A stretch of DNA of 64,000 nt, taken from contig NC_014962.1 in the NCBI RefSeq assembly GCF_000186345.1, positions 496,001 through 560,000 on the forward strand, read 5' to 3'. Positions within the stretch are counted from its first letter, which is position 1, and each line of letters begins with the position of its first letter. Both the position numbers and the translations under genes were made by a program. Shown piece after piece: positions 1 to 64,000 of the stretch. The DNA is from Isosphaera pallida ATCC 43644 (GTDB taxonomy: Bacteria > Planctomycetota > Planctomycetia > Isosphaerales > Isosphaeraceae). The notes beneath the pieces were generated by a model. That model did no database searches. It was not told where the DNA came from and saw only the letters and a program-made list of their open reading frames with translations.

Positions 1-1
1 T

Positions 2-1228
2 TTGATCTATGCGACGGTGGGTCTAATCTGGGCGTTGGCCGAGCGGACCCGGCGACGAACCGAGGGCGCGGCGTGGGGGACCGCATGGGTGGTCTCCTTC
101 CTGCTCTACTTCGACTCGTGCGCTCCTTACCCAACCTGGGATGGTTGGCATGGCTGGAACTGGCGGGCCGCGTTCGACTCGAAGACACCCACCGCGTTGC
201 GGATCGCTTTGGGAGGTGGTTTGGTTGGGTTGCTCGGACTGGCGGCGTTGCTGGCAGCCCGCGAGGGTCGGGGCTGGGTCGCGCGGGCGCGACGCGCTGA
301 GGGGCGGGTCAAGGCGTTGTTGGGGCTGGCCTTGATCCTGGTGGGCCTGCGTTTGGTCGAATGGCCCAACCCCGAACCGATCGGCTATTGGCCACGTTGG
401 TGCGGCTTTGGGGGGATTGCCTCGTGGGCGGCAGTGCTGTTGCTCAGCTTTCCCCGCCTGACCTTGGGCCGCTGGACCTGGCCGGCGCGAGGGGCGGCGC
501 TGGGGGGGCTGGGTCTTCTGGTGGCCTTTGGCGGGTTCGGCTTCTGGCACCATCGGCCCCTGGGCCGTTTCAAGGAGGTTGAGGCGGGACGGCTCTACAT
601 GTCGGCTATGCCGACCGCGGAGGGGCTGGAACTGGCCCACGCCCGCCACGGCTTCAAGACAATCATCAACCTCTTTCCCGAAGCGACCTTGGGTCGGCAC
701 CCCGACTCCGAGGCCGAGCAACGCTTCGCCCGTACGCACGGCATCCGTTATCTGGAGAGTCCCGGACGAGTAGAACTCAACGGCGCGTTTTTGCGGGAGA
801 CGCTTGACCTGACCCGCGACCCCGCGGCCTGGCCGATTTTGGTCCACTGCCACGCCTGCATGGATCGGACCCCGGCCTGGGTGGGCTTCTTCCGCTATCG
901 GGAGAAGGGCTGGGAGTTGAAGGAGGTTTGGAAGGCGATCGAACAACATCGCGGTCTGCGACCCAAGGCGACGGTCTTTTTGCTGTATCACCATGTCATT
1001 CCACGACTTGGAGTGACCTGGCCAGATCCGGCTCCGTTCACGGCGTGGTTGGCGGGGCTGACGCGGGGGGTGCCCGATCCGTATGATGGGATGCTACCCG
1101 ATCCAGTTCCGGCGATTGACCCGATCGGCTCGCCGCCGGCCCGTTTGGCCGCCGATGGCCAGCAACCGCCCGACGCGCTCACGCGATCCGAACCGAACGC
1201 CGCCACCGCCCCTCCGGTTCGACGATGA
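2..1228 (+). CDS. Multi-pass membrane protein with C-terminal tyrosine/dual-specificity phosphatase-like domain (5' end may be cut)
   Basis: The reading frame is open from the first bases of the window (TTG at 2), so the true start may lie upstream. The first ~180 residues hold about five hydrophobic segments. From about residue 190 a soluble domain resembles DSP/PTP-like phosphatases: it has a stretch like 'GRLYMSAMPTAEGLELA', a beta strand 'TIINLFPE', and the P-loop HCHACMDRT, giving a CX5R signature with Cys283 and Arg289. The general acid cannot be assigned by eye. The last ~60 residues are Pro/Arg-rich and look disordered. Known family members hydrolyse phosphoesters, often inositol phosphates or phosphoproteins; the substrate here is unknown. 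It could alternatively be a lipid-phosphate phosphatase because of the membrane part. Confidence 0.7.
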   Translation: MIYATVGLIWALAERTRRRTEGAAWGTAWVVSFLLYFDSCAPYPTWDGWHGWNWRAAFDSKTPTALRIALGGGLVGLLGLAALLAAREGRGWVARARRAEGRVKALLGLALILVGLRLVEWPNPEPIGYWPRWCGFGGIASWAAVLLLSFPRLTLGRWTWPARGAALGGLGLLVAFGGFGFWHHRPLGRFKEVEAGRLYMSAMPTAEGLELAHARHGFKTIINLFPEATLGRHPDSEAEQRFARTHGIRYLESPGRVELNGAFLRETLDLTRDPAAWPILVHCHACMDRTPAWVGFFRYREKGWELKEVWKAIEQHRGLRPKATVFLLYHHVIPRLGVTWPDPAPFTAWLAGLTRGVPDPYDGMLPDPVPAIDPIGSPPARLAADGQQPPDALTRSEPNAATAPPVRR

Positions 1229-1331
1229 ACTACGAGGCAGAGTGTCGGAGTGGTCAGTCTGGATCGATGGTTTGTTATGGTTGGTGGGGTTGCGTGGTTC
1301 GCTGGATTGGTTAGAACGCCCCTCATCCTCA

Positions 1332-1371
1332 TCCTCCACCGCTTCCTGATCTCCTCCGCCGCTTCCTGATC
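1332..1371. repeat. 20-bp tandem duplication just before the aminotransferase start
   Basis: Two adjacent 20-bp units (1332-1351 and 1352-1371) read tcctccNccgcttcctgatc and differ at one base. The second ends three bases before the ATG at 1375. No ordinary Shine-Dalgarno sequence is visible between the repeat and that ATG. Confidence 0.85.
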
Positions 1372-1374
1372 ACG

Positions 1375-2733
1375 ATGGATGGATCGCCCCCGATGACGAC
1401 TTCGACGCGCTTGGCCGAGTTGGGATTGAGTGACTCTGGACGCCGTACCACCCCGCCGCCGATCAGCACGTTGATGCAGTCGGCCCTTGCCAACCCCAAC
1501 CTGATTTCGTTGGCCGCCGGGTTCGTCGATCCTGAAACCCTGCCCACCGCCCTGGTGGGCGACATCGTGGCCGAATTCGCCCATGATCCGGCGCTGGGAC
1601 GCCAGGCGCTCCAGTATGGTTCGACCGGCGGCTCGCCCGATCTGCGATGGCGGATGCTGGCCGAGATGGAGCGGGAAGATCGGGTGGCGGAGGGAACCTA
1701 CGCCGCGGCCTTCGAGCGGACTCTGCTGACCACCGGCTCCCAACAGCTGCTCTCCCTGGCCGCCGACGCGCTGCTCGACCCCGGCGACATTGTGTTGGTC
1801 GATTCACCCACCTACTTCGTGTTTCTGGGGATGATGGCCTCCCGAGGAGTGCGGACCATCGGAATCGAGACCGACGAGGGGGGACTCAACCCCGAGGCTT
1901 TGGCAGAGAAGCTCGCCGAGTTGGAAGCTACGGGGGAACTCGCCCGGGTCAAGATGGTGTCGGTCGTCAGCGAGCATTCCAACCCGACCGGGGTCAGTCT
2001 CTTGGCTGATCGCCGTCTTCCGCTGGTCGAGACCGTGCGGCGGTTCTCCGAACGGGCCGGGCGGCGGATTGTGCTGATTGAGGACGCGGCCTATCGCGGT
2101 TTGGGCTTCGATCCCGAAGCACCCGAGCCTCCCAGTTTGTTCGCGCTCGATCCCCAGGGCGAGGTGGTGCTGCACGCGCGAACCTTCAGCAAAACGTTCA
2201 GCCCTGGCATGAAGGTGGGCTTCGGCGTGGTGCCGGTCGGCCTGATTGGGCCGTTGCTGGCGCTGAAGGGGAACCAGGATTTCGGCTCAGCGCACTTGAA
2301 CCAAGTCATCTTGAGCCGGGCGATGGCCAATGATCGTTACCATGAGCATCGTCGGCGCGTGGTCGCGGCTTATCGTCGCAAACGCGACGTGGTTTTGGAG
2401 GCGCTGGAGGAGGAGTTTGGTCCCAGCGGTTCGGTAGGGATCTCCTGGACAGTTCCCCAGGGCGGGATGTACGTTTGGTTGACCTTGCCGGAGACAATCG
2501 ACACCGGACCACAGGGCGACCTGTTCGAGCGGGCTTGTCGAGAAGGGGTGTTGTACGTGCCGGGCGAGTTTTGCTTCGCCGCCGAACCGACCCCGCCCCG
2601 CCACCACATTCGCCTTTGCTACGGTCTGCCGCCGGTTTCGGCTCTGTCCGAAGGAATCGCCCGACTGGCCACGGCGATTCGGGGTCGCCTTGATCAAATC
2701 GCCGTTTCCGGCGATGCTCTGGCCGCGCGTTGA
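1375..2733 (+). CDS. PLP-dependent class I/II aminotransferase (2-aminoadipate/LysN-like, MocR-type catalytic domain)
   Basis: Fold type I aminotransferase of 452 residues. Visible landmarks are the glycine-rich 'GSTGGSPDLR' and 'TTGSQQLLSLAAD' segments, 'NPTG' near residue 203, the 'EDAAYRGLGF' PLP-ring segment, and the Schiff-base lysine Lys273 in 'TFSKTFSPGMKVGF'. This pattern is that of the LysN/2-aminoadipate and MocR-catalytic group, but there is no N-terminal GntR winged helix, so it should be an enzyme and not a regulator. Substrate is not decidable from motifs (aminoadipate, aromatic or branched-chain amino acids are possible). A second ATG at 1393 is an alternative start. It stands alone between genes of other functions. 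Confidence 0.88.
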   Translation: MDGSPPMTTSTRLAELGLSDSGRRTTPPPISTLMQSALANPNLISLAAGFVDPETLPTALVGDIVAEFAHDPALGRQALQYGSTGGSPDLRWRMLAEMEREDRVAEGTYAAAFERTLLTTGSQQLLSLAADALLDPGDIVLVDSPTYFVFLGMMASRGVRTIGIETDEGGLNPEALAEKLAELEATGELARVKMVSVVSEHSNPTGVSLLADRRLPLVETVRRFSERAGRRIVLIEDAAYRGLGFDPEAPEPPSLFALDPQGEVVLHARTFSKTFSPGMKVGFGVVPVGLIGPLLALKGNQDFGSAHLNQVILSRAMANDRYHEHRRRVVAAYRRKRDVVLEALEEEFGPSGSVGISWTVPQGGMYVWLTLPETIDTGPQGDLFERACREGVLYVPGEFCFAAEPTPPRHHIRLCYGLPPVSALSEGIARLATAIRGRLDQIAVSGDALAAR

Positions 2734-2989
2734 CCAAGTCAAGCCAAGTCAGCGAAATCCAATCAACGGCAACGGCCAGGCGAGCTTGAGGTTCCGAAGG
2801 ATCGGCCAAGGTTCGCCGCCGTCGGGGTCGGGGAGGTCGGTTGGGGAAACGGATGGTCGCCAGGTTGGCGTCTCAACTCCTCGCCATCGCGTCGGACACG
2901 CGGAGTGATCGAGGCGGAACCGTTCGTCCACCCCACCGCGACGCACCCTGGCTCGACCCGGCCGACTTCAAGCCACGGAGGCGCGGAGC

Positions 2990-4513
2990 GTGTTGGGCAT
3001 CGGCATCCTTCAGCGCTACGTCATCCGTCAGTTGTTGGGCAGCTTCGCGCTGGCCCTGCTGGCGATTAGTTCCATCATCGTGTTGTTCCTGGTGATGGCC
3101 GAGGCAGCCAAGGCCGGTCTCGGGTTGGATCAAATCGTTCAAATCGCCCCCTACTTGATTCCCGGCACGCTGCCCTACACCGTGCCCGTAGCGCTGCTGT
3201 TTTCGGTGACGGTGGTGTACGGCCGGCTCGCTGGCGACAACGAAATCACCGCCGTCAAGGCAGCCGGCTTGAGCGTTTGGACGGTGCTTTGGCCCTGCAT
3301 CCTGCTCTCGATCGTGTTAAGCGGGGCGTTGTACCTGGCCGCGTCTCATGTGATCCCCGAGGCCAACCACGCCGTCAAGCGGGTCATCTTCTCCAATTAC
3401 GAACAGACGTTCACAACATTTCTGAGGCGCGACCGCATTCTCAACAACCCCAACTGGCCGTTTGTGATCATTGTTAAGGACATGGAGGGGGACGATCTGA
3501 TTGCGCCGGTGTTCAAGCGTCGGGCCAAGATCAATGGCCGTGACGGCTTCGACCTGAACATCGTCGCCAAGCGGGCACGGTTGTCGTTCGACATGGAACG
3601 GGCGATGGTTCGGGTCTTTCTGGTAGACGCCACAATCCAACCGCTGGAGGTGCCGCCCGAGGAGTTGCTCAAGAACGACGCCCTGCGCGCTCCATTGCCC
3701 CGCGACGCTGGCGACGCCCGGACGATCGCCGCGATCATCGCCCGGGAGGGAGTCTTCGATCGTCCCGACTCGCTGTATCGGATCGAAGCCCGCGGCGTGT
3801 CGGATCGGACACTGATCGAGCCGGTAGTGCGTCGCAAGGGCCGCGACGGGGACTCCGATCTGGTCGTCACCGGCGAGACGGCCGTTCTGGCCGATTTGGC
3901 CGACCGCCCCGGCCTGTTGATCACCTTCGAGGATCCTAGCGTCCGCGCCCGCAGCCGCGCTTCCGATGTTGGGTTCATTAATGAACAAATCCTCGAATTC
4001 CCATTGCCGGCTAATGTGAGGGTCTCGCTGCCGCCCAAGATCGTCCAGGAAATGAACGCCGACGAATTGTTGGACAAGCAGGCCGAACTCCGCGAACTGA
4101 GGCGCAACGAGCGAATCCGTCAGGCGGTCGCGGCCTCCATGTGGATCGCCTCGGGCCGTCTCCAAAGGGTCAACTGGCCAGAGGTCAACCGTGCCTTCCG
4201 TGAGTATGACGATTGGGACTACTACGACCGCAAGCTCGAGACCGAAAAACAAATGCGTATCGCTCTGTCGTGCGGGCCGTTTTTCTTCGCCCTGCTGGGA
4301 GCTCCGGTGGGCATCCTGTTCGCCAAACGTGACTACCTCAGCGCGTTCATAACCTGCTTCCTACCCATCATCCTGATTTACTACCCACTGACTTTGCTGG
4401 GAATCAACCTGGGCAAGGAAGGGGTGCTTGACCCGATGATCGCGCTTTGGATGGGGAATTTGACCCTTTCGGTACTAGCCGGTCTCGTCTTGCCCAACGT
4501 GATGCGGCACTGA
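2990..4513 (+). CDS. LptF/LptG family permease (first of a pair)
   Basis: A 507-residue YjgP/YjgQ-type permease. Three transmembrane helices are packed in the first ~125 residues (starting 'RYVIRQLLGSFALALLAIS'), then a long periplasmic beta-jellyroll-like region, then three more helices from about residue 420. In the known Lpt system, LptF and LptG pair with the ATPase LptB to extract lipopolysaccharide and pass it to LptC/LptA. Start is GTG at 2990. The second permease gene follows 205 bases downstream on the same strand, as lptF-lptG pairs usually do. No lptB, lptC or lptA is nearby. Which of the two is F and which is G cannot be settled by eye. Confidence 0.85.
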   Translation: MLGIGILQRYVIRQLLGSFALALLAISSIIVLFLVMAEAAKAGLGLDQIVQIAPYLIPGTLPYTVPVALLFSVTVVYGRLAGDNEITAVKAAGLSVWTVLWPCILLSIVLSGALYLAASHVIPEANHAVKRVIFSNYEQTFTTFLRRDRILNNPNWPFVIIVKDMEGDDLIAPVFKRRAKINGRDGFDLNIVAKRARLSFDMERAMVRVFLVDATIQPLEVPPEELLKNDALRAPLPRDAGDARTIAAIIAREGVFDRPDSLYRIEARGVSDRTLIEPVVRRKGRDGDSDLVVTGETAVLADLADRPGLLITFEDPSVRARSRASDVGFINEQILEFPLPANVRVSLPPKIVQEMNADELLDKQAELRELRRNERIRQAVAASMWIASGRLQRVNWPEVNRAFREYDDWDYYDRKLETEKQMRIALSCGPFFFALLGAPVGILFAKRDYLSAFITCFLPIILIYYPLTLLGINLGKEGVLDPMIALWMGNLTLSVLAGLVLPNVMRH

Positions 4514-4718
4514 ACTGAACTGAACGGACGGTTGCCCCCCGCCTCGCCCCGCCCCAACCCGACCTCACACGGTCGAAGCCGGCGGAGTGAATCGAGTCCC
4601 TGTCGTTGTCAATGAAACGCTTCACCCTCTTCACCGACGATCCCCCGCCGACCCGCCTCCAACCCCAACCCGTGGGGTGAACCGGGATCGTCTCGAACCA
4701 GAGCCAGGACGACCCGCT

Positions 4719-5897
4719 ATGGTCCCGCGCATTCGCATCCTCGACCGCCAACGCTACTGGTCATTCGTCAAAGCCTACGTGATATGCTTCTCGTCGCTGG
4801 TCGGTCTTTATATTGTGATCCACGCCTTCGCCAACGTGGACGAGTTTGGTAAAGCGGCCCCTGGCCTCATGGGAGTGGTCCGGGCGATGGGCTTTTATTA
4901 TCTTATCCGAATTAGTCAATATTACGACCAGCTTTGCGGGGTGATCGCAATGATGGCAGCGATCTTCACCGTGACCTTCATGCAGAAGGACAATCAGTTG
5001 GTCGCCATGCTCGCGGCCGGGATCAGCACTCACCGGGCGATTCGTCCAGTGTTGGTTTGCTCAGTGCTGGTTAGTCTCTTGGCGGTGATCAACCAGGAAC
5101 TGATCCTGCCGCGGTTTCAAACCGAGCTTAGTCTCAAACCCGACGACGACGGCAAGCGTCCTCTGCCGGTCTCCAATCTCTACGACCTCAACGAGATTCC
5201 CATCCACGGCCGCAAGGCCGATCGCGCTCGGCGGGCCATGATCCTCAACGCCACCTTGCCGATCGGTTTGACCGGCACCCTCCGCGAACTGGAAGCCCGC
5301 GACGCCCTGCACATCCCTCACGACCATCCCACCGCGCCGCTCAAGGGAGGCTGGTTGCTCCGAGGGGCCACCATCTCACCTCCTCTAGAGGAGGACGAAG
5401 TTGGACCCCTCAAAAAGCTCAGTCGCCACGAGTTGAACGGATTCCCCCCCTCCACACTGAGCCAGGCCGAACTCGGCGGCAGCGATGAACAGAGTTATTT
5501 CTTCTTCACCAACATTACCTTCGAGATGCTCACCCGCGACCCCAAGGAGTGGATGCAGTACGCCTCCAGCGGCCAGTTGATCGCGGCGTTGGGAGATCCC
5601 TCCAACGCCGCCGACCATCTGGCAATCTCAATTCAGCTTCATCAGCGTCTGTTGCGCCCGTTTCTCTCGTTGGCCCTGCTCTGCGCGGTTCTGCCCAGCG
5701 TGCTGGGCGGACCAAACCGGAATATGTTTATTAGTTTGGGCTACGCACTGGGCACGACCGCGTTGTTCTATGGTGGTCTGTTTTTGTTCCAGTATTTGGC
5801 AACCCGTGGCGCGATTTCGCCCATCGACGCAGCCTTCGCGCCGTTGGCGGTTTTCAGCCTGCTCGCCGCGATGCGTTGGAGTGCAATTCGCACTTGA
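4719..5897 (+). CDS. LptF/LptG family permease (second of a pair)
   Basis: The protein begins 'MVPRIRILDRQRYWSFVKAY', the usual N-terminal start of this family, so I choose ATG 4719; the frame is open back to 4587, but those residues are Pro/Arg-rich and unlike the family. There are three N-terminal helices (about residues 20-125), a large extracytoplasmic part, and three C-terminal helices after about residue 305. It is the partner of the permease at 2990; together they would form the membrane channel of an LptB2FG-type exporter. Presence of LPS-type export agrees with planctomycetes having an outer membrane. Confidence 0.85.
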   Translation: MVPRIRILDRQRYWSFVKAYVICFSSLVGLYIVIHAFANVDEFGKAAPGLMGVVRAMGFYYLIRISQYYDQLCGVIAMMAAIFTVTFMQKDNQLVAMLAAGISTHRAIRPVLVCSVLVSLLAVINQELILPRFQTELSLKPDDDGKRPLPVSNLYDLNEIPIHGRKADRARRAMILNATLPIGLTGTLRELEARDALHIPHDHPTAPLKGGWLLRGATISPPLEEDEVGPLKKLSRHELNGFPPSTLSQAELGGSDEQSYFFFTNITFEMLTRDPKEWMQYASSGQLIAALGDPSNAADHLAISIQLHQRLLRPFLSLALLCAVLPSVLGGPNRNMFISLGYALGTTALFYGGLFLFQYLATRGAISPIDAAFAPLAVFSLLAAMRWSAIRT

Positions 5898-5960
5898 GCT
5901 GTGTCGGCAAGGGCCAAACCAACGAGAACGAAAACGATAAATGGGAAACAATTGGTTGGG

Positions 5961-5991
5961 CCGCCCTCCCCAAGCGGTGTGGGTAGGGCGG
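5961..5991. terminator. Possible bidirectional terminator hairpin between convergent genes
   Basis: CCGCCCT (5961-5967) pairs with AGGGCGG (5985-5991), with further CCC/GGG pairing inside. It lies between the convergent ends at 5897 and 6045. There is no clear U-tract on either strand, so the terminator role is inferred from position. Confidence 0.4.
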
Positions 5992-6044
5992 TCGTCAAAC
6001 CCAATCAAAATTAAACATGTGGGGATGGTGACAAAATCCACAAC

Positions 6045-7064
6045 TCACTTGAGCAGACCCGGATCCACTTCGATGGTCCCTAGGTCGGTGACCTCCCCGG
6101 CTTTGACCACCACCTTCTGGCCGGTGGCGCGGCCTTCGTTGATGAAGACACCGTTGGGGAAAGAGATGATGAGGCTTTGAGTGCCCGGTGGCACGCCGAC
6201 GATCTCGAACTCGCCGTTTTCGTCGGAGACGTCGGCGAAGGGGTGATCCAGCGCCATGAACCAGCCGCTCATCCAGGGGTGGATGTCGCACTTGAGTTCG
6301 GTGGGCCGACGCTCGGGGGAGGTCAGCTTGACCTTGGTGGAGCCGTTGGGGGGCAGGATTTGGTTGAAGGCTCGGTTGGCCAGCGGAGCGTAACGGACGT
6401 TATGGTTGACTGGGTCGCTGGATTTGAGTTCCAGTTCTTGACCGACGACGTAGACGGCGGAGAAGGGGATGTATTCGCAGTACTTCTGGTCGATGGTCAC
6501 CACCGGCTTTTGCGCCAGCAGTTGTTGCATCAGAACGGGGTTGCTGCCCTGGGGGCGGGTCAAATAGGCGAAGACGTGAGGAACGCCATTAGAACTGGAC
6601 CCGCTTTCAAAGCGACGGTCGATGAGTTCCTTGTAGGAGCAAACGGCGGCGTCCTTGACCGAGCCGTCACCTTGTCTGACCAGCACGGGTGGTGTGGGAG
6701 GACCACCTTTCCAAACCAGACGTCCCTTGATGGTACCAAAGGCGTCTCCCCCGGCGTCGAGTTTGACTTCGGCCGCGGGCGCAGCGGTTTCAGCCGCAGG
6801 CTCAGCGGTCTGGGTTGCAGCGGCGGTGGTGGTGGTCTCGGTGTTGGATGGCTCAGAGTCAGCCGCAGGGGAGGGGGAAGCTGCGGCGACCGGCTGGGCT
6901 TGGGTAACCGCCGGAGCGCTGGGAGTTCCCAAGGTGGGCTTGGTGTCCCGGATCACAACCGCGGTAGTTGGATTGAAGGCAGGGTCGCCCCCGCAACCCG
7001 ACACGCTCAAGCTCCCAATCCCAACCACGATTGGTGTCAATCGACGGATCCACTCGCAAAACAT
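6045..7064 (-). CDS. Cupredoxin-like lipoprotein with carboxypeptidase-regulatory-like C-terminus (paralog 1)
   Basis: 339 residues from ATG 7064, which has GGAG ten bases upstream; the frame extends to 7109 without a ribosome site. The N-terminus has a hydrophobic segment ending in a lipobox, LSVSGC, so it is probably a lipoprotein. An Ala/Thr/Pro/Glu-rich linker follows (about residues 40-105). The folded part has His221 in 'NHNV' and then Cys259-x2-His262-x2-Met265 in 'CDIHPWM', the His/Cys/His/Met order of a type 1 copper site. The last ~60 residues ('DENGEFEIVGVPPGTQSL') are a CarboxypepD_reg-like beta sandwich. A copper or electron-transfer role is inferred. It is a close paralog of the gene at 7412. 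Confidence 0.75.
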   Translation of the reverse strand: MFCEWIRRLTPIVVGIGSLSVSGCGGDPAFNPTTAVVIRDTKPTLGTPSAPAVTQAQPVAAASPSPAADSEPSNTETTTTAAATQTAEPAAETAAPAAEVKLDAGGDAFGTIKGRLVWKGGPPTPPVLVRQGDGSVKDAAVCSYKELIDRRFESGSSSNGVPHVFAYLTRPQGSNPVLMQQLLAQKPVVTIDQKYCEYIPFSAVYVVGQELELKSSDPVNHNVRYAPLANRAFNQILPPNGSTKVKLTSPERRPTELKCDIHPWMSGWFMALDHPFADVSDENGEFEIVGVPPGTQSLIISFPNGVFINEGRATGQKVVVKAGEVTDLGTIEVDPGLLK

Positions 7065-7411
7065 CGACAGGTCGCTCCAAACTCGGAAGAGGGCCAGGAA
7101 ACAACGCATTCGGCGGAGTGATCAAGCCAGGGATTTCGGACTCCATCGACTGCCCGTCGTCAACCCAATCCCGCTAGGGATAGCGGCTCGGTTGACGCAG
7201 CGTTCACCCCAGATCCAGCCCGTTTGAGGATTCAAGGCGGTTCGGTTTACGTCCTTGATCACGTCAACAAGTAACCCCGCCCGTGTCGACCCACTGTGAA
7301 TCGGGACGCCCACAGAGCGGAGTTGAGCGAAGCCGGAGGTGGCTGACACGCCTTACGATCCGAGAACAATCGGGGAATCGCGTCAGACGGTTTGGAACTT
7401 CAAGAAAAAGT
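7065..7411. other. Intergenic region between the two cupredoxin-like paralogs
   Basis: 347 bases without a supported gene. It contains a perfect hairpin, CCGCTA-GGGA-TAGCGG, at 7171-7186, without a U-tract; it could end transcription of the paralog at 7412 or fold in the leader of the paralog at 6045. Overlapping frames here are shadows. Confidence 0.6.
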
Positions 7412-8227
7412 TCATTTGAGCAAACTAGCAGGCACCTTGATTTCGCCCAGGTCGGTGACTTCGCCCGCTTTGACCTGAACTTCCATCCCCCGAGCGCGGC
7501 CTTCGTTGATGAAGACGCCGTTGGGGAAGGAGATGATGAGGTTTTGAGTGCCTGCTGGCACGCCGACGATCTCGAAGTTACCGTTTTCGTCGGAGACGTC
7601 GGCGAAGGGGTGATCCAGCGCCATGAACCAGCCGCTCATCCAGGGGTGGATGTCGCACTTGAGTTCGGTGGGCCGACGCTCAGGCTTGTCCAGTTTGATC
7701 TTGGTGGAGCCGTTGGGGGGCAGGATTTGGTTGAAGGCTCGGTTGGCCAGCGGGCTGAACCGGACGTTGTGATTGATCGGGTCGCTGGATTTGAGTTCCA
7801 GTTCTTGGCCGATGACGTAGACGGCGGCGAAGGGGATGTATTCACAATACTTCTGGTCGATCACCACGGTGGGGCTCTGAGCCATTAGTTCCTTCATCCG
7901 CTCAGGGTTGGAGCCTTTGGGCCGGCTGAGGTAGGCGAAGGCGTGGGGCACCCCTTTGGTCTCGGGATTGATTTGGGTTTTACGGTCGATCAATTCCTTG
8001 TAGGAGCAAACGGCGGCGTCCTTGACCGAGCGGTCACCCTTTTTGACCAACACGGTGGGGGTGGGAAGGGGGCCATCCCACACCAGACGGCCTTTGATGG
8101 TGCCGTAGGCTTGAGGAGTCGCATGAGGTTCGCCACCTTCGGTCGCAAAGGAGACAGGGTTAGTCAAACCCAAGGCGACAACAATGGCTGCACCCAGAGC
8201 CATCCATCGGGTCCACGCGAAAAACAT
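7412..8227 (-). CDS. Cupredoxin-like secreted protein with carboxypeptidase-regulatory-like C-terminus (paralog 2)
   Basis: 271 residues from ATG 8227, preceded by GGAG at ten bases; the start aligns with that of the paralog at 6045 (MFFAWTRW versus MFCEWIRR). The N-terminal hydrophobic stretch looks like a cleavable signal peptide and has no lipobox cysteine, unlike paralog 1. The long low-complexity linker of paralog 1 is almost absent. From 'YGTIKGRLVWDG' to the C-terminus the two proteins are nearly identical in many blocks, including the copper-like ligands His153, Cys191, His194, Met197. One may be membrane-anchored and the other free in the periplasm. NCBI-type naming would be 'carboxypeptidase regulatory-like domain protein' or 'methylamine utilization protein'. 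Confidence 0.75.
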   Translation of the reverse strand: MFFAWTRWMALGAAIVVALGLTNPVSFATEGGEPHATPQAYGTIKGRLVWDGPLPTPTVLVKKGDRSVKDAAVCSYKELIDRKTQINPETKGVPHAFAYLSRPKGSNPERMKELMAQSPTVVIDQKYCEYIPFAAVYVIGQELELKSSDPINHNVRFSPLANRAFNQILPPNGSTKIKLDKPERRPTELKCDIHPWMSGWFMALDHPFADVSDENGNFEIVGVPAGTQNLIISFPNGVFINEGRARGMEVQVKAGEVTDLGEIKVPASLLK

Positions 8228-8719
8228 CGGCAAGTTACTCCGGAGACGGGTTTGAGTGGGGTCGAATATCTCAAAACGCTTGATTCGACTCGGTGGGCAG
8301 TGGGGGAAATTGCGGGTGGTCCCAGGCACCTCGGACCCGTTGGGCTGAAACAGTCTGGGGAACGACTTGAGTGCGGTGGTTCACTCCCAAGTTCGTCCGC
8401 CGACGGTTCGATGCCGAAGTGTGATGAAATGGGTCACATCCGCGGATTTGTCGAGCCAAGAAACTCGACCCCCTCAACATATCGACGATGGGCGACCGCG
8501 CCCGAACATCGGGTACCATCATAGGCCCATAACCAACCCGGTTCAAGGCGCTCCATGCCGAAGAGCATCGTTTGCGCTTGGGGTTCGCAAGCGTGTGTTG
8601 CGCGTGGGAGGGGGGCTTCGTATGAATTGGGAGCGAGTTGGAGCTTCCCTCTCCCCATCCCGATTGGTCCTGGGCTAAAGTGGAGCCTGGAACCAAAACC
8701 GACGTCAGGGGGACCGCCC
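8228..8719. other. Divergent intergenic region
   Basis: 492 bases between the minus-strand cupredoxin-like gene and the plus-strand MetE-like gene. It must carry promoters for both directions. I see no RNA gene, clear repeat or convincing promoter hexamers; the frames that cross it are non-coding shadows. Confidence 0.5.
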
Positions 8720-9835
8720 ATGCGTTCCGATTCCACAGCTCCGCCCGCTCCCTTGTCCCGCACGGTCGGTTCACCAGCGCGGGTTGTCGAAGTGGATCGG
8801 CCAACGCCTTTGGAGGCGACGGTCATTGGCAGTTGGTCGTTCCCCGGCTGGTACGAGGCTCTAACAGCCCGTATCCGCGAGCAGCCCGACTGTTTCGGTC
8901 CCTTCGACCGGGCTGAGGCGGTCGAGGACGCCACTCGACTGGCCATTGCCGATCAGGTCGCCGCCGGTCTGCAACGTATCACCGACGGCGAAATGACCCG
9001 AGTGGACTTCAATCTGGGCTTCTATGACCTCCTCGAGGGGCTCGAGCCGCTTCCCCAAGAGCGACGCTGGGGCCCACCGGCCCACGATCAACGCTCCAAA
9101 TATCGTTGCGTCGCCCCTTTGAGCGCCCCCCGCGGCCTGGGTACCCTCGACGAGTGGGATCGAATCGGCCGATGTTTGCCTCCCGGCACCCCGGTCAAGC
9201 TCAAAATGCCGGTCCCCGGTCCGTTCACCCTGGCCGGTTGCATTCAGGGAGGAGCGATTTACGCCGACCGTCGCGCCGTCACCGAAGCGCTCATTCCCAT
9301 CGTCAACACCGAACTCAAAGCGCTGGTGGCCCACGGGGTCGGCTTCCTCCAACTCGACGAACCGAGTTTCGCCTGCCACCCCGGAGCCGCCCACGACTTC
9401 CTCGACGTGATCGAGCGGGTGCTAGACGGGGTCGAGGCTTACATGAGTTTGCATTTGTGCTTTGGCAACTATCGCGCCCGCGCGGTGGGCTGGCGGTCCT
9501 ATCGGCCCTTGTTTCCAGCGCTCGGCCGCGCCAGGGTCAACCAACTGGCGCTAGAGTTCGCCAGCCGCGAGCTGGCCGAACTCGAATTACTTGCCGACCT
9601 TCCCGACACGATGGCGGTGGCCGTGGGCGTCGTTGATGTTAAGAACACTTGGGTCGAACCGCCCGAATTGGTGGCCGATCGCCTCAGGCGCGCCTTGGCG
9701 TTTCTCCCTCCCGAGCGGCTCTCGGCCACCCCCGATTGCGGCTTTTCCCAAACCGCCCGCCACATCGCCCGCGCCAAAGCCCGGTCGTTGGCGCTAGGGG
9801 CAGCTCAGGTCCGCGCGGAGTTCCGTCTGGATTGA
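8720..9835 (+). CDS. MetE-like cobalamin-independent methionine synthase family protein (C-terminal domain only)
   Basis: 371 residues from ATG 8720, which follows AGGGGG at seven bases; the frame is open to 8555 but that part is not family-like. The sequence matches the catalytic TIM barrel of MetE: 'TVIGSWSFP' at the start, 'QVAAGLQRITDGEMTR', 'MPVPGPFTLA', 'QLDEPSF', zinc ligands His245 and Cys247 in 'HLCFGN', and Cys340 in 'PDCGFS'. Full MetE is about 750 residues with an N-terminal duplicate barrel; this short form is common in bacteria and archaea, where it may use another methyl donor or transfer methyl groups between thiols. The methyl donor here is unknown. The next gene starts nine bases downstream, so the two are probably cotranscribed. 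Confidence 0.82.
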   Translation: MRSDSTAPPAPLSRTVGSPARVVEVDRPTPLEATVIGSWSFPGWYEALTARIREQPDCFGPFDRAEAVEDATRLAIADQVAAGLQRITDGEMTRVDFNLGFYDLLEGLEPLPQERRWGPPAHDQRSKYRCVAPLSAPRGLGTLDEWDRIGRCLPPGTPVKLKMPVPGPFTLAGCIQGGAIYADRRAVTEALIPIVNTELKALVAHGVGFLQLDEPSFACHPGAAHDFLDVIERVLDGVEAYMSLHLCFGNYRARAVGWRSYRPLFPALGRARVNQLALEFASRELAELELLADLPDTMAVAVGVVDVKNTWVEPPELVADRLRRALAFLPPERLSATPDCGFSQTARHIARAKARSLALGAAQVRAEFRLD

Positions 9836-9843
9836 ACCATGCC

Positions 9844-10794
9844 ATGATCGACCACCGACCGGATTCCCCGCCAACCTTGATCGAGCCGGTTCGCTCCGAC
9901 GCGGACCTTGTGGCCGAGATCGCCGCCGAGCGGCCCCAACCCGGCGGCGCGACCCTGTGGTGGCTGGGACAAAGTGGATTCCTCGTCAAGTTCCCTGACC
10001 TGACGCTGCTGATTGATCCGTACCTCTCGGAGTCGCTCACCGCTAAATACGCTCACACTGATCGTCCCCACATCCGTATGACCCGCGCTCCGTTGCGTCC
10101 CGAACAAACCGCCGGGCTAGTCGATCTCGTGTTGTGCAGTCACCAACATTCCGACCACCTCGATCCGGCCACGGTTCCCGAAGTCCTGCGAGTCAATCCC
10201 CAGGCCAAGCTGGCGTTGCCCGCGGCGCTTTGGGACCATGCCTTGGGTTTGGGGCTGGACCCGCGGCGTCTGATCGGCCTGGAGGATGGGACAGTGATCG
10301 CCGTTCCCGGAGCTAACCTGACGATACGGGCAGTACCCTCGGCCCATGAAACCTTGGAACGCGACCATCGGGGACGCCATTTGTTCCTGGGATTCGTTAT
10401 CGAGTCCCACGAAGGGGCGTTGCGGTTCTACCACAGCGGCGACACGATACGTTACGACGGCCTGGAGCAACGGCTGGGACCCGGACCCTGGGACCTGCTC
10501 ATGCTGCCGATCAACGGCCGCGATCCTTCTCGAGGAGTGGCTGGCAACATGGGGATCGCCGAGGGGTTGGGACTGGCGGCGAATCTGCGTCCCCGGTTTC
10601 TGATTCCACATCATTTCGAGATGTTCACCTTCAACACCGCCGACCGCAACGAATTCCTCCGCCGCGCCCGTCAGGAGGGGGAACTTCCTCCGGAGGTCCA
10701 GCCGGTGGATCTGCGTTGCGGTCAACGCTGGGTTTGCCCTCCCCGTCGGCCAAGCGCGTCCGTGGCAGCGTCCGACGATATGGGATCGGTCTGA
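9844..10794 (+). CDS. UlaG-like metallo-beta-lactamase-fold hydrolase
   Basis: 316 residues from ATG 9844, just after the MetE-like stop. The zinc/manganese-binding motif HQHSDH (His100, His102, Asp104, His105) is complete, followed by 'FYHSGDTIRYDG' and 'LIPHHFEMF', the pattern of the UlaG (L-ascorbate-6-phosphate lactonase) family. UlaG opens a sugar lactone; many relatives act on unknown substrates. Xylulokinase follows 52 bases downstream, and L-ascorbate catabolism leads to xylulose 5-phosphate, so a sugar-lactone role is attractive, although no other ula genes are present. The last ~20 residues look disordered. Confidence 0.8.
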   Translation: MIDHRPDSPPTLIEPVRSDADLVAEIAAERPQPGGATLWWLGQSGFLVKFPDLTLLIDPYLSESLTAKYAHTDRPHIRMTRAPLRPEQTAGLVDLVLCSHQHSDHLDPATVPEVLRVNPQAKLALPAALWDHALGLGLDPRRLIGLEDGTVIAVPGANLTIRAVPSAHETLERDHRGRHLFLGFVIESHEGALRFYHSGDTIRYDGLEQRLGPGPWDLLMLPINGRDPSRGVAGNMGIAEGLGLAANLRPRFLIPHHFEMFTFNTADRNEFLRRARQEGELPPEVQPVDLRCGQRWVCPPRRPSASVAASDDMGSV

Positions 10795-10846
10795 AACGAG
10801 TTGGTTGAGATCGAAACTCAGCTTACGATCAAGAAAGGACAAACGG

Positions 10847-12397
10847 ATGAGCGTGACTTTGGGAATCGACATCGGCACGTCGGGCACCAAAACCCTGGCG
10901 ATCGACGCGACGGGTACAATCCTGGCCTCGGCGACGGCAAATTATCCGTGCGACTATCCCAAGCCGGGTTGGTCGGAACAACATCCCGAACTCTGGTGGA
11001 ACGCCACGATCCAGACCATTCAACAGGTGATGGCGCGGGCCAATCTCAAAGGCGAGGAGATCAAGGGGATCGGTCTTTCGGGACAAATGCATGGATCGGT
11101 CTTTCTCGACCAATCAGGTCGGGTGATTCGGCCCGCCCTGCTTTGGAACGATCAACGCACCGCCGCGGAATGCGCCGAGATCGAAGAGAAGGTGGGGGGC
11201 CGTGAGGCTCTGGTGCGTCTCGTGGCCAATCCCGCGTTGACGGGGTTCACGGCTCCCAAGCTGCTGTGGGTTCGCCGTCACGAACCAGCGCACTGGGAGC
11301 GGGTTCGCCAGGTGCTGTTGCCCAAGGATTATATCCGTTACCGGCTCTCGGGCACCTTCGCCACCGAGGTGTCCGACGCCTCGGGCACGCTGATGCTGGA
11401 TGTGGCCAACCGCCGTTGGAGTTACGAGTTGCTGGGCAAGCTCGATCTGGACCCAGCGCTGTTGCCGGCCTGTTATGAAAGCGTGGAGGTGTCCGCACAG
11501 GTGTCGGCGTCGGCGGCGTCGGAGACCGGGCTCGCCGCGGGCACGCCGATCGTGGGCGGGGGCGGCGATCAACCGGCAGGGGCGATTGGCAACGGAATCG
11601 TTCGTCCCGGCGTGGTCTCAGCCACGATGGGCACCTCAGGGGTGGTCTTCGCCCACACCTCCGAACTCGGCTTCGACCCGTTGGGACGCCTCCAACGCGG
11701 TTGCCACGCGGTTCCGGGAGCCTATCACGTCATGGGGGTGGTCCTGTCGGCCGGTGGCTCGTTCCAGTGGTTCCGCGAGGAAATGGCCGATTCCGAGGCG
11801 CACGCCGGACGCGAGCATCAGGTGGACCCCTACGAACTGCTTACCCGCGAGGCCGCTTTGGCTCCTCCGGGCTGCGAAGGTCTGGTCTTCCTCCCCTATC
11901 TCACTGGCGAACGCACCCCCCACTTCGACCCCGACGCCCGCGGCGGCTGGATCGGATTGACGGTCCGTCACGACCGCACCCATTTGATTCGCGCAATCCT
12001 CGAAGGCGTCACCTTCGCCATGCGCGACAGCTTGGAACTCATCCGTGCGATGGGGACTGAAATCCGGGAAATCCGCGTCTCAGGGGGTGGAGCCAAAAGC
12101 GACCTATGGCGATCGATTCAAGCCAACGTCTATGGTTGTGACGTGGCGATCCCCAACTCCACCGAGGGACCGGCCTTCGGTGTGGCGCTTCTCGCCCAGG
12201 TAGGGGCCGCCCGCAGCTTCAACACCATCGAGGAAGCCTGCGACGCCACCATCAAAACGGTCGATTCCACTGCGGTCGATCCGAAAGTCCGCAAGGTTTA
12301 CGATCAGGTGTACGCCGTCTACCGCGATTTGTACCCAGCGCTTCGGGAGTCCAACCACCGGCTCGCCGAGATCGCCCGCGCGACCACTTCCGTCTAA
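10847..12397 (+). CDS. xylB: Xylulokinase
   Basis: 516 residues, FGGY carbohydrate kinase. ATG 10847 has AAAGGA at seven bases. Domain I starts 'VTLGIDIGTSGTKTLAIDATG' (phosphate-binding loop), followed by 'SGQMHGSVFLD' and 'RPALLWNDQRT', the xylulose-contacting segments typical of XylB. Domain II contains 'GGGGDQPAGAIGNG', 'SATMGTSGVVF' and the C-terminal 'RVSGGGAKSDLWRSIQANV' adenosine motif. It phosphorylates D-xylulose to xylulose 5-phosphate in the cytoplasm. No xylose isomerase is in the window. Length and motif order are normal for the family. Confidence 0.93.
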   Translation: MSVTLGIDIGTSGTKTLAIDATGTILASATANYPCDYPKPGWSEQHPELWWNATIQTIQQVMARANLKGEEIKGIGLSGQMHGSVFLDQSGRVIRPALLWNDQRTAAECAEIEEKVGGREALVRLVANPALTGFTAPKLLWVRRHEPAHWERVRQVLLPKDYIRYRLSGTFATEVSDASGTLMLDVANRRWSYELLGKLDLDPALLPACYESVEVSAQVSASAASETGLAAGTPIVGGGGDQPAGAIGNGIVRPGVVSATMGTSGVVFAHTSELGFDPLGRLQRGCHAVPGAYHVMGVVLSAGGSFQWFREEMADSEAHAGREHQVDPYELLTREAALAPPGCEGLVFLPYLTGERTPHFDPDARGGWIGLTVRHDRTHLIRAILEGVTFAMRDSLELIRAMGTEIREIRVSGGGAKSDLWRSIQANVYGCDVAIPNSTEGPAFGVALLAQVGAARSFNTIEEACDATIKTVDSTAVDPKVRKVYDQVYAVYRDLYPALRESNHRLAEIARATTSV

Positions 12398-12558
12398 ACC
12401 AAATCCAAGCATCCCGTTTGGTGGGCAGACCGCCGCTGTGGGCACGCCATCGCCGCCTCGCCGCGGGGACGGATGGGGTGGGTCAGTCGGGGTTCTCCGC
12501 AGCAGGCAGCGCGTGGGTGACTCCTTGCGATGGAGAGAGAAAGGGAGGTTCGATCAGA

Positions 12559-15500
12559 TCAAGGCAAGGGAATTAGATTGCGCGGCAGGTTGAGGAGTTC
12601 GCTGAAAAACCGCGCAGCGCGGGGGGTCACGCGAATTGTGGGGTCGGGCGTGACCCGGGGATCATCCAGCGTGCCGGTGACTCGGAACTTGAGCAGTTGT
12701 TCCGACAACACGCCGATGATGTTGTCCAGCACGCCGACCCCCTCGCCCGCCAAGCGGTTGATGACCGGCAACCGAGGAATCAACACCCGGCTTAGTTCGG
12801 TGACGATCTGGTTATTGCTCACCAGCACCTCTAGGTCGAGCCGACGGTCGAAGCCGACGGTGCCGGTCACCGCCATTTGAACCACGGGACCTTGCAGTTC
12901 CAGAGACTCCACGAGCAGGCCGTTGGTCACGATCCGCGAGGTGAGGCGGCCCCGCTCGAAGACGCCCACGCGGTTGAGACCCACTCGATCGCTGATTTGG
13001 CTGAAGACCGGCAATTCAAACAACATCGCTTGGCGCAATTCGGCGTTGAGGTCGCCGCTGAGGCGTTCGTTGGCCTGTTTGAGCTTGAGGGTGCCGTTAA
13101 GAACGCCACTGGCGTTGCCCGGCAGTTCGGGCAACGAGCGGGCCAGCACCGCCAGATTCATCTCGGTGAACCGCGCGTTGAGGTCGAGCGACTGCGATTG
13201 CGGCAGGCCGCTGGAACGCCAGTCGAAGTCGCCCACCACCGACCCGCCTGCCAGGCTGCCGGCGAACCGCCGGGCGGTGATCTGAAGGGGCGGCGGAACC
13301 ATCTCCAACCCTAAGCGCCAGTCGAATTCGATCCGCGCGTTGTTTAGGGGGAAGCTTGCGATCCGCGTTTGGGGAGCCTCAACGAAGCCGTTACCGGTCC
13401 AGGTCGATCCCACCGAGCGGCTCCGCACATCAAGATTGACGCGTCCTTTGACTCGATTGCCCCACGAAGGATCGACGAACGCCGTCATCAGTTGCGACAG
13501 GTCGCCCTGGTTGAGGGTCAGGTCGAGGCGGTTCATCCAAACTCCGTCGGCTCGTTGATTGCCTTCGCCGTTGCCCACGAGCTTGCCGCCGGCGAACTGG
13601 CCGACCAGGGGGTCGAGTCGCCAGCGATCGGGACTGGAGCGGGCGGTGGCGCGAATCCAGCCTAACGGTGGTGATCCGTCCCAACCCAAGTCGCGGGCTT
13701 CGGCCACGGTTCCGGTCCGAACACTAAGGGTTTGCAGGTCGAGGTGAAGGTTCGCGGCGACGTTCACCCGACCGGTCAGCTTCCGTAGGATTTCGGATTG
13801 ACCCGTCACCGCCAGGAGTTCGCCAAGAGCGAGTTCGGAGGCGCGGATCGAGGCGGTTTTAGGCCCATCAAGAGCCAACGCGGCATCCTCGGCGTTGAAC
13901 GGTAGGTCTCCTCGCAACTCGAAACGACCTTGAAGGGTGTCGCCCGACAGTTCGTAACGGAGCGAGTCCGAACTCAAGACGGCATTCAGATCGACCGCGC
14001 GGAGGGTTAGGGCGTCGAACTGCAAAGGATTGGCGACAATCCGCAACCGGCCCTTCGGCAAACCGCCGTCAGTTACCAGACGGAACGAACCCGACGCGAT
14101 CCCCGCCAAAGGGGCAGAGGTCACCCCGGCATGGGGCGGGGGATCCCCCCGCGCCATCAGGGCCACGCGGCTGACATCTAGGTTGCGGAAGGTTCCCACC
14201 AACGACCACCAGCGAGGAGAGGGGGAGGACGCTGGGGCGGCGGCAGGATCGAGCCGAGGCGGCGCTTCGCCGTCGGGTTTGGAAGCCGTGGCGATCGGAC
14301 CGGCGGTCAGCGACCAGGACGCGCCGAGCAACTCCGCCTCGATCGCTAAGGATCGCGCGGGATCGAGGTTCTCGCTGGCGATCGTCGCGGGAGTTCCGGG
14401 GTTGGCGTTCTCCACGACCCGTTCCAATGGACGCCACGCCACGCTCACAGGACCCAAGGCGCGGCCTTCGAGGCGCGCCTGAGTTGCCAATGCGCGTCCC
14501 TGGGTGGTGACAAGCGGAGGATCAAGCTGTCCTGTGAGATCAACCGTCGCCGAGATTTGACCCTCGGGGCGGCGGGCGGCTAATTGGGGCGCAAGTTGGG
14601 CCGCCAGTCGGGGCACGTCCCAATCGGTGAGCGTTAAGCGCAGGGTGAAGTTGTAAGGCGCGGTGAGACCAAGTTCGCCTGATCCGTTGAGAGGTTGACC
14701 AGCCCAGAGGACCCGAGCTTGTTCCAAAACAAGTTGTCCCTGATCGAGCCTCAGCTTGGCCGCCGCGTTGAGTGGTTGGCGGGTCCACGAGGCCAGCAAG
14801 GAGGGCGGGGAGACATTGGCGTCTTTGATCTCCAGGGCAGCTTGCCACGCGGACGGATTGCTGAGCGAGGTCATGGGCGCAGAACCCTGACCGATCATGG
14901 AGACCCGGCCAGTGAATCCAGGCAGAAACCCGGGAGGAAGGGGAGTCTCACGGGTCGCCAAGTCGATCGTGGCGCGGCCGTTGGGCTTGAGCGAGGCTCG
15001 AATCGCCACGCGAAAGCCGTTGCGGGGCGGCTCTCGGTCTTGGGTGGCTGCATTGGCCTCAGCGTTGGTGTTGGTGTCAGTATTGGTTCTCGGGTTGTTG
15101 TCTGTATTGATGTGGATATTGGTATGATGCGGGGTGTGGTTGGGTTGGGTGTGGTCGTCGAGGATGGTGCCGACCACGTCGTCGAGTTCCAGGAGGCCGT
15201 CGTTGAGTTTAACGCGAGCGGTGACAGGACCAAGCTTCAAATCATCGAATTGGCCTTCGATCAACCGGATCGACCCGTCCAGGCCGTAACGGGTCCAATC
15301 TCCCAGGTCGCGTAAGGGGATGACCGCCTTGGCCTCCACCGAGACCCGACCCTGGATGGCGAGGCCAGGATCCAAACCCACACCGGCCGCGATCCGAGCC
15401 AATCGCCCCAGGTCTACCTTGTCGAGCTTGATTTGGGTCTGGACGGTTTCGGGTAGTCGGAGGAACCAACCTTCGCCCGAGGCGATGGGCGCGGTTTGAC

Positions 15501-16821
15501 CTTGATCGAATGTCAATTGGCGGTCTTTGGCGGTGAGGGTCACTCGAAGGTTGCGAACCGGGGTGTTTTGGATGAGAGCGTTGCGGATCTCGGCTTGGCC
15601 CTGGGAGCCGGTGAAGTCAAACCCTTGGTCGTCCCACAGCAGTTTCACGGTCGCTTCGCCGCTGAGTCGTCCGGACGTGGCGAAACGCTCCAGACCCCAG
15701 GTGTCGGGAACCCGTTGCAAGTCGAGATTGATCGCGCTGAGACGCACCGTTCCCGGACTGGGGTTTCGAGACAGATCGAGAGTTCCGCCAACCTTCAATT
15801 GACCGCCCAGGGTGTCCAGAGTCACGCTTCGCAGTTCGATTGTCGTTGGGGTGATCAATAAGCCGCCGTCCCGCGCCCGTCCTGTCATCGCCGCGCGGGG
15901 GAAGGACCAGGAACTCTCGGTCAGATCGGCCTCGATGCGATAAGACAGCTCGCCCTGATTTTCGCCGCCGGCCGCGTCGCCATCCGACCCATCCCAGACA
16001 ATCTCAAGAAGCATAGATTGAAGGGAACTCAACGGTTGAAAGTCGTCCCAAATTTCGGGAGGAGCCAGGGGCAGGGTGGGATAAATGCGATGCAGCGGGA
16101 GGGATCGCCCGCGGGCGGTGAGGCGGATCGTTGAGAAGTCCTCATTGATGAACCCGTCGAGTGTCCAGGTTCCTAGACGTTCGTTCTCTAAGCCACCGAC
16201 AAGTGACCAGCCCCGTGGTCCTGGAGTGGCTTCCAGAGCGACCGGTTGGAAGTGTTCTGAACGACTCCCCTGGATCAAGGTCAGATCAGCCCGTTCCAGG
16301 CGGATCAAGGCCGGCGGTGTGAAGTCGGTCTGGGGGTCGAGCGACTCTCGGAACGCTGGCAAAGGGGAGAGCAGGTGACCTTCCTCGTCGAAACGAAGGG
16401 TGGTTTTCACACCCGAGAGGGTCAACACTGTCGAACTTAAACGGCCGGCTAGCAGATCCCCCCAGCGCCCTTGAAGCGCGATCGAATCCACCGCGACGAT
16501 GCGGTCTCCGTCTTGCGCGTCCACCGGTGGGGTGAGTGGTTCAAGAATGAGGTTGGTGAGGCCGACTCCGTTGGGACCGATCCACCACCCATCCAGTCGC
16601 ACCCGAGCGTCGATCTGAGCCTCGATGCGTCGCGCGATCCAATCCGGCACCATGACCAGCGCGACGACCACGAGACCGACGACCACCAAAATGGTGGTCG
16701 CCGCCAGGACAGCCGCGATCCGACGCCCGCGTCGCCGATGCGACCGAGGCGGTCCACTCCCGCGGGGGGGAGGAGGGGTATCGTGGGCGTGGGACGGGCC
16801 GCGGTCGTGGGACGAACTCAT
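12559..16821 (-). CDS. AsmA-like / TamB-like giant membrane-anchored protein
   Basis: 1,420 residues from ATG 16821, with AGGA six bases upstream. A cytoplasmic Arg/Gly/Pro-rich tail is followed by one transmembrane helix (about residues 35-60, 'AVLAATTILVVVGLVVVALV') and then a very long, repetitive beta-rich periplasmic part. The C-terminal ~250 residues ('RLSGDLNAELRQAMLFELPVFSQI', 'VTGTVGFDRRLDLEVLV', 'FRVTGTLDDPRVTPDP') match AsmA/DUF3971-type C-terminal domains. Known AsmA-like proteins are bridge-like phospholipid carriers between inner and outer membrane. Around residues 554-594 there is a His/Asn/Thr-rich low-complexity insert. The gene lies 38 bases after the gene at 16860 and is probably cotranscribed with it. 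Confidence 0.78.
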   Translation of the reverse strand: MSSSHDRGPSHAHDTPPPPRGSGPPRSHRRRGRRIAAVLAATTILVVVGLVVVALVMVPDWIARRIEAQIDARVRLDGWWIGPNGVGLTNLILEPLTPPVDAQDGDRIVAVDSIALQGRWGDLLAGRLSSTVLTLSGVKTTLRFDEEGHLLSPLPAFRESLDPQTDFTPPALIRLERADLTLIQGSRSEHFQPVALEATPGPRGWSLVGGLENERLGTWTLDGFINEDFSTIRLTARGRSLPLHRIYPTLPLAPPEIWDDFQPLSSLQSMLLEIVWDGSDGDAAGGENQGELSYRIEADLTESSWSFPRAAMTGRARDGGLLITPTTIELRSVTLDTLGGQLKVGGTLDLSRNPSPGTVRLSAINLDLQRVPDTWGLERFATSGRLSGEATVKLLWDDQGFDFTGSQGQAEIRNALIQNTPVRNLRVTLTAKDRQLTFDQGQTAPIASGEGWFLRLPETVQTQIKLDKVDLGRLARIAAGVGLDPGLAIQGRVSVEAKAVIPLRDLGDWTRYGLDGSIRLIEGQFDDLKLGPVTARVKLNDGLLELDDVVGTILDDHTQPNHTPHHTNIHINTDNNPRTNTDTNTNAEANAATQDREPPRNGFRVAIRASLKPNGRATIDLATRETPLPPGFLPGFTGRVSMIGQGSAPMTSLSNPSAWQAALEIKDANVSPPSLLASWTRQPLNAAAKLRLDQGQLVLEQARVLWAGQPLNGSGELGLTAPYNFTLRLTLTDWDVPRLAAQLAPQLAARRPEGQISATVDLTGQLDPPLVTTQGRALATQARLEGRALGPVSVAWRPLERVVENANPGTPATIASENLDPARSLAIEAELLGASWSLTAGPIATASKPDGEAPPRLDPAAAPASSPSPRWWSLVGTFRNLDVSRVALMARGDPPPHAGVTSAPLAGIASGSFRLVTDGGLPKGRLRIVANPLQFDALTLRAVDLNAVLSSDSLRYELSGDTLQGRFELRGDLPFNAEDAALALDGPKTASIRASELALGELLAVTGQSEILRKLTGRVNVAANLHLDLQTLSVRTGTVAEARDLGWDGSPPLGWIRATARSSPDRWRLDPLVGQFAGGKLVGNGEGNQRADGVWMNRLDLTLNQGDLSQLMTAFVDPSWGNRVKGRVNLDVRSRSVGSTWTGNGFVEAPQTRIASFPLNNARIEFDWRLGLEMVPPPLQITARRFAGSLAGGSVVGDFDWRSSGLPQSQSLDLNARFTEMNLAVLARSLPELPGNASGVLNGTLKLKQANERLSGDLNAELRQAMLFELPVFSQISDRVGLNRVGVFERGRLTSRIVTNGLLVESLELQGPVVQMAVTGTVGFDRRLDLEVLVSNNQIVTELSRVLIPRLPVINRLAGEGVGVLDNIIGVLSEQLLKFRVTGTLDDPRVTPDPTIRVTPRAARFFSELLNLPRNLIPLP

Positions 16822-16859
16822 GCGAAGTCCTATTTTCAACGCACGTTGGAAAAAGGCTG

Positions 16860-17771
16860 TCAGGTCGATTCCAGTTGGGTCGTCGGCGCGGTCGATGCGG
16901 TCGAGGACGCGGCGGAATCTTCTGGTTCTATGGTTTTGAGCGGTTCGCCAGGGTGTTCAAGGGCGTTGTTGGCCGAGGACTGGTGGCGGGCTTGATGGGC
17001 GGCCAAACCTCGAAGCAGACCCAGTAGCGGGTTGGCTGCCTCAATCATCGGATTGGCGGGCACCAGCGAAGGACGATGGCTCGGTAAGGTTACGCGGCTG
17101 AGCAACCCCCGTCCAATCAAACCAGGTATAGGATCGGGGAGTTTGTCCAAGTCCTCCAAGTCCTCCAAATCTTCTGGTTCAGAATCGGTGGAGGTGGACG
17201 GGGAAGCGCAGGGGGCCGGGGCGAGGTTGGTGCCCAGCAGGCGTCGGGTCAGGTCGCGCGACTTGGAGCGAGCCAGGCGGAGGTGTCCCAAATAGCCACG
17301 GGTGGAGCCGCCCAGGATCGGCCAGCCGATGGAGGCGTCCTCGGGGCGGCATTCGATGCCGCCGAGCATGGTGCGAAGCACGCCCACCTGGGCGTCGCGG
17401 CTGGGACGGTTGGTCTTGAGGCGGGTTTCCCAGCTGGCACGCACACAGGCGATGACGAACCCTTCGGGATCGCGTTCGGGGTTTTCGATGGCGTCCGGGT
17501 CAACCAGTTCGGGGAGCGTTCCCTTGCGGAGTCCCTGGATCAGGGTTTGCATGGCGTTGACCACCACCGAGTCGGACAGCGAGTAATTCAAAGCGACGTC
17601 GGCTTCGTGGATGCCTTGTTCGGCGGCCTCGAATACCGGATGGAGTTTCGGGTCCTTGCGATACTTGCCCCCGTGATAGGCCAGCACTTCGTCCTGGTCG
17701 GGTCCCCTTCGGACTTTGCGTTCCTGTTTGGCTTTCCGTTTCTGGTCGCGTGAGCGACGATCCTTGGCCAT
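16860..17771 (-). CDS. Conserved hypothetical protein, basic N-terminus
   Basis: 303 residues; ATG 17771 follows a strong ribosome site (GGAGGGGAGATGG). The first ~25 residues are very basic (KDRRSRDQKRKAKQERKVRRG). Residues ~30-175 look folded, with no signal peptide or membrane segment ('VFEAAEQGIHEADVALNYSL', 'FVIACVRASWETRL', 'GWPILGGSTRGYLGHLRLA'). The rest is acidic-linker ('DSEPEDLEDLEDLDKLPDP') and low complexity. I do not recognise the family. Position just upstream of the AsmA-like gene suggests cotranscription. Confidence 0.65.
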   Translation of the reverse strand: MAKDRRSRDQKRKAKQERKVRRGPDQDEVLAYHGGKYRKDPKLHPVFEAAEQGIHEADVALNYSLSDSVVVNAMQTLIQGLRKGTLPELVDPDAIENPERDPEGFVIACVRASWETRLKTNRPSRDAQVGVLRTMLGGIECRPEDASIGWPILGGSTRGYLGHLRLARSKSRDLTRRLLGTNLAPAPCASPSTSTDSEPEDLEDLEDLDKLPDPIPGLIGRGLLSRVTLPSHRPSLVPANPMIEAANPLLGLLRGLAAHQARHQSSANNALEHPGEPLKTIEPEDSAASSTASTAPTTQLEST

Positions 17772-18058
17772 GTGACCATCTCCCCTCCAATGCAACGGAC
17801 AAACAATGGATCCGCTTCACCCCTCCCCACCGCTCCGCGGCAATCCAAGACAATCCAGAGTAGGTGACGGGACGGTGAGCTCAGCTAATGCGGTTGGGCC
17901 TCTGGATTCTACGGAAGTCGGTTGCGATCGGCCTGAGTCGAGCCAAGTGGGGCCCTGCCGAATGCCATTCACCAAGCGAGGGTGGAGTGGATCAAATCAC
18001 GTGAGAAGTGATTCTACGACGGGTCGGCGGGCGTGTTTGAGACACCCCCTTAAGGAGT

Positions 18059-19504
18059 TTATCCACCGCGAGACAAGCCGCTGGATGAACTGGCGATCGA
18101 AGCGGTGTCAGAGTTGGTTTTGAGCGAGGATGCTGGTGGCAAGGCGTGGGGGCGTCCGCGTGTCGGTGACACCCGCCGCAGCGGGCTGGTCCGCGAGGGA
18201 CGGAAAATCAAAATCAGCAATAAAGGTAAGTACAGCGCCACCAGCGTTCCACCATGATCCAAATACCAAAACTGGGAGGTGATCAATGTGGCGCAGGAAA
18301 CCGCGATCAACTCTGCCGGCGTCTTCTGAGCCGGCCAGAAGCTGACCAGCATGACGAAGGCTAAAGCCAGGGTGAGGACCGGGATCCGGTAGCTTGGTTC
18401 CAGACCGCTCCAAAGGCTGGTCACCGGCGTCGAGTTGGCCGCGGGTTGGGAGGGAACCCCTGGTTGGGGTGAGGGCGGGTCTTCGGGGGGGGAGGTGAAG
18501 TTGAACTCCAGGTCGGAGAGTTGGAGACCGGCCTCCTTGAAACTGCGCGCTCCCAGTGCCCGTGCCCAGGAGGTGGCTTCCGGCAGAAGGGTTTGCACCA
18601 TCAGGCTCGACGCAACCACCACCGACGCGGAGGCCAAGAACTTCAGAGTAGCGCGGTCGCGGGTCCGCAATGCCCAAATTGGCACCAAGCCGACGCAGGC
18701 GGGAATCCACGCCGCGGCCGTGGTGATGAGCAGACCGCAGATCCAGGGGCGGTCCCGGGCCACGATCGCCGCCACGATCAAGGCCGAGGCCACCAATTGG
18801 CCGCTGTCCACCAGCGCCACCCGGGTGTAGGGCAACAGCAGGTAGCAGGCCGCCATCGCTAGACCGATCTCGCGGCGTCCGTGCAGGCGGTGGCCCAGCC
18901 ACCAGAGGCCGCCCACAATCGTCAGGTGCGACCCCATCGCCAGACCCCGCGAGACCCACTCCCGCAGGCGATCTTCTCGGAACCGTTCGGGAAGAGAAGG
19001 CAGGGGGAGATGTTTGGGGAGGCCGGCCGGTACCGAGTCCAAGGTCTCTTCTACCGCCTCGACCACGGTGGGACCACGACGCGCCTCGTCAATCCGCTCG
19101 GGACGTTCCGCAGGGTTGCGCCGCGCTCCGTGCGCCAGGGGAAGTTCAATCGTTTCGGCCATCAGCAGCGCCAACAAAGCCACCGTCAGGGTGAAAAGGC
19201 CCGGGGTGTTCAGGTTCGGTTCCAGAACGGGACGACGGGGCAACCCCAGATCCACCAGACATCGCGCCAAGAGCAGACCCGACCCCGCCAGCAGCCAGAC
19301 ATAAGCTCCCCAAGCGCGTTGGGCATCCGGTTCAGAGACCAGTTGCATCAGTCCCGGCGACAAGATGAACAGGAGGCACAAGTCGAGGTTGCGGACGCTC
19401 ACCAGGCGGTTGAACTTGAAAAAGAGGATCACCACCGCCAGCCAGGAGAGGATCAGCCAGTTGAAGGGACTGATGCCCAAGTCCGGAACCAGCGAGCCAC
19501 CCAC
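18059..19504 (-). CDS. Multi-pass integral membrane protein of unknown function
   Basis: 481 residues. I choose GTG 19504 because GAGGG lies seven bases upstream; the frame is open to a TTG at 19588. The protein begins 'VGGSLVPDLGISPFNWLIL' and has about ten hydrophobic helices, with an extracytoplasmic loop of ~60 residues near 150-215 and another Pro-rich one near 360-385. The architecture resembles a GT-C glycosyltransferase or a planctomycete polytopic protein, but I see no DD/DE loop motif to prove that. C-terminal residues are Arg/Ser-rich. Confidence 0.65.
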   Translation of the reverse strand: MGGSLVPDLGISPFNWLILSWLAVVILFFKFNRLVSVRNLDLCLLFILSPGLMQLVSEPDAQRAWGAYVWLLAGSGLLLARCLVDLGLPRRPVLEPNLNTPGLFTLTVALLALLMAETIELPLAHGARRNPAERPERIDEARRGPTVVEAVEETLDSVPAGLPKHLPLPSLPERFREDRLREWVSRGLAMGSHLTIVGGLWWLGHRLHGRREIGLAMAACYLLLPYTRVALVDSGQLVASALIVAAIVARDRPWICGLLITTAAAWIPACVGLVPIWALRTRDRATLKFLASASVVVASSLMVQTLLPEATSWARALGARSFKEAGLQLSDLEFNFTSPPEDPPSPQPGVPSQPAANSTPVTSLWSGLEPSYRIPVLTLALAFVMLVSFWPAQKTPAELIAVSCATLITSQFWYLDHGGTLVALYLPLLLILIFRPSRTSPLRRVSPTRGRPHALPPASSLKTNSDTASIASSSSGLSRGG

Positions 19505-20024
19505 GGTTGTTCCCTCGTGTCGATCCCCATTCCTCACACTTCGCCAAAGCAAGATGGGCTGCGTCGATGCGCCAGAACCGAATCCCAACTCCCATGAGAT
19601 GGGAGAGATTCGATGATTGGATCACCAAAAGCCCCTCTCATCGTAGTCTTCCCATCCTCTTCGGGCAACCGGACATACCGACCCAGACGCGACGAAACCG
19701 GACCGCCATTGGCTTCGAAGGAACCAACGTCCGATCGGCCCGATCCAGCCCAACGCGAAGAACTGGACCGGCGCGGTGAGCTGAGCGAACAGGTGAGATT
19801 CGTCTTGCCGGGTCGCGCTGATTCGGGTTAACTTCCCTGGGGCGTCTGACACGCCTCCCTGGGGCGTCTGACACGCCTCGCACTCCCTATCCCCACCCTA
19901 TCGACCTGGTCCCCCCTCAAGGGAACAAGGGGGACACGGCCACGACCCTCCGCCGATCCGTTGGGGGACACGGAATCGAACTCCGGGCGGTGACTCCGCC
20001 GTTCGTCTCGAAACGAGGTCAAGG
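19505..20024. other. Divergent intergenic region with a 22-bp tandem repeat
   Basis: 520 bases between divergent genes. Apart from the tandem repeat listed separately, I see no RNA gene or coding frame I can support. Confidence 0.5.
19836..19879. repeat. Perfect 22-bp tandem direct repeat
   Basis: Two identical adjacent 22-bp units, 19836-19857 and 19858-19879, each beginning cctggggcgtctgacacg. They lie about 145 bases before the start at 20025. A core like it (ctgacacgcct) also occurs near 7340. Confidence 0.9.
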
Positions 20025-20765
20025 ATGACCCCTTCTCTTATGATCGCGCTGGGATTGGTTGGGCTCAACCCGTCCTTCGACCCTGTTCAGGTCGATCCTC
20101 CCAGCGCCACGGCTAAGTCGCCACTCGAACTGTCGGCCAGATCCGATCCGCCAGCTACTTCGACTTCGAGTCGCCGTCTTCGCCGTCGCGCCCTCACCGC
20201 AGTCAACCGTTTGGAGTTGGAGTTGCGGATCAGTGGCCAAGGGCATCAGGCGATGGAGGTAGAGATCAAGCCGGGGCACTCCGCCTGTTTCTTCCAACCG
20301 TTGCACCTGCGTCTGGATTCAGGGGCCGCGCCCTCGATGATGATTCGAGACGTGGTGGTGCGCTCGTTCAGCGTTGATCGGGACGCCTCGGTGGAAATCA
20401 TCCTCCGCGAACCCGGTCATCCACCCAAATCGACCCGGAGAGCCGTGCGACTCCTCAAATCGCCCCCGGAACTTCTCAGCGCGCTTCAATCCTTTGAGGG
20501 AAACCGCGCCGAGAGCCAACCCGCCCATGCTTCCAAGGACAGCCCCCAAACCAACCAGAACGACCACGACGAGCACGGCGACGACCGGCGACAGCAACAA
20601 GAACAAGAGGCACTCGCGCGGTTGGAACAGCAGCTCGGCGAGCTAATTCCCCGCCAGAAGGTCACCTGTTACCTGCTGGCTCCCTCCACCTCCTCCCCCG
20701 GCAACAGCCTGGCGCGTGACACCCCCTCCCAACCCACTCCCATCCCCTCCAAAATCAAGCGCTGA
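20025..20765 (+). CDS. Hypothetical protein, probably secreted
   Basis: 246 residues; ATG 20025 is preceded by AGGTCAAGG. The first ~15 residues are hydrophobic, possibly a short signal peptide. A beta-rich core occupies about residues 60-145 ('LELELRISGQGHQAMEVEIKPGHSACFFQPLHLRL', cut here for reading). The C-terminal third is Gln/Asp/His/Glu-rich and disordered (DHDEHGDDRRQQQEQE) followed by 'GELIPRQKVTCYLLAP'. I do not recognise the family; it looks lineage-specific. Confidence 0.6.
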   Translation: MTPSLMIALGLVGLNPSFDPVQVDPPSATAKSPLELSARSDPPATSTSSRRLRRRALTAVNRLELELRISGQGHQAMEVEIKPGHSACFFQPLHLRLDSGAAPSMMIRDVVVRSFSVDRDASVEIILREPGHPPKSTRRAVRLLKSPPELLSALQSFEGNRAESQPAHASKDSPQTNQNDHDEHGDDRRQQQEQEALARLEQQLGELIPRQKVTCYLLAPSTSSPGNSLARDTPSQPTPIPSKIKR

Positions 20766-20927
20766 GCCGAGCGTCTCATCCCCCTGGCGGACGTGAAGGG
20801 ACGTGAAGCGTAGAGGAATTGCGAACGCGGCGGTCCACCCTTACCCCAGATTGTAACCAAGACGCCGCCTCACTCCGGGCGAAACGAAACGGACCGGACA
20901 GAGAGTTTCCAGCCTCGAACCCGCCGC

Positions 20928-22379
20928 TCAACGCTTGAGCGGATAAAGGTCGAGATGTTCCAGCAGATCTACTGCCCAGGGGTGGCTCCAGGGGGAACGC
21001 AGCGCGTAGCCTACCGTCATCACCGACACCACCAACGCCAGCCAGAACAGCCTCCGCAACCAACGCCGGTCACTTCCCGACATCAGGCCGTAAGGCAGGC
21101 AGATCGACCAAAGCGGAAACAACCAGAACAACCACCGTGCCCCCTGAGTCGAGCCGCCGTAGTTATTGGTCTTCAAGGTGTAGTAGCCCACCACCACCAC
21201 CGTCGCCGCTAGCGTCGCGGCCAGCAACGGCCGCAACACCTTCGCCTCCCGCCAAGCGCGGACCCAGCCGATGAGCGCAAACAGGAACACCGGCGTCAAA
21301 CCGATCATGCCGTGGTGACCCAACGTCAAGTGGAAAAAATAAATCGGCTTTGGTTCGTCCAGCGCGTCCATCTCGAGAGGTTCCTGCCAGTAGCTATCCT
21401 TGTAGAGATAGCTAGAGGTGCCGAACTCGGCGTAGGCCGGGGTGAATTGGCCCAACGCCAAGTATTGCGTGAGCAGAAACGCGGCGATCGGCACCAACGC
21501 CGCCGGCACAAACACCCTCAGCGTTCGGCCTGGCTCGATCCCCAGCGTGATGAGCAAGGCCAGGGCGGTGAGGCTCAAAGCAGGCAATTCGTTGCAGGCC
21601 GCGAAGGCGGCGAAGAAGCCCGCCACGGCGAAGGTGACGCGCTTGCGATCTCCCTCAACCAGACGCGCCAATGCCAGCACGGTCACCCAAACGCACATCA
21701 CCCCGACGGTGTGGTTGTTCAAGGTCGTCAAGAAGCTGAACCACGGCATCGCCAACGCCGAAGCGGTCAACGCCGCCATCCACGGCCAGTCACGCGGACC
21801 AGCGTGACGGTCCAAAAACCGCGCGTACAGGATCAACACAACCCAAAGCGGAACAATGTTGAGCAAAATCAGAACAGGCTTGAAATAGTAAACATGCGCC
21901 TGCCACTTGATCGGCTCGGGTTTTTCGTCGGGCCGGTCGCGGCGAGGGGTGCGTTCTTGTTCGCGGATCACTGCGTCCAGGGGGACCCCGGCGACTGCGC
22001 GAAACGGCGCGATGATCCCTGCGATCAGGGTGGGCAGCAGGGGCGGCTTGCTCGAATAGAAGTCGGGCTTCTCGGGGTCGTCGGGATTCTCGCGGGCGAT
22101 TTTGTCTTGAGTTTGCGACTGCCAGGGGCAGTCGTTGATCCGATAAGTTCCTTGTTCGACCAGGGCCCAGATGGTACACCACCGCGAGATGTCGTTAGCC
22201 CCGATGAGGGTCGGGATGCGTAGGGTCGCCCCTAACGACAGCCCGACCGCCACGGCCGTCACCAGCCCCAGCACGATCCTCCGCGATTCGGAGCGCTCGG
22301 GGTATCGGGGGTCGTGTAGCGGCGTTTCAGGGGAGGGAGCGGTTGAGGTCGTCGGTGGCGAATTCGGCTCGGGGCGCAT
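20928..22379 (-). CDS. GT39-like polytopic glycosyltransferase / dolichol-phosphate-mannose mannosyltransferase-like protein
   Basis: 483 residues from ATG 22379 (a TTG at 22424 is an alternative). A Pro/Thr-rich cytoplasmic tail precedes ten or more transmembrane helices. The first large loop carries 'NDISRWCTIWALVEQGTYRIND' and 'FYSSKPPLLPTLIAGI', positioned like the catalytic loop of PMT/ArnT-type GT-C enzymes. Such enzymes move a sugar from a polyprenyl phosphate to a lipid, glycan or protein outside the inner membrane. It is the third gene of a minus-strand run with a polyprenyl-phosphate sugar transferase (22458) and a UPF0104 protein (23642), which supports a lipid-linked sugar pathway. 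Confidence 0.72.
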   Translation of the reverse strand: MRPEPNSPPTTSTAPSPETPLHDPRYPERSESRRIVLGLVTAVAVGLSLGATLRIPTLIGANDISRWCTIWALVEQGTYRINDCPWQSQTQDKIARENPDDPEKPDFYSSKPPLLPTLIAGIIAPFRAVAGVPLDAVIREQERTPRRDRPDEKPEPIKWQAHVYYFKPVLILLNIVPLWVVLILYARFLDRHAGPRDWPWMAALTASALAMPWFSFLTTLNNHTVGVMCVWVTVLALARLVEGDRKRVTFAVAGFFAAFAACNELPALSLTALALLITLGIEPGRTLRVFVPAALVPIAAFLLTQYLALGQFTPAYAEFGTSSYLYKDSYWQEPLEMDALDEPKPIYFFHLTLGHHGMIGLTPVFLFALIGWVRAWREAKVLRPLLAATLAATVVVVGYYTLKTNNYGGSTQGARWLFWLFPLWSICLPYGLMSGSDRRWLRRLFWLALVVSVMTVGYALRSPWSHPWAVDLLEHLDLYPLKR

Positions 22380-22457
22380 CGCGGTGGGGTCCGTCGCGAA
22401 GGGGAAAGGAGTCGGGTTGATCAAATCCAGGTGGTTGTCTGACGCGGAGGCGGAGGA

Positions 22458-23510
22458 TCAAGAGTCGCCGGCGCGATTGCCTGAGAGGGGTGGCTTGTTG
22501 TCCTCGCAGAAGCCCAGACTTTGCGCGATGCTGTAGGCGTCGCTGGGTCGATGCTGGTAAAAGGTGAGCAGTTCGGCCAGGACGCCTAGACTCAGTAACT
22601 GCGCTCCGATGCTCAGCGAAACCGCCGAGTAGCTCAAAAACGGCCGAGTGCCGATTGGACGCACCCCGGCCAGCCACTCTAGCGCCAGCCAAGTAAGGCC
22701 GAACACTCCGGTTGCTAAAAACAGCAAACCTAAGGGACCGAGGATATGTAAAGGACGCTGACGGAACCCGGTCACGAACCAGACGGTCAGGAGATCAAGG
22801 AATCCTTTGACGAACCGCTCGACGCCGTACTTGGAACGTCCGTGGGTGCGGGGCCGGTGGTTGACCGCCAACTCGCCGACCCGGAAGCCCCGCGCGTACG
22901 CCAAAGCTGGCACGAACCGGTGGAGTTCGCCGTAGATGCGGATCTCGCGCAGGATCTCGACGCGATAGAGCTTGAAGCCGCAATTATGGTCATGAAGTTG
23001 GCAGCCCGACAATCGGCTGACCATGGCGTTGAACACGAGGCTAGGGTACACCTTGTGCCAGGGGTCGTGACGGGTTTTCTTCCAACCGCTCACCAGATCC
23101 AACCCGCCGTTGGCGTCGATTGCCTCCAGGAACCGGGGAATTTCAGCGGGGTCGTCCTGTAGGTCGCCGTCCAGTGTGAAGATCAGGCGGCCCCGCGCCT
23201 TTTGAAATCCCGCGGTCAACGCCGCCGCTTTGCCGAAGTTGCGTCTCAACCGAACGGCTCGGACCCGCCCGGTTGGATCTGCGGCGACCAACCCGGCGAT
23301 CACCTCCCAGGAGCCGTCCCGGCTGCCATCGTCAATCCAAAGAATCTCGTGGGAACGCCCGGTGGACTCCAGCGCCGCGACGAGTTGCCGATGCAGTTCG
23401 GCCACGTTTTCCCGCTCGTCCTTGACCGGCACCACCACACTGAGTTCCGGTGGAACGGCGGGTTGAGCCACGTTGGTTTCGTCGTGGACCTGGGTTCGCG
23501 GCGCGTTCAT
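22458..23510 (-). CDS. Family 2 glycosyltransferase, DPM1/ArnC-like polyprenyl-phosphate sugar transferase
   Basis: 350 residues from ATG 23510; the open frame runs back to 24131 but that part overlaps the next gene and is a shadow. The GT2 domain occupies about residues 20-250: 'LSVVVPVKDERENV' at the nucleotide-binding start, 'WIDDGSRDGS', 'LDGDLQDDP' (DXD-type metal site), 'CGFKLYRVEIL' and 'VNHRPRTHGRSKYG'. Two transmembrane helices follow (about 258-335), as in ArnC and GtrB proteins. The expected reaction is transfer of a sugar from a nucleotide donor to undecaprenyl phosphate on the cytoplasmic face. A start slightly upstream between 23511 and 23641 is possible. Confidence 0.85.
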   Translation of the reverse strand: MNAPRTQVHDETNVAQPAVPPELSVVVPVKDERENVAELHRQLVAALESTGRSHEILWIDDGSRDGSWEVIAGLVAADPTGRVRAVRLRRNFGKAAALTAGFQKARGRLIFTLDGDLQDDPAEIPRFLEAIDANGGLDLVSGWKKTRHDPWHKVYPSLVFNAMVSRLSGCQLHDHNCGFKLYRVEILREIRIYGELHRFVPALAYARGFRVGELAVNHRPRTHGRSKYGVERFVKGFLDLLTVWFVTGFRQRPLHILGPLGLLFLATGVFGLTWLALEWLAGVRPIGTRPFLSYSAVSLSIGAQLLSLGVLAELLTFYQHRPSDAYSIAQSLGFCEDNKPPLSGNRAGDS

Positions 23511-23607
23511 GACCTCGACGACTCCGGTTGGGACCACGGCGGACCTGTCGGTGGCGGGAATGGAGGAGGACACAGCGGCGATCTCAGCGCGCCGCGGTGG
23601 TAAGGGA

Positions 23608-23621
23608 GTAAACACGTTTAC
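23608..23621. promoter_or_regulatory. Inverted repeat before the GT2 gene
   Basis: GTAAAC-AC-GTTTAC, arms of six bases around a 2-base spacer, in the gap between the UPF0104 gene and the GT2 gene. It is AT-rich against a GC-rich background and could be an operator; no regulator can be named. Confidence 0.3.
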
Positions 23622-23641
23622 ACACTCCGAACGGTCCCGGA

Positions 23642-24709
23642 TCAGGCTCCCGACCCGTCGGGAGGAGCCGGGAGGGTTCCGCCGGACTCGTCGCCCACCG
23701 CGGAGCGACCGGCGGGGGGCCGGATCGCGCCCAGTACGATACCCGAGACGACCAGTTCCGCGAAGACCTGGATCAAGCGCAACGCCAAGGTCGAGGTGAC
23801 TGCCAGGCTCAGCCCCAAAAGCGGCTCCAAAGTCACCATCAAGACCCATTCCCTGACCCCTAGGCCGCCGGGAAGCACCGCCACCACGAAGCCTAGGACC
23901 GTTGCCAGGGCGACCGAGGCGATCAGGATCGGCCAGAGTGGCGGCGCGACTTCGTTGCCCAGGCCGTGAATCACTGCAACGTGGCCCAGACCCCAGAGGG
24001 TCCAGGTTGGCAGGCCCATGACCAAACCCAGCACCAGGGTCCGCGGGTTGATTTTCGGGAAGCTCGCCTGGGCCTCCGGCCAGCGACGACTGATGGTTCG
24101 GGTCAAAAAGTTGAAGACCCGTGGCTCGCACATGACCAAAAACATCAGACCCACCCCCGAACCCAATGTCGCCAGGAAAGCCGCGTTGCTCAAAGAACGC
24201 CCCGCCATGACGAACCCTACCCCCGCCATGAGCCCGCCCGCCGCCATCATAAGAAGCGTTTCGTAGAACGCCGCCACCGCCACCGAACCCGCCCGCGCGC
24301 CGAACGGAGTAGCTAGACCCACCCGCATTACCACCACGAATGCTTTACCCGGAACATATTTGCCTAGGTGTCCTACCACATAGGCTCGAACCGCTGCCAA
24401 CCAGCTGATCGGGTGTGTCGAGGATCGCAGCAAGACATAAAAATAGCTGCCTTGGATCACCAAACCAGCCATGTACAGCAGTCCCGCCGCGATCATCCCG
24501 TTGGGTTCGATAGTGAGGGTCAGACCACGCTCCCGGAACTCCTCGATCGTTTTCCAGATTTGCCAGCCCACCGCCGCCAGCACGAGAACGCCGATTGCTC
24601 CCTTAATCCAAGGGGCCAGGTGGGTCCAACGTCCTGTTGAGATGTCCATCGGCTCCACCGACGCAGCCGGGTTCGGCGGCTCCGAGCCATCGTCGCGTCC
24701 CTGGGTCAT
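23642..24709 (-). CDS. UPF0104 / lysylphosphatidylglycerol-synthase-transmembrane-like (flippase-type) protein
   Basis: 355 residues from ATG 24709, which has GAGGGCCAGG upstream. Eight or so hydrophobic helices carry the family landmarks: 'VRAYVVGHLGKYVPGKAFVVVMR' in the second third and 'AVLPGGLGVREWVLMVTLEPL' near the C-terminus (PGGxGxRE is the signature of the LPG_synthase_TM/UPF0104 family). Known members include the MprF flippase part and AglD-like proteins that act on polyprenyl- or lipid-linked sugars. First gene of the GT2/GT39 run, so it may flip or help flip the lipid-linked product. Confidence 0.82.
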   Translation of the reverse strand: MTQGRDDGSEPPNPAASVEPMDISTGRWTHLAPWIKGAIGVLVLAAVGWQIWKTIEEFRERGLTLTIEPNGMIAAGLLYMAGLVIQGSYFYVLLRSSTHPISWLAAVRAYVVGHLGKYVPGKAFVVVMRVGLATPFGARAGSVAVAAFYETLLMMAAGGLMAGVGFVMAGRSLSNAAFLATLGSGVGLMFLVMCEPRVFNFLTRTISRRWPEAQASFPKINPRTLVLGLVMGLPTWTLWGLGHVAVIHGLGNEVAPPLWPILIASVALATVLGFVVAVLPGGLGVREWVLMVTLEPLLGLSLAVTSTLALRLIQVFAELVVSGIVLGAIRPPAGRSAVGDESGGTLPAPPDGSGA

Positions 24710-25360
24710 TGCCTGGCCCTCGCTCCTTGTCCTCAACCTGGAACCACCCTGGCCCGACCCACGCCCGAGCGTCCCACAACGCGGGACCATTGCGTCTTGT
24801 TTTCACTCCATCCCCAACGCGTCGCTCATTCTGACCAGGTTCCCACCCTCCGACAACCCGAACCTTCCTCCTGAGATGAGGGTTCCCCAGGCTCTTCCGA
24901 CAATCGCCCGGGTCGTACCAATCGAGGTCCGATTGGTTGGGAAGCACGCGCTCCTACAACCTCCTGGTCCCTACCCCTAACGGAGTCGCTCCGACATCCC
25001 AAGGCGCGGCCCGGAGAATCGGCCACCACGCGGCATCCTGTCCCACCACCCGGATTGATCGGCGCAAATCCCCAACCCAGTCAGGGTCGGGATCATTGAG
25101 AAACAATCCATCGGGACGATTAAGTCTGACCTTCGAGGGATGGTTGGCATGGCCTAAAGCCCCTCATTTCACCAATTGCTTCAATTTGGAGAGTCGTTAA
25201 GTTCCCGAGAGCGATTGAACGCGCATAATGGAGAGGAACCCGTCTCGAAGTTGGGACCGTCAGGGGTGTGGTCACCGCGACGATTCGGGTCTTCGTGGTA
25301 ATCGCGTCGTTGATGCCACTCTCTGCCACCCTCTTTGACGATGCTTCCGAGAGTTTCATT
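24710..25360. other. Divergent intergenic region
   Basis: About 650 bases between the UPF0104 gene and the HEAT-repeat gene. I see no RNA gene. A GTG at 25268 in frame with the HEAT gene is an alternative upstream start, which would shorten this gap to about 560 bases. Confidence 0.5.
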
Positions 25361-26191
25361 ATGTTCGCCACCCTGAGTGCGGTTGTTTTACTCGCACCGG
25401 CCCTAACGGGCGGATTCCAACCGCTTCCGCCGCCGGAATGGGAATTAAAGAAGCTCACCACCTTTCCTTCACCCCGCGATCGGGCCGCGGGGGCCGCGGC
25501 GTTGCGGAAGTATGACTGGCGTTGCCGGCCCGACCTGATCGACGCCCTGGTTAATGCGTTGAGCTGCGATCCCTCGGCGAAGGTCCGCGAAGAGGCGGCC
25601 GAGTCGTTGGCCTGTCTGGCACCGCCCTCGCCAGTGGCCGAGGCGGCGCTGCGGCGAGCGGCGGCGTGCGATTCCAACCTGTGCGTTCGGCTCAAATCCC
25701 GCAAGGGAGCCAAGGCGGTCGCGGCGTCGTTGGCTCGCTCGGGGCCGATCGTGGTGACGACCTCGCGGCGGGTCGAGTTGGCTCCGGCTGCTCCGCCGGC
25801 GTTGTACGATTTCGGTATGCCCCAGGGGCCGGGGATCGCGCCGGTTCCACCTGGCTTCTCCGACCCGGTTTTCGTGCCGCCTCCGCCCTTGGGCGTGGTT
25901 CCGGGAACCGTGTACCCGATGACCGGCAGAGGCCCCACCCAGTTCGACACTCAGGCTCGGGTGTTGGACCGTCCAGCTCCGTTGAATCGGCGGGTCGATC
26001 CCCGTCCAGTGCGCGATCTGCCGCCGGAATTCTACGATGATCCCCTCACCGGCGCTCCGGGGGCCGCGCCCCGCCGAGCGATCCCGACCCCGACTCGGTT
26101 CCTGACCACGCCGCCACCCTCGGCGTTGCTGCCCAATCCCTTGCCGCCCGACGAGATTCCGGCCCTGCTGCCTCCACGTTACGGTCCTTGA
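25361..26191 (+). CDS. HEAT-repeat secreted protein with proline-rich tail
   Basis: 276 residues from ATG 25361; with GTG 25268 it would be 307. From 25361 the protein starts with a signal-like stretch ('MFATLSAVVLLAPALTGG'). Residues ~30-120 form HEAT/PBS-lyase-like helices: 'RAAGAAALRKYDWRCRPDLI', 'DALVNALSCDPSAKVREEAA' and 'AALRRAAACDSNLCVRL'. The rest is Pro/Arg-rich and disordered. Similar short HEAT proteins are frequent in planctomycetes; function is unknown. Confidence 0.68.
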   Translation: MFATLSAVVLLAPALTGGFQPLPPPEWELKKLTTFPSPRDRAAGAAALRKYDWRCRPDLIDALVNALSCDPSAKVREEAAESLACLAPPSPVAEAALRRAAACDSNLCVRLKSRKGAKAVAASLARSGPIVVTTSRRVELAPAAPPALYDFGMPQGPGIAPVPPGFSDPVFVPPPPLGVVPGTVYPMTGRGPTQFDTQARVLDRPAPLNRRVDPRPVRDLPPEFYDDPLTGAPGAAPRRAIPTPTRFLTTPPPSALLPNPLPPDEIPALLPPRYGP

Positions 26192-26443
26192 GCGCACACG
26201 ACGACGATTTCGCAACCATCCTGGGAACGCATTGGCGTTTGCTCCGCGGAAGGATTCACCCTGCACAAGGCGGGGGCGTTCGCGGGCGTTGAAGCCATTG
26301 CGTTCCTTTCGAAGCCGGCATGGATCGTCGCGGGCGCGACAATCTTTCCCTGACTTCCCGATGTCCGACGCCTCAACCGCGAAGGATTTCCTGTTTAAGC
26401 CAATTCTGAGAGTCGAGAAACCGGATCGCCGATGCGGATAAGC

Positions 26444-28249
26444 TCACCTCGCGTTCGATTCCTCCCCGGAGGCGTGTTCGGGGGATGCGCGCTGGACGTT
26501 TGAGGAAGCGTCGATGTCGTCGGGGTTGGTGAGCGGGTTGGGACGCGCCGCTGTTGACTTTTTCCTGGCGGCGAGTGGGTGCTTGGACAACGTGGTGTGG
26601 TTGTCGAGGCCGACGATCCTCAGAGATCCCCCATTCGCTTCAAACTCGGCGGCCAGTCCGTGAAGCTTCTCCATGACCGTGTGGTCCACCAGCCGGACAT
26701 CGGACAGATCCAACGTGACATCAGCATGGAGACCAAGCCCGAGGAGTCGGCGCTTGAGGGCCAGCCAGTTGGCGAACACGGCCGCCTGTCGCACCGTTAC
26801 CTGGTAAGCCACGGTCTCGATCGGCTCCACTTCGATCTCGCTGCGGACAATCGCCAGAAGTGGCATTCCGTGCCACCAATTCAAAGCCAATTTGACGGCG
26901 ACGCCGGCCGCGATCCCGGCCAGTAGATCGACCGTGAGGGTGACCACAATGGTGGTCAGGAAGACCGCCAGCTGCTCCTTGCCGATCAACCAGGTTTTCA
27001 CGAACTCGTGGGGATGGGCCAATCGCCATCCGGTATGCACAAGCATCGCTCCTAGCGCCGCGAGCGGGATCTGGTGGATGAGGTGGGGCAGGAAGAGGAC
27101 GAAGGCCAGCAGGAATAGCCCGTGAACGAAGTTCGCCCGGCGGGTTCTGGCTCCGTAGCCGATGTTGGCCGAACTGCGGACGATCTCGGAGATCATCGGC
27201 AAGCCGCCGATCATCGCCACCATGACGTTCGCCGCACCGATGGCTGTCAAGTCGCGATCCGGGTCGGAGGTTCGCCGCCACGGGTCAAGGAGGTCGATGG
27301 CTTTCATGCTCAAGAGCGATTCTAATGTGCCGATAAGGGCGAATAACAACACATATTTGAGGCCGATCCACGTCGCCAGTCCGCGAAAGTCAGGGAACTC
27401 GAACGCGGCGCTGGGTTCCCGCAGCACTTCCGGCATTTCAACTAGGAATCGGGGTCCGACCTCGTATCTTGAAAAGTGTTGCTGCTCTTCGCCTTCGGTT
27501 CCGAACGCATCGAAAAAGCTGTCAGGAAACAGGTAGGTGTGCCGATGTTCGAGGTTCATGGCGAGGCCCAGCGGCACGGCGATCAGCAGGACGGCGATTG
27601 GGGCCGGAATGCGGCGAATGAACCGGAAACGAACCATCGGTAGGCCGAACAACACGGCCAGACTGATCGTGCCGATCAGCGCGACGGCTGGGTTGAGGCC
27701 GCTGATGCTCCGAGGCAGAGCTGCCAGGAGTTCCAACGGGCTGAGGTCCGCGGGGGCGTCGATTCCAAGGACGATGTAAGCTTGTTTTGAGAAGATAATG
27801 ATCCCAATGGCCGCCAGCATTCCGTGGACGGCTGGCAGAGGGAAGAAGTCCGCGAGTTTTCCGAGTCGCAACACCCCGAACAGGATTTGGATGACGCCAG
27901 CTGCTACCCCGACGCCCAAGGTGAGCCGATACCCGAGCATCAGTCGGGCGGCCTCGGGCAGGTCGGGACCGAACGCCGCGCCCAGTTCCATCACCGACCC
28001 GGCGACGATCACGATCAACCCGGCGGCGGGTCCCTTGATCGTTAGTTGGGAGTTACTCAGCCAGGTGGCTACAAGTCCGCCTGCCACCGCCGTCCAGATT
28101 CCAGCGACCGGCGGGAAGTTGCTCGCTCGGGCCACGGCCAGACAAAGCGGCAACGCTACCAGAAACACGAGGAAGCCTGCCACAAGGTCGGCTAGAACGG
28201 CTCGAGGTCCAGTCACGGGCCCCGGCGGAATCTCAACGTGCCGCGACAT
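26444..28249 (-). CDS. SulP/SLC26 family anion transporter with STAS domain
   Basis: 601 residues; ATG 28249 follows GGAGG at eight bases. It starts 'RAVLADLVAGFLVFLVALPLCLAVA' and continues with about twelve to fourteen helices of the SulP fold ('SQLTIKGPAAGLIVIV' is the conserved substrate-site region), then a cytoplasmic STAS domain at about residues 470-555 ('VTLDLSDVRLVDHTVMEKLHG'). SulP proteins carry sulfate, bicarbonate, chloride or other anions; bicarbonate (BicA-like) cannot be told from sulfate by eye. It follows the HyfI-like gene by 96 bases on the same strand, so it may be the last gene of the Ehr-type operon. Confidence 0.88.
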   Translation of the reverse strand: MSRHVEIPPGPVTGPRAVLADLVAGFLVFLVALPLCLAVARASNFPPVAGIWTAVAGGLVATWLSNSQLTIKGPAAGLIVIVAGSVMELGAAFGPDLPEAARLMLGYRLTLGVGVAAGVIQILFGVLRLGKLADFFPLPAVHGMLAAIGIIIFSKQAYIVLGIDAPADLSPLELLAALPRSISGLNPAVALIGTISLAVLFGLPMVRFRFIRRIPAPIAVLLIAVPLGLAMNLEHRHTYLFPDSFFDAFGTEGEEQQHFSRYEVGPRFLVEMPEVLREPSAAFEFPDFRGLATWIGLKYVLLFALIGTLESLLSMKAIDLLDPWRRTSDPDRDLTAIGAANVMVAMIGGLPMISEIVRSSANIGYGARTRRANFVHGLFLLAFVLFLPHLIHQIPLAALGAMLVHTGWRLAHPHEFVKTWLIGKEQLAVFLTTIVVTLTVDLLAGIAAGVAVKLALNWWHGMPLLAIVRSEIEVEPIETVAYQVTVRQAAVFANWLALKRRLLGLGLHADVTLDLSDVRLVDHTVMEKLHGLAAEFEANGGSLRIVGLDNHTTLSKHPLAARKKSTAARPNPLTNPDDIDASSNVQRASPEHASGEESNAR

Positions 28250-28345
28250 GAAATTGGCCTCCAATGAAAGTCGTCCGTGGAGTCCAAGGTTCGCAAGAGA
28301 CTCTCGGACGCGATGATGCTCATGATCGCTGCGTTGACGATAACA

Positions 28346-29119
28346 TCACGGGATCGACGGCTCTGGCAGTTTATCGAGGAGTCGGAGCAACCCGTCGAGG
28401 ATGGTGAGCGGGTGCGGTGGACAACCAGGGATGTAGAGATCCACGGGAAGTACGTCGTCGGCTCCATTCGACTGCTCGGCGTGGCCCGCGAACGGGCCGC
28501 CCGAGATGGCGCACGCCCCCACGGCGATCACGATCTTGGGGGCGGGGACGGCCTCATGGCTTTTTTCGAGCGCCAGGACCATGTTCTTCGTGACCGGACC
28601 GGTGATCAGCAGCCCATCGGCGTGGCGGGGCGAGGCGACGAACTGGATGCCGAACCGCCCGAGGTCGAACACCACGGTGTTCAGCACGTTCACGTCCGCC
28701 TCGCAGCCGTTGCATCCGCCCGCGCTGACTTGTCGCAGTTTCAACGAGCGGCCAAACAGCCGCAGGGCCTTGGCGTCGAGTTTCTCGGCGAGGCGATACG
28801 CATCGCCGCGGCGCAGAAGGTCGTCCCGGCGACGCACGGCCAGACGGTGATCGGTGGTGTAGGCGATCGCCTCCTGGGGGCAGGCCGTCGTACACTCGGT
28901 GCAAAACAGACACTTGCCCAGATCGATGACCGGCCCGGCTGGGTCGAGCCGGATGGCGTTGGTGGGGCAGGCTTCGGCACAGGCTTGGCAACCACTGGGG
29001 CACCGGCTGGCGTCGACTATTGGCAACCCGCGAAGCCGATCGGGGAGAACCGGCGGGGCGAGCGGGTATTCGATGGTGCGGTGCTTTTGACGGAGACGTT
29101 CGGCGAGGACGGACAGCAT
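28346..29119 (-). CDS. HyfI/HycG-like small subunit (NuoB-type) fused to an N-terminal 2x[4Fe-4S] ferredoxin
   Basis: 257 residues. The N-terminal part (about 35-90) has two cysteine clusters: 'CPSGCQACAEACP' (first spacing is CxxxC, one residue longer than usual) and a regular 'CLFCTECTTACP'. The C-terminal part is the NuoB/HycG domain with the four ligands of the proximal [4Fe-4S] cluster in 'GGCNGCE', 'GACA' and 'IPGCPPHP'. In hyc/hyf systems the ferredoxin (HycF/HyfH) and the small subunit are separate genes; here they are one. It passes electrons to the HyfG-like subunit. It starts 12 bases after the HyfG-like stop. Confidence 0.88.
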   Translation of the reverse strand: MLSVLAERLRQKHRTIEYPLAPPVLPDRLRGLPIVDASRCPSGCQACAEACPTNAIRLDPAGPVIDLGKCLFCTECTTACPQEAIAYTTDHRLAVRRRDDLLRRGDAYRLAEKLDAKALRLFGRSLKLRQVSAGGCNGCEADVNVLNTVVFDLGRFGIQFVASPRHADGLLITGPVTKNMVLALEKSHEAVPAPKIVIAVGACAISGGPFAGHAEQSNGADDVLPVDLYIPGCPPHPLTILDGLLRLLDKLPEPSIP

Positions 29120-29131
29120 CGGCGTGGTCCC

Positions 29132-30658
29132 TTACAGGTCGTGGCCGCAATACGACAGATTGAAGCTCTTGTTGCACAACGGGAAGTCGGAAATCTGCTG
29201 GTTTCGCAAGGCCAGGGTCAGCCCGAACCAGTTGTGGAACGACGGATCGACAACCTTGTATGCGGAGAACCGCCCATCCGCGTTGGTTAGCGCTACGTGG
29301 CAGACCTCACCCCGCCAGCCCTCAACGAGCGAAACGACCAGCGAATCCGGCGCGAGCCGGAGTTCGCAAGGGCGGCGAACCGGGCCCTCGGGCAGGTTGG
29401 CCAGTTGGAAACCCACAAAGGCCGCCGATCGCTCGATCTCCAGCGCGCGGATGTAAGCACGGGCGAATACGTCGCCGGTTTGAAGGACGGCGACGGGAAT
29501 ATGAGTGTATTGCCAGATACCGGTGGGGAAGTCGTAGCGCACATCCCGCTCCACGCCGCACGCACGGGCCGCCGGACCCACCAGCCCGACCTCTAAGGCA
29601 GCCCGTTGGGAGACTACGCCGGTGCCCTCGAACCGGGCCTGAACGGTCACCGAGTTCCACAAGAGGTGCGCGCCGTTGAGATCCCGGATCGCCACCGCCA
29701 CCCGCTCCGCCATCCGCGTGGCCCTTGGTGGGTCAGCGTCGAACGCCACGCCGCCAGGTCGCACCAACCCCCGACCAAACCGGCTTCCGCACAGCTCGGC
29801 CGTCGTGTTCAAGAAATCACCCCGAAGCCGACCACAGTAGGACGCGGTGGGCAGGAACCCAACATCCCCGGCGAGCGCGCCGAGGTCGCCGGTGTGATTG
29901 GCCAGCCGCTCCAGTTCCAGGGCGACTCCGCGAAGGGCATGCGCTCGCGGTGGCGGGGTGAGGCCAGCCAACGCCTCGACCGCCTGACAGTAGGCCGTCG
30001 TATGGGCAATGGTCGTGTCCCCGGCAAGAGTCTCCATATAAACGATCGTTCGCTTGTCCGGTCCGTTGACCAGTCGCCGTTCGATCCCGCGATGCTGATA
30101 GCCAAGAGCGATCTCCAGATGCAAGACCTCCTCGCCGTGGCATTGGAAGCGGAAGTGTCCCGGCTCGATGATTCCAGCGTGAACTGGACCGACGGCCACC
30201 TCATGGGCTTCGGAGCCCTCTGCCCGGAAGAAATCGGTCACTCCGGGGTGAATGTGGTCCGATGGCCGTCTCCAAGCATCGTGTCCATCCCGGTATGATG
30301 GATGGAAGCGGATTGGTTTAAGCCACGGATGTCCGACCGGAACCACCGCCCATTGCTCGGCGATCTCGCGTTCGAACCAGTGGGCTTGGGGGGCGTCGGG
30401 GGTGAGCGACGGAAAGGAGTCGATGACCCGTGTGGCCGCCACGCCGATCGTCCCGACATCGGGGCGGGTCACGACGGCGTAGAGGCGGATCGCGTCTGGG
30501 CCGTCGGGAACGCCGAAGAACGCCGAGAGGAAGTTTCCAGCGGCGAGTTCGTCGAGAACCGCCGCGCGAAAGGCGGTGAACGACCAATCGGGCACCTCGG
30601 CGAGCGGCAGCGGCGTGGCGTTGGCCACCGCCGGCAAGGCGTGGGCGGTCATGGTCAT
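29132..30658 (-). CDS. HyfG/HycE-like large subunit (NuoC-NuoD fusion) without NiFe ligands: Ehr-type
   Basis: 508 residues; ATG 30658 overlaps the HyfF-like stop by four bases (ATGA). The first ~150 residues are NuoC-like ('AHWFEREIAEQWAVVPVGHPWLKP'). The rest is NuoD/HycE-like ('GPVHAGIIEPGHFRFQCHGE', 'LGYQHRGIERR'). Where hydrogenases have RxCGxC, this protein reads 'METLAGDTTIAH' (about residues 208-219); where they have the C-terminal CxxC it reads 'DFPLCNKSFNLSYCGHDL'. With no CxxC pair it cannot hold a NiFe centre. This is the pattern of energy-converting hydrogenase-related (Ehr) complexes. Electron donor or acceptor and pumped ion are unknown. Confidence 0.88.
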   Translation of the reverse strand: MTMTAHALPAVANATPLPLAEVPDWSFTAFRAAVLDELAAGNFLSAFFGVPDGPDAIRLYAVVTRPDVGTIGVAATRVIDSFPSLTPDAPQAHWFEREIAEQWAVVPVGHPWLKPIRFHPSYRDGHDAWRRPSDHIHPGVTDFFRAEGSEAHEVAVGPVHAGIIEPGHFRFQCHGEEVLHLEIALGYQHRGIERRLVNGPDKRTIVYMETLAGDTTIAHTTAYCQAVEALAGLTPPPRAHALRGVALELERLANHTGDLGALAGDVGFLPTASYCGRLRGDFLNTTAELCGSRFGRGLVRPGGVAFDADPPRATRMAERVAVAIRDLNGAHLLWNSVTVQARFEGTGVVSQRAALEVGLVGPAARACGVERDVRYDFPTGIWQYTHIPVAVLQTGDVFARAYIRALEIERSAAFVGFQLANLPEGPVRRPCELRLAPDSLVVSLVEGWRGEVCHVALTNADGRFSAYKVVDPSFHNWFGLTLALRNQQISDFPLCNKSFNLSYCGHDL

Positions 30659-32166
30659 GAGCCCTTCTCCGTCAGCGAGTCGGCGATTTCCCGCAACAAC
30701 GCGGTCAGGTCCGACGGCAAATGCAACCCCAGGGCGAGAACGCCGCCGAGCAACACCAGGGGCGGCAGCTTCATCAGCCAAGGCGTCGGGGTGTGGTCGG
30801 CCTCGACCTGCCCAAGCCGGGCCGGCTGGACTTGGCTTGGGCCGCGGTGGGTCATTGGGATCGCAATCGCGATCATTCCCAAGAAGATCACCGCCAACAG
30901 AAACAGGTACGCTCCGGCAACCCACGGGCGTTGCTGATCCACGATCGAGCGAAGGATGGCAAACTCGCTCAAAAAAATGCCAAAAGGCGGCGTGCCGGTG
31001 ATGGCCAGGATCCCGGCCAACCACAACCACCCCGTCAACGGTAGCCGGGCGAGGACGCCAGTGACCTCGACCACCGACTTGGTCCGGTACGAAGCCAACA
31101 GGTTGCCCGCCGTGAGGAACAACGCCCCCTTGGCCAGGGAATGGTTGACCGCGTGCAACCCGGCTGCATAGCCCGCCCCGAGACCGACCGCCAGGGCCAA
31201 AATTCCCATGTGTTCAACACTGGAATATGCGAGCATTCGCTTGAAGTCGGTTTGACCAACGATGAACACCCCGGCGACCAGCAGCGACAGCAGGCCGAAC
31301 CCAACGAGGAGTTCCCGGCTGAATAGCCCTTGCCCCGCCCCGAGGCACACCTGGTGGCCGCGAAGCACACCCAGGAACGCGCAGTTCAACAACGCCCCGG
31401 ACATCAGCGCGGACACCAGCGAAGGCGCCTCGCTGTGGGCGTCTGGTAGCCAGGTGTGGAACGGGGCGAGTCCCATCTTCGTCCCGTACCCCACCAGGAA
31501 GAAGATGAACGCAAGTTGGAGCCACAACGGGTTCATCTGGGGGGCCAAGGCGATCAAGTCGTCCACCAAGAGGGCCGAATTGCCATGAGCGGTCCCAGGT
31601 GGACGGGCCGCCGCCAACGCGAAGTTGCCGAGCATCGCCAAGGCGATTCCAACCGAACAAATCAACACGTACTTCCAAGTCGCCTCCAACGACCGGCGAT
31701 GTCGGTGAAAGTAGATCAGCGGCGCGCTGAAAAGAGTCGTGGCTTCGACGGCGACCCACATCAAACCAAAGTGCCGGCTGAGGGTGACCAGGTTCATGGA
31801 CGCCAGAAACAGCAGCAGGCAGCCAGTGAAGACCGCCTCCGGTTCGTTCACGAACAGGCTACCCTCCTCGAAGTCCCGGTGGAGCGATCCGTGGTTCTCG
31901 TGCTCCAGGTAGCCCAAGGCGTACACGGCGGCGGCTAGGAACAACACGCCGCAGATCGTCAGAACCAGCAGCCCCAGCGCGTCCAGGCCGATCCAACCAT
32001 CTAGGATGGGAGCGGGACGTTGTGGCCAATCCATCCACAGTCGCGCGGTCACGGCAAACTGGCCGACGGCGGCCGTGAGCAACAGGATACGGCGAAGCGG
32101 ATGCCGTTGAATCCCGAAGGCGGCGATCCCACTTAGCGTCGGGATGAGAAGGAGTGTCCAAAGCAT
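30655..32166 (-). CDS. HyfF-like proton/sodium-antiporter-type membrane subunit (NuoN/NuoM-like)
   Basis: 503 residues with about fourteen helices. Proton_antipo_M landmarks are present: 'FGLMWVAVEATTLFSAPLIY' (glutamate of TM5), 'VGYGTKMGLAPFHTWLPDAH' (lysine of TM7), 'KRMLAYSSVEHMGIL' and 'HAVNHSLAKGALFLTAGNL' (TM8 lysine). Such subunits move protons or sodium ions across the membrane. It starts four bases after the HyfE-like stop and overlaps the HyfG-like start, so the genes are translationally coupled. The order B-C-E-F-G-I is that of the hyf operon. Confidence 0.88.
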   Translation of the reverse strand: MLWTLLLIPTLSGIAAFGIQRHPLRRILLLTAAVGQFAVTARLWMDWPQRPAPILDGWIGLDALGLLVLTICGVLFLAAAVYALGYLEHENHGSLHRDFEEGSLFVNEPEAVFTGCLLLFLASMNLVTLSRHFGLMWVAVEATTLFSAPLIYFHRHRRSLEATWKYVLICSVGIALAMLGNFALAAARPPGTAHGNSALLVDDLIALAPQMNPLWLQLAFIFFLVGYGTKMGLAPFHTWLPDAHSEAPSLVSALMSGALLNCAFLGVLRGHQVCLGAGQGLFSRELLVGFGLLSLLVAGVFIVGQTDFKRMLAYSSVEHMGILALAVGLGAGYAAGLHAVNHSLAKGALFLTAGNLLASYRTKSVVEVTGVLARLPLTGWLWLAGILAITGTPPFGIFLSEFAILRSIVDQQRPWVAGAYLFLLAVIFLGMIAIAIPMTHRGPSQVQPARLGQVEADHTPTPWLMKLPPLVLLGGVLALGLHLPSDLTALLREIADSLTEKGS

Positions 32167-32170
32167 CCGG

Positions 32171-32821
32171 TCAATCCTTCAAAGTAGTGAGTTCATCAAC
32201 CTCAATCGAGTCAAACGCGCGGCTGATATGAAAGATCGCTACGCCCATGACTAGCACACCGAAGAAGACGTCGAGCAGAATGCCCATTTCCAGGAGCAAC
32301 GGCTCTTCCAGGGCCAGGGCCAGGCCGATCAGAAAGATGCCGTTTTCCATAACCAGGTAGCCAAGCACCTGATTGAGGGCGTTGTTGCGGGCGACGATCA
32401 GGAACAGCCCGGTCAGCAAGGTGAACACAGCCGCCGGCAGTTGCAGAGGTGAGGCGAGGGGAGCTGGCAACGGCATCCGGTTGGGCCCCGTCAGCCAAAA
32501 CGCCAGGCCGAGAGTCACGACCCCGCCGACGATGGACGCCTTGTAGCCAAATGGCGGGTCCTCCTCCCGACGGACAGCGGCCTGTCGCAGGGTGCGATCG
32601 AGCAGACGCGGGAAGACGATGCCCTTGAGAACGACCGTCAGTCCTCCGATCACCACCAACCGGACGGTCACCTCCTCGGGCGAGAGAACCAGCGGCATCA
32701 GGCCGGCGACCACCCCCTGGGTGGCCACCAGACGGATGCCGAAAGCGAGACGACTTGAGGCGGTGATCGCTAGATTCGTCAAAATGACGACGATCAGCGC
32801 CGGTTCAAGCAATCCGGTCAT
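32171..32821 (-). CDS. HyfE-like membrane subunit (NuoK-like)
   Basis: 216 residues from ATG 32821, which overlaps the HyfC-like stop by four bases; the longer frame to 32875 is not needed. Six or seven helices are visible, with the NuoK-type stretch 'NNALNQVLGYLVMENGIFLIGLAL' (its glutamate corresponds to the ion-path glutamate of NuoK/MrpC/HyfE). HyfE-type proteins are about this long. It should sit between the antiporter-like subunits and the HyfC-like anchor. Confidence 0.87.
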   Translation of the reverse strand: MTGLLEPALIVVILTNLAITASSRLAFGIRLVATQGVVAGLMPLVLSPEEVTVRLVVIGGLTVVLKGIVFPRLLDRTLRQAAVRREEDPPFGYKASIVGGVVTLGLAFWLTGPNRMPLPAPLASPLQLPAAVFTLLTGLFLIVARNNALNQVLGYLVMENGIFLIGLALALEEPLLLEMGILLDVFFGVLVMGVAIFHISRAFDSIEVDELTTLKD

Positions 32822-33750
32822 GGTAGAAGCACCCCGTGCCGCTCGATCAGAAACGCTAGGGAGGAGATAGCGCACGCTCCGATCAACAGCTGTGGAACGG
32901 ACGGCAATCGCAGCCGGGCCATGACCGACTCGACCAAGCCAACGCCGACCGCGACCCCCATCACTTCCGCGAGGGCGATCACGCTGTCCACGCCGGGCAA
33001 CCCGGTCTTGACGGGACTCAACAAGCCGACGAACAGAGCCGCGAAGAGCCAGAGTTTCAGCGCCGCCCCGTACAGGATGAAGGCGAAGTCGGGACCACTG
33101 TGATCGAGCACCATCACCTCGTGAATCATGGTCAGTTCAAGATGCGTAGTCGGGTCATCCACCGGGATACGGCTGTTCTCAGACAGGAGAACCACCACCC
33201 AGGCCACGGCGACCAGCGCAAGTACGAAGCCAGTTCGGCTCCACACGGCCGCGGACATTCCCAGATGGAGCACGGACAGGGACAGGGACCCGTTGCCGCC
33301 GACCTCTCGGGCCAACGCGGCCAAGCTGAGCATGAGGGCCGGTTCGGTCAGGGCCGAAAACCACACTTCCCGGTTGGCTCCCATCCCCTCGAACGCCGAT
33401 CCCGTGTCCAGAGCGGCGAGGACCGTGACCAATCGGGCCAGGCCGAGGAGGTAGACGAACGCGATGAAATCGCCTTGGAACGCCACCAGCGCCCGCGCTT
33501 GGCCGAACGGCACAAGCGTGGTCGCGGTGAGGACGGCCGCCAAACCGATCAACGGTCCGGCCCGGAACACCCAGGACGTGGTCCGACTGTAAACCGCTCC
33601 CTTGCGGAGCAACCGCAGCAGGTCGTGGTACGGCTGGAGCCACGGTTGACCTTGACGACCGGCGATCCACGCTTTGGTGCGATTGATCACGCTGAGCAGG
33701 AACGGGGCACCCACAAGCGCGAGGATCAGGTGGCAGATGCTCGCAATCAT
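32818..33750 (-). CDS. HyfC-like membrane subunit (NuoH-like)
   Basis: 310 residues from ATG 33750, overlapping the HyfB-like stop by four bases. The open frame extends to 34422 but lies inside the HyfB-like gene. About eight helices are visible, with NuoH/HycD landmarks: 'KAWIAGRQGQPWLQPYHDLLRLLRK' near the start (shortened form of the quinone-site loop), 'AFEGMGANREVWFSALTEPA' and 'ENSRIPVDDPTTHLELTMIHE'. It connects the peripheral arm to the ion-pumping arm. Confidence 0.88.
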   Translation of the reverse strand: MIASICHLILALVGAPFLLSVINRTKAWIAGRQGQPWLQPYHDLLRLLRKGAVYSRTTSWVFRAGPLIGLAAVLTATTLVPFGQARALVAFQGDFIAFVYLLGLARLVTVLAALDTGSAFEGMGANREVWFSALTEPALMLSLAALAREVGGNGSLSLSVLHLGMSAAVWSRTGFVLALVAVAWVVVLLSENSRIPVDDPTTHLELTMIHEVMVLDHSGPDFAFILYGAALKLWLFAALFVGLLSPVKTGLPGVDSVIALAEVMGVAVGVGLVESVMARLRLPSVPQLLIGACAISSLAFLIERHGVLLP

Positions 33751-35750
33751 CCCTTCACTCCCAACACCCACACCACCAGACCCAGCAGCGTCAGGGTGAT
33801 GTAGAGCACGTACACGTGGACCCGTCCCAGCTGGAGGATCCGACCCCGAGCCAAGGTCGCGCGCAGCGCGTTGAACAGAGGGCGGTAGATAACCGCCTTG
33901 ACCGGATCGACGGCGTCGGTCCGCACGGGCGGCTCGGATGGAAAGTAGGGCATCTCGGACGGGACTTCCCGGCTGTACCCCGCCCCGCCCCCGAGAACCG
34001 ACGCGGCCGGTTCGGCGAACGACGACCCGGTGTACTGCATCGACGCGGCGGGTCGGGCGTAGCCACAGTCCCAGGTGACCGCAGTGGCGACCACGCGCCC
34101 GGCGAGCAACGCCTTGCGGACGACCACCAGGAGCAGGAGGATTCCTAGCAGGATCGTCGAAGTCGTTGTGACACCCCCGAGCGGTCCGGTCACTTCGGGC
34201 AACGCCGCCGTAACGACCGGCGCGGGTAGTCGGGTGGCCACCGCGATTGTCGGGGCGAGTTGGCCAACCACCACGGGAGCGGCAAGCCCAAGCGACAGGC
34301 ACCCAATGGCCAGCGCGATGAAGATCGCCGAGGCGGTCCAACCAAGCCGTTGTGGCGGGACCGACGGTCCGCGGGTGGTTCCCAGGAAGGTTAAGCCCGC
34401 CGCCTTGGCAAAGGCGTAGCACGCCAGACCCCCGACGAAGGCTAGGCCGCCGACCACCGCCAAGGGCGGGAGCATCGCCACCGAACTCAGACGGGCTTCC
34501 TCCTCGAACGCGGTGAGGAAGATGAGGAACTCACTTGAAAACCCGCATAGCGGCGGCAGTCCGCAAAGACCGGCGGAGGCGACCACGAACGTCGTGCCAA
34601 CCACTGGGGCGACCTTGAGCAAACCGCCCAGGCGGTCAATCTCGGTATGTCCGGCCAACCGTTCGACGGCTCCCGCCCCCAGAAACAAAGCTGATTTGCA
34701 AATGGCGTGGCTGAGGATATGCAGCATCACCCCGCCGAACCCGAGTGCCTCCAACGCCACCCCGCCTCGGTCAGGGCTGGCCGAGAGGCCAAGAAGACCG
34801 GTTCCCAGGCCGAGCAGGATGACGCCGATGTTCTCAACGCTGCTATAGGCGAGCAACGTCTTCAGATCACGCTGGACCAGCGCGTTCAAAATGCCGAGCA
34901 CCCCGCTCAGCAGTCCCAGACCGATTAGCACCCAGGCCCACCATACCGGCGGTGGACCAAGCATCGTGAGGACCCGCAGCAGGCCGTACAGCCCGAGTTT
35001 GCTCATTACTCCTGACAGAACGGCCGGCACCGGTCCCGGAGCAGCGGCGTAGGACGTGGGCAGCCAGACGTGGAATGGGATCACCCCGGCCTTCACCCCA
35101 AACCCGGAAACCGCCAGGAGAAAGACCGTATCGACCAACGCCGTAGGCAGTCCCTTCGCCGAGAGGACGTCGAACTCCAGCGGACCACCACGCGCCAAAA
35201 TCAAGAACATCGGCAGCAGAAAAGCAGTCCCAAGATGAGTCGCGGCGAGAAACGACCACCCGGCGACGCGGACCTCTGGTCGGTCGTCCCGAAAGACAAC
35301 CAGAACGTAGGCGGTGATCGACATCACTTCCCACGCGACCAGAAACAGCAGCACATTCGCGGCCAGAACCACCACCATCATGGCTGCCGCCAGGAGTGTG
35401 TACGCCAACCAGAACAGCCCGTGAGAGCGATCCGGCTCGGTGGCCGCTAGGTAATCCGCGAGCGGGACTGCCACCACGGCCGGGATGACGAGCACGAGCA
35501 CCAGAAAGAACGCGGCGAGCGGGTCCAAAACCAGGTGGAACGCCCCCCCAGGGATCGTCGCCCAGGGAAGGACCAACGATTCAGGGGATCCACCGGCGAG
35601 GGCAGCGAGAACCGCCGGCAGGGCCACGCCGGCGGCCGCGACGCAGGCGGTCGCTGCGACCGTCCCGGCGGCCCGCGGTTTGCGACCGAGGACCAGCGCG
35701 ACCAGACCACCCGCGCTGAGCAGGCCAATCGCGGTGAGTAGCGGGAGCAT
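33747..35750 (-). CDS. HyfB-like proton/sodium-antiporter-type membrane subunit (NuoL-like)
   Basis: 667 residues, about sixteen helices. Key charged residues of this family are present: Glu141 in 'LVAWEVMSITAY', lysine near 220 in 'GFGVKAGVIPFHVWLP', 'KTLLAYSSVENIGV', and 'LSHAICKSALFLGAG'. The C-terminus has the HycC/HyfB-type tail ('TWDCGYARPAASMQYTGSSF', 'YFPSEPPVRTDAVDPV'), not the long lateral helix of NuoL. The start codon lies one base after the stop of the regulator gene, so it begins the structural part of the operon. Confidence 0.9.
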   Translation of the reverse strand: MLPLLTAIGLLSAGGLVALVLGRKPRAAGTVAATACVAAAGVALPAVLAALAGGSPESLVLPWATIPGGAFHLVLDPLAAFFLVLVLVIPAVVAVPLADYLAATEPDRSHGLFWLAYTLLAAAMMVVVLAANVLLFLVAWEVMSITAYVLVVFRDDRPEVRVAGWSFLAATHLGTAFLLPMFLILARGGPLEFDVLSAKGLPTALVDTVFLLAVSGFGVKAGVIPFHVWLPTSYAAAPGPVPAVLSGVMSKLGLYGLLRVLTMLGPPPVWWAWVLIGLGLLSGVLGILNALVQRDLKTLLAYSSVENIGVILLGLGTGLLGLSASPDRGGVALEALGFGGVMLHILSHAICKSALFLGAGAVERLAGHTEIDRLGGLLKVAPVVGTTFVVASAGLCGLPPLCGFSSEFLIFLTAFEEEARLSSVAMLPPLAVVGGLAFVGGLACYAFAKAAGLTFLGTTRGPSVPPQRLGWTASAIFIALAIGCLSLGLAAPVVVGQLAPTIAVATRLPAPVVTAALPEVTGPLGGVTTTSTILLGILLLLVVVRKALLAGRVVATAVTWDCGYARPAASMQYTGSSFAEPAASVLGGGAGYSREVPSEMPYFPSEPPVRTDAVDPVKAVIYRPLFNALRATLARGRILQLGRVHVYVLYITLTLLGLVVWVLGVKG

Positions 35751-35751
35751 G

Positions 35752-36447
35752 TCAGCCGGCCTCCGAGGTGGGTCGTGGATGTCGGAGCGCCTCGTCGATC
35801 GCCGTGGCCGCGGTGATGGTTTCTTCAGCCGAGGCTTTTCGAGCGATCACGTTGCGGAACGCCGAATCACTCAAGGCGTACATCAGCTTGGCGAGTAAAC
35901 GAAGGTGAATTCGTGGGGTTGGGGCGATCAAAGTGAACACGGTCTGAACCATATCGGCGGGATTGTTCGGATCCCAGGCAATCGGGGCCGCCAGGTGGCA
36001 CACCGCGAGGGTTGGTGGGACCGTCGCGTGGACGAGTGGGTATCGCGGGTGGGGAACCGCAAACCCGGAGCCCAGAGATGTGCTGCCCACCCCCTCTCGG
36101 CTGCGCAGCAAGGCCAACAGGTCGTCCCGAGGAACGTCGGGACGCATGGGCACGCGATCGACAATCGCCTCCAGCACTTCGCTGGGCGTGGAGCCCGGCA
36201 CGTCCCAATAGACACCGCCGCACTCGATGGCGTGGTCGAGCCGAGGGATCGCGCCGTTGCCGGGCGGGAAAACCTCCCCGGTGATAGGGATGCGATTCTC
36301 GGCCAGCCACTCCAACAGATGAACTGGGTTCAACCGCTGGTGACCGTTCACCTGCTGTACGGGCAACCCCTTCTCCTGCACCCACCGGTAGACGGTCGGT
36401 TCGGATACCCGCAGCATTCTCGAGACGTCACGCACGGTCAGGAGCAT
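35752..36447 (-). CDS. HTH (MerR/excisionase-type) - PTS EIIA (PtsN-like) fusion regulator
   Basis: 231 residues from ATG 36447, with GGGAGG five bases upstream. Residues ~1-55 are a MerR/excisionase helix-turn-helix ('LTVRDVSRMLRVSEPTVYRW', 'VNGHQRLNPVHLLEWL'). Residues ~80-225 are a PTS EIIA type 2 domain: 'LLRSREGVGSTSLGSGFAVP' followed by the phospho-acceptor His133, and 'HLRLLAKLMYALSDSAFRNV'. In PtsN proteins this histidine is phosphorylated by the PTS phosphorelay and reports nitrogen, carbon or potassium status. As the first gene before the Ehr-type subunits it probably regulates that operon. No PTS transporter or HPr is seen here. Confidence 0.82.
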   Translation of the reverse strand: MLLTVRDVSRMLRVSEPTVYRWVQEKGLPVQQVNGHQRLNPVHLLEWLAENRIPITGEVFPPGNGAIPRLDHAIECGGVYWDVPGSTPSEVLEAIVDRVPMRPDVPRDDLLALLRSREGVGSTSLGSGFAVPHPRYPLVHATVPPTLAVCHLAAPIAWDPNNPADMVQTVFTLIAPTPRIHLRLLAKLMYALSDSAFRNVIARKASAEETITAATAIDEALRHPRPTSEAG

Positions 36448-36558
36448 CGCAACCTCCCACAACATTCCTTTCCACACCACTCGCCCAGACCCCACCGCTT
36501 CGTCCATCGCGCAACCGAAACGGTGGGACCACCTGGCGACCGCGCTGCGTTCGACCGG

Positions 36559-36597
36559 TCCTGGTCATTCCTTTTTGAGGCATTCCATTGACCAGGA
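36559..36597. promoter_or_regulatory. 9-bp inverted repeat upstream of the HTH-EIIA gene
   Basis: TCCTGGTCA (36559-36567) and TGACCAGGA (36589-36597), perfect arms with a 21-base spacer, about 112-150 bases upstream of the regulator start. The arm-to-arm distance of about three helical turns suits two operator half-sites on one face of DNA. Confidence 0.45.
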
Positions 36598-36852
36598 TCG
36601 GCCCCGAGACAGTAAAATCAGACCGGCGCGTCGCGTAGCGGTATCTATGTAAAGGGTTCACTTCAAGGTCGAGGTCAGCGGCGTCTCGGATCGGCCCTTC
36701 CAAACAACTCTCCGCCGCCCAACTCTCGCCGTCCGGTTCGGCGTTCGTCGCGGATGAATCAACGACGGGCGGTACCGCATTGGGGATTGGCTCGCTCATG
36801 CCTTCGGAATCGTCGAGTTCGGGGTTGGCTTCTGGTTATGCTGGGATAGTAT

Positions 36853-36868
36853 ATTCGAAATCTCGAAT
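36853..36868. promoter_or_regulatory. Probable ArsR-family operator palindrome
   Basis: ATTCGA-AATC-TCGAAT, a perfect inverted repeat of the form ATTC-N8-GAAT, 40 bases before the arsR start and overlapping AT-rich, promoter-like sequence (TAGTATATT). ArsR proteins of the BigR/SqrR group bind sites of this form (recalled knowledge). It probably mediates autoregulation and may also act on the divergent operon. Confidence 0.6.
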
Positions 36869-36907
36869 CTTCAAGACCAGTTTTAGATTCGGTTTCGAGG
36901 TGAAGTC

Positions 36908-37246
36908 TTGGGCAATCAACTCCGCGAGTTCAAGGCCGGTATTTTCCAGGCTTTGGCCAACCCGACTCGGGTGGCCATTATCGAGCTCCTCCGGGACGAG
37001 GGCGAAGTTTCGGTGGCGCGGATCACCGAGTCACTCGGGATCGAACAGGCTAATGCGTCCCAGCACTTGGCGGTTTTGCGCAGCAAGAACATCGTGTTGA
37101 CCCGCAAGGAGGGCAATCAGGTGTTTTACCGGCTCCGCGACCCGATTCTCGGCCAGGTCCTCGACCTCATGCGAACGTATTTCCAGAACTACTTGGCCGA
37201 AACGACCGAGTTGCTCGCCGACGTCAACCATCCGCCCCGGAAATGA
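36908..37246 (+). CDS. ArsR/SmtB-family HTH regulator without cysteines
   Basis: 112 residues; start is TTG 36908 with GAGGTG six to seven bases upstream. The winged helix is complete: 'FQALANPTRVAIIELLRDEG', recognition helix 'EQANASQHLAVLRSKNIVLT' and wing 'RKEGNQVFYRLRD'. The protein has no cysteine at all, so the usual As/Cd/Zn thiol sites and the SqrR/BigR persulfide switch are absent; a C-terminal alpha-helical metal site would need His/Asp and is not obvious. Ligand unknown. It is divergent from the Ehr-type operon. Confidence 0.85.
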   Translation: MGNQLREFKAGIFQALANPTRVAIIELLRDEGEVSVARITESLGIEQANASQHLAVLRSKNIVLTRKEGNQVFYRLRDPILGQVLDLMRTYFQNYLAETTELLADVNHPPRK

Positions 37247-37862
37247 ATTCCTCAATGCCGACGTGTCCTTGAATGCAAGCGACGCCCAGTTATCCTACGG
37301 TCGCTAACGCGCCTGGCCGACCATGAGGCGATCACCCCCTCCAACTCAACCTCAACGTTGGAGGCGATCAGCAGGGGGATACCCGGGAGTGGATTGCCCC
37401 GCGGTCTCGGAGTCGCTTGCTGTAGCGGGAGGATGACCCGCTTCGTCAGGTGCCCAGGGAACCTGAGTGGTTGTCGTTCCGACTCCTCGTCCACGAAACA
37501 AGGGTGGACAGATCCCATCATCCGTCCATTGTGGCGAGCGCGGCGAACACCGGCGACCCAAAACGCGGGCACCCACCTAGACCAAAGCGTGGCAAGCGTT
37601 CTGGTTGGTGGCGTCGGAGAGTTTCCCGAGATCGGATTGCAACCGTCCATGAGGCCAAACGCCACGCCACGACTCGGAAAGACCTTGAGAGACTCCTTGA
37701 TCCGGCGGGGTATCGTGGTACGATCAGAATGACAGTAGAGTTGTCGCACGACTTGCTCGACCAATCCGGCCGTCGCGTGGTTCGGCCGAACGCGATGCGA
37801 CTCCCGCCGCTTCAGATTTCTTCCACCGTCTTCGGTGTCGGCCAACCCCCGGAGTCTCCCGC
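37247..37862. other. Intergenic region upstream of the STAS gene
   Basis: 616 bases. A 197-codon frame on the minus strand is Arg/Pro-rich and shows no domain or ribosome site, so I do not call it. A weak sigma-70-like pair, TTGATC (37697) and TACGAT (37719) with 16-base spacing, could be the promoter of the STAS gene. Confidence 0.4.
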
Positions 37863-38225
37863 ATGAGCGCCAGCCCCGGCGGCGGTAACCGCCGCATCCG
37901 CTACGAAATCGTGGACGGTGTCACCGTCGTCTCGTTCGTTGACAGCCGCATCACCGACGAAGAGGATATCAACGAGGTCGGCGAGCAACTTTACGCCTTA
38001 GTTGATCAACACCATAACATCCTTCTCAATTTCTCTAACGTTCAGTTTCTCGCCAGCGCTGCTCTGGGCAAGCTGCTCAACCTCAAAAAGCGGGTGGCCG
38101 CCGCGCGCGGCAAGCTCAAGCTCTGCTGTATCTCACCCGATCTCTACGAAGTCTTTCGCATCACTCGGCTCGACCAGGTCTTCGAGATTTACGACGAGGA
38201 GCAGGACGCGCTCAACCAGTTTTGA
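37863..38225 (+). CDS. STAS-domain anti-anti-sigma factor-like protein (SpoIIAA/RsbV type)
   Basis: 120 residues, a single STAS domain. It shows the beta strand 'DGVTVVSFVDSRITDEEDI', then 'NILLNFSNVQFLASAALGKL' with the serine that RsbW-type kinases phosphorylate, and 'KLKLCCISPDLYEVFRITRL'. Known members bind anti-sigma kinases and free an alternative sigma factor, or act in other partner-switching modules. No kinase or sigma factor is adjacent, so the partner is unknown. Planctomycetes carry many orphan proteins of this type. Confidence 0.85.
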   Translation: MSASPGGGNRRIRYEIVDGVTVVSFVDSRITDEEDINEVGEQLYALVDQHHNILLNFSNVQFLASAALGKLLNLKKRVAAARGKLKLCCISPDLYEVFRITRLDQVFEIYDEEQDALNQF

Positions 38226-38566
38226 GTCGTGGTCCACGCCCTTTCCGTTCCGTTCTCAGCCGTTGCGGTTGAGCTTGGATGTTGAGGGATTCGACGTCGC
38301 GTTTGGGGGGGTCGTTCCTTCGCCTTGGGCGTCCGATTGGCGGCCGCGCTCTCCCTTGGGTCGAGTCTTCGGACGCTTAGGGTTAGCGGGGGTGACTCTG
38401 ACGCTTGGAGTCACCTAGGGGGCAGGGGACGCTTTTCCAGCGAACCGGTCGAGCGTGGCGTTGTGGTTGGTTTGCGAGGTCGTGGCTGTTCCGAGTAGCC
38501 CGATCAACTCAGATCCCTTACAATACAACTGTGAGGGCGTTCGCTGGAATGGTTCCGAGGCGACGA
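38226..38566. other. Intergenic region between the STAS gene and mutS
   Basis: 341 bases. The mutS frame is open back to 38405 but the extra residues do not look like MutS. It contains the inverted repeat at 38391-38415. Confidence 0.5.
38391..38415 (+). terminator. Hairpin between the STAS gene and mutS
   Basis: GGTGACTC (38391-38398) and GAGTCACC (38408-38415) form a perfect 8-bp stem with a 9-base loop, extendable by wobble pairs. It lacks a U-tract, so it may be a factor-assisted terminator for the STAS gene or a structure in the mutS leader. Confidence 0.4.
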
Positions 38567-41257
38567 ATGGACGCCATCGCCGACGCCACGCCGATGATGC
38601 GGCAGTATCGGGAGCTCAAGGCTCGTGACCCCGAGGCGTTGCTGCTGTTCCGTATGGGCGACTTCTACGAGATGTTCGGCGACGACGCCGAACGCGCCGG
38701 GGAGTTGCTGGGCTTGACCGTCACCAGCCGCGACAAGGGACCCAACGCCGTGCCAATGGCGGGGTTTCCCCACCCAGCGCTTGAGTCGTACCTCGCCAAG
38801 TTGGTGGCTGCTGGAGTGCGGGCGGCGGTCTGCGAACAGGTCGAGGATCCCAAAACCGCCAAAGGGTTGGTCAAGCGTGAGATTGTTCGGATCGTCACCC
38901 CGGGCACCTTGACCGACGAGGCTCTGCTCGATCCCCGCGCGAGCAACCACCTGGCCGCCGTCGTCGAGGTCAAGGGGAAACTGGGGCTGGCCTGGGTCGA
39001 ACTCTCCACGGCCCGATTCACCTTGACTTCGACTCACCGCCTGGAAATCCAGGACGAGATCGCCCGCCTCGCTCCTGCTGAGTTGTTGATTGCCGAAACG
39101 GCCGTGGACGCTCCCTGGGTCCGGGCACTACGCGCGGCGGCTCCCGGCATGACGATCACCCCGCGGCCCTCCTGGGACTTCCTGGCCGATCAGGCCCGCC
39201 AGCTGCTTTGCGAGCAGTTCCGCGTTTCGACCCTGAGCGGCTTCGGAGTCAACGACGACGCCATCGAGATTCAAGCCGCTGGCGCGTTGCTGGCCTATCT
39301 CCGCGAGACCCAGAAATCAGCGCTGCTTCACCTGCGACGGCTCCACGTCCATCGTCGTGAAGAGGTGTTAGGACTGGACGAGACCACCCGTCGCGGTCTT
39401 GAACTCACCCGTACCCTGCGCGAGGGCAAACGCGACGGCTCGTTGCTTCACGCCATCGACCTGACCGTCACCCCGATGGGCGCACGGTTGCTCGCGGAAT
39501 GGCTCAACGCCCCCTTGACCAACCTCGACGCCCTGCGACGCCGTCACGACGCGGTGGGAGACCTAGTCGAGGACGCAGCGCTGCGCGAGGAGCTTCGTCG
39601 GGGTTTGGCGACGATTCAGGATTTGGAACGTCTGGCCGGTCGAATGGGGACTGGACGGGCCACGCCGCGCGACCTCGTTGGCCTGGCCCGCTCACTCGCT
39701 GCGTTGCCTACCCTCAAAGCCCGGCTGACCGCCCGCCGCTCCGCCGCTCTTCGGCAACTCGAAGCCCAACTCGACCTCTGCCCCGAGATTCGCCAAGCCA
39801 TCGACGAAACAATGGTGGACGACCCGCCGCTTGCCCTCAAGGAGGGCGGCCTGATCCGCGACGGCTTCCACCCGTTGCTCGACGAACTGCGCGACATCGC
39901 CAGCGGCGGCAAATCCTGGATCGCCCGCTTTCAGGCCGAACAAATCCGACGCACCGGCATCCCCAGCCTCAAAGTCGGATTCAACAAGGTCTTCGGCTAT
40001 TATATTGAAGTCACCCATCAACATCAGTCAAAAGTTCCTCCTGACTTCATCCGCAAGCAGACTGTCAAGAACGCGGAGCGGTATATCACCGCCGAGCTCA
40101 AGGAATACGAGGACCGCGTCCTGCGGGCCGAGGATCAGGCCCGCGAACTGGAATACGAGCTGTTCATTCAACTGCGCGACCGCGTGGCCGCCGAGGCTCC
40201 CCGGTTGGTTCAGGTTGGCGAGGCACTGGCGCAGCTCGACGTGCTGGCCGCTTTGGCCGAACTGGCGGCCCGTCGTGGCTACCGCCGTCCTGAACTCGTC
40301 TCCGAACCGATCCTCAAAATCGTCGCGGGCCGCCACCCCGTCCTCGACATCCTCATGCCCGAGGGGCGCTTTATCCCCAACGACCTCGATCTTGGAGGCG
40401 ACTCCGGCACGATCTTGCTCCTCACCGGACCCAACATGGCGGGCAAATCCACCTACATCCGTCAAGCGGCCGTGTTGTGCATCCTTGCGCAAATGGGTTC
40501 GTTTCTGCCGGTCAAGTCAGCCACGATCGGTCTAGTGGACCGCATCTTCGCCCGCGTTGGGGCCAGCGATGAACTGGGCCGAGGCCAATCGACCTTCATG
40601 GTCGAGATGACCGAAACCGCTAATATTCTGCACAACGCCACTGCCCGTAGCCTCGTCATCCTCGACGAGATCGGCCGTGGGACCAGCACCTTCGACGGCG
40701 TGTCGCTCGCCTGGGCCATCGCCGAATATTTGCACGACGTGATTGGTTGCCGCGCATTGTTCGCCACTCACTACCACGAACTCGTTGATCTAGAGACTGT
40801 CAAGCCCGGCCTACGCAACGCCAACGTCTCGGTGTTGGAGCAAAACGGCGAAATTGTCTTCTTGCACCGGATCGTGCCCGGCGGAGCCGACCAAAGCTAC
40901 GGCATTCACGTCGCCCGCTTGGCCGGGGTGCCCAACCCTGTGCTTGAACGGGCCAAGGCGATCCTGGCTCAACTGGAAGCCCAACACCGTCGCATGGGCG
41001 AGTCCGCCGCCCATTCCCATTCCGACGCTAGTCGATCCTCCGAGGGTAGGGCGGCCTCTGGAACGACATGCACCAACGCCTCCGCGGCCGTGGCCGTCCC
41101 CGGGCTGCGTCGAGTCAAGACCGGCAAAGGAATGCAGGCCAGCTTGTTCGCTGCGCTGCCTGACCCGATCCTCGACGAACTCGCCGCCGTCGATCCCGAA
41201 ACGCTTGATCCCCAAGCTGCCCTCGATCTGATTCGTCGGCTCAAACAACTCGCTTGA
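38567..41257 (+). CDS. mutS: DNA mismatch repair protein MutS
   Basis: 896 residues from ATG 38567, with GAGG six bases upstream. Domain order is complete: the mismatch-recognition domain with the F-x-E motif in 'LFRMGDFYEMFGDDAE', connector, core and lever, clamp, then the ATPase with Walker A 'GPNMAGKST' (about residues 621-629), 'DELGRGQSTFMVEM', Walker B 'VILDEIGRGTSTFDG' and 'ALFATHYHEL', and the helix-turn-helix 'YGIHVARLAGVPNPVLERA'. It recognises mispairs and starts repair with MutL. A Ser/Ala/His-rich linker near residues 810-840 separates the ATPase from a short C-terminal helix, as usual. No mutL is nearby. Confidence 0.97.
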   Translation: MDAIADATPMMRQYRELKARDPEALLLFRMGDFYEMFGDDAERAGELLGLTVTSRDKGPNAVPMAGFPHPALESYLAKLVAAGVRAAVCEQVEDPKTAKGLVKREIVRIVTPGTLTDEALLDPRASNHLAAVVEVKGKLGLAWVELSTARFTLTSTHRLEIQDEIARLAPAELLIAETAVDAPWVRALRAAAPGMTITPRPSWDFLADQARQLLCEQFRVSTLSGFGVNDDAIEIQAAGALLAYLRETQKSALLHLRRLHVHRREEVLGLDETTRRGLELTRTLREGKRDGSLLHAIDLTVTPMGARLLAEWLNAPLTNLDALRRRHDAVGDLVEDAALREELRRGLATIQDLERLAGRMGTGRATPRDLVGLARSLAALPTLKARLTARRSAALRQLEAQLDLCPEIRQAIDETMVDDPPLALKEGGLIRDGFHPLLDELRDIASGGKSWIARFQAEQIRRTGIPSLKVGFNKVFGYYIEVTHQHQSKVPPDFIRKQTVKNAERYITAELKEYEDRVLRAEDQARELEYELFIQLRDRVAAEAPRLVQVGEALAQLDVLAALAELAARRGYRRPELVSEPILKIVAGRHPVLDILMPEGRFIPNDLDLGGDSGTILLLTGPNMAGKSTYIRQAAVLCILAQMGSFLPVKSATIGLVDRIFARVGASDELGRGQSTFMVEMTETANILHNATARSLVILDEIGRGTSTFDGVSLAWAIAEYLHDVIGCRALFATHYHELVDLETVKPGLRNANVSVLEQNGEIVFLHRIVPGGADQSYGIHVARLAGVPNPVLERAKAILAQLEAQHRRMGESAAHSHSDASRSSEGRAASGTTCTNASAAVAVPGLRRVKTGKGMQASLFAALPDPILDELAAVDPETLDPQAALDLIRRLKQLA

Positions 41258-41403
41258 CTCGTTGATCCATGAGTAGGTTAGTCGAGCGTGGATTCCCCGA
41301 TTTCTTGATGACCCTTGCGACAATCGCTTGGATTCGGCCCGTCGGTTTGTCTCCCCTCCACCCATGCGGTTGTGTTCGACTTCATGCGCTTGGGAGTCTC
41401 ATC

Positions 41404-42792
41404 ATGTTCCGCCCCTACGCTGGTCATCCCGTCTGGTTTGTTTTCGCTGTCATCGTGTCGTTGGTGGTTTGGGATCGGGTGATGTCGCTGGCCGCCTTCG
41501 GCCGGCAAGAGACTCCCAACCCGTCCGCCTTCGCGTTCGAGGGCCGGGTGATTGACCCTGAGGTGGGCAAGGTCTGTTACGCCTTAACGATCGCGAATGT
41601 CAACAATGATCAACATTCGGATTTGCTTGCGCTGACGGAAGAGTCATTGTATGTCTATCTTGCGCCGGCTTGGACCAAGGCGCGCTTGATCGACCCGATT
41701 CCGCCCGAGCGGCGCGACGGGGTCTGTGTGGCGGCCCGCGACTTGGATGGCGACGGTCGGCCCGAACTGGTCGTGGGGTCGGGCTGGCGTCCCTTCGACA
41801 CCACCTTTGGCGGCTGGCTGGAACTGTATCGCTCCGACGCCTCGGAACCGTTGCGTTATCGAAAGATCGCCGAACTTGGACAATTCCCCACCTTGCACCG
41901 CATCCGCTTTGGTCCTACTGGGATCGGTCCCGACCCAGTGGTTCAACTGGTGATCACGCCGATTTTCGGCGTTGGCGGCAAGGGGCCGGATTGGGAAACC
42001 GGTCCCGCGTCGCGGATCGAAGCGCTCACTCCGCCCCCTCCCGATCGCCTGGCTGATCCCTGGACCCGCGAGTTGCTTGACGCGTCGTTGCATGTTGTCC
42101 ATAACCTCGCCGTGGTGGATTTCCTCAACGACGGTCCGCCTTACGATGTGCTTTTGGCCGCTCGCCAAGGTGTCTTTGTGTTGACCCGAACTGCCGACGG
42201 TAAGTGGATTCGAACCCAAATCGGCTCCGGTTCGCAGGACACCACCCCGGCCAAGGGAGCCAGCGAGATCAAGCTGGGACGTTTGGCCGACGGTACCCGG
42301 ATGGTGGCCACTGTGGAACCGTTCCACGGCGACCAGGTTGTGATCTACACCGAACCCCGCCCGACGATGAAGATCACTCCTCCATTAGGCGAGACGGCCG
42401 ACGAGCCGCCGACCCTTTGGAACCGCGCTGTGATTGATCGCGGTCGCGCTTGGGGACATGGGCTGTGGTTCGCCGACCTCGACGGCGACGGCGACGAGGA
42501 ACTTGTCTTCGGTCAGCGCGATCCGACACCCCAAGCCGCCCGTGCTACCGACCCGAATGGTCCCCGTGGTCCCGCCGTCATGGTGTTCGACCCTCAACGC
42601 GAACGCTTGGCAAATGGTTCCAGTGAACTGGTTTGGACTCGTCACCTCGTTGACGATGGCGGCGTGGCGGTGGAGGATCTCTTAGTCCATGACCTCGATG
42701 GCGACGGCAAGCCGGATCTCGCCGCCGGTGGCCGCGCCACCCGCAACGTCAAAATTTACCTCAACCGTACACCGCCACGTCAGACTCCGTGA
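41404..42792 (+). CDS. FG-GAP/VCBS repeat beta-propeller protein, secreted or anchored
   Basis: 462 residues from ATG 41404, with GGGAG eight bases upstream; the frame is open to 41269. One N-terminal hydrophobic segment ('HPVWFVFAVIVSLVVWDRVM') is a signal peptide or anchor. The rest is a beta propeller with calcium-loop motifs 'ARDLDGDGRPELVVG', 'ADLDGDGDEELVFG' and 'HDLDGDGKPDLAAGG'. Such proteins are abundant in planctomycetes and are thought to bind ligands at the surface; no enzymatic role is evident. Confidence 0.85.
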   Translation: MFRPYAGHPVWFVFAVIVSLVVWDRVMSLAAFGRQETPNPSAFAFEGRVIDPEVGKVCYALTIANVNNDQHSDLLALTEESLYVYLAPAWTKARLIDPIPPERRDGVCVAARDLDGDGRPELVVGSGWRPFDTTFGGWLELYRSDASEPLRYRKIAELGQFPTLHRIRFGPTGIGPDPVVQLVITPIFGVGGKGPDWETGPASRIEALTPPPPDRLADPWTRELLDASLHVVHNLAVVDFLNDGPPYDVLLAARQGVFVLTRTADGKWIRTQIGSGSQDTTPAKGASEIKLGRLADGTRMVATVEPFHGDQVVIYTEPRPTMKITPPLGETADEPPTLWNRAVIDRGRAWGHGLWFADLDGDGDEELVFGQRDPTPQAARATDPNGPRGPAVMVFDPQRERLANGSSELVWTRHLVDDGGVAVEDLLVHDLDGDGKPDLAAGGRATRNVKIYLNRTPPRQTP

Positions 42793-42866
42793 CCCAACCC
42801 GAACGTGGTTTGGTTTCCCAACCGGATTCCTACGAATGCCTGGAAACGCAGTGTGGGAGCCTAGGT

Positions 42867-44171
42867 TCAGCCCCTGGGCGAACCGAGGTCGGAATGGTCC
42901 GACCTCGGCGCGGGGATATCCAGCGCGTCGTTGTCGGCATCAGTGGTATTGGCATTGGGTTGGCGGTTGGGGTCGAGGCGTTTGCGGGCCGCCTGGAACT
43001 CTTTGAGGGCGGCCTGGGCCAAGTCGCGTCGGCCCAATCGAGTCTGCGCTTGACTCAAGGCGTAATAGGCCGCAGGGATGTCCCGATCCTGTTCGATCGC
43101 CCGCCGCAGGGCAGCCACCGCCTCCTCGGGGCGGTTGAGGGCCAACAAGGTACGTCCCAGGTAGGTCCAGCCGACCGCGTAATCCGGCGCGCGGTCCACC
43201 GCGCGTCGGAAGGCGGCTTCAGCCTGATGATGTTCACCTTGGAGTTGATGGGCTTGACCAATCAACGCCCAGAGGGTTGGTGAATCAAGCTCCTGGGTGA
43301 CAACCGGCGTGAGCCACGTCAACACATCGTCAGCCCGACCCATTTGCAAAGCGTCGAACCCCACATAAAACCAGAAGACCTCGTGGGGCAGCGTCACCTT
43401 CTCCAACCGGGGGTCCAGTTTCAAAAGCGCGTCCCACTCGTCCATCGCCGGGCCGTAATCGCGGTTGGCGTGGTGACTCAGACCCGCCATCTGATGACCG
43501 ATCACTTGTCCTTCGGGCAATTCAATCAACCGACGGGCCACTTCAAGAGCCTCGTCATATTTGGATTGGGAGATCAAGACGCCCCCCATGCGTTGCCACG
43601 CCAGGACATCGGTGGGATCGCGTTGGACAATCTCCCGATAGGCTTGAACCGCCTCGTCGCGGCGGTTGCTTCGCGTGATGGCGTAGGCCCGCACGTGGAG
43701 GTCATCCTGGGTAAGAGTGCCAGCGCGTTGAAAGTATGGTTCGGCTAGGTCAGGGAAGTCCCGCCCGCAAAGTCCCCGCGCGGCCTGACGCGCGGCTTGT
43801 CGGCTCCAGGGATGATCGTTCAAATAATCCAAACTCAAACGAATGGTTTGATTCCAGAGTTGGGGGTCGTATTCGCCTCGTCGCTCGAACTCAGCGGCGC
43901 GTTCGAGTCGATCGTCGCTGGCGAGGTTGAACCAAGTCCAACCGACGAGAAGGATCGGAATCGTCACAAGAACAATCGTTCGGGTCACAAGTCCGGCCCT
44001 CGCACGCGGGAGAAGCAAATTGAAACGAAACGGCGGGCTTTGCTGGAGGGAAAGCAAAGGATTCCATTTAGGTTTGGACGCCAATGCGGAGGGGGAATCA
44101 CCCTCCGCCGCGATCATCAGCGACGGCGAGCGATTCCCCCGAAGGGACGAATCGGAATGACAACTCGTCAC
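42867..44171 (-). CDS. TPR-repeat membrane-anchored protein
   Basis: 434 residues from GTG 44171; ATG 44117 or a later GTG near the membrane helix are alternatives. One transmembrane helix lies near residues 62-80 ('VTRTIVLVTIPILLVGWTWF'). The rest is tetratricopeptide helices, e.g. 'NRRDEAVQAYREIVQRDPTD', 'SKYDEALEVARRLIELPEGQ', 'EHHQAEAAFRRAVDRAPDYA' and 'RPEEAVAALRRAIEQDRDIP'. It should be a scaffold facing the periplasm or another membrane compartment. The C-terminus is Asp/Pro-rich. Function unknown. Confidence 0.82.
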   Translation of the reverse strand: MTSCHSDSSLRGNRSPSLMIAAEGDSPSALASKPKWNPLLSLQQSPPFRFNLLLPRARAGLVTRTIVLVTIPILLVGWTWFNLASDDRLERAAEFERRGEYDPQLWNQTIRLSLDYLNDHPWSRQAARQAARGLCGRDFPDLAEPYFQRAGTLTQDDLHVRAYAITRSNRRDEAVQAYREIVQRDPTDVLAWQRMGGVLISQSKYDEALEVARRLIELPEGQVIGHQMAGLSHHANRDYGPAMDEWDALLKLDPRLEKVTLPHEVFWFYVGFDALQMGRADDVLTWLTPVVTQELDSPTLWALIGQAHQLQGEHHQAEAAFRRAVDRAPDYAVGWTYLGRTLLALNRPEEAVAALRRAIEQDRDIPAAYYALSQAQTRLGRRDLAQAALKEFQAARKRLDPNRQPNANTTDADNDALDIPAPRSDHSDLGSPRG

Positions 44172-44186
44172 GATATCCTGACGCGA

Positions 44187-45293
44187 TCACAACGCGGAGG
44201 CGTCCACCACGTCGCCACGGTCCATCGTACCCAGGGCGTACCAGGAAACGTAGCTGATGGTTTGCTTGATGAATTTCACCGAGCCGTCACCCATGAGGGC
44301 GTTGACCCCGCCGGGGTGCAGCGAGCTGGCACCGATGACGCTGGTCTCGCGGGCCGGGCGGTAGGTACCGATGTCGGCGTAGAAGCAGGCTTTGCGGTTG
44401 GGGGTCTGAATCATGTGGAAGCCCTGAGTCCAGCCGTGCGACCACCATTCGCCCTTCCAGCCCCACTGGGCGGTGGAACCAGTAATGGGTTCATTCTGAC
44501 AGGCTTCGGCAACGGCCCATTCACGACTGCCGTTGATAGGGACGTAACCGCTGGCATCGCTGGTTCGATTCAGCACGTACACCTTGGAGAGGCTCACCGG
44601 GAAGGGGTCGCCGCCGGTGGGACCCTTGATCCATTCGGAAAAGATCAGGGTGTTGGAGGTGCCGTCGGTGAACGATGCGATGTTGGTGACCACGCCTTGT
44701 GCGCCGTCCCAGGTCATCGCAGTGTAACCCGGGCCTTGTTGCCGCCAACCGTTGAAGCGGCGGTTGAATCCCATGTTCACCGGATAGTTGCAGCCGCCGA
44801 TCCGCTTGCCGGTGATTTCCGAAACCCCCAGCACGCCAGGGTTGGGGTCAGAGGGGCACAGGAACGTGTTGATGATCGTAGTCGCTAGGGTCACGTTGAC
44901 CTTCGAACCCCAGAAACCGCCCGCAACCGGGTCGGGATTAGCGCCGGGACCCCAACGGGCTGCGCCCATAAAGTTCACCGTATTGTACAGCGGTTGTTGT
45001 TCCATGTAGGGTAGCAGCCGGACATGGATCGAGAAATCCTGGCAGGGCACCTGGTCGCAGTTGGTGCTGATCCGCAGGTTGTCCACCATCGCAGGCGGGA
45101 AGGCGTCCTGGTTGGCCGACATGTAGTTGTGAACGGCCAGACCAATCTGCTTGAGGTTGTTGGTGCATTGAGCGCGGCGGGCCGCTTCGCGGGCTGCTTG
45201 AACCGCGGGCAGCAGCAGCGCGATCAAAACCGCGATGATGGCGATGACCACCAGCAGTTCGATCAGGGTGAACCCGGATCGTCGTTGTCGCAT
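44187..45293 (-). CDS. DUF1559 prepilin-like protein
   Basis: 368 residues from ATG 45293, with AGGAG seven bases upstream. The start, '[20 protein letters not shown]', is a type III-like prepilin leader (cleavage between Gly and Phe) followed by the pseudopilin helix. The rest is the DUF1559 domain ('[20 protein letters not shown]', '[10 protein letters not shown]', '[17 protein letters not shown]'). This family is hugely expanded in Planctomycetota and diagnostic of them; proteins may be exported pseudopilins. No pilus assembly gene is nearby. Confidence 0.95.
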
Positions 45294-45573
45294 TGGAAGA
45301 CTCCTATCGAGGAAACAATGAGGAAAGAGGAACGGGCGAGAAACGAACACCGAGTCGCGTCCAAGCGAAGAAAAGGATGAATCAGATTGCAACGCGATTG
45401 GAAGCGATCGGTAATCGTGCCCAGCGAGGGCGGAAGAAATCTTTGTGTCAAACAAGACCGGATGTGGCGAATCCAATCGGCCGCGGTTCCCCCTGGCATA
45501 GCGGAGACGGGACCGACAAGATGGATTGATGGTTGCAACCTAGGCTGGGAGCCAATTTCCGTAAGCAGCCAGC

Positions 45574-45613
45574 GAGGTCACCTGAAGGCCCTTAGAGGTC
45601 GCCTGAAAGCCCT
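45574..45613. repeat. Imperfect 19-bp direct repeat, 21-base period
   Basis: gaggtcacctgaaggccct (45574-45592) and gaggtcgcctgaaagccct (45595-45613) match at 17 of 19 positions. Confidence 0.75.
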
Positions 45614-45658
45614 CCCTCAAGGGAAAAGGACCGGGTGAGCAGCGCAGAGATGAGATGA

Positions 45659-45677
45659 GGAGTGGAGTGGAGTGGAG
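45659..45677. repeat. GGAGT microsatellite
   Basis: Nearly four tandem GGAGT units in a purine-rich stretch. Confidence 0.7.
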
Positions 45678-45874
45678 ACGGAAGGGCAACTGAGCGAGTC
45701 GAGTCCAAGCGTGGGAAGGTGAGTGGAAACCGCGTCGCACGTCGTGGCTCCAACTCTCAGAAACCTGGAGGACTCATCGACCGCATCACCTCAAGAGTTC
45801 ATGACAAGAACCCTAAGAGGCTTACGTGCTGCCGGTTTCAAGTCGGACATCGCATTCCTGGGGAGGGGATCTCT

Positions 45875-46099
45875 TCAAGAACCTGCCCCAGGGTAATCTT
45901 TAGGCATCCCGGTGGGGGTGCCGTAGTTCGGGTTGAACCGCTTTTTGAAATCCTCGGGGGTGGTCGGAGGCGGGGTCGTCGGCGCGCTGGTGTCCACCTT
46001 GACCGATTGCTCGAAGGTCTTCTCGTTACTTTCGGAGCATCCCGAAACGACGACAAGTGACAAGGTGGCCGCGCAAGCGGCCAGCAGTCCGAAACGCAT
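45875..46099 (-). CDS. Small lipoprotein, 74 residues
   Basis: A short protein with a clear lipoprotein signal peptide: 'MRFGLLAACAATLSLVVVSG' and then the lipobox cysteine (VVSGC). The mature part is about 53 residues, with a Thr/Pro-rich linker ('APTTPPPTTPEDFKKRF') and 'YGTPTGMPKDYPGAGS' at the end. ATG 46099 is preceded by TAGGGGTGATTCC. No domain is recognised. Small lipoproteins of this kind often sit near DUF1559 genes in planctomycetes (recalled). Confidence 0.75.
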   Translation of the reverse strand: MRFGLLAACAATLSLVVVSGCSESNEKTFEQSVKVDTSAPTTPPPTTPEDFKKRFNPNYGTPTGMPKDYPGAGS

Positions 46100-46529
46100 G
46101 GAATCACCCCTAATAGAGAGGATCAGTGCAGATGAGATGAGGCCAACCCGCTAAGCCTCGCCGCTTACGGTGTTGGAAACCTCGAACAATCGCCCGACGA
46201 CCGAAGATCGTCGGGCAAACGAGTGGATCAAGGCAAGTCGATGAGGACCGATTCGCAAACAGACGGGATCGGAAAATCGGACCTCATCGGACTTAGTTTT
46301 ACCTTAGCTCGTTCTTATCGTCAAGAAACTCGAAAAATTCTCGGTCGCAATCGCGTCATCCTCCACGGAACCTCATCCTCTACGGTACCCATCGCACAAA
46401 TCGCAACCCCGAGTCAACTCGACGGCCGGGTTTAGTCGATTGAAAGCGGGAAAAAACCGTCGCACGTCCACGCTGTCGGACGAGTGACCCAGCGAACCAA
46501 CGGATCGATCGATCGGAGGAGTTGTCTGC
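46100..46529. other. Divergent intergenic region
   Basis: 430 bases between divergent genes. Includes the hairpin at 46192-46216. The stretch 46290-46350 is more AT-rich than its surroundings and could carry promoter sequence, but I cannot define hexamers with confidence. Confidence 0.5.
46192..46216 (-). promoter_or_regulatory. Hairpin in the leader of the small lipoprotein gene
   Basis: GCCCGACGA (46192-46200) and TCGTCGGGC (46208-46216) form a perfect 9-bp GC-rich stem with a 7-base loop, about 93 bases upstream of the lipoprotein start. No U-tract follows. It may be a leader structure. Confidence 0.4.
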
Positions 46530-47105
46530 ATGGGTGCGTGCTTCATGGTGTGGATGACGATAGGGATGAGCAGTTGGAGTGGGTTGCCGGCCTGTTCGCC
46601 GGGTTTGGTGATGGTTTGGGACGGGGGGGCGGGTTGGATTCCTGGCGGATCGACTCCACCCCCCCGCGAGCGGGCCACCGAGTGGTTGCGCGCGATGAGT
46701 TCTCGGGAGTTATGGACCCGTTATCGTTTGGGCGTGGCGACTCCTCTACCGGTCGGCAGAGTCAAAGGGGTGGCTCTGCCTTGTCCCGACGCTCGGTTTG
46801 GCGAGCTGATTTCGCGTTCGGCTGGGGTAGTCTGGCAGGGCAAAATTGCCACCGAGGGGTCCAACCTGTTGCTCAACCGCTTTTTCGGGGTTCGCTCGGT
46901 GCCGGGGCGAATGTTTTGGGGGACCAGTCGGGTTGATGGGTTGCCCTGCTTGCTGGTGGATTACTCACAAACCTCATGGGTGTACGCCAATGTGCGCGAC
47001 GAACTGCGGATGATCGCGCCGGGGGTGTACCTGGGACCGATGTTTCGCAAGCAGCGCGACGGCTCTGAGCGGTTTGAAATGTTCTTCGCGCTGATCGCGC
47101 CTTGA
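46530..47105 (+). CDS. Hypothetical protein
   Basis: 191 residues; ATG 46530 has GGAGGAG upstream. The first ~30 residues are hydrophobic with Met/Trp/Cys and may be a signal or anchor. The core (about 75-190) is 'GVVWQGKIATEGSNLLLNRF', 'GRMFWGTSRVDGLPCLLVDY' and 'VRDELRMIAPGVYLGPMF'. This looks like a small beta-barrel lipid-binding-like fold, but I cannot name the family. It converges with the SDR gene at 47119, only 13 bases away. Confidence 0.6.
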   Translation: MGACFMVWMTIGMSSWSGLPACSPGLVMVWDGGAGWIPGGSTPPPRERATEWLRAMSSRELWTRYRLGVATPLPVGRVKGVALPCPDARFGELISRSAGVVWQGKIATEGSNLLLNRFFGVRSVPGRMFWGTSRVDGLPCLLVDYSQTSWVYANVRDELRMIAPGVYLGPMFRKQRDGSERFEMFFALIAP

Positions 47106-47118
47106 TCCCAACGGAGAC

Positions 47119-48087
47119 TCAAAAGGTCTCGGCATGGGCGTCGCGTTGTTCCTCCTCAAGGGCCGCGACGAGACCTTCGTCGATGGTGGGGTGCGTGGGT
47201 TTCCAGTTGAGGTCTTGTTTGAGACGACGATTACGGACCCGTCGGTTCGGCTCGGCGGGGCGGTCGGGGTTAGCGGGGTTCGATTCGAATTGGGGTTCGG
47301 GCGCGCCGAGCAAGCGGGCTGAGGTCAGGTAGTAGTCGCGGCGGGGCAAGGGGCGATCATCGGCGGCCAGATAGATCGCGCCTGGAGGGGCGTGGTCGAG
47401 CGAGGCGATCAGGGCGGCGGCCGCGTCGTCGATGTGAATGAGGTTGAGCCACTTGTCGGGATCGCCGGACAAAGGGCGTCCGGCCAGGAGGTCAGCGCGT
47501 CGGATCAGACGGCCGGGGCCGTACAGGCCAGCCAAACGAACGATGCTCACCGGCCAGACATGACGTTGGCCGAACTCCAGGATCGCCTGTTCGGCTTCGG
47601 CGTGCAGCCGTCCCGACTCGGTGAGTGGCGGAGCGGTTGTCGTCTCATCGACCCATTCGCCGTGGGTGCCGCCCAAGACTCCGGTGGTGCTGGCCACCGC
47701 CAGCTTGTCGGCTCGGGCGTGCAGCCGCGGCAGGGTGGCGATGAGGGCGTCCACCACCACCGCGCGTTGTGGCATACCCGAGGATCGGTCGTAGCCCACG
47801 CAGTAGATCGCGCCGGCGACCCGCGGCAGAACAACCTCGGTGGTCGAATCGGTCAGATCGACCACCACGGGATGGATGCCCAGGCTGCGAAGTTGCTCGG
47901 CCTTGGCCGGCGAGCGGGTGGTGCCGAAGACGTCGCGTCCCTGGCGAATCAGTTGGCGGGCGATGCGTCGTCCGAGGTAGCCGCAGCCGACGATCAGGAC
48001 CGAACCGGGTCGGGGCGGGTGGGAGTCCCTCAAGCCCGGATTGTCGGTGGAGTCGTCTTGAGGGGGGGCAAAGGGTGAGGAGATCAT
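47119..48087 (-). CDS. NAD(P)-dependent epimerase/SDR-family protein (YeeZ-like)
   Basis: 322 residues. The Rossmann start is 'VLIVGCGYLGRRIARQLIRQ' (GxGxxG), followed by 'VFGTTRSPAKAEQLRSLGI', the region expected in atypical SDRs such as YeeZ. 'ASTTGVLGGTHGEWVDETT' includes the catalytic-type serine/threonine region, and 'SIVRLAGLYGPGRLI' the substrate part; a canonical YxxxK is not seen, which is usual for this subgroup. Substrate unknown. Its start codon overlaps the ruvX stop by four bases, so the two are translationally coupled. Confidence 0.8.
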   Translation of the reverse strand: MISSPFAPPQDDSTDNPGLRDSHPPRPGSVLIVGCGYLGRRIARQLIRQGRDVFGTTRSPAKAEQLRSLGIHPVVVDLTDSTTEVVLPRVAGAIYCVGYDRSSGMPQRAVVVDALIATLPRLHARADKLAVASTTGVLGGTHGEWVDETTTAPPLTESGRLHAEAEQAILEFGQRHVWPVSIVRLAGLYGPGRLIRRADLLAGRPLSGDPDKWLNLIHIDDAAAALIASLDHAPPGAIYLAADDRPLPRRDYYLTSARLLGAPEPQFESNPANPDRPAEPNRRVRNRRLKQDLNWKPTHPTIDEGLVAALEEEQRDAHAETF

Positions 48088-48635
48088 GGGATGCGAGGGG
48101 AGGAAGCGTGGGCGGTTGGTGAGTTCTCGGGATTGGAATCCGCTGGAGTTGGGGAGGAATCGTTGAGAGGATCGTCGAGCGGGATGGGGGGAGCGACCTG
48201 GGCATGGTCGGGACAGCCGGCGTCGAGATAGTCGCGGAGGATGACCACCGCCGCCAGTGAATCGACCCGCCGCTTGCGTTTGGCAGCCGACAGGCCGGCC
48301 TCGCGCATGAGCTCGTCGGCATGTTTGGTGGAGTACCGTTCATCAACATAGATAATCGTCAATCCGAGTTCCTTGGCGACGCGGTCGCCCCACTGCCGGG
48401 CAGCGCGGGCTTGGGGGCTGTCCCGGCCGCTGGTGTGAACCGGGAGGCCCATCACCAGACGATCCACGCCGTGCTCCCGAACCAGCCGCTTGAGGGTTTG
48501 GATCTCGGTGGTGAATCCCGCCTCGCCGCCGGGTCGCTCCAACCGTCCCAGGGGGGAGGCGATGGAGCGTCCGGGGTCGCTGATGGCCAAGCCCACCCGT
48601 TTGAGACCGTGATCCAGTGCCAGAATGGTTCCCAT
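48084..48635 (-). CDS. ruvX: Holliday-junction resolvase-like YqgF/RuvX
   Basis: 183 residues. YqgF landmarks are present: 'ILALDHGLKRVGLAISDPG' (first catalytic Asp), 'DRLVMGLPVHTSGRDSPQA', 'TIIYVDERYSTKHADELM' and 'KRKRRVDSLAAVVILRDYLD' (last catalytic Asp). The family has an RNase H fold and acts on 16S rRNA 5'-end maturation and possibly on Holliday junctions. The C-terminal ~40 residues are an acidic, Pro-rich tail not present in E. coli. It overlaps the SDR gene. Confidence 0.9.
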   Translation of the reverse strand: MGTILALDHGLKRVGLAISDPGRSIASPLGRLERPGGEAGFTTEIQTLKRLVREHGVDRLVMGLPVHTSGRDSPQARAARQWGDRVAKELGLTIIYVDERYSTKHADELMREAGLSAAKRKRRVDSLAAVVILRDYLDAGCPDHAQVAPPIPLDDPLNDSSPTPADSNPENSPTAHASSPRIP

Positions 48636-48683
48636 TGGGATTGGGCTCCGAATCGCGTGGATCGAATCGCCGATCGGTTTGAT

Positions 48684-49772
48684 TTACAACACGTGGGGGA
48701 ATCCGGCCTTGGGCAGTTCTTCGACCAGGGCTTTGAGGTTGTCCAGCGCGTCTTTGCGGGCAACCAAGGTCGCGCCTCCGGATTGCACCACCACGACTTC
48801 GGAGAGGCCCAACACCGCCACCAGGTTGCCCTCGTCGGCGATGATGACGCTGTCGCGGGTGTTCACGACATGGGTAGGTCCTTGAAGCACGTTGCCTTGG
48901 TCGTCCAGTCCACCCAATCCGGCCAGCGCGCGCCAGTCGCCCACGTCGCTCCAGCGGTAGGGGGTTTCGAGGACGACCACCTGTTGAGATCGTTCCATCA
49001 CCGCTTTGTCAATTGGGAGCTTGGGCAGGGTTGGGAAGATTTCAGCGAGGGTGTGGGATTGGCGGTCGGTGCCCAGGTCGGACGCGAGACGATCCAGACC
49101 AGCGGCCAGGTCGGGTTGGTGACGGGCGATCTCTTCCAAGATGGTGGCGGCTTTCCAGACGAAGATCCCGGCGTTCCAGACGAACCGTCCTGAGGCCAGG
49201 AAAGTTTCGGCGGTGGCTCGGTCGGGTTTCTCGCGGAAGGTCAAGGCGCGACGGGCGGCCAGTCCTTCGGGGCGTCCGATTTCCTCGCCGGTTTCCATGT
49301 AGCCGTATCCGGTCTCGGGTCGGGTGGGCGGCACGCCAAAGGTGACCAGACGGCGGGGGTCCTCGGCGATCAGGGCGACGGCGGCGCGGGCGGCGCGACG
49401 GAACTCCTCGGCCGGTTCGATGACATGGTCAGCCGGCATGACCAGCATGAGGGCCTCAGGGTCCAGCTGGACGATTCGTCGCGCTGCCAGTCCCACGCAA
49501 GCGGCAGTGTCGCGGGGGCAGGGTTCGGCAAGGATCTGAGAGGGGGCCAGGTCGGGGGTCTGAGCGCGGGTGGCTTCGGCCTGGTCAATTCCAGTGACGA
49601 TCCAGGTTCGCTCCGGGGCAGTCAAAGGGGCGACCCGGTCGAGAGTCTGCTGCAACATGGTGGTCGCGCCATAAAGCCGCAAGAGTTGCTTGGGACGGTC
49701 CCGGCGGCTTTTGGGCCAAAACCGGGTGCCACTGCCGCCGGCCATCACCACCGCGTGCAATCGCGCGTTCAT
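48684..49772 (-). CDS. manC: Mannose-1-phosphate guanylyltransferase
   Basis: 362 residues, nucleotidyltransferase fold. The signature 'AVVMAGGSGTRFWPKSRRDR' then 'PKQLL' is that of GDP-mannose pyrophosphorylases; 'EPCPRDTAACVGLAA', 'MPADHVI', 'ETGYGYMETGEEI' and 'FREKPDRATAETFL' follow in order. It makes GDP-mannose from GTP and mannose 1-phosphate in the cytoplasm. There is no fused C-terminal isomerase cupin, so it is the short form. The next gene upstream (49830) is another sugar-nucleotide pyrophosphorylase, 57 bases away on the same strand. Confidence 0.92.
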   Translation of the reverse strand: MNARLHAVVMAGGSGTRFWPKSRRDRPKQLLRLYGATTMLQQTLDRVAPLTAPERTWIVTGIDQAEATRAQTPDLAPSQILAEPCPRDTAACVGLAARRIVQLDPEALMLVMPADHVIEPAEEFRRAARAAVALIAEDPRRLVTFGVPPTRPETGYGYMETGEEIGRPEGLAARRALTFREKPDRATAETFLASGRFVWNAGIFVWKAATILEEIARHQPDLAAGLDRLASDLGTDRQSHTLAEIFPTLPKLPIDKAVMERSQQVVVLETPYRWSDVGDWRALAGLGGLDDQGNVLQGPTHVVNTRDSVIIADEGNLVAVLGLSEVVVVQSGGATLVARKDALDNLKALVEELPKAGFPHVL

Positions 49773-49829
49773 ACAAGCATGCCGTTTTGAGAGAAGGTGG
49801 AACGATGTGAGCCGGGGAGAAGGGGGGGG

Positions 49830-51287
49830 TTAGCGCAGGTGCAGAGGCTCGTTGACCACGATGCCGGGGGGAACTTTGCCTTTGAGGTCGGCCGCGTCCA
49901 GCGCGAACAGGGGGCTGATTTCGATTCCGAAAGGCACCGATCCGTCGCCGCGTCGTTCGACTTTGGCTCCAGCCGCTTCGAGCCATTTGGCGTAGAGGTC
50001 GCTCATCCGTTGACGCACCGACGCGGGCGAGTCGGGTCCGGTGGCGTTCTTGAGCGGTTCGAATTCCTCGTCGCGTTGGGTTTCGACCACCACAAAGCGT
50101 TGGGCCAGGGGGAGGGCGTCGAAGATGAAGGTTTCGAATTTGATGGCGTTGGGTTGGTCGGGTTGGACGAGGTGACCCTCCGCGTTGATGTGGGGGACTT
50201 TCTTGAGGGCTTGATGAAACGGCAGGGCACCGCCTCCCTGGCCAACCAACCTGCGAAGAAAGGCTACCTCAAAGGCGTGGACCGCGATGCTGCCGGCGCG
50301 GAGTTCCAATCGGCCCTGGGGGTCGCGACGTTGGGCCAATTCCGCGGGCAGATCGGAATATTCGATGACTTGGGGGCGGCCATCGACCATGACGACCACG
50401 CCGAGCTTTTCGTCGGGTTGATGTTTCTCAACCACTTTGAAGCTCATGTCGGCTCCAGCGCGGAGGTGGTGTCCCAGGAAGACGGGATCGGCGATTTTGA
50501 CCAGCGGGTTGTCCACCTGAAAATAGAAGATGGTGCGGATGCCGGCCTCCTCCATTTCGTCCAAGCAGGAGGGTCCGCCATTGGGTCCGGGGGCGGCCAG
50601 AGCGCGGAGGGTTCCGCCGTGACCGTCAGGGGCCAGAGCGACGCGGTCGCGGTTGGCCAGTAGGATCGCTCCGGTTTGGGCGTCCACGGCTGGCAGTTGG
50701 CCTTGGGTGAAGAGCCGCAGCCGCTTTAGGCCGAATTGGTTGTGGGCCGCGAAGAAGTCGGCGGTCGCCTGATGGTTGTCGGGGCTAGTCATGACGAAGA
50801 GAGGTGGTTCGACCCCGTGGCGTCGCCCCAAGGCGACGATTTTCTCAGCGTGAATTTGGAAGAGACTGGCATCGGAGACCGGACCGATCGGGAAGGTTCC
50901 CTTGGGACCGTCGAACCCCAAGCGGGTTCCCTGACCGCCGGCAACGAGCACGATGGCCACTTCGCCACGGCTCAAGAGGTCGGTGCCCGCGCGCAACGCT
51001 TCTTCCTGCTCCTCGCGGGAGCGTGATCCAGGGGGGATCGTTTCGACCGGTCCCACCCGCGAGGGGTCAAGCGGTGGGATGGCGTGCGGGGTTTGGGCGT
51101 GGCGGTGAGTCACGAATTGGTCGATGAGATCGGCCAGTCGTTCGAGGTCCACGCCTTCGAGATCGGTGATCAGCCGGGCGCGGGCGGTCTCCTCCAGTTC
51201 GTTCCAGAATCGCAGCACCTGCAATTGGCCGATTCGTTCGAGCCGTTCCACAAGCTTGGTTGGGGGTGAGGCGGAGGAGGTGGTCAT
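49830..51287 (-). CDS. UDPGP type 1 family uridylyltransferase (UDP-N-acetylhexosamine pyrophosphorylase-like)
   Basis: 485 residues. The nucleotide-binding loop is 'VLVAGGQGTRLGFDGPKGTF', typical of eukaryote-type UAP/AGX proteins and their bacterial relatives. 'FYFQVDNPLVKIADPVFLGH', 'VEKHQPDEKLGVVV', 'IEYSDLP' and 'IKFETFIFDALPLA' all follow in family order. It should form UDP-GlcNAc, UDP-GalNAc or UDP-glucose from UTP and the sugar 1-phosphate; which one cannot be decided by eye. Acts in the cytoplasm for envelope or glycan synthesis. Confidence 0.88.
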   Translation of the reverse strand: MTTSSASPPTKLVERLERIGQLQVLRFWNELEETARARLITDLEGVDLERLADLIDQFVTHRHAQTPHAIPPLDPSRVGPVETIPPGSRSREEQEEALRAGTDLLSRGEVAIVLVAGGQGTRLGFDGPKGTFPIGPVSDASLFQIHAEKIVALGRRHGVEPPLFVMTSPDNHQATADFFAAHNQFGLKRLRLFTQGQLPAVDAQTGAILLANRDRVALAPDGHGGTLRALAAPGPNGGPSCLDEMEEAGIRTIFYFQVDNPLVKIADPVFLGHHLRAGADMSFKVVEKHQPDEKLGVVVMVDGRPQVIEYSDLPAELAQRRDPQGRLELRAGSIAVHAFEVAFLRRLVGQGGGALPFHQALKKVPHINAEGHLVQPDQPNAIKFETFIFDALPLAQRFVVVETQRDEEFEPLKNATGPDSPASVRQRMSDLYAKWLEAAGAKVERRGDGSVPFGIEISPLFALDAADLKGKVPPGIVVNEPLHLR

Positions 51288-51399
51288 GGGCAGCGCTCTG
51301 ATCTTTTTTCCGATGGTGAGCGTGGTGTTGGTTCGAGGAGGGAACGCGGTGGGCAGCGCGCGTCGTCAAGCGGGCGGCGGCAATTCGACGCCGCGGGGG

Positions 51400-52212
51400 T
51401 TAGAATGGGATCATCAGGCCGTCATAGGCCAAACGGACGTGCGGGGGTAGGGTCTTTTCGGCGGCGTGGTGGTCGAAAGCGTGCGATAGGTGGGTGAGGA
51501 CCGCCCGGCGTGGAGCCAACCGCTCGATCAAGGCCAGCGATTCGTTGAGGCTCAGGTGGGTAGGATGTTCCTCGTAGCGCAAGGTGTCCAGCACGAGCAC
51601 ATCCAGGTCGGTCAGCAGGGGGAGCGATTCCTCGGGGATGCGTTTGACGTCGGTACAATATGCCAGGCCTCCAATGCGGAAGCCCAACACGGGGATGCGG
51701 CCGTGGTCGAGACGGATCGGCACGACCCGCTCTCCCAGGGTCTCGAACGCGATGCCGGGTTGGATGCGACGGAAAGCCAGCCGGGGGACCCCACCAAAGG
51801 GATAACTGAGGACCTCTTGCTGGAAGGCGTAGTGGAAGATTCGTCGGATCGAATCCTCGACCCGTTCCTCGCAAAAGACCGGAACGGGGCCGCCGATGTA
51901 CTTGGGGAACAACCGCGCGTCGTCCAACCCCATCAGGTGGTCGGCGTGGTCATGGGTGTAGGCGATGGCGTGAACGAACCGGACGTTCTCGCGGAGGAGT
52001 TGCAGCCGCATTTCCGGGGTGGTGTCGATGAGGAGATCGCCTTGGGGCAAACGGAACAAGGCGCTGGGGCGGGTGCGGTGGTTGCGAGGATCGCGCGACA
52101 GGCACACCGAGCAGTCGCACCCCAGGGTGGGCACGCCGGTGGAGGTGCCGCTTCCCAAGATGATTAGCCGCCGCGTCGCCGACGCGACCTCCGATTCCAT
52201 CATCGGCAACAC
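51400..52212 (-). CDS. PhnP-like metallo-beta-lactamase-fold phosphodiesterase
   Basis: 270 residues. It starts 'IILGSGTSTGVPTLGCDCSV', with the structural-zinc cysteines of PhnP, then 'DTTPEMRLQLLRENV', the metal motif 'YTHDHADHLMGLDD' (HxHxDH), 'YCTDVKRI' and 'THLSHAFDHH'. PhnP cleaves ribosyl 1,2-cyclic phosphate in phosphonate use; many PhnP-like proteins in genomes without the C-P lyase have other cyclic phosphodiester substrates. No phn genes are present here. GTG 52212 is the start used; ATG at 52203 is an alternative. Confidence 0.85.
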   Translation of the reverse strand: MLPMMESEVASATRRLIILGSGTSTGVPTLGCDCSVCLSRDPRNHRTRPSALFRLPQGDLLIDTTPEMRLQLLRENVRFVHAIAYTHDHADHLMGLDDARLFPKYIGGPVPVFCEERVEDSIRRIFHYAFQQEVLSYPFGGVPRLAFRRIQPGIAFETLGERVVPIRLDHGRIPVLGFRIGGLAYCTDVKRIPEESLPLLTDLDVLVLDTLRYEEHPTHLSLNESLALIERLAPRRAVLTHLSHAFDHHAAEKTLPPHVRLAYDGLMIPF

Positions 52213-52336
52213 GCACCCTCAAACCGTTGCGGGCGGACGGACTCACTTGGATATTCAACCATAATCCGCCCGCCGGTTTCAAGGCGCGTCGCACCCATGC
52301 GTCGGAAGCGCGGGGTTGTGGGTGGTGTTGCGTGGC

Positions 52337-53446
52337 TTAGCGTGAACGGCCCAACGCGGTACGAATCGGTTTGACCTCTAGGAAGACCAGCAGTTCGGTG
52401 TTGGTGTTGCTTAGCCCCAAGACGTTGGCCAAGCCGCGTCGATCCTGGAGGATGCCCGGCAAAATGCCCGCCGAGATGAAGAGCATTTGGTCGGTTGGCA
52501 GGGCGGGGACGTTCAATTCCATGCGCGACTCGATCGCCTCGGGAACATCCAAAATGAGTTCGGGCGTCCCGACCTGACGGGGCGCGATGACCCGGGTGCG
52601 GATCATCGAACGGACCGTCACGGCACGCAGATCCATCGCCAGTTCGACCTCGTCACCGTCGAACTGAAGCAGGGGATCGAGCTTGAGGGTCACGCCCTCC
52701 TCGATCGCCTTGACCGCTGCCTGTGCTCCGAAGTTAGCGGGTCCAGCCTCCTGCAGGCCCGAGACGTAGTTGCGGTTGACCACACGTTTGATCGTCACCG
52801 GTTGACCATTGACCACCTCGAACTTTTGATCGTCCAGCAAGCGGAAACCACGGTCTATCTGAAATTGCGTCAAAATTTGAATGCCTTCCTCGATCGGCAG
52901 GGTCCAGACCTGTTGGCCGGTCGGACCCACCGCCAGCGGCTTGAGCCGGTTGAACACGGTGAACCGCCACTGAGTGTCAGTGGCCGCGATCAGCCTCAAG
53001 CGGATGCTCAGAAGATCGGCCAAGGCGTTGTTGAACCGGTCGATGATGTCGGCCGCCTGGCGAATGATCCGCGGATCGTGGTAGATCCGCACGAGTTGCC
53101 GATCGACCGCTAACGAGGTGGACCGCTCGCCGAACCAACGCGACGCCCCAGTGCGCCGCACAATCCAATCAGCGATCGCCTGCTGTGGCGCGGCGCTTTC
53201 GTGACGAATCTTGGTGGTGTATCGTGAAATATCGAATTCTCGATATTCAAAACCGCTCTCTGGGGGCAGGGCGTTTTCGACTCGGGGGGGGTTAGCGCGC
53301 TGGGGCGGGTCGAGTCCAAACTCGCCTGGCTTGGTCTCGGGCGGCTGAGCGGGAGCCGTGGAGCTTGAGACCGAGTGAGGACGGCCGAACAGCCAGGCAG
53401 TGGCTGTGGCGAGCAGCGAGGTTCCAATCCAGGCGCGGCGATTCAT
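52337..53446 (-). CDS. Secretin-domain-like protein (GspD C-terminal type), exported
   Basis: 369 residues; ATG 53446 has GGGAGG nine bases upstream. A signal peptide ('MNRRAWIGTSLLATATAWLF') is followed by a Pro-rich linker and an N-domain-like part ('VDRQLVRIYHDPRIIRQAAD'). The C-terminal half ('GVTLKLDPLLQFDGDEVELA', 'IESRMELNVPALPTDQMLFI', 'NTELLVFLEVKPI') resembles the secretin barrel domain of type II/III systems. It is shorter than a full secretin and no gsp or pil genes are near. It may be a stand-alone planctomycete protein derived from secretins. Confidence 0.72.
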   Translation of the reverse strand: MNRRAWIGTSLLATATAWLFGRPHSVSSSTAPAQPPETKPGEFGLDPPQRANPPRVENALPPESGFEYREFDISRYTTKIRHESAAPQQAIADWIVRRTGASRWFGERSTSLAVDRQLVRIYHDPRIIRQAADIIDRFNNALADLLSIRLRLIAATDTQWRFTVFNRLKPLAVGPTGQQVWTLPIEEGIQILTQFQIDRGFRLLDDQKFEVVNGQPVTIKRVVNRNYVSGLQEAGPANFGAQAAVKAIEEGVTLKLDPLLQFDGDEVELAMDLRAVTVRSMIRTRVIAPRQVGTPELILDVPEAIESRMELNVPALPTDQMLFISAGILPGILQDRRGLANVLGLSNTNTELLVFLEVKPIRTALGRSR

Positions 53447-53889
53447 GGGGGTCGGCCTCCCTGCCGGCGGTCGTGGCCAAGGATAGGGGAATCAGGTAGA
53501 CCCGCGCGTTTCTCCGCGACGGCTAACAACGCACCCAATTCCGTGACAAGTCCGTGGAGAGAAATGAACATGAAGGGGTTCGACAGCACCCGCTGAAAAT
53601 CGATCGACTCGAACCGAACCGCAACGAAACGACCTGAAGCGTGGCGGAGCGTAGGAGCATTGGTTGAGGGAGCGGCGGCGAATATTCCCGGTGGCCGGTG
53701 GCCGCAACCGACGCGATCCTGCACAATTTGAGTTCCCCGCGTTCCCTGATCCAATTCTACTTCGAACCAGGTCCGGGTGGGTCGTTCCGTTCCGAATGGT
53801 GATGGTGTGGCGTGTGGGTGTCCGTCGTGGGGACTCGGAGCCATCCCCGGTTTGGCCGAGTCACGTCTTACCTTATCCGAGGTTGTCCA
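53447..53889. other. Divergent intergenic region
   Basis: 443 bases between the secretin-like gene and the GT39-like gene. I see no RNA gene or convincing promoter; overlapping frames are shadows. Confidence 0.5.
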
Positions 53890-55536
53890 ATGGCTCAAGA
53901 CCAACCCTCCGCGTCGTCGTGTCCGCCGGTTCCGAGGTCGGCTCCGTTGGCCTGGCGTTGGTGTTTGGTCGTGGGGGGGATGGCGTGCCTGCCGGTTCTG
54001 GCGACCTTGAATGGACCGGGACCAACGGTCGATGAGCCGTTGGACGTTCTGCCGGGCCGCGACTATCTTCGTAAGCTCGACCAGGTTGGAGTCGTCGGAT
54101 TCCTACGCTCGGAGGTCATCGACGCCACTTATCGATTCAATAAAGAACATCCGCCGTTAGGTCGATGGTTGTTGGGGATCGCCGCGACCCTCTTTGAACC
54201 CTGGGAGGAGACGATTCGGGGCGACGATCCAACCGGTCTGAATCTCAGGGCCGCGCGGGTGGCTCCAGCTCTGGCGTTTGGTTTGCTGTGCGCCGTGATG
54301 GCGCGGGTGGGTTCGCGGGTTGGCGGAGTTTGGGCCGGGTTAGGGGCGGTCGTGTTGACCGTGACGATGCCGAGGGTCTGGTCCCACGCCCATCTCGCCG
54401 CGTTGGATACGTTCATCACGGTGTTTTGGTTGCTAGCGCTGTTCAGTTTAGACGCTGCTACAAGAAGTCGTCGTCCCCTGGTGGGGTGCCTTGGGGCTGG
54501 TCTGGTGTTTGGTCTGGCGCTATTGACCAAGATTCACGCCTGGTTGCTGCCGGCGATCGGCTTGGTTTGGGCGATCCTGCGGTTGGGACCCATCCAGGGC
54601 GCGATAGGGGCGGGGTTGTGGGGGGCGGTGGGATTTGCGGTTTTCTTGGCCGGTTGGCCCTGGCTCTGGAACGATCCGGTGGGACGCCTTGGGGCCTATC
54701 TCAGCACCGGGGTGGAGCGGATGTCGATCCAAACCCTCTACTTCGGCGCTGTTTATCCCGACCGTCAGGTTCCCTGGCATTATCCTTGGGTTCACGTCTT
54801 GTTCACTACGCCTCCCATCGCGTTGATGTTGGCGGGCTGGGGCGCGGCGGCGGTTTGGGCCGGATCTGGGCCGCGCGATCCCTCGATTCGCCTCTGGATC
54901 GGCGCGGCTTTGGCTGTGTTGTTGGTCTTTAGCACGCACGTCCCAGTATATGACGGAGAACGTCTTTATTTGATGGTCTTTCCCCTCTTGGGGTTGTTGG
55001 GGGGGGTGGGGCTGGCTCGTTTGGCCGCCGCTGCGCCGGCGGGTCGGATCGCTCGGTTGTTTTGGTGGGGAGGGGTGATGGCATCGATCGGACTCAATAG
55101 TTTGGAGGTGGTCCGTACCGCTCCCTACGGGCTAAGTTACTACAACATCTTCATCGGTGGGGTCGTCGGAGCCGAGGCCCGCGGCATGGAATTGTCTTAC
55201 TGGTCCGAGGGATTCGACGACAGCTTGCTTGGGGAACTCGCTCGTCGGGTTGAACCGGGGCAAACCGTGGCCGTAGCTCCTACGTTGGCCCCAGGGTTTG
55301 GTCGCGTTTTGACCACCCCCGCTCTGGCCGCGCGAGAGGTCATTCCGAAGGACCAGGAATTCGTCTCGCAGGCCGATTGGGTGTTGATCCATCGCCGCCC
55401 CGCCTACTGGACCCAGGAGGTGCGAGACCTGGTGGCCTCGACTCCCCCTGTGGCAGCTAGTCGGGTCGAGGGGGTTTGGATCGCCGGTCTTTGGCGGCGT
55501 CCCAATCCGGCTGGGCGGAACAGTCGGGGTGATTGA
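53890..55536 (+). CDS. GT39-like membrane glycosyltransferase
   Basis: 548 residues from ATG 53890, with GAGG eight bases upstream. About eleven hydrophobic helices. The first large loop has 'GPGPTVDEPLDVLPGRDYLR', where the acidic pair matches the catalytic DE of PMT/GT39 enzymes, and 'NKEHPPLGRWLLGIA', the conserved K-x-H-P-P-L motif. The last ~100 residues are soluble. It should use a polyprenyl-phosphate sugar. It is related in fold to the GT39-like gene at 20928 but not adjacent to a GT2 gene. Confidence 0.8.
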   Translation: MAQDQPSASSCPPVPRSAPLAWRWCLVVGGMACLPVLATLNGPGPTVDEPLDVLPGRDYLRKLDQVGVVGFLRSEVIDATYRFNKEHPPLGRWLLGIAATLFEPWEETIRGDDPTGLNLRAARVAPALAFGLLCAVMARVGSRVGGVWAGLGAVVLTVTMPRVWSHAHLAALDTFITVFWLLALFSLDAATRSRRPLVGCLGAGLVFGLALLTKIHAWLLPAIGLVWAILRLGPIQGAIGAGLWGAVGFAVFLAGWPWLWNDPVGRLGAYLSTGVERMSIQTLYFGAVYPDRQVPWHYPWVHVLFTTPPIALMLAGWGAAAVWAGSGPRDPSIRLWIGAALAVLLVFSTHVPVYDGERLYLMVFPLLGLLGGVGLARLAAAAPAGRIARLFWWGGVMASIGLNSLEVVRTAPYGLSYYNIFIGGVVGAEARGMELSYWSEGFDDSLLGELARRVEPGQTVAVAPTLAPGFGRVLTTPALAAREVIPKDQEFVSQADWVLIHRRPAYWTQEVRDLVASTPPVAASRVEGVWIAGLWRRPNPAGRNSRGD

Positions 55537-55556
55537 GGGAGCACTTGGGTCCGGGG

Positions 55557-57050
55557 TCAGTCGTCCAAAGCCCCAAACTCAGCCAGACGACGGGGACGAG
55601 GGCGCGACGGGCGAGGTGGTTTGGAAGCCCCGCCGTTGGGAGTCCCCAAACTCAGCCAGCCGGGGGCGTGGCGGTCTTGATCGGCGTTAGCGAACCGAAG
55701 GGGTTTGCCGTTGGGCAACGGATGAACAACCCGCAGCGCCAGGATGCAATTGTTCTCGTTACCGCTGGCCGGTGGCAAGGTCAGAGTGGTTCGCCACACC
55801 CGGGCGGGAGCGTCGGGGAGCAGGTTGGTCAAGGACCAATCAACGGGGAAGCGCGCGATCACACGTCCCGTCGAGCGATCCAGCCAGCCCAATTCCAGAG
55901 GCCAGTTCCGGTAAAACGGGGCGACTCCCTGGTTGATCACGGTCAGTTCTACTGTCAGGCGACGGTTTTCCTGACGATTGAGCCGCGCGGTGGTCACCCG
56001 GAAGTCGTATCCCATGCGGCGAACTGACTCCAAAGCGCGTTGACGACGCGCCGGCGAGACCGGCTTGTGGAACATCCCGGAATCCATCAACCAGGTGACA
56101 TGAGTTTGCCGCACGCACTCATCAAAGTTCTGGCCCTTGGGATGGGGCGGTTGATGGGGGTCAAACAGGCTGTCCCAAAGTTCGGGGCGGATTTCGCCGC
56201 CAATGGGTTGAATTGTCCAACGCGCCATGGCCTGGGGGCCGGCCCTCTTGAGCGCGGCTAGGAAAAACCAGGAATCCTCTTCGCGTCCGGTGTCCAACGT
56301 GGCCCAGGCGAAGGAGTCGTCGTGGTAGCCAAACCGGGTCCGCGAGGCGTTGTCGGCGTGGACAGGGTCGTTGGGACCGGCGGGGTAACGCAGCAGGATC
56401 GGCACCTGCTTGAAGGCTGCTTCGTAGGCGTTCATCACCCGACGTTCCACTTCGGGGGAGGGTGCCAGATCATCACGGGGCCAAGTGTGCCACTCGCCCC
56501 AGGAACCAAGAAGGCCCGCGGTGAGAAAGCCCACGCGGGGGTCGTTGTCGTAGCGTGCTCCCAACGCGGCGATGAACTGCTCCAGGGCCTTGATCAGACG
56601 CTCGTCGCCGTAGTCGGGCGTAACGTTCCAGGAGTTCTCGAAAGGGTTTCGCCAGCGGGTCAGTTTTACCCCTTGTTCAATCAGGAAGGTCGGAACACCA
56701 GTTTCGAGGGTGGGATACTCAACCCAGATACGGAAGATTGCCTGATTGCCCCGCCGGGCGATCGCGTCGAGCTTACGCTCCAGGGAGGACCAATCGAAGA
56801 GGTTGGGGCCGATCATCAGGTCGGAAAGGGGAAGATAAAAGAACTCCAGACTGTGTGGAAACCGATTGGGTGGCGGGTTATCGTAAGGAACAAGACCTTT
56901 GAGTGGGTTGTCTACTGGAGAAGGGGCTGGTTCCAAACGTCGGGCCGGTTGGGCTTTGAGGAGGGCCTCGGGAGTCGACTCCCTTCCCCCGGAGGCCCCA
57001 GTGAGGAAACTGGTTGCGACGATTGACGCAGAACATAAAAACCAGCGCAT
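55557..57050 (-). CDS. DUF4832-type glycoside-hydrolase-like protein, exported
   Basis: 497 residues from ATG 57050, with AGAGG nine bases upstream. A signal peptide ('MRWFLCSASIVATSFLTGAS') is followed by a TIM-barrel-like region: 'NPLKGLVPYDNPPP', 'FFYLPLSDLMIGPNLFDWSS', 'FLTAGLLGSWGEWHTWPRDD', 'GYHDDSFAW' and 'THVTWLMDSG'. The C-terminal ~150 residues are a beta-sandwich with 'VINQGVAPFYRNWPLELGW'. The GEW-x-x-W site matches DUF4832/DUF4874 proteins, which resemble glycoside hydrolases. Substrate unknown. Confidence 0.8.
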   Translation of the reverse strand: MRWFLCSASIVATSFLTGASGGRESTPEALLKAQPARRLEPAPSPVDNPLKGLVPYDNPPPNRFPHSLEFFYLPLSDLMIGPNLFDWSSLERKLDAIARRGNQAIFRIWVEYPTLETGVPTFLIEQGVKLTRWRNPFENSWNVTPDYGDERLIKALEQFIAALGARYDNDPRVGFLTAGLLGSWGEWHTWPRDDLAPSPEVERRVMNAYEAAFKQVPILLRYPAGPNDPVHADNASRTRFGYHDDSFAWATLDTGREEDSWFFLAALKRAGPQAMARWTIQPIGGEIRPELWDSLFDPHQPPHPKGQNFDECVRQTHVTWLMDSGMFHKPVSPARRQRALESVRRMGYDFRVTTARLNRQENRRLTVELTVINQGVAPFYRNWPLELGWLDRSTGRVIARFPVDWSLTNLLPDAPARVWRTTLTLPPASGNENNCILALRVVHPLPNGKPLRFANADQDRHAPGWLSLGTPNGGASKPPRPSRPRPRRLAEFGALDD

Positions 57051-57121
57051 GACTCGCATCCTCTCAAGCATGACCGTAGCCAGAACGACAAGGTTCCGCG
57101 TTCGTGCCCCTTCAGTCTGAC

Positions 57122-57676
57122 TCAGAAACTTCGGTCGGGAAAGAGAGGAGGTAGGAATTGATCAAATCCTTGGGGGCTTTGGAGGTGCATCTCGGCGTCG
57201 GCCCACTCGTCGAGCAGTTCAATCCGCTCGCGGTATTCGGTCACACTCCGCGCGCCGGTGAACCGAACGCGCGAAGCCAGATCGTCCAGAGTCTCGGCAA
57301 TCAGCAGAGCCAACGGGGTTCCTTTCCGGGCGAAGGCCAAAGCCTCGCGTTCGATCAGCCCGGCTAGGTCGGTCGTGTCGGACGAACCCGCGCTGGGTAT
57401 GTCGAATGGAGCCTCCCCGGCCGCCCCGGTCTCGTCGCAGCCGACTTCGATCGAATAGGCTCCCTCGTCCTCGGGACGAACCACACGCATTGGGGGATGA
57501 AGATGATGGGGAGGCGGGACACTCAATCCCCGAATCGGGTCGCGCACCACGCCGACTGCGGCTCCGAGGCCCGCTTCATCGGCCGCCTCACTCAAACGAC
57601 CACCCTCCAAACCCCTCGCCGGGGGAAGGTCCAGTTGCGGGGTCGCTCCGATCACATTGGTGACGATTCGACTCAT
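57122..57676 (-). CDS. Hypothetical protein
   Basis: 184 residues; ATG 57676 has a perfect AGGAGG at six bases, which supports expression. No signal peptide or membrane helix. The last ~80 residues are helical and acidic ('GLIEREALAFARKGTPLALL', 'TEYRERIELLDEWADAEMHL'); the first ~100 are Pro/Gly-rich. I do not recognise the family. Confidence 0.6.
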   Translation of the reverse strand: MSRIVTNVIGATPQLDLPPARGLEGGRLSEAADEAGLGAAVGVVRDPIRGLSVPPPHHLHPPMRVVRPEDEGAYSIEVGCDETGAAGEAPFDIPSAGSSDTTDLAGLIEREALAFARKGTPLALLIAETLDDLASRVRFTGARSVTEYRERIELLDEWADAEMHLQSPQGFDQFLPPLFPDRSF

Positions 57677-57910
57677 AGCGCGCCTCCTGGGGTGTCCAAC
57701 GCCGGCTCCGCCTTATCAGTGGAACGAAGACGCGGCGGTCTCCGAACTTAATTGATATTGATGGAAGAGACGTGGTGATTTCGCGCGACGTCGATGGATT
57801 CCGGAACACCCCATCAACGACGCTTCTCGTTCACCAGCGCGGTTTGGCTTCAACATCGCGACGATCCGACCGCTTGGCGTTCGTCTGTACACTGGCAATG
57901 TACATTCTGA

Positions 57911-57922
57911 ACGAACGTTCGT
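57911..57922. promoter_or_regulatory. 12-bp perfect palindrome
   Basis: ACGAACGTTCGT at 57911-57922, between the methyltransferase stop and the gene at 57122. It could be an operator for the minus-strand gene downstream; a chance match is also possible. Confidence 0.3.
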
Positions 57923-57946
57923 CAAGCCAGCGTTGTGGTGTTTTGT

Positions 57947-58957
57947 TCAGGTTGTGGAGGGACTGGCGCGTCGGCGGCGTGGGGAGGTCGTGGAGCCACG
58001 TGGTTGACGGGGCCGGGCCAGGGTTTCGAGGCCATCGCCGCCATCCAGAGGGTCGCCGGGGCGGACGGATTCGAGGCGTTGGCAGGCGTTCATCGCGTAG
58101 TCGGCAGAGAGTTCAAAACCCACGCCGCGTCGGTGGAGCTTGCGGGCCACGGCCAAGGTGGTGCCGCTACCCACGAAGGGGTCGAGGACGAGGTCGCCCG
58201 GGTTGGAGCATGCGGACATGATCCGGCCGAGGATGCGTTCGGGCATCTGACATCCGTGCCACCCTTGGCGTTCACGGAACGTCCCGCAAACGCGGGGAAC
58301 GTGCCAGACTGACTGATCGGGACCGAACCCCCCAGGGAAATCCTGGGGGCGCAAAATCCACGTATCATCAGGAACGCGTCCAAGGGGGTGGGCCCGCTTG
58401 TCGTTGTAGACACGTTGTCGGGCGGACGGAACCCGGATCGCGTCGGCATTGAACGTGAAATCGCGGGGGTGACGGGTAAAGTAGAGCAAGTGGGTGTGGC
58501 TTCGGGTGAACTTCCGTTTGCAGTGAACGCCGAAGGTGTAGTACCAGATGATCCAGCCACGGAACGTTAGGCCGAGCTCACGGTGCATCAGCACTTTGAG
58601 TTCAGCCGCGAAGTCATCCCCGATCGCCAACCAGAATGTTCCGGTTGGCGACAGCACCCGAACCGCGGCCTCGATCCAGCGACGCGACCAAGCGAGATAC
58701 TCTTGATCGTCACACCGATCGTTGTAAACATCATACGTGTATCCAATGTTGAAGGGGGGGTCGGCAAAGATGAGGTCCACCGATTTGTCTTCGAGTTGAT
58801 TCATGCCTGCAATGCAGTCGCCCACGTGGATCACCTGATCCCAGCCAGGTTCGGAGGGGGAGGGCGGCGAGGTGGGGGGCAGCGGCTGCTGTGTCGCTCC
58901 GGAGGGCGGCGAAGGCGCGGCAGGGGGAGCCGAAACGTAGGGAGGGGACGGCGGCAT
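57947..58957 (-). CDS. Beta-class site-specific DNA methyltransferase (N6-adenine or N4-cytosine), solitary
   Basis: 336 residues. After a Pro/Ser-rich N-terminus (~35 residues), '[20 protein letters not shown]' and the catalytic 'ADPPFN' (motif IV) come first; '[20 protein letters not shown]' (motif I, SAM binding) comes near the C-terminus. That order defines the beta class, to which CcrM/HinfI-type N6-adenine enzymes belong, although DPPF also occurs in others. No restriction endonuclease gene is next to it, so it is probably an orphan, regulatory-type methyltransferase. Target sequence unknown. The C-terminal ~35 residues are basic and low complexity. Confidence 0.88.
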
Positions 58958-59179
58958 GGTGGGATGAGCGAAGAAGAAGTGGATTCGTTGGAGTTGGTTT
59001 TTTCGGCGTGTTCGTCACAATGCTTCTCGAAACTACAACCGATTCGACGTGAAGTCAAAACTGGCGGCGGAAAACCTGGGGTGGGGATTGCCGTCCTCCC
59101 TGTCGCGGCGGGTCGCATACGATCAGGCCATTGCAGAACGATTGGCGAAGCAAGATCATCCTGGAGAGGAGGAGCCGGC

Positions 59180-60502
59180 ATGATGGATCAAGACAATCCC
59201 GACCATGCAGATGTCTCTCAAGGCGATCCTCGGGACTGGGCGTTCGAGGCCCATTGGCCGTTCTGGGAGGCGATTCGTCAGGCCGAGCCCGAGGACCACG
59301 GGCCGTTGCTGATTTACGCCGACTGGCTGGAGGAACAGGGCGACCCAGCGCGTGCTGAGTGGATTCGGGTCGAGGTGGAGCGGGTTGCGGTCGGTCCGGG
59401 AACTTGGCGTGGTCGTTTGCTGGCCGATCGCTCGCGGCGGTTGGCCAAGCGTCTGGAACCGGTTGGGGGGGTCGAGGAGGAGGGGGGGGAGGAGCCTCCA
59501 GGCAGGGGGTGCGAGTGGAATTCCTCGTTGGCGGTTGGCCATATTTTGGGCCTGCCTCGATTGGTCAGGACCACCGCTGAGGTGTTTCGAAGGCGGGGAA
59601 GTTGGTTTCTTCGTCGTTTGCCAATCGACCACCTCGAACTCCACCCTTCGATCACCAGGCGACCCGAGGTCGCGTTGAGCGGATGCGAGTCGTTGCGGGC
59701 GATTCGCTGGTTGAGGTTGAGGTCTCGCTCGTCGTTGGAGGCGGCGTTGGATTCGCCTCATTGGAGCGGCTTGCGGACGCTGGACCTTCGTGAGTTGGGG
59801 TTGACCACGGGGGATTTGCAGTTGGTGTTGGAGACGATCCTGCCCCGGACGGTGATTCGTCCCCGCACGCTCAATCTCCAAGGCAATCGGTTGGGGGTGG
59901 GGGGAATCAAGGCGCTGCTTGCCTGTCCCAACCTTCAGGGATTGAAGCGTTTGAATCTACGTTACGCGCGAATTCGCGTTGGTGGGCTGGCTCAACTGGC
60001 CCAAAGCGCGGGGCTGAGCGACCTGGAGGAGCTGAATCTGCGCCATGAGACCATCGGCGACGAGGGAATGGACCATCTCCTTTCCTGGGGTCGCCTGGCG
60101 GGTTTGCGGGTTCTGGATTTGGGATACACCCGAGTGGGCGAGGTTGCTCTGGCGAATTTGCTCAATGCGCTGGATCGCCGCCTGACGCGGGGCGAGCCCG
60201 TAGCCTTGGAGGACCTGGGTTTAGCGGGCAACCCGATCGGCTCGGACGGTTTGGAAGCACTGGCCTTCTCCCAGGTGGGAGCGCGTCTCAAGCGTCTCAA
60301 CCTCAAGGGAGTTCCCCTGACTACCAACGACGCCCGACTTCTGGCCGAGTCGCCGCTCGTCCAAGGTTTGGAGCGCCTGGTGGTGGGCGAATCGCTGGCC
60401 GATTCGTTCACGGCGGTTCCCCTGGCCGAGGCATTGGGTGATCGTTTGGAATTGGAGTCAGAGTACGAATATTCCATCGGGTTTCGGGACGATCCGTGGT
60501 AG
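59180..60502 (+). CDS. TIGR02996-domain leucine-rich-repeat protein 1
   Basis: 440 residues from ATG 59180, with GGAGAGGAGGAG upstream; the frame is open to 58583 but lies over the methyltransferase gene. The N-terminus is the planctomycete TIGR02996 domain: 'PLLIYADWLEEQGDPARAEW' then 'IRVEVE'. From about residue 195 leucine-rich repeats follow ('LRTLDLRELGLTTGDLQLVL', 'PRTLNLQGNRLGVGGIKALL', 'LKRLNLRYARIRVGGLAQLA'). No signal peptide. LRRs bind proteins; partner unknown. First of three consecutive such genes. Confidence 0.88.
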   Translation: MMDQDNPDHADVSQGDPRDWAFEAHWPFWEAIRQAEPEDHGPLLIYADWLEEQGDPARAEWIRVEVERVAVGPGTWRGRLLADRSRRLAKRLEPVGGVEEEGGEEPPGRGCEWNSSLAVGHILGLPRLVRTTAEVFRRRGSWFLRRLPIDHLELHPSITRRPEVALSGCESLRAIRWLRLRSRSSLEAALDSPHWSGLRTLDLRELGLTTGDLQLVLETILPRTVIRPRTLNLQGNRLGVGGIKALLACPNLQGLKRLNLRYARIRVGGLAQLAQSAGLSDLEELNLRHETIGDEGMDHLLSWGRLAGLRVLDLGYTRVGEVALANLLNALDRRLTRGEPVALEDLGLAGNPIGSDGLEALAFSQVGARLKRLNLKGVPLTTNDARLLAESPLVQGLERLVVGESLADSFTAVPLAEALGDRLELESEYEYSIGFRDDPW

Positions 60503-60544
60503 GGTGGGAGAGGTGGTGGTCTTCGGATTGAGTCGCAGAGGACC

Positions 60545-62125
60545 ATGAGAATGAGCGATCGATCCGATCGGGAACCTTGGAGGAGCGAGGAGGCGCGGTT
60601 GTTCTTCCGGGCCATCGAGCGGGCCGGGGAGTTCGAGTCCTCCGACGTGGTACGCATTCTGGCGGATTGGTTGGAGGAGCGGGGCGACGGCGCGCGGGCG
60701 GAATTCCTCCGTCTCGAAATGGAGTGCGAGCGCACCCCCGATTGGGAGCCGGTCAAAGCCGGGTTGCGTCGGCGAGCGCGGGAATTGGAGTGGGCTCATC
60801 CCACCTGGTTGGCCGCGGCGTTGCCGCCGGTGCTTCAGACGGCCTTCGAGCTCAAAAAGGCGCAGGGGATGTTTCAAGGACTGGAATTGGTTGGCCAGTT
60901 GGGGGGATGGGAAAATCCGGCGGAATGGGATCTCTTGGAATGCGGTCTGGAGACGCTGAGCGAGCGGATGCCGATTCGCACGTTGGCGTTGGGGGCGGTC
61001 ATCGGTCAGGTCGATCTGGATCGGTTGCTGAGTTGGTCCGGGTGGTCGGGTTTGGTCGAGTTGGAGGTCGTGGGGATCAGTCCGCGAACCTGGATTCGTT
61101 TGGCCGAACGGTTGCGGCGGGGGCTTCCCCGCCTGACCCGGCTCCACCTAGGGCGTCTCAACCGGATCGGCCCGGCGGGGGTTCACGAGTTGCTCCGCGA
61201 GGCACCGCCGCAGACGCGCGGAGGACCACCCCAGCCGAGCCTGTTGAGTCGTCTGAGGGTGTTGAATCTGTTCGGCAATCGTCTGGGAGGGGCCGGCCTG
61301 ACGGCGATCACTCATCCCAAGGGGGCCAGCGCGACGGTTCAAGCCGAGTCGCTGGAGACGCTGGATCTGGGCTTCAACAACCTCAAGCCGGCCGATCTGC
61401 GTTCGCTCTGGTCGTGGGAGGCGGCTCCCCGTTTGCGTCGGCTTTCCCTGGCGCAAAACCCGTTGCAGGCCGAGGGCGGCTCCGGTCTGCTCGATGCGGT
61501 TTGGCTGGAGGGTCTGGTGGAGTTGGATCTGGGCGGAACCCGTTTACCCCCCAAGACCCTCGCCGATTTGGTCGCCTCGCCGCGGTTGAAGCGTCTGAAA
61601 TGTTTGCGGCTCTCCAACCTACAACTCGACGCCGCCGTGATCGAGCAGGTTCTCGCCGGGATTGGGGGCGACCCACCCCCCCGTTTGGATCTGTCGTCCA
61701 ACTATCTCGACGACGACGGGTTGGAACGCCTGGCCCGCTGGAGCGGCCTAGCGCGGGTGGTCGAACTCAACCTGTCGCACAACGAATTCAGCCCGTCGGG
61801 TCTGAAAGCGCTAGCTGATTCCCCTCACACAGAACGGCTCAAGGTGCTGAGGATCGCGGACAACCGCCGCTTGGTCACGCCCCGTGGCTTGCAAGGGCTG
61901 GTCGATTCCCCCCTGGCCGATCGCCTCACCCGACTCGACGTGGCCGCCGCGCCCGGGATGGAGGAGGAGTTGAAAGCCCTGTTGACTCGAGCCACCCTGG
62001 CGCTGCGCACCTCGTCGCGCAAAGACGCGCGGCTCGACCTGGGAACCTGGTCTGATCATGCCGGATTTTGGGAAGATGTCGATTGGTTCGCTGAACCCGC
62101 TGCTGAAGAGGAGGTCGATTACTGA
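60545..62125 (+). CDS. TIGR02996-domain leucine-rich-repeat protein 2
   Basis: 526 residues; ATG 60545 has AGAGG just upstream and lies 42 bases after the previous gene. TIGR02996 domain: 'SSDVVRILADWLEERGDGAR' then 'AEFLRLEME'. Leucine-rich repeats run from about residue 150 to 500 ('LLSRLRVLNLFGNRLGGAGL', 'SLETLDLGFNNLKPADLRSL', 'VVELNLSHNEFSPSGLKALA'). It ends in an acidic tail ('WFAEPAAEEEVDY'). Same layout as the neighbours; probably cotranscribed with gene 1. Confidence 0.88.
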   Translation: MRMSDRSDREPWRSEEARLFFRAIERAGEFESSDVVRILADWLEERGDGARAEFLRLEMECERTPDWEPVKAGLRRRARELEWAHPTWLAAALPPVLQTAFELKKAQGMFQGLELVGQLGGWENPAEWDLLECGLETLSERMPIRTLALGAVIGQVDLDRLLSWSGWSGLVELEVVGISPRTWIRLAERLRRGLPRLTRLHLGRLNRIGPAGVHELLREAPPQTRGGPPQPSLLSRLRVLNLFGNRLGGAGLTAITHPKGASATVQAESLETLDLGFNNLKPADLRSLWSWEAAPRLRRLSLAQNPLQAEGGSGLLDAVWLEGLVELDLGGTRLPPKTLADLVASPRLKRLKCLRLSNLQLDAAVIEQVLAGIGGDPPPRLDLSSNYLDDDGLERLARWSGLARVVELNLSHNEFSPSGLKALADSPHTERLKVLRIADNRRLVTPRGLQGLVDSPLADRLTRLDVAAAPGMEEELKALLTRATLALRTSSRKDARLDLGTWSDHAGFWEDVDWFAEPAAEEEVDY

Positions 62126-62388
62126 ACGAACGAACCCATTCGTTTCAACCTGATCCGACCTAAAAGAAAGACGAGACAGTGGAACGAAGCCAACAGCAAA
62201 GGGCACGAAATGACCCAAGAGAAAGGCAACCGCACATGTGATCAACAGCGTCGTCGGGTCATCCAAGTGAACCAAGTGGGGACGAGGAAAAGCAAAGGGA
62301 TCGACATCCTCGTGGGATTCGTCCTTGAGGCGAGGGACCGAGGGAGTGGGGTGGGTTGGGGTGGCGTGCAGTGCCACCGGAGAAGGGA

Positions 62389-64000
62389 ATGATGACACGA
62401 TCGCCCGTCTCGGAAGAACAGGTGCCGTTCCTACGCGCGATCCTCGCCGCGCCCGACGACGACGCCCCCGCGCTGATTCACGCCGATTGGCTGGAAGAGA
62501 ACGGTCAACCCGAGCGGGCCGAGTTCATTCGGCTTCAGATCGAGCGGTCTCGCCTGGAGGAGACCGACCCAGCCTTCGTGGCGTTGCGTCGCCGCGAGTT
62601 CGAGCTACTGAGGGTCTGGGAAAAGGAGTGGAGGCGCGAGGCTCGTCCGTTCGACACCGCCTCGCGGCCTTTCGAACGGGGCTATTTGCGGAGTGGGTCG
62701 TTCTCGCATCTCGACCGCTTTCGGCGGCAGGCCGTTGAGTTGATCGATCGGGTGCCGTTGCAACGGGTTCGGATCGGTGGATTCGACCAAAGCGCCCACG
62801 GTCTAGAAACCTTGGCCAACCATCCTGCAACCCCCGGATTGACCACGCTGGCGTTGAGGTCGCGGCGGTTTTTGGCGCGTCAGATGCAGGCGTTTCCCCG
62901 TTGCTCGCCGGAGCGGTTCCGGTCGTTACGCGTGCTGGATTTGGGCGGTCACAACCGGATCGGTTCCTCGGGAGTCGAAGCGTTAGCCGGGTCCGATTGT
63001 GTGCGCGGGGTCGTGACGCTCAATCTCGGCGGCAACGATTTGGCCGAGGCCGGCTTGAGAGCCTTGACCGCGTCCTCGTGTCTGACCCAGTTACGCGCGT
63101 TGGGTCTGCGTGGGTTATTTCTCACGACCGCTGAGGTGGATGCGCTCGATCGTCGCGGTCGTTTCGGCGAGTTGACCCGTTTGGAGGTCTCGCTCTGCTC
63201 CGACGATCCGTTCGCCATCGCCCGGCTGGTTCAGGGCGAACTCATCAGACGGTTAGAACGTCTCGACCTCGTGGCCCACTGGTACCCCGATCGGTTGTTT
63301 GACGAGCTGGAGCTGGTTCCCCCGGAGTGTCTGCGCAGTCTGCGTTGGTTGGGTCTGGAAGGGGTGCTGAGCGTGGAGCAGATCCAACGTCTGGGGCGGG
63401 CCGAGTCGTTGGAGGGGATACGGACTCTCCGTCTAAACCGCAACGCGCTGAATGACGAGGGGTTGGTCGCCTTGGCCGACGCCCCGCTGTTGGAACGGAT
63501 TGAACATCTCGATCTGACCTTCAACTCATTTGGGAGTCCCGGAGTGCGGGCTTTGATCGAATCGCCGCGTCTGGGTCGCTTGAAATCCCTTCGAATCGCT
63601 CAGAGGACTACGCGGCCGATCATCGACGCGCTGGAAACTCTCATTCGATCGCCCCTCAAAAATCAATTGCGGTTGTTGGAGGTCGCCTATTCCGAGACCA
63701 ACGCGGGGGTGCTTCGACGGCTGGCTAATGATTCGACGATGATCCTGCGGTTGAGACCGATCAATCAATTCGGCTTGCCCGCCACGGCAGGGTTGGGGTG
63801 GGAGGAACCTTGGCGAATTGAATTGGATCCGCCGTTGGATCGCGGCGACACCTGGGACCACGCCCCCTCTTTGGATCCCAGCCCGTTCGCCGAACCGCCG
63901 GAGTTCTCCTTGGCCTCGGGGGGGGGGCCGCTTCGCCTTGACGCGCGGGCCGCTGCCGGTTTTGCTGAAGCGCTCCGATTCCACTCCGCGCGATGTTTCT
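62389..64000 (+). CDS. TIGR02996-domain leucine-rich-repeat protein 3 (3' end beyond window)
   Basis: I read this frame by hand: it starts ATG ATG ACA at 62389 (GGAG six bases upstream) and has no stop up to the window end, at least 537 codons. The TIGR02996 motif is 'APALIHADWLEENGQPERAE' then 'FIRLQIERSRLEE'. Leucine-rich repeats follow ('LRVLDLGGHNRIGSSGVEAL', 'VVTLNLGGNDLAEAGLRALT', 'IEHLDLTFNSFGSPGVRALI'). A run of ten G at 63918-63927 or nearby (codons Ser-Gly-Gly-Gly-Pro) lies close to where the paralog ends and could be a frameshift or sequencing-error point. Confidence 0.82.
   Translation, partial: MMTRSPVSEEQVPFLRAILAAPDDDAPALIHADWLEENGQPERAEFIRLQIERSRLEETDPAFVALRRREFELLRVWEKEWRREARPFDTASRPFERGYLRSGSFSHLDRFRRQAVELIDRVPLQRVRIGGFDQSAHGLETLANHPATPGLTTLALRSRRFLARQMQAFPRCSPERFRSLRVLDLGGHNRIGSSGVEALAGSDCVRGVVTLNLGGNDLAEAGLRALTASSCLTQLRALGLRGLFLTTAEVDALDRRGRFGELTRLEVSLCSDDPFAIARLVQGELIRRLERLDLVAHWYPDRLFDELELVPPECLRSLRWLGLEGVLSVEQIQRLGRAESLEGIRTLRLNRNALNDEGLVALADAPLLERIEHLDLTFNSFGSPGVRALIESPRLGRLKSLRIAQRTTRPIIDALETLIRSPLKNQLRLLEVAYSETNAGVLRRLANDSTMILRLRPINQFGLPATAGLGWEEPWRIELDPPLDRGDTWDHAPSLDPSPFAEPPEFSLASGGGPLRLDARAAAGFAEALRFHSARCF

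Follow-up and report, generated by a model that had tools for sequence, protein, structure and literature searches.

A gene cluster of Isosphaera pallida has the architecture of hydrogenase 4, yet its large subunit carries none of the cysteine pairs that would hold a NiFe site, and it raises the question of what such a complex does and how it is controlled. The cluster lies in the window analysed here, a stretch of 64,000 nucleotides (contig NC_014962.1, positions 496,001 to 560,000). Judged by its sequence, it is an energy-converting hydrogenase-related (Ehr) complex, a kind already known. Ehr spans many phyla, and the present copy sits in a cultured, genome-sequenced organism. Isosphaera pallida is an obligate aerobe.

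According to the accessible text of the published accounts, Ehr occurs in Nitrospira, Sulfobacillus, CPR bacteria, and sibling lineages of Cyanobacteria (PMC10284858, PMC12342949, PMC4378227, PMC7304191, PMC6349859), and in about half of Nitrospirales genomes (PMC12342949). The initial annotation, which gave Ehr as known from ‘a few bacteria’ (Geobacter), was too narrow in this respect: one genome scan returned 528 relatives, with many phyla represented among the matches listed (80 of 528). It also held that Ehr has no agreed substrate, and the accessible parts of the Ehr literature examined likewise establish none.

Found here, at the level of sequence, are the placement of the large subunits lacking the NiFe cysteines as one clade, the pattern of lost and kept residues, and a conserved upstream gene encoding a protein with HTH_17 and PTS_EIIA_2 domains (HTH-EIIA). 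We consider it probable that the complex arose from a group 4 [NiFe] hydrogenase of the Hyf/Hyc type whose metal site was lost, and that it is now a redox-driven ion pump, reducing a substrate other than H2 in the vacated pocket under control of the phosphotransferase system (PTS).

Layout of the cluster

Seven tightly packed genes occupy positions 36447-28346 of the window on the minus strand (Table 1). The gene calls made earlier, and the three 4-nt ATGA overlaps at 33747-33750, 32818-32821 and 30655-30658, hold. The proposed hyf order B-C-E-F-G-I is right as to the genes, except that the last encodes a HyfH+HyfI fusion and not HyfI alone; the stretch delimited at the time does contain the hyf genes, and also the HTH-EIIA gene (36447-35752), which had been overlooked and which ends 1 nt from hyfB.

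Table 1. Genes of the cluster and sites of the former metal ligands (positions in the window).
Feature	Position	Strand	Basis or remark
HTH_17 (excisionase-type) + PTS_EIIA_2 protein, likely cluster regulator	35752..36447	-	Pfam
HyfB-like antiporter subunit	33747..35750	-	PF00361; NF005086 (hydrogenase 4 subunit B), under its cut-off
HyfC/NuoH-like membrane anchor	32818..33750	-	PF00146
HyfE-like membrane subunit	32171..32821	-	PF00420; NF008556, under its cut-off
HyfF-like antiporter subunit	30655..32166	-	PF00361; NF005044, under its cut-off
HyfG-like large subunit, a NuoC/NuoD-type fusion lacking NiFe ligands, 508 aa	29132..30658	-	PF00329 + PF00346
Former L1 site, METLAGDTTIAH, residues 208-219	30002..30037	-	A212, G213, D214, T215 replace CGIC
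Former L2 site and C-terminus, DFPLCNKSFNLSYCGHDL, residues 491-508	29135..29188	-	N500, S502, G505 replace HycE D529, C531, C534
HyfH+HyfI-like fusion, small subunit	28346..29119	-	Pfam; two [4Fe-4S] ferredoxin motifs + NuoB/HycG-type part

With the Escherichia coli Hyf/Hyc systems (group 4a), the cluster has in common the gene order, the fused NuoC/NuoD large subunit (its N-terminal part being NuoC-like, PF00329), the cysteine spacing of the small subunit, and the proton relay. It differs in that the metal ligands are gone, HyfH and HyfI are fused, and no HyfA-, HyfD- or HyfJ-like gene lies within the packed cluster. The Ehr clusters of Nitrospira and Sulfobacillus, compared here through their published descriptions, likewise have group-4-like subunits, no NiFe-binding motifs and a function given as unknown; unlike the present cluster, they come with no mention of an HTH-EIIA partner in the accessible parts of those descriptions.

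A clade of large subunits without metal ligands

That the HyfG-like subunit has no CxxC at all, as first reported, is borne out by its sequence and by alignment to E. coli HycE, in which the ligands C241, C244, C531 and C534 correspond to A212, T215, S502 and G505. No CxxC occurs in any of 66 aligned large subunits, that of the window included. Across 84 distinct sequences (again counting the window's), the four positions hold A in 72, S in 10 and C in 2; T in 81 and S in 3; S in 83 and A in 1; and G in all 84. The ligand pairs are gone in every one, a single Cys surviving at the first position in 2/84, and the loss is, in these alignments, a property of the whole clade. In a large-subunit tree computed with the trait columns masked, the Cys-less subunits form one clade inside the Hyf-type hydrogenases, adjoining a four-Cys clade and HyfG/HycE; clade-1 Ehr was recovered at 100/100, and clade 1 with the other Cys-less pair at 100/94.8.

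The genome, which is 99.97% complete, returned no match to PF00374 and none to HypD, whereas the same HypD search was positive in 4/14 control genomes, including E. coli; the check for hyp maturation genes called for earlier comes out accordingly for HypD. We assign the cluster to Ehr because the NiFe ligands are replaced and neither HypD nor PF00374 was found in the genome. The earlier identification as Ehr is sustained by the hydrogenase-4 architecture, the lost metal ligands, and the retained pump and Fe-S residues: a large subunit homologous to those of group 4 hydrogenases and to NuoD, devoid of NiFe-binding Cys, is encoded together with a small subunit, a membrane anchor and antiporter-like subunits.

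It appears extremely unlikely that the complex has remained a hydrogenase and has a metal site of an unusual kind. Its fold and relay are those of formate hydrogenlyase (FHL), and the structure predicted by AF2 for the large subunit lies nearest to HycE (7z0s_E), but the two CxxC ligand pairs of a group 4 [NiFe] hydrogenase are missing, as is a detectable HypD both here and in 12/20 clade-1 planctomycete genomes, a set with many incomplete members. In Nitrospira moscoviensis, according to the accessible text of PMC12342949, H2 does not raise Ehr expression. Absence of HypD does not extend to the clade as a rule, and we rejected it as such: 8 of the 20 genomes have a match, 7 of these over the cut-off, which other hydrogenases may account for. 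In the model, built for the large subunit by itself, pLDDT falls below 50 at residues 140-159, 161-164, 166-185 and 498-508, around the former metal site.

Retained relay, electron path and pumps

The alignment separates the parts that were lost (metal ligands, canopy Asp) from those that were retained (relay, wiring, pumps). HycE residues E193, R478, H284, E437 and R395, the relay discussed for FHL in the accessible part of PMC9474812, correspond to E165, R449, H255, E407 and R365 here, each present in 84/84 sequences against a background of 90 invariant columns in 508. Since several of them are kept in complex I too, the relay residues do not point to one substrate. In the HyfH+HyfI fusion, the eight ferredoxin-type Cys are kept in 57-61 of 61 sequences and the four proximal-cluster Cys, with HycG spacing, in all 61. 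Among the pump residues, HyfB E141, K220, K251 and K352 are kept in 55-56 of 56 sequences and HyfF E141, K230 and K346 in 69/69, and numerous acidic and basic residues of HyfC are invariant across 53 sequences.

Complex I (NuoB, C, D, H and the antiporter subunits) has the fold, the Fe-S arm and the pumps in common with this complex. It differs in its NADH module, for which the cluster has no counterpart, and in its proximal cluster, where the present protein has the CNGC of HycG and not the adjacent Cys pair of NuoB. The equivalents of Nqo4 H38 and Y87 are I164 and G213, both in 84/84 sequences, which argues against a canonical quinone site.

Another non-hydrogenase member of the superfamily has been characterised, the MBS sulfane sulfur reductase of Pyrococcus furiosus, also a complex-I-type pump that has lost its NiFe ligands. 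By analogy, the pocket might reduce a sulfur compound or a disulfide through conserved cysteines (C495 and C504, by the former L2 site). Six Cys are indeed conserved in the large subunit (C173 in 84, C275 in 82, C290 in 83, C453 in 78, C495 in 79 and C504 in 80 of 84), all of them together in 70/84. The six were also considered as a candidate new metal site, at which the AF2 model has low confidence. Neither C495 nor C504 is strictly required, however, since the former is N, T or I in 5/84 sequences and the latter S or A in 4/84. Moreover, catalysis by MBS is ascribed, in the accessible description, to a three-Cys proximal cluster with a shortened loop (PMC7684303), whereas the present protein shows no gap relative to HycG/HyfI and keeps four Cys with HycG spacing in 61/61. 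Nor did 81 loci, surveyed up to 10 kb per side as far as the contigs extend, reveal any further recurrent neighbour: the families present in at least 6 of the 81 were the seven cluster genes and the shadow ORFs overlying them. We regard the sulfur or disulfide reading as improbable.

The HTH-EIIA gene

In 66 of 73 readable distinct loci the HTH-EIIA gene lies directly or closely upstream on the antiporter side, whereas the other 7/73 lack it in that place; conversely, of 19 genomes with a strong HTH-EIIA match, 3 have no clade-1 Ehr match. Most homologues begin at the Met equivalent to 36447. The protein has the EIIA fold and a phosphorylatable His, as a PTS EIIA regulator should: its motif GSGFAVPH places the phospho-His at H153 in a 251-aa reading starting at 36507, and this residue is invariant in 50/50 alignment rows. 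The closest solved structures are those of PtsN (EIIA-Ntr), with which it has the EIIA domain and phospho-His motif in common, and from which it differs by an N-terminal HTH_17 domain and its location in an ion-pump operon. Matches to enzyme I and HPr are present in the genome. Domain content and gene order suggest that HTH-EIIA regulates the Ehr cluster; a literature search, with subscription papers mostly beyond its reach, found no link between an EIIA protein and Ehr, and the accessible part of PMC10839748 yielded nothing on Ehr. The conserved gene offers a handle on the conditions under which Ehr is used.

Distant HTH-EIIA loci have genes for CLC (4), a Na+/H+ exchanger (1) or a V-type ATPase (1) downstream in 6/18 cases, a raw count over HTH-EIIA loci alone. 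We rejected the idea that HTH-EIIA marks ion transport exclusively, since the other 12/18 have different downstream content: another EIIA gene in 3, a response regulator in 2, an SMP-30-like gene in 2, elsewhere a release factor, an aldehyde dehydrogenase or TPR proteins, and in 2 no gene that could be recognised. A bolder proposal, which we think rather unlikely, is that HTH-EIIA proteins form a family of PTS-controlled switches of membrane ion transport, one branch governing Ehr and others CLC, the Na+/H+ exchanger and the V-type ATPase. On this view the energy state would control Ehr, a pump reducing an organic carrier in the old NiFe pocket via the hydrogenase proton relay, and Ehr would represent a second route, apart from complex I, by which this superfamily has exchanged H2 for another substrate.

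Proposed mechanism

From the gene content, the lost ligands, the conserved clusters, relay and pump residues, and the conserved regulator gene observed here, we infer the donor, acceptor, direction, pumping and regulation of the complex as follows. A low-potential donor, most simply ferredoxin, would pass electrons to the small-subunit fusion at its HyfH-like domain, whence three [4Fe-4S] clusters would carry them to the large subunit and its emptied NiFe pocket. A non-H2 acceptor would be reduced there, with E165, R449, H255, E407 and R365 supplying the protons, and the energy released would drive ion pumping via HyfC, HyfB, HyfF and HyfE. A reverse mode may occur, in which the ion gradient is spent on making low-potential electrons. 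HTH-EIIA would act as the dedicated regulator, sensing the PTS phosphorylation state and controlling the cluster. As to the acceptor, our best single guess, a tentative one, is a quinone bound otherwise than in complex I. A separate NuoD is encoded in the genome.

The 2-oxoacid:ferredoxin oxidoreductase gamma domain (PF01558) was not found in the I. pallida genome, which counts against an easy source of reduced ferredoxin. This enzyme accompanies Ehr in 19/20 clade-1 planctomycete genomes, I. pallida being the sole exception; we rejected the co-occurrence as uninformative because the domain is found in 185/199 genomes across the phylum (14/199 being without it).

Were the net redox reaction lost, the complex could instead be an ion transporter or a device for pH or ion homeostasis, gated by the Fe-S arm and HTH-EIIA. 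The intact pump residues, the ion-transport genes downstream in 6/18 distant HTH-EIIA loci and the window's SulP gene, 97 nt downstream, would fit, but selection would hardly retain the electron-path Cys (57-61 of 61) and the relay (84/84) in a pure transporter, and SulP matches in just 2/82 loci, the window's own among them. We think this reading has little chance of being correct, and keep to a redox-driven pump.

The SulP gene of the window, for an anion transporter, was also considered as a conserved partner in bicarbonate or sulfate uptake and rejected on the same count; in the other locus with a match, L015, it lies about 7 kb beyond the small-subunit gene.

Gene content and known relatives

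The cluster (see table) is a further member of the known energy-converting hydrogenase-related (Ehr) complexes, which resemble group 4 hydrogenases without the NiFe-binding cysteines. The initial annotation had identified it as an Ehr complex with lost metal ligands, and this identification stands, with the positions given there for the ATGA overlaps between cluster genes being exact. In the excerpts available, Ehr complexes without NiFe motifs are given as being of unknown function in Nitrospira (PMC10284858, PMC12342949), Sulfobacillus (PMC4378227), and CPR bacteria (PMC7304191); the same is stated for Ehr in lineages sibling to Cyanobacteria, for which a formate dehydrogenase partner has been proposed (PMC6349859), and HydDB, as excerpted, lists Ehr among homologues not metabolising H2 (PMC5037454).

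Features of the Ehr cluster and its downstream neighbour (window coordinates)
Feature	Position	Strand	Composition, location, or basis
Ehr cluster, 7 tightly packed genes	36447-28346	minus	gene calls and domain/family profiles
Gene order of Ehr cluster		minus	HTH_17 + PTS_EIIA_2, HyfB, HyfC, HyfE, HyfF, large subunit, small subunit
Large subunit		minus	fused NuoC- and NuoD-type parts
Small subunit		minus	two-[4Fe-4S] ferredoxin domain fused to NuoB/HycG-type domain
SulP-family anion transporter with STAS domain	26444-28249	minus	97 nt downstream of small-subunit gene

The SulP gene is not conserved in other Ehr loci. In some clusters of the window's own clade (clade 1, below), namely L117, L118, L123, and L125, there are two tandem HyfB-like antiporter genes.

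The lost metal site

Scanning the genome collection turned up 528 relatives. The best 80, with identities of 55-68%, belong to Planctomycetes, Verrucomicrobia, Lentisphaerae, Deltaproteobacteria, Acidobacteria, Elusimicrobia, Omnitrophota, Riflebacteria, Hydrogenedentes, and other groups. The absence of CxxC noted in the initial annotation extends to all 66 aligned sequences. Across 84 distinct sequences (the aligned relatives, including the window's protein, plus 20 further planctomycete loci, minus 2 duplicates), the four ligand positions of HycE, the large subunit of Escherichia coli formate hydrogenlyase, are occupied by A72/S10/C2, T81/S3, S83/A1, and G84. The position of the canopy Asp (HycE D529) is occupied by N in 80 of the 84, by S in three, and by D in one, and is also N in NuoD of the window's genome. 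The window's large subunit ends in GHDL, without a C-terminal extension.

Isosphaera pallida IS1B is described, in the excerpt available, as an obligately aerobic, thermophilic chemoheterotroph with a chromosome of 5,472,964 and a plasmid of 56,340 bases (PMC3072084); the assembly searched here comprises 5,529,304 bases in 2 contigs. The search for NiFe maturation genes suggested earlier was run for HypD (PF01924) and, like that for the [NiFe] large subunit (PF00374), gave no profile matches in this genome. PF00346 matches twice: in the cluster's large subunit and in a NuoD-like gene elsewhere, adjoining nuoB-, nuoC-, and nuoE-like genes.

Retained residues and a possible mechanism

The proximal-cluster cysteines are kept in 61/61 small subunits, spaced as in HycG and HyfI, and those of the ferredoxin domain in 57-61 of 61; alignments also show conservation of the Glu/Lys of the antiporter subunits and of charged residues of HyfC. 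HycE residues E193, R478, H284, E437, and R395, discussed for proton transfer in the excerpted formate hydrogenlyase structure paper (PMC9474812), correspond to E165, R449, H255, E407, and R365 here, each in 84/84 sequences; 90 of the 508 columns are invariant overall. Because several of these residues are common to complex I, they indicate a working relay rather than any particular substrate. Also typical of the clade are D214 and K497 (both 84/84) and six cysteines, C173 (84), C275 (82), C290 (83), C453 (78), C495 (79), and C504 (80), which occur together in 70/84.

Electrons would enter at the ferredoxin-like domain from a presumed donor, reach the vacated NiFe pocket, and there reduce a putative acceptor; the old hydrogenase relay would supply the protons, and the energy of the reaction would be passed to the membrane arm for ion pumping, in a likewise presumed direction. 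Our best guess for the acceptor is quinone, since complex I, too, uses it as acceptor and no metal is required. Unlike in complex I, however, the positions of the quinone-headgroup residues Nqo4 H38 and Y87 hold I164 and G213 here, both invariant, and the loss of both argues against a complex-I-like quinone site. Reverse operation, in which an ion gradient would make low-potential electrons, is a real option in I. pallida because enzymes with the 2-oxoacid:ferredoxin oxidoreductase gamma domain (PF01558) are missing (0 profile matches in the genome).

Descent

Among 199 genomes of the phylum, 20 encode a large subunit of the window's Cys-less clade (clade 1; E below 1e-200); the class to which the window belongs contributes 12 of the 199 and only one of the 20, the window's own genome. 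Six of the 199 encode a second type, with E-values of about 1e-112 to 1e-117, four of these loci (family f45; L136, L138-L140) having all four cysteines (CGVC + CYSC) and two (family f76; L137, L141) having no ligand cysteine (SGDS + SYAG). The HyfG phylogeny proposed earlier, run with group 4 and Nuo (47 rows, trait columns masked, Nuo as outgroup), recovers clade 1 as monophyletic (100/100) and joins it with the f76 pair (100/94.8), next to the four-Cys f45 proteins (95/78); together these adjoin HyfG/HycE within group 4. Rooting is less certain than the clades themselves, given long outgroup branches and a bootstrap that has not fully converged. Cysteine state requires at least 2 changes on the tree, Nuo included, and the simplest reading is one loss of metal ligands inside Hyf-type hydrogenases, independent of that leading to complex I.

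The four-Cys subunits of L138 and L139 have no C-terminal extension, and HypD was not found in their genomes (one a single contig at 99% completeness); it is present in those of the related L136 and L140. The L138/L139 proteins may thus lack NiFe maturation.

A conserved HTH-EIIA gene

Of 101 Ehr loci, 75 are readable (16 end before hyfB and 10 before the upstream region), and 68 of these (66/73 without three duplicate loci) have the HTH_17 + PTS_EIIA_2 (HTH-EIIA) gene upstream on the same strand. Its distance from the first HyfB-like match never exceeds 360 nt, except in L118 (a partial match at a distance of 1.7 kb, by the end of its contig). The seven remaining loci include L015, where the gene directly precedes hyfG; in L057, also rearranged, it does so too, with the F-E-C-B genes in opposite orientation. 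L117 has two HTH-EIIA genes. The phospho-His is invariant (50/50 rows), and an AF2 model (pLDDT 87) has PtsN structures as its top structural matches. The excerpted Ehr literature contained no mention of this association. This known but unsolved complex now has a conserved predicted regulator, a map of lost versus kept residues, and a cultured host.

Strong HTH-EIIA matches (E up to 1.1e-61) occur in 19 of the 199 genomes, of which 16 also belong to the 20 carrying clade-1 Ehr; three of these 16 have their best match on a contig other than that of hyfG. The loci examined in which a close HTH-EIIA gene lies away from hyfG number six (L148-L152, L157): only L151 has a HyfB-like gene, and no clear partner appears among the listed neighbours in L148-L150. 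The window's genome has two matches to PTS enzyme I (PF05524) and one to HPr. An SMP-30-like gene separates one enzyme I gene (L160:9945-11798, plus strand) from the nuoB-C-D-E-like genes ~2 kb upstream of it; this nearness may be chance.

The analysis covered distant HTH-EIIA proteins at 18 loci, as distinct from EIIA genes at large. At 12, no ion transporter was found among the first downstream genes examined. The four best-scoring (L153-L156, 138-181 bits) are directly upstream of CLC genes, another (L169) is upstream of a Na+/H+ exchanger gene, and the last (L168) is upstream of a V-type ATPase AC39 subunit gene, itself preceded by a weak G-subunit-like gene.
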